Shown: positions 1-44,679 of the stretch, piece by piece | Position numbering within the stretch: position 1 is the first letter of the stretch | How the letters are laid out: every line of letters begins with the position of its first letter | Source: Thiotrichaceae bacterium | GTDB lineage: Bacteria; Pseudomonadota; Gammaproteobacteria; Thiotrichales; Thiotrichaceae | Reading direction: 5' to 3' | DNA length: 44,679 nucleotides | Assembly (NCBI GenBank): GCA_015486375.1 | Contig: WFRR01000033.1 | Location: 1-44,679 of the forward strand | The notes under the pieces: model-generated | Seen by the model: only the letters and a program-made list of their open reading frames with translations | Told to the model about the DNA's origin: nothing | Databases searched by the model: none | Translations under genes and position numbers: made by a program

Positions 1-227
1 TATTTTATGGTGAACGTCAGCAGCTTAGAGATAAAAAAAATCAGATTTGCGATCAAATCTATGCTGAAATGAAAAAGCAGGGTTTAGATGAGTCCGTGAT
101 CGATGACTTTATTAACATTGCTGAGCAAATGCAACTGGCTGACCCAATTCGCGCGATTGAAGCCAGAATTAATGAAATTAATAGCGATCCGATTGTGATC
201 AAAAGAGATGAAATGGCACAGGCTTAA
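1..227 (+). CDS. C-terminal end of an unknown protein (partial)
   Basis: The reading frame that enters at base 3 is open to the TAA at 225-227 and gives 74 residues of a charged, probably helical protein. Its end has the pattern P-I-x-x-I-E-x-R-I-N-E-I followed by SDPIVIKR. The gene begins outside the window, so neither its length nor its N-terminal domains can be judged. I do not recognise the family. The same C-terminal pattern occurs, inverted, at the other end of the window (see 44266-44340). Coding is supported by the unbroken frame and amino-acid composition; function is unknown. Confidence 0.6.
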   Translation, partial: FYGERQQLRDKKNQICDQIYAEMKKQGLDESVIDDFINIAEQMQLADPIRAIEARINEINSDPIVIKRDEMAQA

Positions 228-231
228 AATA

Positions 232-324
232 ATGGAAATACTTTATCTTGATCAGGCTTGTCGAGGTAGTCTTGATCGGTTACCCTTGCACGTCCGCTAT
301 TGGGCTTGCCTGAATAGCGAATAA
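232..324 (+). CDS. Possible 30-codon leader or small ORF upstream of thiC
   Basis: An ATG four bases after the preceding stop opens a 30-codon frame ending in TAA at 322-324. Its 3' part lies over the hairpin at 295-319. There is no good ribosome binding site, only a weak AGG inside the previous gene, so translation would depend on coupling to that gene. The peptide is not dominated by any one amino acid, so a classical attenuation role is not evident. It may be a chance ORF. Confidence 0.2.
   Translation: MEILYLDQACRGSLDRLPLHVRYWACLNSE
295..319 (+). other. Hairpin in the thiC leader
   Basis: CGCTATT at 295-301 pairs perfectly with AATAGCG at 313-319 around an 11-base loop. No U-tract follows, so it is not a convincing intrinsic terminator. 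The leader between 228 and 419 contains no recognisable TPP-riboswitch core (no CUGAGA and no GAACCUGAUCUGGAUAAUGCC-like strings). The hairpin could be a 3' end for the preceding gene or an unrelated regulatory element. Confidence 0.4.
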
Positions 325-413
325 TCAATAATGACTGCTAAAGTAAGCTCAAGTGGTCAATTTTCTTTAGCAAATAAGGGGAGGAATTCAATTCCTTTGT
401 CTTGATGGAGTGA

Positions 414-2309
<1,896 letters not shown>

Positions 2310-2328
2310 AGGTTGATCTGATAAGAAC

Positions 2329-5300
2329 ATGAAGCAAAATATACAGCAACTATCCTCACGCTATTCCCTTAATACAGAAGCGACTACCAAAAATTTTGGT
2401 GAAGCAACGGTAGATCGAGGTATCCATTATTTCACCCAAGAAAGGGTACTTCGTATTAATAAAATTACGGAATTAAATGAGGGTAGTTTAGCCGTAGATG
2501 GCAATGTACGGGGTAAAAGTGATTATAAAACTCGTCTAATTTTTCGGGAATATAAAGGTCAAAAAACCCCGTTTTCTTATTGTAATTGTCCTGTAGGTAA
2601 TAACTGTAAACATGGTATTGCTTTACTGTATTACTTTATTAATCAACAAGTGGGTGATCAAATTGAAACCCCTGTGCTTGAAGAAGATTATGATGATTCC
2701 ATTGAAGTGGATAAATGGCTCAATGCGTTAGCCGCGAGCGAAAATACACTGGATGATAGTGAAGACGAAGATGATGATTTATTTGAAATTCAATATCATA
2801 TTGTCTACGAGTTACATTACGAGAATGAAGCCAGTAGCGAAGTTATTGTTAAGCCGCACAAAGTCCGTTTATTAAAGAAAGGCGGCTATGGTAAGGCTGA
2901 AGAAGTGTCTTCTCATGATATTGGCTCTTATGGCAGTGCCACTCTATTAGTGACAGAAGAGGATCGTACTATCTTACGCGTGATCAAAGGTGAAAGCCAA
3001 CGACAGTATTACACTAGCAGTGTAATTACCTCTTGTAAGATACGTGGACAGTTAGGACATTTCTTATTAAATGCCTTACTCAAAACAAAACGCCTTTTTT
3101 GGTTGGACTATCACTCTAGCACGCAAGCCTTAAAAATCGGTGAATTACGCCCCATTTTATTCGAATGGCAGGAAGATGATGGTTATTATGAACTAGATCC
3201 GAAAACCCAACCTGCGGTTGATAATTTCTTCTTACTCGATAATTTATTCTATGTCGATACAGAACGGGGTGAATGTGGTGTTGCAAAACACGAGTCTCTA
3301 TCAAGCCAGCAAATTCTCAACTTTTTGGCTGTGCCTTCTATTCCGAAAACACAGGTTCAGAAAGTCAGTGAACAATTAATTAAGGTACTGCCTGATGTTG
3401 ATGTCCCATTGCCAATGGATCTTGGTTTTGAAACGGTTGATGTCACAGAAATTGTTCCCTCGCCCCATTTGAAATTATCCTCAACAACCGTTATGCGTCG
3501 TTCAGGGATTGAAAAGCGCTTGCATATTGCCAGCTTACGTTTTGATTATGATCATTTGAACTATCAGCCTTGTAGTCTCGCCGCATTGGAAAGTGATATT
3601 GCGGTTCTTTTACAAGATAATGTTCGTTATCGTATCCATCGTGATAAACAACAGGAAAAAACTGCTCTAGACTATTTATGTGGTCTCGGTTTTACAGGTA
3701 TGCGCCAAAAAGGCAAAGCTTACCGTCCACTTGAGCTTTGTTTCAATGATGATGATATTGAATCTATCGTGGCACGTTGGGATATTTTTCAAGAAGAGAC
3801 TGTGCCTGAATTGCAATCACAAGGTTGGAATATTCAGATTGATGAGAGCTTTGCTTTACAAATTGAAGTCGCGGATGAATGGCACGCAGAGTTAGAGACT
3901 GAGAAAAATGGTGATTGGTTTGAAATGTCACTTGGATTTGAAATTAAAGGCAAGCGAGTTAATTTACTGCCCTTATTAGTCGATTTATTAATTCAAGCAG
4001 ATAGTCCTGAAGCATTACGGCAGTCTTTACAAGAAAAACCCTATTATCTATTCCAATACAGTGAACATCATTGGATTAAGTTATCAACACAACGCATGTT
4101 GGGTATTTTAGATACCATTGTTGAGTTATATGAAAAGAATATTCTGACCAATAAAGGTAATTTAAAGTTTTCACGTTATGCAGGTTTGCACTATCACGAG
4201 TTACTCAATAATAGTAATTTACAGTGGAAAGGCGCAGAAGAGTTACAGCGTTTAAATAAGAAGATTCGCAATTTTTCAGGCATTGAAAGTGTCGCCTTAC
4301 CGAAAGGCTTAAAAGCTGAATTACGTGATTATCAGAAGCAAGGGGTCAACTGGTTACAGTTTTTGCAAAACTATCAATTTAATGGTGTATTAGCCGATGA
4401 TATGGGTTTGGGTAAAACGGTACAAACACTGGCTCATTTACTGATTGAGCATGAATCAGGACGGGCAGAAAATCCTAATTTAGTCATTGCACCCACCAGT
4501 TTAATGAGTAATTGGCGTAATGAAGCGCAACGTTTTACACCGCAGTTAAAAGTACTCGTCTTACAAGGTGTTGATCGTAAGCAATATTTTGATAACTTAG
4601 ATGATTACGATATTGTTTTAACGACTTATCCTCTAATCTTGCGTGATCAAGAAGTTTATGCAAAACGTAAATTTCATTACCTCATTTTGGATGAAGCTCA
4701 AGCCATTAAAAATGCTAAATCTAAGACTACCCAAGCGATTTATGCTTTAAATGCACAGCATCGTTTATGTTTAACAGGTACGCCGTTAGAAAATCATCTC
4801 GGCGAAATTTGGTCAATGTACCATTTCCTGATGCCCGGTTACTTAGGCCCTTACGAACGCTTTAACCGCTTATTCCGTAATCCAATTGAAAAATTAAATA
4901 ATGCTCAGCGCGGCGCACAATTACGTCAGCGGGTAAAACCCTTTATGTTACGTCGTCGCAAAGAATTCGTAGCCAAAGAATTACCGAAGAAAACCGAAAT
5001 TATTCGCACGGTGCCTTTAGTCGGTTCGCAGCGTGATTTATATGAAACGGTACGTTTAGCGATGGATAAAAAGCTAAATGAAGAGATCAACCGCAAAGGT
5101 TTATCCCGTAGTCATATTATGATTTTGGAAGCTTTACTCAAACTTCGTCAAGTCTGTTGTGATCCTCGTTTAGTTAAACTCGATCAAGCTAAGCGGGTTA
5201 AGCACTCGGCTAAACTCGATTTATTAATGACTTTATTGCCAGAAATGGTTGAAGAAGGGCGCAAAATATTAATCTTTTCTCAATTCGTGAGTATGTTAGA

Positions 5301-5718
5301 GCTGATTGAAAAAGAGCTAAAGCAAAAATCAATTTCTTATTCTATGTTGACGGGGAAAACTCAAAAACGTGAAGCGGCGATTGATGCCTTCCAAGCAGGT
5401 GATGCTGCCGTATTTTTGATTAGCCTTAAGGCAGGCGGTGTCGGTTTGAACCTTACAGCAGCAGATACGGTGATTCACTACGATCCGTGGTGGAATCCTG
5501 CCGTCGAACGTCAAGCAACTGATCGAGCTTACCGTATTGGACAAGACAAACCTATTTTTGTATATAAGCTATTAACTGAAGATACTGTGGAAGAGAAGAT
5601 ATTGCAGTTGCAAGAGAAGAAGCAACTATTAGCAGACTCGCTTTATGGTGATACAGAGAAACAAGCCTCAAGCTTTAATCAAGAAGATTTAAGTAGTTTA
5701 TTGAAGCCTCTGGATTAG
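2329..5718 (+). CDS. SWIM zinc-finger SNF2-family helicase
   Basis: This is a 1129-residue Swi2/Snf2 ATPase, probably a DNA translocase. An N-terminal SWIM zinc finger (C85-x-C87-x5-C93-x-H95) is followed by an acidic stretch near residues 115-155 and a long middle region. The C-terminal SF2 motor has Walker A (DDMGLGKT, near residue 695), a DEAQ box (LILDEAQAIKN, near 786) and the SNF2 motif VI (QATDRAYRIGQ). The domain order matches bacterial HepA-like proteins with SWIM domains rather than RapA. It starts 19 bases after thiC, so the two may be co-transcribed, although no functional link is known. The family is certain; the cellular role is unknown. Confidence 0.93.
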   Translation: MKQNIQQLSSRYSLNTEATTKNFGEATVDRGIHYFTQERVLRINKITELNEGSLAVDGNVRGKSDYKTRLIFREYKGQKTPFSYCNCPVGNNCKHGIALLYYFINQQVGDQIETPVLEEDYDDSIEVDKWLNALAASENTLDDSEDEDDDLFEIQYHIVYELHYENEASSEVIVKPHKVRLLKKGGYGKAEEVSSHDIGSYGSATLLVTEEDRTILRVIKGESQRQYYTSSVITSCKIRGQLGHFLLNALLKTKRLFWLDYHSSTQALKIGELRPILFEWQEDDGYYELDPKTQPAVDNFFLLDNLFYVDTERGECGVAKHESLSSQQILNFLAVPSIPKTQVQKVSEQLIKVLPDVDVPLPMDLGFETVDVTEIVPSPHLKLSSTTVMRRSGIEKRLHIASLRFDYDHLNYQPCSLAALESDIAVLLQDNVRYRIHRDKQQEKTALDYLCGLGFTGMRQKGKAYRPLELCFNDDDIESIVARWDIFQEETVPELQSQGWNIQIDESFALQIEVADEWHAELETEKNGDWFEMSLGFEIKGKRVNLLPLLVDLLIQADSPEALRQSLQEKPYYLFQYSEHHWIKLSTQRMLGILDTIVELYEKNILTNKGNLKFSRYAGLHYHELLNNSNLQWKGAEELQRLNKKIRNFSGIESVALPKGLKAELRDYQKQGVNWLQFLQNYQFNGVLADDMGLGKTVQTLAHLLIEHESGRAENPNLVIAPTSLMSNWRNEAQRFTPQLKVLVLQGVDRKQYFDNLDDYDIVLTTYPLILRDQEVYAKRKFHYLILDEAQAIKNAKSKTTQAIYALNAQHRLCLTGTPLENHLGEIWSMYHFLMPGYLGPYERFNRLFRNPIEKLNNAQRGAQLRQRVKPFMLRRRKEFVAKELPKKTEIIRTVPLVGSQRDLYETVRLAMDKKLNEEINRKGLSRSHIMILEALLKLRQVCCDPRLVKLDQAKRVKHSAKLDLLMTLLPEMVEEGRKILIFSQFVSMLELIEKELKQKSISYSMLTGKTQKREAAIDAFQAGDAAVFLISLKAGGVGLNLTAADTVIHYDPWWNPAVERQATDRAYRIGQDKPIFVYKLLTEDTVEEKILQLQEKKQLLADSLYGDTEKQASSFNQEDLSSLLKPLD

Positions 5719-5735
5719 GTTCTAATTGTATTTAG

Positions 5736-5774
5736 GATAAACCCCGATATTTTAATTAAGTATCGGGGTTTATC
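5736..5774. terminator. Bidirectional terminator between convergent genes
   Basis: A perfect 14-bp inverted repeat (5736-5749 with 5761-5774, containing CCCCGATA/TATCGGGG) encloses an 11-base loop. It sits between the ends of the SNF2 gene on the plus strand and the repeat-protein gene on the minus strand. Flanking U-tracts are weak, but the position and stem strength suit a shared terminator. Confidence 0.75.
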
Positions 5775-5824
5775 TTAATGGCTTAGCAATAAATGAAATT
5801 TTATTGCTAGGTCTAGCTTACCTT

Positions 5825-7069
5825 TTATTTTTCAGGTGTATCTGTTAATGCTTTAATCTCAGGCGTTATAGGAGCTTTCTCAGTTGCTGGTGTTACTGCT
5901 TTAGCTTCAGATTTTTCAGGCACTTTGACATCTGGTGTTACAATAGAAATTATTGGTGCTGATGGGGCTTTTGCATCTGCCGAATCAGCAGGTTTAGTCG
6001 CCGCAGCTTTGGACTCAGGTGTTTGTTCTTTATTAGGTGTTAATGCAGGAGCTTTTTGCTGCTTTTCATCCTGATGGTAGAAAGAATTTTTCTGCCAATT
6101 GGTATTGGCTTGTATAGCAGGAGATTTTTGCTGTTGCAGGGTTGCATGATTAGGTCTAGCGACATTTGAGCCATTATTCATAAATGGCATATTATCATTT
6201 AAGTGCATATTCGGCATTCTCCAACCTTTATCACTCATCGTTGGCATATTCCAGCCTGAACCTTGCTGCTGCATATTGGGCATTGTTGGAAGTGTTAACG
6301 GCGCATTATTATTACCCATCGTTGGCATTTTCCAATTAGAGTTATTACCATTACCCATCATTGGCATATTCCAGCCTGAACCATTTTTACCATTGCCCAT
6401 ATTCATATTGTTCATATTCGGCATTTTCATACCTGAACCATTACCCATATTCGGCATACCCCAACCCGAGCCATTTTTACTATTACCCATATTCATATTG
6501 GGCATCTTCCAACCTGAACCATTACCCATATTCATATTGTTCATATTCGGCATTTTCATACCTGAACCATTACCCATATTCGGCATTTTCCAGCCCGTAC
6601 CATCAGGTGTGCTTAATCTGGGTACAGACATGTTCTTCATATTGCCCATATTCATATTGGGCATTTTCATATTAGTATTGGGCATACTCATGCTAGGCAT
6701 GTTCATATTCATTGGCATCTGCATACCGTTATTTGCATTATTACCCTGCATCGGCATTTTCATATTAGTATTGGGCATACTCATGCTAGGCATGTTCATA
6801 TTCATTGGCATCTGCATACCGTTATTTGCATTATTACCCTGCATCGGCATTTTCATATTCGGCATACCCATCATATTATTATTGGCGGGGTAATTTGGAT
6901 AGTAAACAGGCGGGTTGTTAGCGGCTGTCGGGGCTGAATAAGTAGGGTAAGTATTACCTGCTGCTGTCGGAGCAGGGTTAGGATTGCTTGTTTCTGTGGT
7001 ATTTACAGGGTTTGCCATCAGTGCCGATGAGGCAACCAATAATGTACTACCAATAACAATATGCTTCAT
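5825..7069 (-). CDS. Secreted Met/Asn/Gly/Pro-rich repeat protein
   Basis: The 414-residue product has a short Sec signal peptide (about residues 1-19, with the cleavage-like site ALMA before NPV). A Pro/Asn/Tyr-rich stretch follows to about residue 65. A low-complexity core to about residue 290 is built of MPNMN, MNMP and GNGSGW units. The C-terminal third is rich in Ala, Pro, Lys and Glu. Two 31-residue blocks are identical. GGAGA lies just upstream of the ATG. I do not recognise the family. Met-rich, His-poor exported repeats suggest copper binding. Alternatively, repeat-rich Asn/Gly/Met envelope proteins resemble sulphur-globule or surface structural proteins. Both ideas are inference from composition only. 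Confidence 0.8.
   Translation of the reverse strand: MKHIVIGSTLLVASSALMANPVNTTETSNPNPAPTAAGNTYPTYSAPTAANNPPVYYPNYPANNNMMGMPNMKMPMQGNNANNGMQMPMNMNMPSMSMPNTNMKMPMQGNNANNGMQMPMNMNMPSMSMPNTNMKMPNMNMGNMKNMSVPRLSTPDGTGWKMPNMGNGSGMKMPNMNNMNMGNGSGWKMPNMNMGNSKNGSGWGMPNMGNGSGMKMPNMNNMNMGNGKNGSGWNMPMMGNGNNSNWKMPTMGNNNAPLTLPTMPNMQQQGSGWNMPTMSDKGWRMPNMHLNDNMPFMNNGSNVARPNHATLQQQKSPAIQANTNWQKNSFYHQDEKQQKAPALTPNKEQTPESKAAATKPADSADAKAPSAPIISIVTPDVKVPEKSEAKAVTPATEKAPITPEIKALTDTPEK
6661..6846. repeat. Perfect 2 x 93-bp tandem duplication inside the repeat gene
   Basis: Bases 6661-6753 and 6754-6846 are identical and in frame (31 codons each). The first 13 bases of a third copy follow at 6847. Identity at every base, including synonymous positions, indicates a recent duplication by slippage or recombination, within a region that is already made of shorter degenerate Met-Pro-Asn units. 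Confidence 0.9.
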
Positions 7070-7359
7070 TAAAATCTCCGAAAGTGTCTATTTATTAAGT
7101 ACCCTTGAATTGTACACTTTTTTAACGGATAGTAATGAATTCAAAGCGCAAACACCATGAAATATTGTAAGTAAAACACTGAAAATAAGAGAGGAGCGGT
7201 TACTTTAATTTAGGTAAAGGAACGGTTTCCTCCCACCATTCACATAACATCCAAGATTAATCATCTGCATAGAGTGAAAGATTCACATAGAGTGCGGTAA
7301 ACTGACTGAATTCAATCAGTACACCATCAAATTTTGGTATCATTATTTAGGAGAATACT
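7070..7359. promoter_or_regulatory. Divergent intergenic region with a 20-bp dyad
   Basis: This 290-base A+T-rich gap separates the minus-strand repeat-protein gene from plus-strand ubiK and must contain both promoters. At 7301-7320 there is a 20-bp dyad (ACTGAcTGAATTCAaTCAGT) with one mismatched pair, 40 bases before ubiK. A TATCAT at 7338-7343 could be a -10 for ubiK. I could not place a convincing -35 for either gene. Confidence 0.35.
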
Positions 7360-7656
7360 ATGCAAAGTTTCAAAGGGTTAGACGATCTTGTCGGACGTTT
7401 ATCAGCTTCTATGCCCAGTTCAATTAAGCACTTACAGGCAGATATAGAAGATAATATTCGTTCAGGTTTAGAAAGTGGTTTACAAAAAATGCAGCTCGTC
7501 ACCCGAGAGGAGTTTGATATTCAAACGGCTGTGTTACTCAAAACCCGTCAAAAAATTGATGCTTTAGAGCAACGAGTACAATTGCTTGAACAACATTTAG
7601 ATATTTCGCTTAAAACCGATACACAATCTGAACAAGCTAATAAGTCCTCAGACTAA
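7360..7656 (+). CDS. ubiK: Ubiquinone biosynthesis accessory factor UbiK
   Basis: The 98-residue protein has the YqiC/BMFP layout. An amphipathic N-terminal segment (LDDLVGRLSASMPSS) is followed by a charged region and a C-terminal coiled coil (about residues 50-80, KIDALEQRVQLLEQHL). In E. coli UbiK helps UbiJ and the Ubi complex in aerobic ubiquinone synthesis and binds lipids. The ATG follows a good AGGAGA. The next gene starts 43 bases downstream on the same strand, so it may share the transcript. No other ubi genes are nearby. Confidence 0.88.
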   Translation: MQSFKGLDDLVGRLSASMPSSIKHLQADIEDNIRSGLESGLQKMQLVTREEFDIQTAVLLKTRQKIDALEQRVQLLEQHLDISLKTDTQSEQANKSSD

Positions 7657-7699
7657 TAAACATTCTCTACCGATTAATTTACCCTAGCCCTGCCCAACC

Positions 7700-8935
7700 A
7701 TGACCATTGCTTCTATAAAAATTCCAATTATTTTCTTACTTATAACCCTGCTTATTGTTCTTCTGATGATGACTAATAGTGCATTCTCTACAGAGAAAGA
7801 ATCCAATGATATTATTGAGCTAATTCTTCCTGAACAGGCAGAGGCAGGTCAAAAAATCAAAATTGAATGGAAAATCCCGACAGCATTTGAAGCATTAATT
7901 ATTGTGACAGATAATCTGGACAATAAAAACATAGATAGCAAAGGTACAGCCAATACTGGGACTCCGACTACAAATAAGTTCCAAGACTATAGAATGGAAA
8001 TTCCTGCTTATATTCAGCCAACAGGTTCTTATGAGCTAGTCATGCCGTCTAAAGCTAGTTCAGCCATGATTACTTTGCAGCGTGATAATAAAGTATTGAC
8101 TCAAAAAACGATTCAATTAAAACCTGCAAAAATTGCTATTCAAGCAGACACACAAATCGTTGCAGGTACTGTATTGGATTTAACGTGGCAAGCACCCAAA
8201 GGCTTAGCAGGTTTTATTAATATTCAGCCCATTGATGCCGATATTGATGATTATGCACAGCCACATGTGAGAATTGATCAACGTCAAGAGGCTTCAATGC
8301 GTGTACCGACCACCACAGGAGATTATATATTACGTTGGTATAGTGATCATGATCGTCAAGTGTTAGCACAACATAAGATTAAATTAATTAGTTCGGAAAT
8401 CAAAATCATTGCCCCTGAGCAAGCGATGCCTGGTGAGACATTAAAATTATCATGGCAAGCCCCAAAAGGTCTCGATGCTTTTATTAATATTCAACCCAGT
8501 GCAGATCCACAGGATTACAAAGCAAGTCCTTATGTGTATATCAATGATGATGCCCGTGCAGAATTAGCGTTACCGACTGAAGCAGGTAATTATACTTTGC
8601 GTTGGTATGATCGAGATAGTCATAAAATATTGGCAAAACGAACCATTATTTTATTAGGTGATTTTATTAGTATTCATGCGCCCGAATCCGTTATTGCAGG
8701 GCAAAAAGCTGAAATAAGCTGGAAAGCCCCTGATGATTTAGATTCTTTTATTAATATTCAACGAGTTGATCAAAAGGCAGATTATAATGCCACGCCTTAT
8801 ATTTATACACGTAGTAAACAAAAAGGGAATTTAGAAATACCTGAAGTCGCAGGGAAATATATCTTACGTTGGTATAACCGTACTGATGATAAAGTCATGG
8901 CAGAACGAAAAATTAAAGTTCTAGAAAAAGAATAA
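7700..8935 (+). CDS. Exported protein of four beta-sandwich-like repeats
   Basis: A hydrophobic N-terminal segment (residues 7-29, ending near NSAFS) acts as signal peptide or anchor. Four repeats of about 85-95 residues follow, at roughly 40-140, 143-230, 231-318 and 320-408. Each contains a pattern like A/P-G-x-x-L-x-L-x-W-x-A-P-x-x-L, then FINIQ, then an acidic YxxxPYxY strand and G-x-Y-x-L-R-W-Y. The repeats suggest tandem Ig-like or C2-like beta domains; similar repeats accompany VWA domains in other proteobacterial envelope proteins (family knowledge, not tested). The first repeat is the most divergent. It ends 7 bases before a YkuD-type gene, so the pair is probably an envelope-acting operon. 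Function is unknown. Confidence 0.8.
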   Translation: MTIASIKIPIIFLLITLLIVLLMMTNSAFSTEKESNDIIELILPEQAEAGQKIKIEWKIPTAFEALIIVTDNLDNKNIDSKGTANTGTPTTNKFQDYRMEIPAYIQPTGSYELVMPSKASSAMITLQRDNKVLTQKTIQLKPAKIAIQADTQIVAGTVLDLTWQAPKGLAGFINIQPIDADIDDYAQPHVRIDQRQEASMRVPTTTGDYILRWYSDHDRQVLAQHKIKLISSEIKIIAPEQAMPGETLKLSWQAPKGLDAFINIQPSADPQDYKASPYVYINDDARAELALPTEAGNYTLRWYDRDSHKILAKRTIILLGDFISIHAPESVIAGQKAEISWKAPDDLDSFINIQRVDQKADYNATPYIYTRSKQKGNLEIPEVAGKYILRWYNRTDDKVMAERKIKVLEKE

Positions 8936-8942
8936 TTCTAGA

Positions 8943-9710
8943 ATGCAAACTTTAATACAAAATTTTCTATACACACTTTTATTTTGTCTTAGCATATTAC
9001 TTTCTGGCTGCTTTCAACAGAGTCAGTCACCGTGGCTTACTCAGCTACCCCATGATACTCAGCAGGTCTTACTAGTGAGCAATCATTCATGGTCGAACAA
9101 TCAGGCAATATTACAACGCTTTGAAAAACAGCAAGGGATTTGGAAACAAGTTGCTGCACCGATTCCTGTTCAAGTTGGCAGAAATGGAATGGCGTGGGGA
9201 CGAGGTTTGCATAATATAAAAGACCTAAGTCAATTTAAACAAGAAGGCGATGGCAAAGCGCCTGCGGGAATATTTAAATTAGCCTCAAGCTTTGGCTATG
9301 CCAGTGTGGCATTGAGTCAACAAACTTACCCTTATCGAACTGCAACGTCGAATGATTACTATATTGATGATAGTGATTCTAAGGATTATAACCGTTGGGT
9401 ACAGATTGCCCCACCATTAGAAAATACCCCTAAAATGTATTGGAAATCGTATGAAAAAATGCGCCGTGATGATGCACGCTATGAACTTGGTATTGAAATT
9501 GAGCATAATAAAACGCCTATTTTAGCAGGTGCAGGAAGTGCTATTTTTATGCATGTTTGGAAAGATAAAAATACCAGCACCTCAGGTTGTACCGCGATGT
9601 CAAAAGCGAATATGGCGGTTATCTTGCGTTGGTTAAAACAGGATAAACAGCCCGTGCTGGTGCAAGTGCCTTCACAAGCGTTGGGTGATTTACGGTTATT
9701 TGCAAATTAA
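8943..9710 (+). CDS. YkuD-type L,D-transpeptidase-like lipoprotein
   Basis: The 255-residue product carries a lipoprotein signal ending in the lipobox LLSGC (Cys23). The C-terminal domain has the YkuD signature: a conserved His in IFMHVW and the catalytic S-x-G-C-T segment (TSTSGCTAMS, Cys near 215). Members cross-link peptidoglycan 3-3 or attach proteins to it. This subgroup (YkuD domain in short secreted proteins) may also have murein-hydrolase-like roles. It is translated almost contiguously with the repeat protein upstream. Its stop is only 4 bases from the stop of the convergent 1283-residue gene, leaving no room for a terminator between them. Confidence 0.88.
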   Translation: MQTLIQNFLYTLLFCLSILLSGCFQQSQSPWLTQLPHDTQQVLLVSNHSWSNNQAILQRFEKQQGIWKQVAAPIPVQVGRNGMAWGRGLHNIKDLSQFKQEGDGKAPAGIFKLASSFGYASVALSQQTYPYRTATSNDYYIDDSDSKDYNRWVQIAPPLENTPKMYWKSYEKMRRDDARYELGIEIEHNKTPILAGAGSAIFMHVWKDKNTSTSGCTAMSKANMAVILRWLKQDKQPVLVQVPSQALGDLRLFAN

Positions 9711-9714
9711 TGCC

Positions 9715-12700
9715 TTATTGCACTCGTTCTATCATAGTTTCAATTTTATCAATAAAGGATAATCCATCATTATACCATTGATTATAAAGTGAATATCGTT
9801 CACCAACATACACCTCAATTTGGGGTTTGGCTAACCACTCTAATAAGATGTTGTAGATATTATCGAATCGTTTGTGATAACTGGGGTCGAGGTGGAAGCC
9901 AACACGAACATCATATTGTCCTGGGGTAAACACAATATCAAAATCGCCACCGCCATTACCATCTTGATTAATCCATGCAGGTAGGTCTTGTCTTTTGGCT
10001 TTTAAGGCTTCAATAAAATTAAGAATACTACGCTCTAGTTGACGATCTTCCTGAAAGCGAAACACGAGATAAAAGCGATATTGACTTCTAAAATTCATAT
10101 GATCTAAGCATTGTGGCGTGTAAATTAACTCCGTTCTGTCAACCATAAAATCTTCATAAAAAGCTTGTTGTAGATAAATTAAATCATCATGTAAATCACC
10201 AACGATAGCGCCTTTTCTACACATAAAGACTAATAGAATATCTCCCCAACCATCGGTTAAAAGTACTTTAATCACTAGCTCATTATTATTCTGGTTAAGT
10301 GCTTCAAACGCTGTAATTAAATGATTAAGATGATGTTCAACACTGCTATCAACAAAAGTGTATTGTCCATTTAAACAACGTGCATTGAGCAAACGATACA
10401 GTAGATTGAGACGCATGGAGCGACGTTGTAGTGAGATAGAAGAAATAGCATAGACTTGATAATCCTCATCATTAAAACAGCAATCACCATACAGTTTTAA
10501 AGAAAAGGCAATCTCTCGACGTGGAAAGTGAGAGACAAACGCTTCACTGGCATTTTGTACCTCAATATCATCTTCATTGTTTATTTGTAGTTTGCCATTG
10601 CGATCGGGAAAATGACTAATGCGACATAAGCAAGGTAAATTAGTATTAACAAAACTAACGACATCGTAGCGTCCTAATACAATGGAATAGTGGTTATAGT
10701 TATTCGATTGGTTATTGTGATTATTAACGGTTGTGATCGGTTGTAACCAACGATCTTGCTTTAATACATCCGCTAAGCCCAGCATATTCTGATTTCTATA
10801 TTTCCAAAGAGAGGGAATATTATCGCTATTAATTTTATCAAGATTACGCTTAGGGTTGGCAGTAGTGTACGCGCTACTCAAGGCTAAACGGGTAATCACA
10901 ACAGGAACAATCTCGGTGCAGGTGTGTGAATTATTTTCAGAAATATTATCTGGATAATGGGTATTACAAGCATGTAGTAAGAGGCTAAAGAAGTTATTTT
11001 TTTCAATACCTTTACAACGAGATTCATCCCGAATACGTAAGAATTCGATTAAATTTCCTAGTAATAACACTCCATCGACGATAATTTTAGAGCGTATATT
11101 ACGACATTGCATATAAATGTTTTCTTGTTGCCGACGGTCATTGATTAAGGGGCGAATCGTTTGTTCTAAAATTTGTAATAATTCTCTTAATTTATAACCT
11201 GCTACCTGTTCTAAACGACGTTTGCTTGCGGCAATTGTCGTATCACAAAAAGCATCATAGAGTTGAATTGCCCCAATTTTTTGCAACTCGGCTAGTTTTA
11301 AATCATTGGATTTACGTTGTAGGTAAACCTTACGAATTTTTTTATGACTATAAGCTTGTATTTTATCAACGATATGCTCACTACTGTTATACAGCCATCG
11401 TTCAATTATTTTTGTGAAATCTCCCAGTGCTGCAATTTTGATAGCGTATAAACTAGGCAATAAAAATGACAGCATATTGATACTGAGTAATACGCGACTT
11501 TTAGGCGATTCTCGATTCCATGTGTAGAACTCTAATGCAAAGGAAAATATTTCTCGTCCTAAGCTCATATCCTCATGACTTTGTTGTACAAATTCAAACC
11601 ATGAAACATAAGGATGTGCTTTATTATCCAAACGTCCCAGTAAATCAATACTACGCATAATCGAACACTGAAAAGGAATATCATGCAGTTGTCGAAACAG
11701 TTGATTAGAGTGTTGAAATTTTTGCTGGGTATGGGGAATATAGATGGAATCCAGACTGACTCCATAGGCATTACAGAATTCTTGTACACTGTTTTTATCA
11801 GTCATATTAAAACCTGATAAGGCTTTCTTGGGGGCTGTTTTCCGCTGTAGCGTTTCCAAAAAAATAAAATTTTGTAAGCGTACATCTAAACGAATCGTAG
11901 AGCGATGGTATTCTTTTTTACCCGACTTATTCCACTTTTCATCCCATGTATCTCGACTTCTATTATTTCTCCAGTGGGTAATGATTTTAAGTATCTTGGC
12001 TTTTTTAAAGCTTTTTTCTAATTTTTTACAAATCTTTCGCCATTCTGAGCCAACAGGATGACGAGCTGCTGAAATATTATGACAATCTAAGAAATCAATT
12101 AATTCCTCGCACACCTGATCAATACCATCAAAAACAATATGGTCTAGCTTAGAAAGCGGTGTATGTTTGGTTGTAGAGATTTTTTTAAGCCAGAAAGCGG
12201 TAAATTTTAAGCGAAAATACCAAGAATAATGGGCTTCATACGCTGCAATCCCACCTGTTAATTCTGCGACACTCGATAGCCGTACAGCACCATTAACGCG
12301 CAGTAAATTTTCCAGTCCTGCCCCCACACTGGATAAAAAAAGTGCATAAAGGTAAGAAATTCCTTTTAAACTCACCGCAAGACAGTCACTAACCAAATCA
12401 CGTATGAGTAAATCAGAGTTTTTATGAATGACTTCTAGACCGACGATGCCATAGCTCATATGGGTGATTTGCTTGGATAATGTGACCCATAATTGACTCA
12501 AATGATCTTGGCGAGAGGCATTATTAGCAAAATAGTCATCACTAAAGCCATCACTCAAACTACGTAAAGCAGAGTAGGCAACTTCTTTACTCACCAGTGG
12601 TTGTAAATCAGGACGGTCAGGTGACCAAAAGCTGGTATCTAAATAACTAATATCTTGTTTAGCCGCAATGTTATCAAAGCTTTTTAATTCTTTATAGTCT

Positions 12701-13566
12701 CGTCGAACATTATCCCAAAGCTGCTTATTACGGACATTCATTAAGGGTGACCAACCATGCAGAATCATAGAGCTATCGTCGTAGAGTTCTGTTTCACTTA
12801 GATTGGTAATTTGTTCCAATAAGTGCAATGTATCTGCTTGTAAATCAGTAGTTCGGTTAGAGAGAAAGTCATTAAAAATACCAATTTCACGTCGACGATC
12901 AACACTGGGACGGGGATAGCGTTGTAAACCAAAATCTAATGATTTACCAAAACTTTGTTGATGTGTGCGTAAGCTATTGATATAACGTTCTAAACGAAAG
13001 TGTATCCCACGTCTTAAAATTAAAAACTCGGGCTTCTCCAGACCGATATGCTTTTGGTGATTTTCATTTAATAAACCTGCATATTTGGCATCGTGAAATA
13101 GACGTACCTTATCGTGAAAGATTTGCTGTTTGAGTATTTGCAAAGCCCGTAGCGAATGATAATGTTGTCGTTCGCCTCTGACCCACATATCCGCAGACCA
13201 AATTTCACCAATACGACTTAACAGCCGTTTTTCAATATTGTTACCCTGACAACGCTTTGCATCTTTTTGATCACCCTGATGATACTTTGACCAGTAATCA
13301 ATCGCATCTTTAGGCGAAGGGTAGCGCAGAATAGCTTGTTCTGTTTTTTCTACAATGGTACGTTTTTTGGATTTCTCCCAACCCCCAAAAATAAATTTTT
13401 CTTCATGTCGCAAGGGTAAATATAAGGTCGGGGCGTGTAAGGAATCAATAATGCTTTGTTGTAAATGTCGTACTTCTAGTAATAAAATATTTAAACGATC
13501 TGCTGTATCCAAAAAGCTGAGTAGATAAAGATTATCTTTTGCTCGTCGATAGTTACATTTAGCCAT
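9715..13566 (-). CDS. Giant uncharacterised protein, possible repeated alpha/beta C-terminus
   Basis: This is an intact 1283-residue soluble-looking protein that I cannot assign to a family. The first ~900 residues are mostly helical, rich in Arg, Leu, His and aromatic residues, with no Walker A, nuclease or helicase motif that I can see. Three related segments lie in the last third: LGRYDVVSFV (near 965), DGWGDILLVF (near 1107) and PGQYDVRVGF (near 1216). The last two are followed by a helix and a strand. This recalls ferredoxin-like RAM, ACT or Dabb domains, where G-x-Y-D starts a beta strand; that is inference. It is the second gene after a membrane protein (35-base gap), so the two probably act together at the membrane. 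Confidence 0.8.
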   Translation of the reverse strand: MAKCNYRRAKDNLYLLSFLDTADRLNILLLEVRHLQQSIIDSLHAPTLYLPLRHEEKFIFGGWEKSKKRTIVEKTEQAILRYPSPKDAIDYWSKYHQGDQKDAKRCQGNNIEKRLLSRIGEIWSADMWVRGERQHYHSLRALQILKQQIFHDKVRLFHDAKYAGLLNENHQKHIGLEKPEFLILRRGIHFRLERYINSLRTHQQSFGKSLDFGLQRYPRPSVDRRREIGIFNDFLSNRTTDLQADTLHLLEQITNLSETELYDDSSMILHGWSPLMNVRNKQLWDNVRRDYKELKSFDNIAAKQDISYLDTSFWSPDRPDLQPLVSKEVAYSALRSLSDGFSDDYFANNASRQDHLSQLWVTLSKQITHMSYGIVGLEVIHKNSDLLIRDLVSDCLAVSLKGISYLYALFLSSVGAGLENLLRVNGAVRLSSVAELTGGIAAYEAHYSWYFRLKFTAFWLKKISTTKHTPLSKLDHIVFDGIDQVCEELIDFLDCHNISAARHPVGSEWRKICKKLEKSFKKAKILKIITHWRNNRSRDTWDEKWNKSGKKEYHRSTIRLDVRLQNFIFLETLQRKTAPKKALSGFNMTDKNSVQEFCNAYGVSLDSIYIPHTQQKFQHSNQLFRQLHDIPFQCSIMRSIDLLGRLDNKAHPYVSWFEFVQQSHEDMSLGREIFSFALEFYTWNRESPKSRVLLSINMLSFLLPSLYAIKIAALGDFTKIIERWLYNSSEHIVDKIQAYSHKKIRKVYLQRKSNDLKLAELQKIGAIQLYDAFCDTTIAASKRRLEQVAGYKLRELLQILEQTIRPLINDRRQQENIYMQCRNIRSKIIVDGVLLLGNLIEFLRIRDESRCKGIEKNNFFSLLLHACNTHYPDNISENNSHTCTEIVPVVITRLALSSAYTTANPKRNLDKINSDNIPSLWKYRNQNMLGLADVLKQDRWLQPITTVNNHNNQSNNYNHYSIVLGRYDVVSFVNTNLPCLCRISHFPDRNGKLQINNEDDIEVQNASEAFVSHFPRREIAFSLKLYGDCCFNDEDYQVYAISSISLQRRSMRLNLLYRLLNARCLNGQYTFVDSSVEHHLNHLITAFEALNQNNNELVIKVLLTDGWGDILLVFMCRKGAIVGDLHDDLIYLQQAFYEDFMVDRTELIYTPQCLDHMNFRSQYRFYLVFRFQEDRQLERSILNFIEALKAKRQDLPAWINQDGNGGGDFDIVFTPGQYDVRVGFHLDPSYHKRFDNIYNILLEWLAKPQIEVYVGERYSLYNQWYNDGLSFIDKIETMIERVQ

Positions 13567-13601
13567 TGTGTATTTTTACCATCCTTTCTTTAATAACAGT
13601 A

Positions 13602-14831
13602 CTAGGTACTGAAACCGTTAAAACCTGAAGAAAATATTTCCACTAACATTAAAAAGGTGACTAATGCTCCTGCTTGAACCAAACGTAGTACGGACTCAAC
13701 TTGCTCGATTCCCTGACTAATTTGTTTATCATCAGGGATTTTTGCGACCACTCGTAGGATTTGTTGCGGAATAAGATCAAGGTGAGCATTGTAATAGCCT
13801 TCGCGTATATCTTCTTGTAAGGTTTCTAAAAATGCAATTTGTTTCACAATCATACCGAAGGTCAGTAAAAACCATATAACAATCAATACTGTATAAAAGA
13901 AAGGAAACTGAAATAAAACAGGCACTTCAACTGTTAGGCTTGTCGGGTAAAGTGATGAAGAGATAAAAAATAGTATAAAAAGATAGGCATAAGTAATAAT
14001 TGCGGGGCTAAATAAATATAACCAGCCTCGCACTTTGAGACTTTTCCGATATTTATGCCCTTTTTTATTATTTTTCGCTTCATTGGGATAAAACAAATAA
14101 TCAAATATCGCCAAATGTAAGATGACCTCTTGCAGGCTATTTTTCCCCTTTGCATAATAAGAAGGTTGGTGTGATAGGGGGCTGCTATTATCAGGATTCC
14201 AGTATTTATGCTTTTCTTTGTGCTTATCGGTTTTATCAATATCCGAAAAATGTGGCACGGTCAAAAAGCGTGCATAGTGTGATTTTGGCCATAAAGACCA
14301 GACTTGATTGAGTACAGGCGGTGAAGTGCGTGCTACAAAAATAAAGGTTATTTTCATAGAGATAATAATAAATACTAAAGCCGCGAGTGTGTAGTAAATT
14401 TTACCATCAACTTCTACGCCCTCTTTTACACCGAGTAAATAAAGAAAAGGAATTAATGTACTCGACAGTAAAAGTAGATAGTAATTTATATCTTGATAAA
14501 GACGATCAGGCCAAAGAAATAGGCCATATTTTGCATAATGTTCAGGTCTCGCTTCACTTAAAGCAGAACGTTGATTCGGTGGAACACCGTACAAGGGAGG
14601 GGGAAAGTAATTACGGTAAGATCCATGTTCTTGATCTCGTAATGGTGCGACTCGCAAAATAAAATCACTGTCTGTTCCAAAGCGACAAAAGTACTTTTTA
14701 ATAAAGGCAAGGGTTGCAAAAATCTTAAAAAAGAAACCTAAAATAGCTAAAATTATAAATAAAAAAAATCGAAAAAACTGCATTAACTGTTGTCTACAAG
14801 CCATTAATATACCTTGATCAAGCGTTGTCAT
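13602..14831 (-). CDS. Uncharacterised multi-pass membrane protein
   Basis: The 409-residue product has about six hydrophobic segments (near residues 20-44, 117-135, 146-167, 270-292, 309-334 and 382-402). Two polar regions separate them: about 50-115, containing a Pro-rich NYFPPPLYGVPP stretch, and about 168-268, rich in His, Lys and Tyr. A soluble helical region at 335-380 precedes the last segment. I do not recognise the family. It is the first gene of a two-gene unit with the 1283-residue protein. The annotated ATG lacks a ribosome binding site. An in-frame ATG nine codons later (near 14804) is preceded by AAGG and is a plausible alternative start. Confidence 0.75.
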   Translation of the reverse strand: MTTLDQGILMACRQQLMQFFRFFLFIILAILGFFFKIFATLAFIKKYFCRFGTDSDFILRVAPLRDQEHGSYRNYFPPPLYGVPPNQRSALSEARPEHYAKYGLFLWPDRLYQDINYYLLLLSSTLIPFLYLLGVKEGVEVDGKIYYTLAALVFIIISMKITFIFVARTSPPVLNQVWSLWPKSHYARFLTVPHFSDIDKTDKHKEKHKYWNPDNSSPLSHQPSYYAKGKNSLQEVILHLAIFDYLFYPNEAKNNKKGHKYRKSLKVRGWLYLFSPAIITYAYLFILFFISSSLYPTSLTVEVPVLFQFPFFYTVLIVIWFLLTFGMIVKQIAFLETLQEDIREGYYNAHLDLIPQQILRVVAKIPDDKQISQGIEQVESVLRLVQAGALVTFLMLVEIFSSGFNGFST

Positions 14832-15023
14832 TTATCGAAGTGGGAGTAATGAATTTTAGACTATAAATTTACTAACCGCTGCTAACTTAATTGGATATAG
14901 AGTGACCTTTTCAGCCAGCCTCTCTTGAAAAAAACCTGATCTACCCCGATGCTGTAGATAGATTAGTGCTAACATATCTGCTCTAATTTTAATTTTTTAT
15001 CGATCAATTATTTTGGTGACCTA

Positions 15024-15503
15024 TTGAAAGCTTTTCCTATTTTTGCAGCACTGTTCCTTATTATACCTATTATAGAGATTTATCTATTGATTCAGGTCGG
15101 AACAATGATTGGCGTTTTTTCAACCATACTATTGGTGATCGCAACCGCAGTGATTGGCGTATTTTTACTGCGACAACAAGGTTTATCGACCTTATCACGC
15201 TTTCAAAATAATGTAGATTCAGGACAATTACCTGCTAGAACACTGTTAGAAGGTGTATTTTTATTAATCGGTGGTGCATTGTTATTAACGCCTGGATTTT
15301 TTACCGATACCATTGGATTTTTGTGCTTATTACCCCCTTCAAGAGGCTTGATGGTTCACTTTTTAATTAAACGCTCAATTGTGCAAGTTAGCAACGCTCA
15401 GAATAACTATTCATCACATCCCAATGCTCAGGGTAACGGAGAAGGTTCTGTTTATGAGGGTGAGTTTATCAAAAAAGGTGATGAAAAAATTGAACATAAG
15501 TAA
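15024..15503 (+). CDS. fxsA: FxsA family membrane protein
   Basis: The 159-residue product has the FxsA pattern: an N-terminal FPIFAALFLIIPIIEIYLLI-type membrane segment, a second hydrophobic hairpin, and the conserved LLTPGFFTDTIGFLCLLPPSR motif around residues 92-112. E. coli FxsA was named for suppressing F-exclusion of phage T7; its normal role is unknown. A TTG start at 15024 fits the family N-terminus and follows GGTGA at 15015-15019. No ATG is available in frame nearby. In many relatives fxsA sits beside groES, which is not the case here. Confidence 0.9.
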   Translation: MKAFPIFAALFLIIPIIEIYLLIQVGTMIGVFSTILLVIATAVIGVFLLRQQGLSTLSRFQNNVDSGQLPARTLLEGVFLLIGGALLLTPGFFTDTIGFLCLLPPSRGLMVHFLIKRSIVQVSNAQNNYSSHPNAQGNGEGSVYEGEFIKKGDEKIEHK

Positions 15504-15768
15504 TTCACCCTACTTATTGCACCACTCCGTATCATCAAACACTTATATATAAAGTAAGTATTTGAAAATAATATAATAATCATAAATTTTATTACTTAGA
15601 AAGTATCACTGAATAAAATATTTTATACTATAGATAAAATATTCATATTTGCTACTATATTAGCTTGAGTTTATATAGCTTGCGTATATGCTTGAATTAG
15701 CAAAATAATAATGAGTGATTCGCTTTGTCCTACAAGGGCAACTTTAATTAACAATAACGGAGTCACGC
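15504..15768. promoter_or_regulatory. Very A+T-rich leader of the lytic transglycosylase gene
   Basis: These 265 bases have almost no GC. They hold a 9-bp inverted repeat ATATTTTAT/ATAAAATAT (15618-15626 with 15634-15642) and several TATA-like strings, so many -10 boxes could be drawn and none is convincing. I see no gene here. The GGAG at 15759-15762 belongs to the next gene. Confidence 0.3.
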
Positions 15769-16875
15769 TTGTCCCTTTTCGATGCAGTTAAGGATGTTTC
15801 TAGCGTGAGACTTGTAATGAATAAAATTTTTCTTGGCTTATTAAGCATGACGATAGTGACTATGCTATCGGCTGTTTCAATAGGCTCAAATGAGGCTAAC
15901 GCCGCTTCCGTACATGCACAAAAAAGTGCCCATAAAGGTAAGCACCGTAAAAATCGTCGTCAACGTCGTCGTACGGGCGGTGGCTGTCAAACCCTCAGTA
16001 GCTCTACCTTGCAAAAAAAGGCGAGTCAATATCATAAAAGTATCAATAGTGCTTCAAAAAAATACGGTGTCAACAAGAGCTTAATTAAGGCTGTGATTAC
16101 CATTGAAAGCTGTTTTAAAAGTCGTGCCAGAGGTTCTTTGGGTGAAAAAGGCTTGATGCAATTAATGCCTAATACTGCCAAACGCCTTAAAGTGCGTAAT
16201 GGCTATAATGTTTGGCAAAATGTTCATGGCGGTACAAAATACCTCGGCTGGTTACTAAAGCGTTATAACGGTAATATGAATCGTGCGATTGCGGCTTACA
16301 ATGCAGGTGAAGGTAATATTGATAAAGGACGTATTCCCAACCCGCGTTATGTTAAAAAAGTTCTACATGCTTATCGTAAATTTTCTTCAAGCAAAAGTGT
16401 CAATCAAGTACCCAAAGCGTTCCAAAAGTCTAATAAAAAGCAAAGTAAGCAATCAACTAAGGCTGCTGCATCTATCTATGTGGTCAAATCAGGTGATACC
16501 GTTTATGAAGTTATGAGACAAACAGGGACGAGTGTTAGCGATATTATTAAGCTTAATCACTTAAAACGCCCTTATAAGGTGGAAGCGGGTCAGCAATTAA
16601 AAATTAAGGCTAAAGCGAAGGAAGGTAAACTAAGTAAACCTTCAGTAGCTAAATCTATAGCTAAAGAAGGTAAAGTAGGCAAACCGCTAGTAGCTAAATC
16701 TATACAGCCAATCAAGCAGAAAAGCCGTACAGGTCGCCATTATATTGTTAAATCGGGTAATACGGTTTACGAAGTCATGCGACAAACAGGCGTTTCTGTC
16801 AAAGAAATCATCCGTTTAAATCACTTGTCTGCACCTTATGACATTACTACAGGGCAAAGCTTACGTTTACGTTAA
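15769..16875 (+). CDS. Lytic murein transglycosylase with two LysM domains
   Basis: This envelope enzyme is predicted to cleave peptidoglycan glycan strands to 1,6-anhydro products. A signal peptide (hydrophobic part about residues 19-38) is followed by a basic stretch and an SLT domain (about 85-190). The SLT domain has catalytic Glu113 in ITIES, the GLMQLMP motif and AAYNAGEG. Two LysM domains close the protein (about 237-281 and 324-368, both with [16 protein letters not shown]). The TTG at 15769 has an ideal GGAG six bases upstream. An ATG at 15817 would remove 16 residues before the signal core but lacks a binding site. The stop overlaps that of convergent tsaD. Confidence 0.92.
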
Positions 16876-17894
16876 CCCCTTTCTTTCTGACAACTCGGTA
16901 CAACAAGGTCTTCTAAAGACCAACGGGGGCGGGTTTGAATCACTGCCTCCTCCTGTTGCCCTGCATATAAGCGCATAGCACCTGCATAAGCAATCATTGC
17001 ACCGTTGTCCGTACAAAAGGCAAGCCGAGGAAAGAAAATCTCAGCATTCAATTGTTGTAACTTTTCTCGCAAAGCTGAGTTTGCTCCTACCCCCCCTGCA
17101 ATCACTAAACGTTGATGTCCTGTCTGTTTTAAAGCCCGACGACATTTCAAAAATAAGGTATCCACAATCGCATCTTGAAAAGCACGGGCAATATTAGCTC
17201 TATCTGTATCCGTTTGGGTAGATTTTTGCCATGTAGTTAGCGCGTAGGTTTTTAAACCGCTGAAGCTAAAGTCTAAGCCTGGTCGATTAATCATCGGACG
17301 CGGAAAATGATAAACATCGGGATCACCCTTCTGTGCCAATGCTGCCAAAATGGGTCCACCGGGATAAGCTAAACCCAACATCTTGGCTGTTTTATCAAAA
17401 GCCTCACCTGCAGCATCATCCAAACTTTCACCCAATATCTTATAAGAACCAATCGCTTTTACACTGACTAATAAGGTATGCCCACCTGAAACGAGTAATG
17501 CAATAAATGGAAATTTAGGCGGATTATCTTCTAACATGGGGGCTAATAAATGTCCTTCCATATGATGCACTGCTAGAGCAGGAATATTTAAACCCCAAGC
17601 TAAACTGCGCCCTAAGGATGCTCCAACCATTAACGCACCAATTAACCCTGGTCCCGAGGTATAAGCAATACCATCAAGGTCAGATAACCCAAGATTTGCC
17701 TGTTGAGTCACGGATTTAATTAAGGGGGATATTTTGCGAATGTGATCTCGTGAGGCTAATTCAGGCACAACCCCGCCATATTTAGCATGGAGTTTGACTT
17801 GACTATACAAGGCATCGGCAAGTAGACCCTGCTCCGTATCATAAATAGCAATGCCTGTTTCATCACAGGAAGTTTCGATGCCTAGAATTTTCAT
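16872..17894 (-). CDS. tsaD: tRNA threonylcarbamoyladenosine transferase TsaD
   Basis: TsaD transfers the threonylcarbamoyl group to A37 of ANN-decoding tRNAs together with TsaB and TsaE. The 340-residue product begins [13 protein letters not shown], typical of the family. It has the metal-binding His111 and His115 (HHMEGH), the LLVSGGHT nucleotide loop and [10 protein letters not shown]. Length and start are standard. It is transcribed away from the glycine-riboswitch region. In many gammaproteobacteria tsaD is divergent from rpsU; here its divergent neighbour is gcvT. Confidence 0.97.
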
Positions 17895-18017
17895 AAGAAT
17901 GGAGTATGAATGATTAATAAGAGGGAGATTATAACAAATTGAAAATGTTTCAAGATTGACATGTTACTTTTATTAAGGCGAAGACTCCCGTATAGTGTAA
18001 GCCGTTTCAGCAAATCA
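17895..18017. promoter_or_regulatory. Divergent tsaD / gcv promoter region
   Basis: This gap must contain the gcv promoter upstream of the riboswitch. TTGACA at 17956-17961 is a perfect -35 hexamer and CGTATAGTG (TATAGT at 17991-17996) is a good -10-like string. They are 29 bases apart, too far to work as a pair. The TATAGT with an upstream TTTTAT is the likelier gcv promoter. Assignment is tentative. Confidence 0.35.
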
Positions 18018-18230
18018 CCATGCAGGAGAGAGTTGCTCAATGCAACCACCGAAGGCGAAAACCGCTCGGAAACGCTCAGGTCTAATGGACTGTATGGAAG
18101 GATAAACTTATTGTAGTTTGTCAGGCTGGCTCTGGAGAGTAGTGTAAATAGATACACTCACCGAAGGGTAGTAACTTAATTCAATCATCGCATAGAATTA
18201 AGGAATCTCTCAGGTTTCAGGACAGAGGGG
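18018..18230 (+). ncRNA. Tandem glycine riboswitch
   Basis: Two glycine aptamers lie in series upstream of gcvT. Aptamer 1 (about 18018-18100) has GGAGAG at 18025-18030, CCGAAGG at 18049-18055 and a CGCTCAGGT...GGACTGTATGG tail. Aptamer 2 (about 18129-18230) has GGAGAG at 18134-18139, CCGAAGGG from 18161 and the canonical CTCTCAGGTTTCAGGACAGAGG end. A short linker joins them. In studied bacteria glycine binding turns on the gcv genes, so excess glycine is degraded. A strong terminator hairpin follows at once, giving a transcriptional on-switch. Confidence 0.95.
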
Positions 18231-18262
18231 CGGCAGAGGCTAATGCCATCTGCCGCCTTTTT
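18229..18262 (+). terminator. Riboswitch expression-platform terminator
   Basis: GGCGGCAGA (18229-18237) pairs with TCTGCCGCC (18249-18257), with an inner GGC/GCC extension, followed by five T residues (18258-18262). The 5' arm overlaps the very end of aptamer 2, so glycine-stabilised folding can compete with terminator formation. A second small hairpin (18271-18277 with 18291-18297) lies between it and gcvT. Confidence 0.92.
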
Positions 18263-18354
18263 GCGTTTTGGGCTTATGAAAACAGAAAATATAAGCCATC
18301 TCTCAAAAATGTGGAGAACATTAAGACTGAGACTTTACCAGAGGATAAATACCA

Positions 18355-19443
18355 ATGAGCCAACGCACCGCTTTATATAAAAAACACCAAGAATCAGATG
18401 CAAAACTTGTCGATTTTGCAGGATGGGATATGCCGATTCACTACGGATCACAACTCAATGAACACAAACAGGTAAGAGCCGATGCGGGTATGTTTGATGT
18501 TTCACACATGGTCATTCTTGATCTAGAGGGCGATGATGCCAAAGCCTTTTTACAACACCTATTAGCCAATGATGTTGAGAAAATTAGTCAGCAAACGGGC
18601 AAAGCTTTATATAGCTGTATGTTAAATCACGATGGTAAAGTCATTGACGATTTAATTGTGTATTACTTAGCTGATAATTTTTACCGTATTGTCGTGAATG
18701 CAGGCACGCGTGCTAAAGATATTGCGTGGATGCAGCAGCAGTTAGGCGATTATCAAGCCACACTAACTGAGCGCGAAGATTGGTCAATGATTGCCGTACA
18801 AGGGCCTAATGCACGTGATAAAGCCTGTTCGGTCTTAAGTACCGATGAAGCAGAGCAAGCAAAAGCTTTAAAGATTTTTGTTGGTGCGAGTATTGGTGAT
18901 TATTTTATTGCCCGTACAGGTTATACGGGTGAAGATGGTTTTGAGATTATGGTGAATAATCAACAAGTGGCTGAATTATGGGATCAACTCTTAGCCGCAG
19001 GCGTGAAGCCGATTGGTTTGGGTGCTAGAGATACTTTACGCCTAGAAGCAGGTATGAACCTTTATGGCACGGATATGGATGAAACGACTTCGCCCTTAAT
19101 TTCAGGCTTAACATGGACGGTTGCATGGCAGCCTAAATCGCGTGATTTTATTGGTAGAGCTGCGTTAGAACAAGAAAAGGCAGAGGGTGTACAACAGAAA
19201 TTTGTCGGCCTGGTATTAGAAGATCGTGGCGTTTTACGTGGGCATCAAACTGTCATTACCGCAACAGGAGTTGAAGGTAAAATAACCAGTGGTACATTCT
19301 CACCTAGCTTAGGACGTGCGATTGCATTAGCGCGTGTTCCTGCGGATATTGGTGATACTTGTAAAGTTGCTATCCGTAATCGTCATCTCACTGCAAAAGT
19401 GGTCAAACCGCAATTTGTTCGTCATGGCAAGTCTTGTCTATAA
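18355..19443 (+). CDS. gcvT: Glycine cleavage system T protein (aminomethyltransferase)
   Basis: GcvT takes the aminomethyl group from lipoyl-GcvH, releasing ammonia and passing a methylene group to tetrahydrofolate. The 362-residue product has the expected folate-binding features: DVSHM near residue 49, [12 protein letters not shown], and [19 protein letters not shown]. The GAGG at 18341-18344 precedes the ATG. It is the first gene of gcvT-gcvH-gcvPA-gcvPB, under the tandem glycine riboswitch. Confidence 0.98.
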
Positions 19444-19486
19444 TTTTAAGCAATAATTAGTTAAATCAGAATAACGGAGTAACAAA

Positions 19487-19876
19487 ATGAGTAATATTCC
19501 TAGCGAATTAAAGTATACATCTTCACATGAGTGGGTACGTGATAATGGTAATGGAACAGTGACGATTGGAATTACTGATCATGCCCAAGCTGCTTTAGGT
19601 GATATTGTTTTTGTTGAATTACCTGAAATGGGTAATGAATATGAACAAGGTGATGAATGTACCGTCATTGAGTCAGTTAAAGCGGCTTCTGATGTATATT
19701 GCCCTATCGCAGGTGTGGTCGTGGAAATAAATGAAAACCTTGAAGATGAGCCTGAAGTGATCAATAGTGATGCTTATATGGAAGGTTGGATTTTTACATT
19801 AGAAATGACTGAATCATTAGATCATTTAATGAATGCAGAGGCTTATGCAGCAGCCTGTGCAGATGATGCACATTAA
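19487..19876 (+). CDS. gcvH: Glycine cleavage system H protein
   Basis: GcvH is the lipoyl carrier that shuttles the aminomethyl intermediate between the P, T and L proteins. The 129-residue product contains the lipoylation motif ESVKAASD with Lys65 as the modified residue, plus the conserved HEWV at residues 14-17. The start is supported by GGAG at 19476-19479. It lies 43 bases after gcvT in the same operon. Confidence 0.98.
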
Positions 19877-19932
19877 TATCTTAATCTAAACCATCCTAAC
19901 CTGTAATAGTGAATCAATAGAGTTTTCTCCCT

Positions 19933-21291
19933 ATGCCTTTTATTCCTCATACTGAAACAGATATTCAAGCAATGCTTGCAACCATTGGTGTTGCAGATAT
20001 TGATGATTTATTTGATGAAATTCCTGAAAACTTACGAGCGGGGGAGATGCACGACATCCCTACGATGATGAGTGAAATGGATATTAGCCGTTTAATGATG
20101 CAACGCGCACATTTAGATGGTTTGCCACTTAACTTTATTGGTGCTGGAGCGTATGAACATCATATTCCTGCCGCCGTATGGCAGTTAACTACGCGGGGAG
20201 AATTCTATTCTGCATATACCCCTTATCAAGCGGAAGCGTCACAAGGCACATTGCAACTGATCTATGAATTTCAGACGATGATGACAGATTTGACGGCAAT
20301 GGATGCCTCGAATGCTTCATTATACGATGGTGCATCGGCTACGGCTGAAGCCGTATTAATGGCAATACGGGTTAATCGTAAATCAAAGTCTCGACATATT
20401 TTATTACCTAAAAGTTTAAACCCTGTGTATCGCAAAACTATCCGTGCAATTTGTGAACCTCAAGGGATTAAATTGAGTGAAATTAGTTTTTCTCAACAAA
20501 CAGGAAAAACCGACTTTTCAGCTTTAGCTGAATATAGCAAACAAGATATTACCGCCTTAGTGATCCCACAGATTAACTTTTTTGGGGTGATTGAAGAGTT
20601 TGATGAATTAACTCAATGGGCAGAAGATAATGGCAGTATTGCTATTTCAGTTGCTAACCCCTTATTGCTTTCAGTAATGAAACCACCTGGAGAATGGGGA
20701 CGACAGGGTATTGATATTGCGGTCGGTGAAGGGCAGCCATTAGGTGCGCCACTCTCATCAGGTGGACCTTATTACGGTTATATGTGTTGTAAGAAAAAAC
20801 ATATCCGTCAAATGCCCGGTCGAATTGTAGGTCGGACGACCGATGCGGATGGTAAACAAGGCTTTGTTTTAACCTTACAAGCACGGGAACAACATATTCG
20901 TCGCTCTAAAGCGACTTCAAATATTTGTACTAACCAAGGTCTCGTGGTTACAGCTTCAACAATCCATATGTCTTTACTGGGTGAAGAAGGTTTAGCTCGT
21001 GTGGCCAGTCAGTGTTATAAAAATACTCATTTGCTCCAAGAAAAATTAATTGCTTGTGGTTTAACCCCTTTGCAGTCAGGTGATTGTTTTCATGAATTTA
21101 TTTTACCGCTGGATAAGCCTGCTAATGAAGTCATTGACGCAATGGCAGAAGAAGGCATTTCTGCGGGTTATAACTTATCTGAAGATTACCCTGAATTTGA
21201 TTCAGCTCTACTGGTTTGTGTCACAGAAACTAAATCAGAAAGTGATTTAGATTGGTATGTTGCCACTTTAATTCGTTATCTATCTCAATAA
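19933..21291 (+). CDS. gcvPA: Glycine dehydrogenase (decarboxylating) subunit 1
   Basis: This is the N-terminal half of a split P protein, 452 residues, opening with [19 protein letters not shown] and containing the [14 protein letters not shown] motif. Together with GcvPB it forms the PLP enzyme that decarboxylates glycine and loads GcvH. It lacks the PLP lysine, which is carried by subunit 2. Split GcvP is common in Gram-positives, archaea and some gammaproteobacteria; E. coli has one fused chain. The ribosome binding site is poor, so translation may be coupled to gcvH. Confidence 0.96.
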
Positions 21292-21306
21292 AAGGAGTCT
21301 AAAATC

Positions 21307-22785
21307 ATGTCTAAACCATCAAATTCTATGAACGATAAACTGATTTTTGAACACTCACGTCAGAATCGTCGTGCCTATTCTCAAGCCCCTTTTGAAGAGA
21401 TTGATTTGGGTGAACTGCCCATTCGATTTCGACGTAAATCGAGCTTAAAACATCTGCCTGCGACTTCTGAAATGCAAGTTGTACGGCACTATACCCGTTT
21501 GTCACAAAAGAACTTTTCCATTGATACAGAATTCTATCCCTTAGGTTCTTGTACCATGAAATACAATCCCCGTGCTTGTAATAGCTTGGCGATGTTGCCA
21601 CAAATGTTAGCGCGTCATCCGTATGCACCTGAGCAATTTTCACAAGGCTTTTTAAGCTGTATGTATGAACTGCAACAGATGTTGCATTCGGTCACGGGTA
21701 TGCATGGGGTTTCACTCACCCCAATGGCAGGCGCACAAGGTGAGTTTGCGGGTGTCGCCATGATCCAAGCTTATCATCGTGCCAATAATGACACAGCACG
21801 TACTGAAATTATTGTGCCTGATGCAGCACATGGCACAAATCCTGCTACTGCGATTATGTGTGGTTATAAGGTTAAAGAAATCCGCACAAACCGTAATGGT
21901 GATGTGGATATTGAAGCCCTCAAAGCCGCAGTCGGTCCACAAACTGCAGGCATTATGTTAACTAACCCATCAACCTTGGGTGTCTTTGAGAAAAAGATTA
22001 AAGAAATTGCAGACATTGTGCATCAAGTTGGGGGTTTACTTTATTACGATGGTGCAAACCTCAATGCCATTCTCGGCAAAGTTCGCCCTGGTGATATGGG
22101 TTTTGATGTGATTCATTTAAATTTGCATAAAACTTTCTCAACTCCTCATGGTGGCGGTGGTCCTGGTTCGGGTGCAGTCGGGGTTAGCAAGCGATTATTG
22201 CCTTATATGCCTGTTCCGACTGTGATCCAAGAAGAGGGTGTGTATCGTTTAGAAACGGATGCACAACGCCCTAATAGTATTGGACACTTATCTGCATTCG
22301 CAGGGAATGCAGGAGTACTTATACGTGCCTATGTTTATATGCGTATGTTAGGTCGTGAAGGCATGGTACGTGTATCTGAATTTGCCGCGTTAAATGCTAA
22401 CTACTTAATGACGCGTTTAGCCGATGCAGGCTTTGATTTAGCTTTTCCTGAACGTCGGGCTAGTCATGAGTTTATTGTCACACTAAAACGTCAAGCTAAA
22501 GAGCATAATGCCACCGCAATGGATTTTGCTAAACGTTTACTGGATTTTGGTTATCATGCCCCCACCACTTATTTTCCTTTGCTTATACCTGAATGCTTAT
22601 TGATTGAGCCGACGGAAACAGAAGCAAAAGAAGATATTGATGGTTTTGTTGAGGCAATGATTGCTATCCTTAAAGAGGCTGAAACAGATATTGATAAATT
22701 AAAAGGCGCACCTTGGACACAAGCTAATCGTCGTTTCGATGAAGTTAAAGCAGCCCGTCAATTGGATATCAAGTGGGTTGAGTAA
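21307..22785 (+). CDS. gcvPB: Glycine dehydrogenase (decarboxylating) subunit 2
   Basis: This is the C-terminal half of the split P protein, 492 residues. The PLP-binding lysine is Lys275 in [18 protein letters not shown], and [11 protein letters not shown] and [12 protein letters not shown] are conserved. It starts 15 bases after gcvPA behind AGGAG and completes the glycine-decarboxylating subunit of the gcv operon. Confidence 0.97.
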
Positions 22786-22824
22786 TCACCTTTTAGTAGA
22801 ACATTTAAATTTAAAGAATTAGCA

Positions 22825-23184
22825 ATGAGCAAAACAGGAAATACAGGTCTAAAACGCCTTCGGCACGCTATTATTTACTCTTGGCAAGGGTTTAAAATGG
22901 CATTTAAATATGAAGAAGCCTTTCGACAAGAATGTCTTGTATTGCTGATTGCAATTCCTTTAGCACTTTGGCTGGGGGAATCAAGTGTAGAGAAAATCTT
23001 ATTAATTGGCAGCATTGTACTGCTAATGATTGTTGAACTACTGAATTCAGCCATTGAAGCCGTCGTTGATCGTATTAGTGATGATTGGCATGAACTATCA
23101 GGGCGTGCTAAAGACATGGCATCCGCCGCTGTATTTTTAGCCTTCTTAAATAGTGTACTAACTTGGTTTTTTATACTGATTTGA
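22825..23184 (+). CDS. dgkA: Diacylglycerol kinase DgkA
   Basis: DgkA is a small trimeric inner-membrane kinase that recycles diacylglycerol to phosphatidic acid. The 119-residue product has the family motifs EEAFRQE (residues 31-37) and VELLNSAIEAVVDRIS, followed by KDMASAAVFLA, with three membrane segments. It begins 39 bases after gcvPB on the same strand with no terminator seen between, so it may be read through from the gcv operon. It faces the tRNA-Glu cluster tail to tail with only 13 bases between. Confidence 0.95.
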   Translation: MSKTGNTGLKRLRHAIIYSWQGFKMAFKYEEAFRQECLVLLIAIPLALWLGESSVEKILLIGSIVLLMIVELLNSAIEAVVDRISDDWHELSGRAKDMASAAVFLAFLNSVLTWFFILI

Positions 23185-23197
23185 TCAAGAAATGAAG

Positions 23198-23273
23198 TGG
23201 CGTCCCCACAGGGATTCGAACCCCGGTTGCCGCCGTGAAAGGGCAGTGTCCTAGGCCACTAGACGATGGGGAC
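23198..23273 (-). tRNA. tRNA-Glu (TTC), copy 1
   Basis: The minus strand gives a complete cloverleaf with acceptor GTCCCCA/TGGGGAC, anticodon loop CTTTCAC (anticodon TTC), T-loop TTCGAAT and encoded CCA. It is 76 bases with CCA. The D-arm and T-arm differ from the two other tRNA-Glu copies next to it, making this the divergent member. It is the last gene of the tRNA operon. Confidence 0.96.
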
Positions 23274-23356
23274 ATAATAATCTTGCTAATAAAAATAGAA
23301 AAATCTTCTAAATAATTATGGAAAAGCAAAAATAAAGGAATTTGAGATAAGAAAGA

Positions 23357-23431
23357 TGGTGTCCCCACGGGGACTTGAACCCCGGTTACCGCCGTGAAAG
23401 GGCAGTGTCCTAACCGCTAGACGATGGGGAC
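23357..23431 (-). tRNA. tRNA-Glu (TTC), copy 2
   Basis: This is a full cloverleaf of 75 bases including encoded CCA, anticodon TTC in CTTTCAC, T-loop TTCAAGT. It is identical to copy 3 over its whole length, and the first ~11 bases of the 5' flank are shared, indicating a recent duplication. Confidence 0.96.
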
Positions 23432-23475
23432 GACACTATCAAACATATTGAAACAACTAACATTAGTCAAGTAAA

Positions 23476-23550
23476 TGGTGTCCCCACGGGGACTTGAACC
23501 CCGGTTACCGCCGTGAAAGGGCAGTGTCCTAACCGCTAGACGATGGGGAC
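23476..23550 (-). tRNA. tRNA-Glu (TTC), copy 3
   Basis: Same sequence as copy 2, with encoded CCA. It lies 15 bases downstream of the stop of the 68-residue membrane protein in the direction of transcription, so the protein gene and the tRNA must be separated by RNA processing if they share a transcript. Confidence 0.96.
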
Positions 23551-23565
23551 GACACTATCAACTTA

Positions 23566-23772
23566 CTATTTTCGATCTGATTCTCTAGGTGCAAATAAAG
23601 CAACCGTTGCTACGCCAGTAAATAAAATTAAAAAACCGACGGGGACAATCATTAGCAATACTTTAACTAAAGCATCATAACCACCATAAAACATTAATCC
23701 AAAGCCTGCAATAAACGCTATTGCGGTGATGATCAAACCGATTATCACACAAATACGACCTAATTTAGCCAT
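23566..23772 (-). CDS. Small membrane protein within the tRNA operon
   Basis: The 68-residue product starts MAKLGRICVIIGLIITAIAF, has two hydrophobic segments (about 6-29 and 36-60) and ends in a charged tail (PRESDRK). The ATG at 23770-23772 is preceded by AGAGAGG. The frame is open further upstream, but that extension is translated tRNA-Ala and is not real. The gene is sandwiched between tRNA-Ala and three tRNA-Glu genes, all on the same strand. Function is unknown; small two-segment membrane proteins of this kind are common and poorly studied. Confidence 0.75.
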   Translation of the reverse strand: MAKLGRICVIIGLIITAIAFIAGFGLMFYGGYDALVKVLLMIVPVGFLILFTGVATVALFAPRESDRK

Positions 23773-23792
23773 ATTTAAAACCTCTCTTCTTC

Positions 23793-23868
23793 TGGTGGAG
23801 CTAAGCGGGATCGAACCGCTGACCTCTACACTGCCAGTGTAGCGCTCTCCCAGCTGAGCTATAGCCCC
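23793..23868 (-). tRNA. tRNA-Ala (GGC)
   Basis: The minus strand folds into a standard cloverleaf beginning GGGGCTATAGCTCAG, with anticodon loop CTGGCAG (anticodon GGC), T-loop TTCGATC and encoded CCA. It is the first gene of the tRNA operon, about 10 bases after the predicted transcription start. Confidence 0.97.
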
Positions 23869-23884
23869 TCGAAAGAGAGCGTGA

Positions 23885-23913
23885 ATTCTGGTCGAAATAG
23901 CACTTTGTGTCAA
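23885..23913 (-). promoter_or_regulatory. Sigma-70 promoter of the tRNA-Ala/Glu operon
   Basis: On the minus strand a perfect -35 TTGACA (plus 23908-23913) is followed after exactly 17 bases by CAGAAT (plus 23885-23890). A start near 23878 would leave a leader of about 10 bases before tRNA-Ala, typical for stable-RNA promoters. Confidence 0.78.
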
Positions 23914-23967
23914 GCATTTTTTCAAAAAAATAGTGAATAAATTAAATTGCTATTTAATTACAAAATG

Positions 23968-25389
23968 TTAAGCATATTTAGCTTGATTAAAGGCAATTGC
24001 GGTTAAAATTCTGGCTAAAGAGCGTTCACGTCCAACCAATTTAAGCGTGACATCTAAAGAAGGAGACATCGCCGTTCCTGTAATAGCAACGCGTAGAGGT
24101 GGACCAACTTTACCAAGCTTTAAATCCATTGTTTCACAGACCTGCATAATGGCGGCATGTAAGGTAGATTCTTGCCACTCACTCACATCTGCTAGCGCAT
24201 CGTGTAAGGCTTGTAAAATTGCAGGTGTCGCGGTTTTAAAATGCTTTTTTGCCGCATTAAAATTAAATTCGGCAAAGTCTTCATAGAAATAACGACTATT
24301 AGCCACAAGATCAACCAATGTCTTAGCACGCTCACGCTGGGCTTTAATCACCTCAGTCAGTGCAGGTCCTTGGCTAATATCCAATTGCTGTGCTTTAATA
24401 TGCCATTGCATCTCTGCGGCAATTTCATCCAAAGGCAGTGTTTTTAAATAGTGCTGATTCAGCCACAATAATTTATCAGGGCTAAAGGTGGACGGCGACT
24501 TATTAACCCCTTCGAGTGAAAATAAATCAATCATTTCTTGTCTAGAAAACACTTCTTGATCACCATGAGACCAGCCTAAGCGGACTAAATAATTGAGCAA
24601 AGCGTGCGGTAAGTAACCTTCATCACGATATTGCATGACTCCAACTGCACCATGTCGCTTTGATAAACGTTTACCATCTGCCCCTAGGATCATAGGAACG
24701 TGCGCATATTTAGGGGGTGTTTTACCCAATGCTTGCATAATATTGATTTGTCGAGGCGTATTATTAATATGATCATCACCACGAATAACATGACTAATGC
24801 CCATATCTAAATCATCAACTATGACTGTTAAATTATAGGTTGGTGTACCATCAGATCGAGCAATAATTAAATCATCCAATTCACTATTAGCAATAGTAAT
24901 TGTGCCACGGACTAAATCATCAATTTCAACAACGCCTTCTTTAGGATTACGGAAACGAATCACATAATCTTGTTTATTGCTATCATCATTATGCTGATGG
25001 GTATCTGAAGATCGACATTTTTGATCATAACGCGGTTTTTGCTTATCTCGCATTTGTTGTTCACGCAAATCATCTAAACGCTGTTTAGAACAATAACAAC
25101 GGTAAGCTTTACCTTCATCCAATAATTGTTGAATTATTTCTGCATAACGGTCAAAACGTTGGGTTTGATAGACAGGTTTTTCATCATAATTAAGTTGTAA
25201 CCAATCCATACCTTCAAAAATCGCGTCAACAGATGCTTGAGTTGAACGCTCTCGATCCGTATCTTCAATCCGTAAAATAAATTTAGACTGCATTTTACGG
25301 GCATATAGCCAAGAAAATAATGCAGTTCTTGCACCACCAATATGTAAATAGCCTGTTGGACTGGGAGCAAAGCGTGTTTTGATTGTCAT
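23968..25389 (-). CDS. gltX: Glutamyl-tRNA synthetase
   Basis: This class I synthetase charges tRNA-Glu. The 473-residue product has the HIGH-type motif (SPTGYLHIGGARTA, residues 11-24), the KMSKS-type motif KRLSKRHG near residue 240, and the C-x-C..C zinc-like segment YRCYCSK. It starts with ATG at 25387-25389. Directly downstream, on the same strand, is the tRNA-Ala/tRNA-Glu operon, so the enzyme and its substrate tRNAs are neighbours. A similar gltX-tRNA arrangement is known in pseudomonads. Confidence 0.97.
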   Translation of the reverse strand: MTIKTRFAPSPTGYLHIGGARTALFSWLYARKMQSKFILRIEDTDRERSTQASVDAIFEGMDWLQLNYDEKPVYQTQRFDRYAEIIQQLLDEGKAYRCYCSKQRLDDLREQQMRDKQKPRYDQKCRSSDTHQHNDDSNKQDYVIRFRNPKEGVVEIDDLVRGTITIANSELDDLIIARSDGTPTYNLTVIVDDLDMGISHVIRGDDHINNTPRQINIMQALGKTPPKYAHVPMILGADGKRLSKRHGAVGVMQYRDEGYLPHALLNYLVRLGWSHGDQEVFSRQEMIDLFSLEGVNKSPSTFSPDKLLWLNQHYLKTLPLDEIAAEMQWHIKAQQLDISQGPALTEVIKAQRERAKTLVDLVANSRYFYEDFAEFNFNAAKKHFKTATPAILQALHDALADVSEWQESTLHAAIMQVCETMDLKLGKVGPPLRVAITGTAMSPSLDVTLKLVGRERSLARILTAIAFNQAKYA

Positions 25390-25544
25390 AAAATAAACTC
25401 TAGAATTTTGAGATAACTAAGAATGTAGGCAAGAATATAGTGACGCACAGTATATTCAAGAAAAAATAGTGGTAACCGTATTGATTCATACCCAAATATA
25501 AAAAGGATAGAATGATTAAGAACACGACTGTTTGCCTTTACGAC

Positions 25545-25550
25545 TATAAT
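25545..25550 (+). promoter_or_regulatory. Candidate -10 box for trpD
   Basis: A perfect TATAAT at 25545-25550 lies 60 bases before trpD in the 220-base gap divergent from gltX. No clear -35 stands at 16-18 bases. A short inverted repeat TGATC-8-GATCA (25567-25584) lies between it and the gene. I saw no Trp-codon leader peptide, so attenuation is not supported. Confidence 0.35.
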
Positions 25551-25609
25551 GAGATCCGTATATAGGTGATCAAAATTAAGATCATTACTTAAAAATAAGG
25601 AAATAATTT

Positions 25610-26647
25610 ATGGATATGCCTGCAGCGATACAGCATGTATTAAATCGACAGGACTTTAGTTCTGAACAAATGATAGCAATCATGCAGTTGATTATGACAG
25701 GTCAAGCCACGGCATCCCAAATAGGGGGTTTTTTAGTTGGTTTGCGAATGAAAGGTGAAAATAGTACAGAAATTGCAGCGGCAGCAAAAGTTATGCGTCA
25801 ATTATCCACCAAGGTTAATGTGGATAAGCATCACTTAGTAGATACTTGTGGAACAGGGGGAGATTCATCAGGAACATTTAATGTTTCAACTGCCACGGCA
25901 TTTGTGGTTGCGGCGGCAGGGGGACGAGTGGCAAAACATGGCAATCGTTCTGTCTCAAGTCAATCAGGCAGTGCCGATGTACTGGAAGCCGCAGGGGTTA
26001 ATTTAGATTTAAACCCAGATCAGGTAGCCAAGTGTATTGATACCATTGGGATTGGCTTTTTATTTGCACAAAAGCATCATAGCGCCATGAAGCATGCCAT
26101 TATGCCTCGCAAAGAAATGGCAGTACGCACTATTTTTAATTTATTAGGTCCATTAACCAATCCTGCCGATGCACCTTTTCAGGTATTGGGTGTATTTGAT
26201 CGTGCATGGTTAATGCCAATGGCAAAAGTATTAAAAACCTTAGGCAGTCAACATGTGATGGTTGTCCATGCTGAAGATGGCTTAGATGAAATTAGTATTG
26301 CAGCCAGTACGCATGTAGTTGAATTAAAACAGGGGCTTATTTCTGAGTATCAAATCTCGCCTGAAGATTTTAATCTGTCCCGTAGTTCACTGGATGATAT
26401 TCGTGTCAGTACTGCACAAGAAAGCCTTGAATTAATTCAGGCTACTTTTAAGAGTAATGGCAATGCGATAGACACACGCACCAAGACAGCCCGCAATATT
26501 ATTGCGTTAAATGCAGGGGCAGCTTTATATGTTTCAGGGCTTGAGAATAATTTGCAAACAGGCATTAAGACCGCCTTGGATGTAATGCAGAGTGGCAAGG
26601 CTAATAAAAAATTAAATGAACTTATTAATCAATCTAATCGCTATTAA
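25610..26647 (+). CDS. trpD: Anthranilate phosphoribosyltransferase
   Basis: TrpD joins anthranilate to PRPP in tryptophan synthesis. The 345-residue product has the PRPP-binding glycine loop DTCGTGGDSSGTFNVST (about residues 78-94), the KHGNRSVSSQSGSADVLEA motif and FNLLGPLTNP. AAGGAAA precedes the ATG. trpC follows after 6 bases. trpE and trpG, often upstream in gammaproteobacteria, are not in the window. Confidence 0.97.
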   Translation: MDMPAAIQHVLNRQDFSSEQMIAIMQLIMTGQATASQIGGFLVGLRMKGENSTEIAAAAKVMRQLSTKVNVDKHHLVDTCGTGGDSSGTFNVSTATAFVVAAAGGRVAKHGNRSVSSQSGSADVLEAAGVNLDLNPDQVAKCIDTIGIGFLFAQKHHSAMKHAIMPRKEMAVRTIFNLLGPLTNPADAPFQVLGVFDRAWLMPMAKVLKTLGSQHVMVVHAEDGLDEISIAASTHVVELKQGLISEYQISPEDFNLSRSSLDDIRVSTAQESLELIQATFKSNGNAIDTRTKTARNIIALNAGAALYVSGLENNLQTGIKTALDVMQSGKANKKLNELINQSNRY

Positions 26648-26653
26648 ATTATT

Positions 26654-27454
26654 ATGAATGACAATACGCCTGATATTCTTAAAAGAATTCTACAAACGAA
26701 ATCTGAAGAAATTGCAGCTCGTTCTGCACAGTGTTCGATTCAACAATTACAAAAAAAGATAGAGACTCGTTCCCCTATACGCCCTTTTGTTGAGGCAATT
26801 AAAAACAAAATTAGTCAAAAACAAGCAGCAGTGATTGCAGAAATAAAACGCGCTTCGCCCAGTAAAGGTTTGATTCGTGAAAACTTTAATCCCAGTGAAA
26901 TTGCTGCATCTTACCAACAAGGGGGAGCAGCCTGTATTTCTGTCTTAACCGATGAACAGTATTTTCAGGGTTCAGAACAATATTTGCGTGAAGCACGCGC
27001 AGCATGTACTTTGCCGATCATTCGTAAAGACTTTATTATTGAGCCTTATCAGGTTTATGAAGCCAGTGCAATGGATGCTGACTGTATTTTACTCATTGTC
27101 TCCGCATTAAGTGATGACAAAATGCAGGCATTATATAAACTGGCACAGCAGCTTCATCTTGATGTTCTCATTGAAGTGCATGATCAACAAGAATTGCAAC
27201 GTGCCTTACGTTTAAACCCTGCTTTAATTGGAATTAATAATCGTAACTTAAGAACGTTTGAGACATCACTGCAAACGACATTAGATTTATTGGAACAAAT
27301 ACCGCCACAAATGATCGTAGTGACTGAAAGTGGTATCCATCAAAAAAGTGATATTCAATTAATGCGGAATCATCAGGTTAATGCCTTTTTAGTCGGTGAA
27401 GCATTTATGCGTGCTAATAATCCAGGTGAAGAATTAAATTCTTTATTTTTTTAA
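26654..27454 (+). CDS. trpC: Indole-3-glycerol phosphate synthase
   Basis: TrpC closes the indole ring from CdRP. The 266-residue product is the stand-alone form, not fused to TrpF as in E. coli. Conserved TIM-barrel motifs are [38 protein letters not shown] and [10 protein letters not shown], followed by VTESGI and the phosphate-binding LVGEAFMR. It is in a tight operon with trpD. Confidence 0.97.
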
Positions 27455-27474
27455 CTTAAAAAAACAAAAAAATT

Positions 27475-28269
27475 ATGCTCATTTATCCTCAAATAGATCC
27501 CATTGCGCTTAGCTTGGGACCACTTAAAGTCCATTGGTATGGACTTATGTACGTTATTGGTTTTATAGGTTTTTTACTGATAGGAAAATACCGTGCTAGA
27601 CGTTCTAATGGTGCGATTAGTGTTGAACAAGTCGATGACCTCATGTTTTACGGAGCTTTAGGCGTTGTACTCGGTGGACGTATTGGTTACATGCTCTTTT
27701 ATAAATTAGGCGAGTTTGCTAATAACCCTTTATCCTTTTTCCAAATTTGGGATGGAGGCATGAGTTTTCATGGTGGCTTATTAGGGGTCATTTTAGTAAT
27801 GTTCCTATTAGCTAAAAAATGGAATGTCCCTTTCCTATTGGTTGGCGATTTTGTAGCACCGATGGTACCGATTGGCTTAGGTGCAGGGCGTATGGGCAAT
27901 TTCATTAATGGTGAATTATGGGGGAAACCCACAGATGTATCATGGGGTATGGTTTTTCCACAAGCTGATCAGTTAGTTAGACATCCATCTCAATTATATC
28001 AATTTGTATTAGAAGGTATTTTATTATTTATTATATTATGGTTCTTTTCTAAAAAGTCTCGTCCCATTGCCAGTGTGTCGGGTTTATTCTTATTATTCTA
28101 TGGACTATTCCGATTCTTAGTTGAGTTTGTTAGAGAACCTGACGCTCATATTGGCTATATAGCATGGGAATGGTTAACCAAAGGTCAGCTATTGTCAGTA
28201 CCCATGATATTAATTGGATTAGCTTTAATTATTTGGGCATATCGTAATCAGTCAAAAGTAACTAATTAG
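27475..28269 (+). CDS. lgt: Prolipoprotein diacylglyceryl transferase
   Basis: Lgt attaches diacylglycerol to the lipobox cysteine of prolipoproteins in the inner membrane, the first step in maturing lipoproteins such as BamB and PilW of this window. The 264-residue product has the family motifs HWYGLMY, GGMSFHGGLLG and the signature GRMGNFINGELWGKPT, with about seven membrane segments. It begins 20 bases after trpC. The start is embedded in an A-rich run without a Shine-Dalgarno sequence. Confidence 0.97.
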   Translation: MLIYPQIDPIALSLGPLKVHWYGLMYVIGFIGFLLIGKYRARRSNGAISVEQVDDLMFYGALGVVLGGRIGYMLFYKLGEFANNPLSFFQIWDGGMSFHGGLLGVILVMFLLAKKWNVPFLLVGDFVAPMVPIGLGAGRMGNFINGELWGKPTDVSWGMVFPQADQLVRHPSQLYQFVLEGILLFIILWFFSKKSRPIASVSGLFLLFYGLFRFLVEFVREPDAHIGYIAWEWLTKGQLLSVPMILIGLALIIWAYRNQSKVTN

Positions 28270-28292
28270 AACATATTAGTCATATAAATATG

Positions 28293-28367
28293 ATTTATTT
28301 ATTAATATAAATTCAGCATTTATTTAATAAATAAATACTTGACTTTTTTTTTCTAACAATTAAGAAT
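28293..28367 (+). promoter_or_regulatory. Promoter and A+T inverted repeat before the H-NS-like gene
   Basis: TTGACT at 28339-28344 and AAGAAT at 28362-28367, 17 bases apart, form a likely sigma-70 promoter. Just upstream is a perfect 13-bp inverted repeat made only of A and T (28293-28305 with 28324-28336). Such A+T-rich, probably curved DNA is the preferred target of H-NS proteins, so autoregulation is plausible; that part is inference. Confidence 0.5.
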
Positions 28368-28404
28368 AGCACACACTTAATTTTAATAATATATAGAGGC
28401 AATT

Positions 28405-28722
28405 ATGGCTGATTTCGATTTTTTAGCAGACTATAACACTAAACAACTTTCTGAAATGGTTCCTGTGATTCATAAGTTAATCAAGAAAAAGGAAAAAACA
28501 GAGAAAGAAGCGGTTAGACAGCAAATGGCAATTCTTGCTGCTGAAAGTGGCTTTAGCATTGATGAAATTTTAGGTAAAGGCAAAAATACGGTTAAGCGTA
28601 TTGTAAAAGCAAAATACAAGAACCCTGACAATGACCAAACATGGTCAGGTCGTGGTAGAAAGCCAAAGTGGGTTGTTGCTTACGTTGAAAACGGTGGCGA
28701 TCTTAACGACTGCACTATCTAA
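28405..28722 (+). CDS. H-NS-like histone family nucleoid protein
   Basis: The 105-residue protein has an N-terminal coiled-coil oligomerisation region (about residues 12-50) and the C-terminal H-NS DNA-binding motif TWSGRGRKPKWV (about 79-90). The length and the WSGRGRKPKW form match the H-NS/HvrA-type xenogeneic silencers of proteobacteria. A GAGG precedes the ATG. It is a monocistronic gene with its own promoter and a strong terminator. Confidence 0.92.
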   Translation: MADFDFLADYNTKQLSEMVPVIHKLIKKKEKTEKEAVRQQMAILAAESGFSIDEILGKGKNTVKRIVKAKYKNPDNDQTWSGRGRKPKWVVAYVENGGDLNDCTI

Positions 28723-28774
28723 AACTGTTTAATGTAATATTAAGCTTAGTATTGCAATAACATCAGTAAAGAAA

Positions 28775-28807
28775 GGGGGGTGATTTAATTATCAGTCCCC
28801 TTTTTTT
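28775..28807 (+). terminator. Intrinsic terminator of the H-NS-like gene
   Basis: GGGGGGTGAT (28775-28784) pairs with ATCAGTCCCC (28791-28800) with one mismatch and one wobble around a six-base loop. Seven T residues follow (28801-28807). Confidence 0.9.
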
Positions 28808-29077
28808 ATGTATTTTAAGCTTAGTTTGTCCAGTAAAATGAAACTATTAAAATAGGTATTTTCGTATAAAAGCCAATGGAATCATTTTTGATTAAGTCAA
28901 ATTATTTTTTGTAACAATGTTCATAATATGACTAATTTATAAAAATAGAGTGTTCATAATAACTTGAAAAAGTAGAAATTCTAAAAAAAAATCAAAATAA
29001 ACAGAATATTACTTGTATCTAATCCACACCTAACAGTAGAATCGCCTGTTTTCCTCTATACCCATTGGAGTTATTCT
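28808..29077. other. A+T-rich gap before ndk
   Basis: These 270 bases contain no ORF or RNA gene that I can support. They are A+T-rich with A-tracts and must include the ndk promoter, which I could not place convincingly. The GGAG at 29067-29070 is the ndk ribosome binding site. Confidence 0.4.
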
Positions 29078-29509
29078 GTGGCAATTGAACGTACTATCTC
29101 AATTATTAAACCTGATGCTGTTGGTCAAAATGTAATTGGTCAAATTTATTCACGCTTTGAAGGTGCTGGCTTAAAAGTGATTGCAGCAAAAATGAAGCAC
29201 CTTAGCGATGAAGATGCTGGTGGTTTCTATGCTGTACACAAAGAGCGTCCTTTCTTTGGTGAACTACTAGAATTTATGACCTCAGGTCCTATTATGATTC
29301 AATTGCTTGAAGGTGAAGATGCCGTAGCAAAGAATCGTGAATTAATGGGTGCAACCAATCCTGTTGATGCAGAAAAAGGCACAATTCGAGGTGATTTCGC
29401 CGAAACTATTGATGAGAATGCCGTACACGGTTCAGATAGTTTAGAAAATGCCGCGATTGAAACGGCTTATTTCTTTGCTGATAATGAAATTTGTCCTCGT
29501 ACACGCTAG
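29078..29509 (+). CDS. ndk: Nucleoside diphosphate kinase
   Basis: Ndk equilibrates nucleoside tri- and diphosphates through a phosphohistidine. The 143-residue product is of standard length, starts with [12 protein letters not shown] and has the catalytic His117 in NAVHGSDS. The start codon is GTG, with GGAG seven bases before it. It opens the conserved block ndk-rlmN-pilW-rodZ-hisS-yfgM-bamB. Confidence 0.98.
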
Positions 29510-29591
29510 GATTGAATCTTAATTATCCAATAAGTACAGTTCAGAAAAGTAATTTTGGCTGTACTTAACCACTTACAAATCCTTAAATATC

Positions 29592-30704
29592 ATGACTCAG
29601 TCTACTCAAGAAAGCATTAATTTACTTAATTTTAGCCGAGAAAAGCTTATTGCTTTTTTTGCAGAACGAGGCGAAAAAGTTTTTCGTGCGAATCAAGTGA
29701 TTAAATGGTTGCATCAGCATTGTGTTGAAGATATAGCACAAATGACCAATCTAAGTAAGGCGTTAAGACAAGAACTGGCTGATAATTGTGTGATTGCTGC
29801 GCCTGAGATCGTACACGAACAAGCCTCCAATGATGGTACCTATAAATGGTTATTACGTCTTCATGATGGTAATTGTATAGAAACTGTTTTTATTCCCGAA
29901 GGTACGCGCGGCACATTATGTGTTTCTTCACAAGTCGGTTGTGCCTTAGATTGCACATTTTGCTCCACAGCACGACAAGGTTTTAGCCGTAACTTGACGG
30001 TCGCCGAAATTATTGGGCAACTGTGGGTAGCTAAACGGAGTTTACAGCCTGACCCGAAAGCCAATCGAGTCATTAGTAATGTGGTTATGATGGGCATGGG
30101 TGAACCCATGTTGAATTTTGAAAATGTGATTGATGCAATGCAGTTAATGCTTGATGATAATGCTTATGGTCTGAGTAAACGTCGCGTCACTCTCAGTACT
30201 TCAGGAGTCGTGCCTGCTATTAATCGTTTAGCAGATCGTTTACAAGTTGCACTGGCTTTATCACTGCATGCACCGAATGATGCTTTACGTGATCAACTCG
30301 TCCCGCTCAATAAAAAATACCCTATTAAAATGGTATTAAGCGCGTGTCAAAATTACCTAGATAAATTGGAAAGCGTCCGCGAAAAAATTACCATCGAATA
30401 TGTATTACTTGCAGGTGTGAATGATTCGGATGAACAAGCGCATGAGTTAGGCAACTTATTAAAAGACTTTCCTTGTAAAATCAATTTAATTCCTTTTAAT
30501 CCTTTTCCGAGTACTCGTTATCAAACTTCAAGCAATAATCGTTCACATCGTTTTCAAGCGATTCTAATTGATAAAGGTTGTGTCACGACTCGTCGCAAAA
30601 CCCGAGGTGAAGATATTGATGCTGCATGTGGACAATTAGCAGGTAAATTTAAAGACCGTAGTCGTCGAGAAATACATTTTTCGAGACTTGAAACAAAGGT
30701 TTAA
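29592..30704 (+). CDS. rlmN: Dual-specificity rRNA/tRNA adenine-C2 methyltransferase RlmN
   Basis: This radical-SAM enzyme methylates C2 of A2503 in 23S rRNA and A37 in some tRNAs. The 370-residue product has the cluster motif C117-x3-C121-x2-C124. The C-terminal [11 protein letters not shown] supplies the catalytic cysteine that forms the protein-RNA intermediate. It lies in the usual place between ndk and pilW. Confidence 0.98.
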
Positions 30705-30709
30705 TTACG

Positions 30710-31471
30710 GTGAAAGTTGGCACCATTACTACACAAATCGCCATATTTGCCCTGATTATTTTAAGTTTAACCCTCAGTGGTTGTCGTGCTGTTATTGAAA
30801 ATTCTGTCAATAAAAATGACTATGCAGCAGAATATAATGCCAAATTAGGGCTTGCCTATCTCAAGCAAAATAGACTTGAGCTTGCGCATGAAAAATTATT
30901 AAAAGCTTTACAACAAAATGCTAATTCTGTTGCAGCGAATCATTATTATGCGGTGTTACAAGAAAAATTAGGGCAGACGCACTCAGCTAAAAAACACTAT
31001 CAAAAAGCGTTACGTTATTCTCGGAACCATCCAGAATTACACAACAACTATGGTTCATTTTTATGTAGACAGACGCAGTATACGGATGCCTTAGCACAAT
31101 TTACACGCGCAATAAAATATCCTCTCTATAAAACACCAGAATTTGCCTATACTAACGCTGGTGTTTGCTTAAACAAATCAGGGCAGCCAAAAAATTCAGA
31201 GGCTTATTTTAGAAAGGCATTACAATTAAACCCACAGTTTGATTTTGCGCTTTATCAAATGGCTGTATTAAATTGGAAGCACGGCAATATTGCTAAAGCA
31301 CAGGCTTTTCTATACCGTTACAATGATGTTGCAAAACAAACACCCAAGAGCCTACTTCTATGTAAACAGATACATGATAAACTCGGAGAAAGGGTTGAAG
31401 CGGATAAATGTCTTTCACAATTACTCAGCAACTTTCCAACTAGTGAAATTGTGCGTAATCTTAGCGAATAA
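30710..31471 (+). CDS. pilW: Type IV pilus biogenesis lipoprotein PilW/PilF
   Basis: The 253-residue lipoprotein (lipobox LTLSGC, Cys25) is built of TPR repeats from about residue 40 to 220. PilF/PilW is the outer-membrane pilotin that assembles the PilQ secretin. It starts with GTG five bases after rlmN. Position in the rlmN-pilW-rodZ block supports the assignment. No other pil genes are in the window. Confidence 0.92.
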   Translation: MKVGTITTQIAIFALIILSLTLSGCRAVIENSVNKNDYAAEYNAKLGLAYLKQNRLELAHEKLLKALQQNANSVAANHYYAVLQEKLGQTHSAKKHYQKALRYSRNHPELHNNYGSFLCRQTQYTDALAQFTRAIKYPLYKTPEFAYTNAGVCLNKSGQPKNSEAYFRKALQLNPQFDFALYQMAVLNWKHGNIAKAQAFLYRYNDVAKQTPKSLLLCKQIHDKLGERVEADKCLSQLLSNFPTSEIVRNLSE

Positions 31472-31593
31472 ATTCAGCGAGTGAGCTTTATTCTTCCGTT
31501 AGTCTAAAAAAATTAACCTTGCATCAAGATGAATTTGTACGATTTAACGAGGTAGTTATCTAAAACCCGAGAAGCATAAAACGGAATATTAAC

Positions 31594-32964
31594 GTGGATA
31601 AAATTGAAAAAATAACAGAAATACAAGAAGAAAATAACCCCACAAAGACACTGGGTGAACTCCTAAAAAGCTATCGTGAAAATTCCAATATGGACTATGA
31701 CCAAGCAGCGAATACGCTTTGTCTAAAAGCAGATACCTTGAGGGCACTTGAAAATGAACAGTTCGATTTACTACCCGAAGCCCCTTATATTCGAGGCTAT
31801 TTACGCAGCTATGCCAAGCTCGGAAATGTCAGTTCATCTGAAGCGATTGCACGCTATGAAGCCTTGCGAGGAGACACATCGACCGCTGAGAATTTACAGT
31901 ACAATTTTGCCCCCACCTCCTCTGTTAATAATGTTATAAAACCCATAATTTCACCCATTATACTGCGATTTGCAGCTTTAACCGTGGCTATTTTAGCTTT
32001 AGCGGTTATCTCCATGCTACCTGAAGTAAGGCAATGGTCGACGGGAGTCTGGAACGAATTTTCGGAAAAAAATGTAGTGGCGCAATCTTCGTCTGACAGT
32101 TCCAATCAAGCGGCTGAAGACACTGCGACACAAACAGAAAAGCAAACTGAAACACACAATCCAATCGCTAATAATGTTTCTGGAAGTACCAATACAGAAA
32201 CAACAACAGAAATTGCAAAAACACCGAATATGCACGGAGCAATTAATCGTCAAGGACAGAATAGTGTCGATACTACAAATGTCCAAAACCCAAAAAATAC
32301 CTCTGTAGCAACGGCAGCAACCGTTACACCGAATACAGTCAGCGAAGGTGAAGCTTCATCAGAAAAACAGGCGACTTCAACGGAAAGTAGTGATGAAAAC
32401 CCTTCCAGTGCCACAGCAAGCACTACGCCTAGTGTAGCCAGCACCGCCGAAAATACACAAACACCGAGTAATGCTCATGCTAATAATGCAGCTAGTTCTA
32501 CAGAGAGTAATGCAACTTCAACCACAGCAATGGCAGCTAATACAAGTAACCCAAATGCTACAACAGCAGTTAATGTCAATACTGATACTGCTCAAATAGC
32601 TAATGTCAATGCTGATGGAACACAGCTCGCTAACGCGGCTGAGAATACCGCAACCAGTACAGAAACCAATACAGATGCAGAAACGACTGGAGAAGATAGC
32701 GATGCAGAAAAGCAAGCGAGTGAAGTTTCAATTAAATTAGTCTTTACTAAGAAAGTTTGGATGCGTGTTAATAGCAAAAAGAAAAAAGTCTTTAGCGGTT
32801 TAAAACAAAATGGTGATGTTGAAGAATTTACAGCATCTAAGCCGCTTTCATTTAAAGTGGGTAATGCGCCAGGTGTGGAAATCTATATTGATGGCAAGTT
32901 ATATGATCAAACTGCTCATACCCGAGGTGCTGTTTCTAGATTTAAAATTGAGGAAACTCCATAA
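31594..32964 (+). CDS. rodZ: Cytoskeletal protein RodZ
   Basis: RodZ links MreB to the elongasome and maintains rod shape. The 456-residue product has an N-terminal HTH domain (about 18-92), one membrane segment (about 117-141) and a C-terminal periplasmic beta domain (about 373-456, with KVWMRVNSKKKKVF and FKVGNAPGVEIYIDGK). A very long low-complexity linker rich in Thr, Ser, Asn and Ala (about 155-372) makes it longer than E. coli RodZ (337). The start is GTG with a weak binding site. hisS follows after 6 bases; the ispG gene usually between them is absent. Confidence 0.93.
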   Translation: MDKIEKITEIQEENNPTKTLGELLKSYRENSNMDYDQAANTLCLKADTLRALENEQFDLLPEAPYIRGYLRSYAKLGNVSSSEAIARYEALRGDTSTAENLQYNFAPTSSVNNVIKPIISPIILRFAALTVAILALAVISMLPEVRQWSTGVWNEFSEKNVVAQSSSDSSNQAAEDTATQTEKQTETHNPIANNVSGSTNTETTTEIAKTPNMHGAINRQGQNSVDTTNVQNPKNTSVATAATVTPNTVSEGEASSEKQATSTESSDENPSSATASTTPSVASTAENTQTPSNAHANNAASSTESNATSTTAMAANTSNPNATTAVNVNTDTAQIANVNADGTQLANAAENTATSTETNTDAETTGEDSDAEKQASEVSIKLVFTKKVWMRVNSKKKKVFSGLKQNGDVEEFTASKPLSFKVGNAPGVEIYIDGKLYDQTAHTRGAVSRFKIEETP

Positions 32965-32970
32965 TTTACT

Positions 32971-34239
32971 ATGGCAAAGAAAATCCAATCTATTCGTGGG
33001 ATGCATGATGTACTCCCCGAGCAAACCCCATTGTGGCAATACCTTGAACAAACCGTACGCGATACATTAGCGCGTTATGGTTATCAAGAAATTCGGATGC
33101 CCATTGTAGAAGTCTCTGAATTATTTAGTCGTGCAGTGGGTGAAGTGACTGATATTGTAGAAAAAGAGATGTATGCTTTTACCGATCGTAATGGTGATCG
33201 TTTAACTCTACGTCCAGAAGGAACAGCAGGTTGTGTTCGTGCAGGCATACAACACGGCTTATTTTTCAATCAACAACAACGCCTTTGGTATACAGGTCCG
33301 ATGTTCCGACATGAACGTCCTCAAAAAGGCCGTTATCGTCAATTTCAACAAATTGGGGTAGAAGCTTTTGGCATTGCCAGTGCAGATATTGATGCTGAAC
33401 TGATTACCATGACAGCAAACCTTTGGCAAGAATTAGGCTTAAAAAATGTCCATCTTGAGCTGAATACCTTAGGGGATAACCAATCTCGAGCCATTTATCG
33501 TAAAGCCTTAATCGATTATTTTAGCCAATATAATGAACAACTCGATAGTGATGCAAAGAACCGTCTACACAGTAATCCGCTGCGTATTTTAGACAGTAAA
33601 AACCCCAAGATGCGCGAGATTGTCGCTAATGCACCTGACTTATATGACTATATTGATGCCGAATCTAAAGCACACTTTACTGAATTGTGTCATCGCTTAG
33701 ATACATTGGGTATTGCCTATAGCATTAACAGTCGTTTAGTACGGGGTTTGGATTATTATTCTCGCACTGTATTTGAATGGATTACTACCGATTTAGGCGC
33801 GCAAGGCACAGTCTGTGCGGGCGGGCGTTATGATGGCTTAGTTGAACAACTGGGTGGTCGAGCCACTTCGGGCATTGGCTTTGCAATGGGAGTCGAGCGT
33901 TTAGTTTCGTTATTGGAAGATCAAGCCGATTCTGTAGCATTAAATCGTTTAGATGCCTATTTAATTATGGCAGGTGAAGAAGCACAGTTGGCAGGAATGC
34001 AGCTGGTTGAACAGCTTAGACAAGCATTACCACAATTACGTATACTGGCGAACTGTGGTGGTGGTAGCTTTAAAGCTCAAATTAAACGTGCTGATAAATC
34101 GGGTGCAACCTTTGCACTTATTTTAGGCAGTAATGAAGTACGTGACAAAACGATTACGATTAAATCATTACGGCAAAAGGTGGCTCAAGAAAGCATTGCC
34201 CAAGATAAAGTAGAGAGTTTTTTAAGCAGTACTATTTAA
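32971..34239 (+). CDS. hisS: Histidyl-tRNA synthetase
   Basis: This class II synthetase has 422 residues, the normal size. Visible motifs are IRGMHDVLP at the N-terminus, motif 2 ([17 protein letters not shown]), the histidine loop [11 protein letters not shown], and motif 3 ([11 protein letters not shown]). It is followed by a strong hairpin and then yfgM-bamB. Confidence 0.98.
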
Positions 34240-34264
34240 ATTTCACTGCTATTATCTTTTTAAA

Positions 34265-34297
34265 TTAAGGGAATCACGGTAATAGTGATTCCCTTAA
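34265..34297. terminator. Strong hairpin after hisS
   Basis: A perfect 13-bp inverted repeat, TTAAGGGAATCAC (34265-34277) with GTGATTCCCTTAA (34285-34297), encloses a seven-base loop. No T-tract follows on the plus strand, so it may be a factor-assisted terminator, an mRNA 3'-end protector or a processing site between hisS and yfgM. Confidence 0.6.
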
Positions 34298-34304
34298 ATC
34301 TATG

Positions 34305-34317
34305 CGTCACAGTGACG
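34305..34317. promoter_or_regulatory. CGTCAC-A-GTGACG palindrome before yfgM
   Basis: A perfect dyad with 6-bp arms around a central A lies eight bases after the hairpin and 52 bases before the yfgM start. Its spacing and symmetry look like an operator. No regulator is identified, and no clear promoter hexamers surround it. Confidence 0.35.
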
Positions 34318-34368
34318 TTAAAATAGAATACCAATGATGGATATTAACAACAAAAATAGGGGTACATT

Positions 34369-35001
34369 ATGGCAGAGTTTTTAAGTGATGCTGAAAAGGC
34401 TGATGCGATCAAAGCATGGCTAAAAGAAAATGGCACATCAATTATCGTAGGCGTGAGTCTTGCCGCCGTTCTCGTATTTTCTTACCGTTACTGGCAAGAC
34501 TATACCGTGACACAATCACAAAGTGCATCCAATATTTATTCGAGCGTACAGCAAGATGCGGCTAAATCTCAAAGTAAGATTGAACAATTAAAAACGGATT
34601 ATGCAGAAACCCCTTATGCTTCTTTAGCTGCTTTACACGCCGCTAAAAATTATGCTTTAAAAGGAGATAATGCCGCCGCGATTAAAGAATTAGACTGGGT
34701 TGTTAGTCATTCTTCAGAGGCATTAACCCAAGATTTAGCTAAATTGCGCTTAGCTCGGGTTTATATTGCGAGTAAGCAACTGGATAAAGCTAGCACATTA
34801 CTTGAAGATAGTTTCCCTAATGCCTATGCTTCTTTGGTGAGTGAATTAAAAGGGGATATTCACCTTGCTAAACAGGACATTCAGAAAGCCCGCGAGGCTT
34901 ATGATAAAGCTTTATTAAGCTCCAAAGGCTTAGCAAGTGATTACCTAAAAATGAAACGTGATGATCTGGGTTCAGCCATTTCGGTACAAAAAGGAAGTTA
35001 G
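34369..35001 (+). CDS. yfgM: YfgM family TPR membrane protein
   Basis: The 210-residue product has a short cytosolic N-terminus (LSDAEKADAIKAWLKENG), one membrane segment (about residues 24-41) and a periplasmic TPR-like domain. YfgM is a SecYEG/PpiD-associated periplasmic chaperone-like factor. AGGGG precedes the ATG. It lies before bamB as in other gammaproteobacteria, and its stop codon lies two bases before the bamB ATG. Confidence 0.92.
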   Translation: MAEFLSDAEKADAIKAWLKENGTSIIVGVSLAAVLVFSYRYWQDYTVTQSQSASNIYSSVQQDAAKSQSKIEQLKTDYAETPYASLAALHAAKNYALKGDNAAAIKELDWVVSHSSEALTQDLAKLRLARVYIASKQLDKASTLLEDSFPNAYASLVSELKGDIHLAKQDIQKAREAYDKALLSSKGLASDYLKMKRDDLGSAISVQKGS

Positions 35002-35003
35002 TG

Positions 35004-36161
35004 ATGACAAAAACAATACGCCCTGTGGTAATTTTAAGCCTCTTTAGTCTGAGTCTCATACTCAGTGGTTGTGGAGTGTTCGGTAAAAAAGATAAAACGT
35101 TACAGCCAACACCCCTCAAAACTTTTACTGCCACCGCTAGTAGTCGTATTGTTTGGCAGAGTAAAACTGCCAGTGCTTCTAAAAAAGATTACGTTAAAAT
35201 TCACCCTGTTATTAACAAAAATACGATTTATGTAGCAGGTGGAAAAACCGCCAGCGCATGGGATAAACAAACAGGACAGAAACGTTGGGTCAGCCCTGTT
35301 GCTGATACCGTAACCGCAGGTGTCAATATCGGTGAAGGCATGGTCTTTGTTGGTACGAGCAGTGGTAATGCGATTGCATTAGATCAAGTCACAGGCAAAC
35401 CGCGTTGGGTACAAGCACTCAGTAGTGAAGTATTAGCGGTATCGCCTGCTCAAAATGGCAGAGTCGTTTTTCGTAGTAATGATGGAAAAATCTCGGCTTT
35501 ATCAACTCAGACAGGCGAGATTATGTGGCAACAGAGTCGCAAAACACCGATTCTTTCCCTACGAGGTAGCAGCACTCCCATTCTTAGCGGTAATAAAGTC
35601 ATTGTTGGTTTTGATAATGGCAAATTAACCGCATTTGATTTACAAGCAGGTCATGCAATTTGGGAAGCTATTTTAGGTGTACCGCGCGGACGTACCGAAT
35701 TAGATCGTATTGTTGATATTGATGGCAAACTTGCTCTTGTGGGTTCAACTCTTTATGCCGCAACCTATAATGGACAAATTGCGGCAGTTGATGTGAATTC
35801 TGGCGGTGTGCGTTGGTCACATGGCTACTCTACTGATACAGGGGTTGCCGCCGATGGCGGTACACTTTATACCGTCAGTGAAAAAGGTGATGTGTTTAAA
35901 CTCAATGCTCAAAATGGTAAGCCTATTTGGAAAATGGATGATCTAGTACGTCGCTTTGCCACTGCCCCCAGCATTATCGGTTCACATATTGTGATCGCTG
36001 ATGAAGAAGGTTATTTACACTTTATCAATCGTTCAACAGGTAAATTCGCTAATCGTATCAAAGCGGACAAACGCGGTTATAGCGTTGCACCGATTATTGA
36101 AGCAAATAGGGTTTATGCCTTGAGCAGAAGTGGTTTATTAACTGTGATTCAATTGCAGTAA
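35004..36161 (+). CDS. bamB: Outer membrane assembly lipoprotein BamB
   Basis: BamB is a lipoprotein of the BAM complex that inserts beta-barrel proteins into the outer membrane. The product has a lipobox LILSGC (Cys23) and an eight-bladed PQQ-type beta-propeller with repeated A-x-D-x-x-T/S-G-K-x-x-W units. The ATG at 35004 is preferred over the GTG at 35001 because AAGGAAG lies six bases upstream; this gives 385 residues. der, which usually follows, is missing and a gene remnant stands in its place. Confidence 0.95.
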   Translation: MTKTIRPVVILSLFSLSLILSGCGVFGKKDKTLQPTPLKTFTATASSRIVWQSKTASASKKDYVKIHPVINKNTIYVAGGKTASAWDKQTGQKRWVSPVADTVTAGVNIGEGMVFVGTSSGNAIALDQVTGKPRWVQALSSEVLAVSPAQNGRVVFRSNDGKISALSTQTGEIMWQQSRKTPILSLRGSSTPILSGNKVIVGFDNGKLTAFDLQAGHAIWEAILGVPRGRTELDRIVDIDGKLALVGSTLYAATYNGQIAAVDVNSGGVRWSHGYSTDTGVAADGGTLYTVSEKGDVFKLNAQNGKPIWKMDDLVRRFATAPSIIGSHIVIADEEGYLHFINRSTGKFANRIKADKRGYSVAPIIEANRVYALSRSGLLTVIQLQ

Positions 36162-36174
36162 ATTAGCCAATCTA

Positions 36175-36420
36175 TTAATTAAATACCTTCTTAAACAGGG
36201 TCATCAACATCCCAGATTCACCCTGTAATTGGGGTCGTTTGATGAATGACACTCTGCATCGTTGCCTACGGACTGACATCCAGTCTTGTTTGTAGACTTC
36301 GCTGCCTGTGAGGAAGTCAATCTCCTCAACCTTATCAATATCAATTACATAGTGCATAAGATAAGCTGTAAGGATTGAACCCGAGGAGTAACGCTTCCAC
36401 TCTTCAGCATACTTTGATGG
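36175..36420 (-). pseudogene. C-terminal remnant of a CelD-like GNAT acetyltransferase
   Basis: On the minus strand the frame from 36420 to the stop at 36175 reads through residues typical of the end of GNAT (Acetyltransf_6/CelD) proteins. It contains EEWKRYSSGSILTAYLM, then IDFLTGSEVYKQDWMSVRRQ. In the family this is the S-x-G-x-L segment and the D-F-L-x-G-x-x-x-Y-K motif. A stop codon lies immediately upstream in frame, and the N-terminal ~200+ residues are absent. Another frame at 36421-36491 looks protein-like (YYHYWRELPKSVDALFDYC) and may be a displaced piece. It is probably a decayed gene brought in after bamB. Confidence 0.6.
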
Positions 36421-36521
36421 CTACAATAGTCAAATAAGGCATCAACGCTTTTAGGCAATTCACGCCAGTAATGGTAATACTCAAACTTCATTAAACTATT
36501 TACCACTAATTAATTTAGAAA

Positions 36522-38111
36522 TTATGCCTGACTTTCTAAGTATTCTTCATAAGTACCTTTATAATCAATAATGCCATCTTCAGACATATCAATAATACGG
36601 GTGGCTAATGACGATACAAATTCACGGTCATGACTGACAAAAATCAATGTTCCTTCGTATTTATCTAAAGCAAGATTTAATGATTCAATGGATTCCATAT
36701 CCAAGTGATTAGTGGGCTCATCCATTAAAATTACATTCGGTAGTTGTAAGATAATTTTGCCAAATAGCATTCGACCTTGCTCACCTCCTGAAATAATCTT
36801 AACTGACTTATCAACATCATTAGAGGAAAACAGTAAGCGTCCTAATGTACCGCGTATCACTTGCTCATCATCGGTTGGTTTTTTCCACTGATCCATCCAA
36901 TCATAGAGCGTTTCATCTTTTTCAAAATCGGCGGCATGATCTTGTGCATAGTAGCCTAAGGTTACATTTTCAGACCACTTCACTCGACCTGCACTAATCT
37001 CTATATCACCGTATAAACAACGTAATAAAGAAGTTTTACCAATACCATTCGGGCCAATAATTGCAATGCGTTCACCCACTTCAACCATCATATTAAGATT
37101 ATTTAATACGCTTGTGCCATCTTCGTAAGATTTACCCATATCGTTAACTTCTAAGGCAAAACGATGTAGTCTCTTTTCTTGTTCAAAACGAATATAAGGA
37201 TTAACACGACTAGATACTTTAACTTCTGCCAATTCAATTTTTTCGATCTGCTTAGCACGCGAAGTTGCTTGACGGGCTTTAGAGGCATTGGCTGAAAAGC
37301 GTCGTACAAAATCTTGTAATTCAGTGATCTGGGCTTTTTTCTTAGCGTTATCACGCATTAAACGTTCACGCGCTTGCATTGCCGCCAACATATATTGGTC
37401 ATAATTACCGGGGAAGAGGCACAATGCACCATAATCTAAATCCGCCATATGCGTACAAACACTATTTAAAAAGTGTCTATCGTGCGAAATAATAATCATG
37501 GTACTTTTACGTTCGTTGAGAACGTTTTCCAACCAATGAATGGTATTAATATCAAGGTTGTTGGTTGGCTCATCCAATAGCAAAATATCGGGATCAGAAA
37601 ATAATGCCTGTGCAAGTAATACCCGTAATTTCCACCCCGGTGCAACAGAGGTCATTGTGCCAAAATGTTGCTCTTCAGGAATATCTAGACCCAGTAATAA
37701 TTCACCTGCACGAGATTCTGCGGTGTAACCGTCTAATTCACCAAACTCTACTTCAAGATCGGCGACTTTAAGTCCATCTTCTTCTGTCATTTCAGGTAAA
37801 GAATAAATACGATCCCGTTCTTTTTTAACTTCCCAGAGACGTTCATTACCCATAATGACGACATCAATCACAATATCATTCTCGAAAGCAAATTGATCTT
37901 GTCTTAATTTACCAATACTTTCATTAGGGTCGGTAGAAACATTGCCTGAAGTGGGTTCTAAGTCACTTCCTAAAATTTTCATAAAAGTGGATTTACCACA
38001 ACCGTTTGCTCCGATCAGACCATAACGATTGCCATCTCCGAATTTTACGGAAATGTTTTCAAAAAGAGGTTTTACACCAAACTGCATGGTGATATTGGCT
38101 GTAGAAATCAA
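36522..38111 (-). CDS. ybiT: ABC-F family ATPase YbiT
   Basis: The 529-residue protein has two ABC ATPase domains and no membrane segments. Walker A motifs are GANGCGKST (about 34) and GPNGIGKTS (about 354). The first domain has the degenerate signature [15 protein letters not shown] followed by [12 protein letters not shown], a form characteristic of YbiT. ABC-F proteins act on the ribosome, at the E site. Translation starts at TTG (38109-38111), with AGGAT upstream; the family N-terminus supports this start. Confidence 0.95.
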
Positions 38112-38272
38112 AATTTTATCCTAGATTTTTGTAATCGTGTTTAAACTGGGGGAGAAAGAAACTGATAATTTGGGGAATTTTCTCATATTTACTAGAGAAA
38201 AGGGAAAACATTTATTATTTTAACGGTCAGAGTATAGTGAATTTAATCCTTATATTATGGCATAATCTCAAT

Positions 38273-38752
38273 ATGGCTAAATCAAAGAAAAAAAAGGGAC
38301 ATGGTGGTCTCAACATCGCTCGAAACCGTACTGCACGTCATGAGTATTTCATTAGCGATACCTTTGAAGCAGGTTTAGTGCTAGAAGGTTGGGAAGTGAA
38401 AAGTTTGCGTGAAGGACGTGTACAGTTAAAAGACAGTTACGTTATGGTTAAAAATGGTGAAACATGGTTATCTAATGTACATATTTCTCCCTTATTAACG
38501 GCATCGACACACATCAATCCTAACCCGACTCGCTTACGCAAATTGCTTTTGCACGCTCATGAAATTTCACGGCTTATCGCTGCCATTGATCGCAAAGGTT
38601 TTACCCTTGTTGCGCTGGCATTGTACTGGAAGAAAAATCGCGTCAAACTTGAAATTGGTTTGGGTAAAGGTAAAAAACTACATGATAAGCGTGCTGATGA
38701 TAAAGAAAAAACATGGAATCGTGATAAACAACGCATTCTAAAAGCGAACTAA
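38273..38752 (+). CDS. smpB: SsrA-binding protein SmpB
   Basis: SmpB brings tmRNA to stalled ribosomes. The 159-residue product has the conserved [16 protein letters not shown] and [19 protein letters not shown] segments and the basic C-terminal tail ([16 protein letters not shown]). A GTG at 38237 would add 12 residues with no family support, so the ATG is chosen. No Shine-Dalgarno lies before it. CATAAT at 38261-38266 would place transcription start at or near the ATG, so the mRNA could be nearly leaderless. The tmRNA gene is not in the window. Confidence 0.94.
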
Positions 38753-38776
38753 GCTGTTTTTAACTCTAGTAAGTTA

Positions 38777-38804
38777 GGAATGAGAATCCAATCATCTCAT
38801 TCCT
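38777..38804 (+). terminator. Probable terminator after smpB
   Basis: GGAATGAGA (38777-38785) pairs perfectly with TCTCATTCC (38795-38803) around a nine-base loop. The following T-run is short (TTCAATAT), so strength is uncertain. Confidence 0.55.
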
Positions 38805-38849
38805 TCAATATACTCAATTTTATTTCTATTATTTTCTAAAATATCCCTT

Positions 38850-40580
38850 ATGAATATCTGTCAATTGCTGGATCAGCATGTTTCTGCCGCCTTTAGTGCC
38901 GTAAAATTACCCGAAAATACCCCTACAGTTATTAAACCTTCTGCCCGTATTAATTTTGGTCATTATCAAGTTAATGGCGTAATGGGTGCAGCAAAAAAAT
39001 TACGTACCAACCCGCGTGCTTTGGCAATGCAGATTGTCGAGCAGTTGGATTTAGAAATCATAGCCAATAAAGTGGAAGTCGCAGGACCAGGGTTTATTAA
39101 TATTCATCTTAAACCTGCATGGTTAGCGCAGCAATTAGAACAAGCTAGCAAGAATTCAGATCGTATAGGCGTTAATACAGCTAAATCCCGTATGACGGTT
39201 GTTGTAGATTACTCAGGCCCTAACTTAGCCAAGGAAATGCACGTCGGTCATTTACGCTCTAGTATTATTGGTGATGCCGTGGTGCGTGTCTTAGAATTTC
39301 TAGGCCATAAAGTTATTCGTCAAAACCATGTGGGTGATTGGGGTACACAATTTGGTATGTTGATTGCCCATATGCAGGATCAACAACAATCAGGTTCAGA
39401 TTTAGCCGTTAAATTAGCTGATTTGGAAAGCTTCTACCGTGAATCCAAATTACGTTTTGATCAAGACGCTGACTTTGCTACGGCAGCGCGTGAATATGTA
39501 GTTAAACTGCAATCGGGTGACGAGCAATGCAAAGCGTTATGGCAACAGTTTATTGATATTTCTTTACAACATTGTGATGATGTCTATCAACAATTAAATG
39601 TCAGTTTGCAACGTAGTGATGTAATGCCTGAAAGTGCTTACAATGCTGATTTACCTCATGTGATTAGTGATTTAGATACGCAGGGTTTATTGACACATAG
39701 CGATGGCGCACAAGTGGTTTTTCTTGATGAACTAAAATCGAAAGAGGGTAGTGCCTTTCCTGCCATTGTACAAAAATCAGATGGTGGCTATTTATACTCG
39801 ACCAGTGACTTAGCTGCTTTACGCTATCGACATTCGAGCTTACAGGCAGATCGCGTCATGTATTTTGTTGATGCGCGTCAAAGCTTACATTTACAGTCGG
39901 TATTTTTAATTGCCCAAAAAGCAGGCTTTGTCTCAGAAGCCATGCTACTGGAACATTTACCTTTTGGTACGATGATGGGCAAAGATGGTAAACCCTTTAA
40001 AACCCGTGCAGGCGGTACGGTTAAATTGACCGATTTACTCGATGAAGCGGAGCAACGGGCTTATAATTTAGTCTCTGAAAAGAATCCTGATTTAGATGAG
40101 GCAGAAAAACAGCTGATTGCACATAAGGTTGGCATTGCCGCAGTCAAATACGCGGATTTATCTAAAAATCGCAGTTCAGATTATATTTTCAACTGGGATA
40201 GTATGCTTAGCTTTGAAGGGAATACTGCCCCCTATTTACAATATGCTTATACGCGTATTAACAGTATTTTCAAAAAAGCAGGGCAATATGACAGCCATGC
40301 AACTTTACAGTTAGATAAGGCTGAAGAACAACAGCTAGGCTTGAAAATTTTACAATTTGAAGAAGCACTTCAATACGTTGCTAAAGATGCGATGCCCAAT
40401 ATGCTATGCAACTATTTATATGAGTTATCCAGTCATTTCATGACCTTCTATGAAGCTTGTCCCATTCTTAAAGCGGATCAAGCCACTAAAGATAGTCGTC
40501 TAAAATTAGCAGGCTTGACAGCGGATACATTAAAAATAGGCTTGGACTTATTAGGTATTGAAGTCATGGAGAGAATGTAA
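38850..40580 (+). CDS. argS: Arginyl-tRNA synthetase
   Basis: This class I synthetase of 576 residues contains the Add-1 N-terminal domain and the HIGH motif as HVGH ([17 protein letters not shown], about 128-144). [20 protein letters not shown] and the C-terminal DALR anticodon domain ([14 protein letters not shown] onwards) follow. As in most ArgRS the KMSKS motif is not canonical. Start and length are standard. Confidence 0.97.
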
Positions 40581-40645
40581 GTAAAATTGTTATTATTTAG
40601 CGATCATAATATCCAGCAAAGTGATTTGAATTAACTACAATCTGT

Positions 40646-40679
40646 AAGGAGAAGGCTCTAAACAAGGGCTTTCGACCTT
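40646..40679 (+). promoter_or_regulatory. Imperfect hairpin upstream of the LprI-like gene
   Basis: GAAGGCTC (40651-40658) pairs with GGGCTTTC (40666-40673) with two G-U wobbles around the loop TAAACAA. An outer AAGG/CCTT (40646-40649 with 40676-40679) extends the stem across a small internal loop. It ends 24 bases before the ATG of the next gene and has no following T-tract, so a 5'-UTR element is likelier than a terminator. Confidence 0.35.
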
Positions 40680-40703
40680 AGAAAATAATTGAAGATTAAT
40701 ACA

Positions 40704-41072
40704 ATGAAAAAAATACTCGCGACCTTATTATTGCTAAGCCCTCTGTATAGTTATGCCGATAATTGTGACAATCCATCCAATGATTTTGATGGATTATATT
40801 GCCTAAATAAAGTTTATATTCAAGCAGATAAAGACCTCAATTTAGCTTATAAAGACCTAAGAACCTATCTTAATAAAGCAGAAAAAGCGACCCTAAAAGT
40901 AGGGCAAATTGCATGGATAAAAGAACGCAATGCTGACTGTAGTTACCATGACGATCGTGGCTTTTTTGTGAATTTAGATTGCACCACTAATACGACGATT
41001 GATCGAACCAATTTCTTACAAGACCGCACGCGTGAATGCAAAGCGACAGGTTGCCAACCCAGCAAGCTATAA
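40704..41072 (+). CDS. LprI-family (DUF1311-like) secreted protein
   Basis: The product of about 122 residues begins with a Sec signal peptide (MKKILATLLLLSPLYSYA) and has six cysteines in the mature part. It matches the pattern of the lysozyme-inhibitor LprI N-terminal family: CxN...DGLYCLNKVYIQADKDLN-AYKDLR, later WIKERNADC. Family members bind lysozyme or are of unknown function. The ATG is preferred over an upstream TTG (40689), which would only prefix five residues to a complete signal peptide. It precedes a peptidoglycan amidase. Confidence 0.7.
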   Translation: MKKILATLLLLSPLYSYADNCDNPSNDFDGLYCLNKVYIQADKDLNLAYKDLRTYLNKAEKATLKVGQIAWIKERNADCSYHDDRGFFVNLDCTTNTTIDRTNFLQDRTRECKATGCQPSKL

Positions 41073-41163
41073 AATATAAAATTTTTATAAATAACAAAGG
41101 TTATGCTGTATTTAGAATAGCCCGACCTTTGTCAATTCTTGATATAAAATTGGTATAAATATT

Positions 41164-41934
41164 ATGTATTATCAATCCATTAAGATTAATTTTTTATGGC
41201 GTAAGCGATATTTCCTATCACTCTTCCTTACGCTAATATTTACCTATTCCAATACTATTTTTGCTGATACTACGGCGGTTATTGCTATTGATATTGGGCA
41301 TACACAAGCTAAATCAGGTGCATCCAGTGCGCGAGGCGTAGGCGAATTCCAGTTTAATCAAAGCATTGCTAAAAAATTAAAGGCTCAATTGCAGCAATAT
41401 GGCTTTAAAAATAGCTTTATTATTAACCCAAACGGCAAAGCGATTAAACTTAAACAACGTACGGCGATTGCTGCGCGTCATTATGCCGATGTATTTGTCT
41501 CGATTCACCATGATTCTATGCAACCCCAATTTCTAAGCAAATGGGTCTATAAGGATAAATCGTATCGACACGGTGAAAAATTTAAAGGCTATTCGCTCTT
41601 TATCTCACAAAAAACCAAACAAAAAACGCAAAATACCCAATTGGCACACAGTATTGCAAATTACTTATTAGAGAGTAAATTTAAGCCAAGTTTGCATCAT
41701 GCCATGCCAATTAAAGGTGAAAACCGTCGTTTAATTGATCGTCAACAGGGTATCTATGAATTTCCACAACTCGCTGTATTACGTACCGCTAAAATGCCTG
41801 CTATTTTGGTGGAATGCGGGGTAATTATTAACAAAGATGAAGAACTTTTATTAAGTGATGAGGCTTATCAGCAAAAGCTCGCGAAAGCGTTAGCCGATGG
41901 TATCGTGACTTATCTAAATAAAAATAATAAATAG
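41164..41934 (+). CDS. N-acetylmuramoyl-L-alanine amidase (Amidase_3)
   Basis: This secreted zinc amidase cleaves the stem peptide from peptidoglycan. A signal peptide (hydrophobic part about 18-35, cleavage near IFA) precedes one Amidase_3 domain. Zinc ligands and catalytic residues are visible: IDIGHTQ, GVGEFQFN, VSIHHDS and the catalytic glutamate in ILVECGVI. There is no AMIN or LysM domain, so targeting is unclear. At 256 residues it is a minimal amidase, shorter than AmiC. No clear Shine-Dalgarno precedes the ATG. Confidence 0.92.
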   Translation: MYYQSIKINFLWRKRYFLSLFLTLIFTYSNTIFADTTAVIAIDIGHTQAKSGASSARGVGEFQFNQSIAKKLKAQLQQYGFKNSFIINPNGKAIKLKQRTAIAARHYADVFVSIHHDSMQPQFLSKWVYKDKSYRHGEKFKGYSLFISQKTKQKTQNTQLAHSIANYLLESKFKPSLHHAMPIKGENRRLIDRQQGIYEFPQLAVLRTAKMPAILVECGVIINKDEELLLSDEAYQQKLAKALADGIVTYLNKNNK

Positions 41935-41993
41935 TATTGAGACTAAGCTGCTAAGCACTTATTTCTCAATTTTAGGAGTAGAAGGAGAAAACA

Positions 41994-43031
41994 ATGAAAG
42001 CGTTAGTAAAAAAATATGCCAAGGAAGGATTATGGTTAGAAGATGTACCCAAACCTGAAATTGGCAATAATGATGTATTAGTTAAAATTCAAAAAACCGC
42101 GATTTGTGGCACCGATATACATATTTATAATTGGGATGAATGGGCGCAAAAAACTATTCCTACACCGATGACCACAGGGCATGAATTTGCAGGTGTGATT
42201 GAAGCAATGGGCAAGAATGTCACGGGTTTGAATATCGGTGAAATTGTTTCAGGTGAAGGTCATATTGTTTGTGGACGGTGTCGCAACTGTCTTGCAGGTC
42301 ATCGCCACCTTTGTCCGAATACGATTGGTATAGGTGTTAATCGTACAGGGTGCTTTGCTGAGTATTTATCCATTCCTGCAGAAAATGTTTTTCGTCCAAG
42401 CCAACCTATTTCTACAGATTTACTCTCTTGCTTTGATCCTTATGGCAATGCAGTACACACGGCTTTATCTTTTAATATGGTGGGTGAAGATGTTCTGATT
42501 ACAGGGGCGGGACCGATTGGCATTATGGCGGCAATGGTGGCTGAACATTGTGGCGCAAGAAACATTGTTATTACTGATATTAACCAATATCGTTTGGACT
42601 TAGTCAAAAAAACTGCACCCAGAGCGATTACGATTAATGTATCAGAACAAAGTATTAGTCGAGATTTAATGAAAAGCTTGGGAATTTTTGAAGGCTTTGA
42701 TGTGGGCTTAGAAATGTCGGGTTCACCACATGCTTTCTCCGATATGCTTAAGCTGATGATTAATGGCGGAAAGATCGCCATGTTAGCGATTATGCCTTCA
42801 GGGTCAGGCATTGACTGGGATCAGGTTGTTTTCAAAGGTTTAACCATCAAAGGCATTTATGGACGAGAAATTTTTGAAACATGGTACAAAGGTTCAATGA
42901 TGGTGCAAACAGGTTTACCGTTAGAAAAAATTATTACCCATCGTTATCATTATACGGATTTTCAGAAAGGTTTTGATGTGATGCGTTCGGGTCAATCAGG
43001 CAAAGTTATCTTAAATTGGGAAGATGAATGA
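41994..43031 (+). CDS. tdh: L-threonine 3-dehydrogenase
   Basis: Tdh oxidises threonine to 2-amino-3-ketobutyrate with NAD. The 345-residue zinc-dependent MDR enzyme has catalytic-zinc residues Cys38, His63 and Glu64, structural-zinc cysteines 93, 96, 99 and 107, and the nucleotide loop [17 protein letters not shown] precedes the ATG. Its stop overlaps the start of kbl (ATGA), so the two are translationally coupled. Confidence 0.97.
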
Positions 43032-44218
43032 GTTTTAAACAATACAAGCAAAGTTTTAGTGAAGACTTAGATGCAATTAAAACGGCAGGTTTATGGAAAA
43101 CTGAACGTAAAATTGCTTCTGAACAGCGCAATGATATTACTTTAGCCGATGGTAAAACGGTTATTAATATGTGTGCCAATAACTACTTAGGTTTAGCCAA
43201 TAATCCTGAAGTTATTCAAGCGGCTAAAGACAGTTTTGCACAATGGGGTTTTGGTTTATCCTCAGTGCGTTTTATCTGTGGTACACAAACAATTCATAAG
43301 ACTTTAGAAAGCAAAGTTAGCGAATTTTTAGCCACTGAAGACACCATTTTATATGCCGCTTGTTTTGATGCCAATACAGGTTTATTTGAGACTTTGCTGA
43401 CCAAAGACGATGCGATTATCTCGGATGAACTTAATCATGCTTCAATTATTGATGGAGTACGTTTATGTAAAGCAGCGCGTTATCGTTATAAAAATAATGA
43501 TATGCAAGATTTAGAAGCAAAACTGATTGCCGCGAATCAAGCAGGTGCAAGACGGATTATTATCACCACCGATGGCGTATTTTCAATGGATGGCACGGTG
43601 GCACAGTTAGACAAAATTTGTGACCTTGCTGACCAATACAATGCCATGGTGCATCATGATGATTGTCACGCTGTTGGCTTTATGGGTGAAAAAGGGCGCG
43701 GTATTCATGAATACTGTGGCGTAATGGATCGGGTCGATATTATTACGGGTACATTTGGTAAAGCCCTCGGCGGTGCATCAGGAGGTTATACCTCAGGACG
43801 CAAAGAAATCATTGCGATGTTAAGGCAGCGTTCTCGTCCTTATCTATTTTCTAATACGCTTGCACCTTCTATTTGTGCTGCCTCTTTAAAAGTATTAGAT
43901 ATGTTGTCTAATTCGACTGAATTACGCGACCGTCTTGCTGCCAATACCCAGTATTTTCGTAAAGGTATGCAAGCAGTCGGTTTCGATGTCGATGATGGTG
44001 ATCATCCAATTGTGCCTGTTATGCTCGGTGATGCAAAATTAGCACAGGAAATGTCAAAACGACTTTTAGATGAAGGTATTTATGCCATTGGCTTTTTCTA
44101 TCCTGTGGTTGCACAAGGTAAAGCGCGTATTCGTACCCAAATTTCAGCGGCACACAGTATTGAAGATTTAGATAAAGCCATTACTGCCTTTGCTAAAATT
44201 TACAAAGAATTAACCTAA
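43028..44218 (+). CDS. kbl: 2-amino-3-ketobutyrate CoA ligase
   Basis: Kbl, a PLP enzyme, splits the Tdh product with CoA into glycine and acetyl-CoA. The 396-residue product has the alpha-oxoamine synthase motifs [24 protein letters not shown] and the PLP lysine in [14 protein letters not shown]. The glycine formed could feed the glycine-cleavage operon found 20 kb away in this window. Confidence 0.98.
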
Positions 44219-44265
44219 CAATAAGCATACTTTAACGGATTACATCCATGTTCTGAGCTTGTGTT

Positions 44266-44340
44266 TTAGGATAAAAGTGCATTTCTTTTTGCCACAATAG
44301 GATCATTCTCAAGTTCAGATACTTTAATTTCAATATTGTT
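44266..44340 (-). pseudogene. Displaced C-terminus of the right-edge gene (one-base frameshift)
   Basis: On the minus strand, directly beyond the in-frame stop, another frame reads NNIEIKVSELENDPIVAKRN and ends at TAA 44266-44268. Removing one T near 44341 would join it to the upstream frame as DSPI-NNIE. The joined end matches the end of the partial gene at 1-227 (P-I-x-x-I-E-x-K/R-I/V...E...DPIV-x-KR). This supports a real frameshift, or a sequencing error in a TTT run. Confidence 0.5.
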
Positions 44341-44679
44341 AAATTGGTGAATCTTTCACATAGTCTGTGATGGCATTATGGGTAATATTAAGATTATTAA
44401 CGCTAGTGTTCCATTTTTCTTGGTATTCACCACTCTTGACCACTTGATCAAAAGTGATTTGATCCTCTTCGGCTATCTGGGCAAAATGACCTTTGTAGTA
44501 TGTATGCTGATCTTTAGCGTGTTGATAGTCTTTTTTCAGTTCTTTTAAACGAATGTAATAGAGGCTTAAATCCCGTTTTGGCGTAGTCATGGGGGCATAC
44601 ATTTTACGGGGTGGTTTTGATGATAGTGTCGGGGAAAGTTGGGCTTCGATGTTCGCTATATCCAGTTTACCATTATCAA
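44339..44679 (-). CDS. Unknown coiled-coil protein, partial at window edge
   Basis: The minus-strand frame is open from the right edge to a stop at 44339, giving at least 113 residues. An internal ATG at 44600-44602 would shorten it to 87, but the open, protein-like upstream part (DNGKLDIANIEAQLSPT) suggests the gene continues beyond the window. The centre looks helical and charged (RLKELKKDYQHAKDQHTYY). The frame stops early. The sequence just after the stop continues the protein in another frame (see next entry), so the gene may be frameshifted. Function is unknown. Confidence 0.55.
   Translation of the reverse strand, partial: DNGKLDIANIEAQLSPTLSSKPPRKMYAPMTTPKRDLSLYYIRLKELKKDYQHAKDQHTYYKGHFAQIAEEDQITFDQVVKSGEYQEKWNTSVNNLNITHNAITDYVKDSPI

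Follow-up and report, generated by a model that had tools for sequence, protein, structure and literature searches.

Gluzincin metallopeptidases (clan MA(E)) carry the signature HExxH...ExxxD, in which a HExxH sequence is followed downstream by ExxxD. Membrane-coupled peptidase modules and pseudoproteases are already known in kind. Among described systems the closest parallel to the locus treated here is found in the FxSxx-COOH and FtsH-ternary peptide-processing systems, in which a zincin is encoded beside a small tailed protein, near NTP-dependent conflict systems (Kaur et al. 2020, PMC7159879). A literature search returned these systems as the only parallel, and no paper on the gene pair or on the three-gene unit described below.

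This work concerns two adjacent genes in the window, i.e., the whole stretch of 44,679 nucleotides that was analysed, taken from the genome of a marine relative of sulfur bacteria (Thiotrichaceae). We propose that the two genes form one operon, and that the giant protein it encodes is coupled to the membrane and of zincin-type descent; this protein would be a pseudopeptidase in the window's clade, and the operon would go back to a three-gene ancestor. We assign this reading a probability of about 0.6.

The gene pair in the window

A preliminary description of this DNA had reported, side by side on the minus strand, a six-segment membrane protein of 409 residues and an intact protein of 1283 residues, and the open reading frames (ORFs) and a hydrophobicity scan bear this out. 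The membrane partner gene (13602..14831, minus strand, ATG start) encodes 409 aa with about six hydrophobic segments in a simple Kyte-Doolittle scan. The gene for the giant protein (9715..13566, minus strand, ATG start), taken from the ORF list and supported by alignments, encodes 1283 aa, and its product looks soluble. The intergenic gap (13567..13601, minus strand) is 35 bp long and contains a AAGGATGG-type ribosome-binding site ahead of the large gene and nothing resembling a terminator; the two genes therefore probably share a single transcript. In relatives the genes of the pair overlap or nearly touch.

The 1283-aa protein can be aligned over its full length, at 32-40% identity, with intact proteins of other Thiotrichaceae genomes. 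When the large gene is compared with those of genome G016 and Cocleimonas SW1_6, the third codon position proves more variable than the second (0.62 vs 0.34); dN/dS is ~0.2 against Cocleimonas SW1_6, a rough value with synonymous changes near saturation, and 0.28 for a closer Thiosymbion pair. The full-length relatives and a codon pattern as under purifying selection argue that the ORFs are not a product of chance: on sequence comparison both are real genes, and the earlier suggestion that the long intact frames are under selection stands.

The membrane partners share the signature (F/L)xLRIAP...PPPGYGxPP...YxLxLxPxxL...PPVLxxVWxxWP, and those of the window group are homologous to those of the loci with an intact metal motif (hhalign probability 98.8%, E 7e-17). 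Of 15 loci with readable flanks, 14 have the membrane gene next to the giant gene, the sole exception being L069, which is without an adjacent membrane gene. At L068 (7503-8970) the membrane gene is split into two frames within an otherwise intact three-gene locus, as a result of either a frameshift or an assembly error. Neither the 409-aa nor the 1283-aa protein found a family match in Pfam, NCBIfam or PADLOC, and the PDB gave no relative of the 1283-aa protein. The pair is thus conserved and belongs to no described family, as had been supposed, and the profile and structure searches recommended at that time gave no clear match to a characterised family, with no Foldseek match at E < 0.001.

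Elsewhere in the window, a secreted-looking protein with Met/Asn/Pro/Gly-rich repeats (MKMPxM, NMNMGNG) and no Pfam match is encoded at 5825-7069 (minus strand); a Met-rich protein resembling it, with no homology detected, is encoded near the pair at L028 (3076-4038). The 411-aa exported protein encoded at 7700-8935 (plus strand) contains three to four copies of a domain of ~90 residues (VAGQKAEISWKAP...) with weak Pfam matches. At 18013-18235 (plus strand) a tandem glycine riboswitch is followed by gcvT, gcvH and split gcvP genes, an ordinary arrangement, and four tRNA genes are clustered at 23201-23868 (minus strand).

The zincin-like domain and its metal site

Giant proteins of this family are 1050-1340 aa long. 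HExxH is present mid-protein, at one and the same alignment column, in all nine non-degenerate distant relatives, in the variants HEVAH, HECGH, HELGH and HECAH, and in each of the nine ExxxD follows 46-70 residues downstream. Only nine columns are invariant when the nine motif-intact relatives are aligned in the motif region, and five of them are the H, E, H, E and D of the motif. The preliminary description had noticed no motif of a known family; this is correct for the window copy, in which the motif has decayed, but not for the family, in which HExxH...ExxxD is intact in nine relatives.

An AlphaFold2 model was obtained for the intact relative of locus L040 (1163 aa, 13 sequences, pTM 0.73). 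In this model HEVAH is located on a helix (residues 310-328) preceded by a three-strand sheet, and the third-ligand Glu, E376, on another helix (370-387), with pLDDT of about 80-93 at the motif helices; this predicted order of elements is consistent with that of zincins. The last 340 residues are filled by beta-alpha ferredoxin-like repeats. Based on the model, the window's giant protein would consist of a helical N-terminal part, a central zincin-like domain without metal ligands, a helical middle part and C-terminal ferredoxin-like repeats. In Foldseek searches a viral library yielded a SprT-like match (probability 0.99) and a BepA-like match (0.41), neither with E < 0.001; ferredoxin-like and MgtC/ACT-type matches, none with E < 0.001, are taken to be to the C-terminal part.

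Profile searches of Pfam and NCBIfam with the intact relatives matched no peptidase family, and PADLOC and the PDB, too, gave these relatives no sequence match of weight; low-scoring matches to SLS1_N, Formyl_trans_C, DUF6058 and alternative oxidase were judged to be due to chance. Because the Foldseek matches are weak and the window's own domain model (AlphaFold2, pTM 0.75) found no zincin match in the PDB by Foldseek, the zincin assignment is based on the motif and the order of the helices. These two features suggest that the giant protein probably derives from a zincin-type peptidase family, and that the intact copies would have peptidase activity.

The pseudo-zincin domain of the window (residues 225-575; 11842..12894, minus strand) was located by alignments with relatives, including the nine motif-intact ones, and by the AlphaFold2 model. 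In this domain KEVAY replaces HExxH and DLVSD replaces ExxxD, the third-ligand Glu being changed to Asp; since it has neither HExxH nor the third Glu, the protein is not filed as an active peptidase. The six nearest relatives have KYVAE, NPIAK, HEIAD, HEIAK, HEVAN and REVAV at the decayed site. The second His is absent in all seven motif-degenerate sequences, which form one clade (support 100/100). Motif-degenerate giant proteins are still full-length wherever the contigs permit, and since the full length is otherwise kept, the metal-less form is, judged by its sequences, retained and not decaying. In genome G028 the unit has been lost, and a 77-aa remnant of the giant C-terminal part is found there (L070, 11990-12223).

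The third gene and the surroundings of the unit

At all eight motif-intact loci with readable flanks (L037, L040, L041, L044, L068, L069, L087 and L088), the unit is adjoined by a small gene encoding a coiled-coil protein of 90-218 aa. This gene is located upstream of the membrane gene in L037, L041, L068 and L088, beside the membrane gene in L040 and L087, and in divergent orientation in L044; L069 carries two such genes. None was found beside the readable motif-degenerate loci (window, G016, G011, G022 and G009), and when 13 genomes were searched for the coiled-coil protein at other places, only generic coiled coils turned up. The BMFP/YqiC gene of the window (7360-7656) was considered as the missing third gene on account of its coiled-coil score, and was rejected as a member of an ordinary Pfam family (PF04380). 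The two-gene unit first described is therefore valid for the window's clade, but the ancestral-looking unit has three genes. The absence of the third gene and the loss of the metal site fall on the same branch and therefore count as one event, so that the link between them may be a coincidence.

Among the C-terminal tails of the coiled-coil proteins are ...FRRARPYRR, ...WVRERYYRR, ...WEREHPFRR, ...YKRVRTHNRA and ...DNRRVR. In seven of nine proteins the final 12 residues include 3-6 Lys/Arg, compared with 1.2-1.9 expected from the remaining protein, and both L069 proteins end in DDD. The coiled-coil proteins appear too short and plain for proof of common descent, and we do not regard them as demonstrably homologous. 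L069 (262-7173) is a second, diverged copy in a Magnetococcales genome, with the giant gene in two overlapping frames and the same acidic tail (ADW...LDDD) in both coiled-coil proteins.

The window's genome is close to Thiotrichaceae, Leucothrix and Cocleimonas metagenome-assembled genomes (MAGs). Within the window's order, 9 of 63 genomes have the giant protein, the decayed remnant in G028 being counted; in the class, 2 of 369 sampled genomes have it, one of them the window's own. It was further detected in 3 of 48 genomes from the class to which the Magnetococcales genome belongs and in 1 of 25 from the phylum of the Campylobacterota genome. Relatives are sporadic in other Gammaproteobacteria, Magnetococcia and Campylobacterota, and those with names include Candidatus Thiosymbion oneisti, a Robbea ectosymbiont, a Magnetococcales MAG and a Campylobacterota MAG. 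In the window's clade no conserved neighbours besides the pair itself were found. In G002, of the same genus, the membrane gene has neighbours other than those in the window, and the L,D-transpeptidase gene that lies next to the window pair is located elsewhere without the pair; the unit therefore changes its chromosomal position.

Such patchy occurrence and changing positions would suit an anti-phage or conflict system, in which the coiled-coil protein senses or relays infection, the peptidase cleaves a target, and the membrane protein serves as effector or anchor, the window clade carrying a variant that works without catalysis. Three loci have fitting neighbours: the L090 remnant adjoins a helicase and a T5orf172 gene, L069 adjoins a KAP NTPase that matches the PADLOC candidate PDC-S20, and at L088 (3104-20000) the three-gene unit adjoins TniB and TnsD/TniQ genes and a Cap4-like nuclease with a STAND NTPase, so that it is possibly cargo of a Tn7-like element. 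Against this, most loci, including the whole of the window's clade, lie among housekeeping genes; PADLOC-DB 2.0.0 gave no match for the window proteins or the intact relatives, and searches of phage, plasmid and viral-contig collections did not return the pair. We consider this explanation somewhat unlikely. A defence role is a guess, as a few relatives adjoin Tn7-like or candidate defence genes and most do not. Of the membrane-coupled module anticipated by the preliminary description, the general frame has been kept; its association with defence is confined to few distant relatives and is not seen in the window's clade. In the sense of the neighbourhood survey proposed at that time, the 15 readable loci confirm the pairing in 14 cases, and defence genes are seen at those few distant relatives.

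Proposed function and comparison with known systems

The order small gene - membrane gene - peptidase gene in L037, L041, L068 and L088, and tails that are short and conserved-looking, are also consistent with peptide maturation and export, with the coiled-coil protein as the precursor, the peptidase freeing its C-terminal tail, and the membrane protein exporting or sensing the peptide; the zincin with a small tailed protein described in PMC7159879 is a parallel. We regard this as unlikely: the tails range from mostly Arg-rich to Asp-rich (two tails, both of L069) and have no FxSxx motif, no radical-SAM gene was noticed among the ORFs listed beside the loci (Pfam-scanned in part), and the membrane protein does not match transporter families. 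Still less probable is an origin of the giant protein outside the peptidases, in which case HExxH...ExxxD would be a metal site of some other sort or have a structural role, and the pair would form a complex for scaffolding or transport. Foldseek indeed gave no significant zincin, and the nine-relative alignment weakly matches alternative oxidase (a di-iron protein, E about 1); against this reading, the five invariant residues are spaced and placed on helices as in gluzincins, downstream of a three-strand sheet, and the SprT-like match is of high probability.

We therefore return to the membrane-coupled protein of zincin-type descent. The ancestral unit would have comprised three genes, one for the giant peptidase, one for a multi-pass membrane protein and one for a small coiled-coil protein whose C-terminal tail is exposed. 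We infer that the peptidase is most likely docked at the inner membrane by the membrane protein, which would also control it, and that it most likely has the tailed coiled-coil protein as substrate or trigger. The one Thiotrichaceae clade to which the window belongs would have lost its metal ligands together with the third gene and kept the other two genes intact, and there the giant protein probably acts as a pseudopeptidase with a binding or scaffolding role at the membrane. More tentatively, and with rather more doubt than belief, the three-gene system of Proteobacteria and Campylobacterota may be a regulated-proteolysis device for immunity or stress, which in one lineage turned into a selected non-catalytic two-gene form.

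With these results an unnamed gene pair is placed in a family that is absent from the libraries searched, and the family gains a catalytic motif open to test and a third component. It also offers a natural case of what is probably a bacterial peptidase without its metal site, yet intact across 1,283 residues. If the intact forms are regulated peptidases of conflict or stress, they would represent a new type of membrane-coupled proteolytic module.

Compared with gluzincins of clan MA(E), such as M48 and SprT-like peptidases, the motif-intact relatives are alike in having a HExxH helix and, downstream of it, a helix that bears the Glu of ExxxD, and in the weak SprT-like and BepA-like structural matches. 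They differ in that the giant family has no detectable sequence relation to the peptidases of Pfam and NCBIfam, and in that the domain is enclosed in a protein of far greater extent with other parts, the window copy being without ligands. The FxSxx-COOH systems (PMC7159879) are comparable to the intact loci, where a probable zincin is likewise encoded next to a small protein that evolves fast and has a more conserved C-terminal tail. Unlike them, the unit described here has no FxSxx tail, includes a multi-pass membrane gene and encodes a giant putative peptidase; the window lineage appears to be without catalysis and without the small gene, and no small precursor with an FxSxx, RxD or acidic C-terminal motif was found beside the window pair. 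Pseudoproteases such as FtsHi and the inactive CLCA-type zincins (PMC8197885, PMC3650047) belong to families unrelated to the giant protein, but have kept a peptidase fold after the loss of catalytic or metal-binding residues, as the giant protein of the window probably has.
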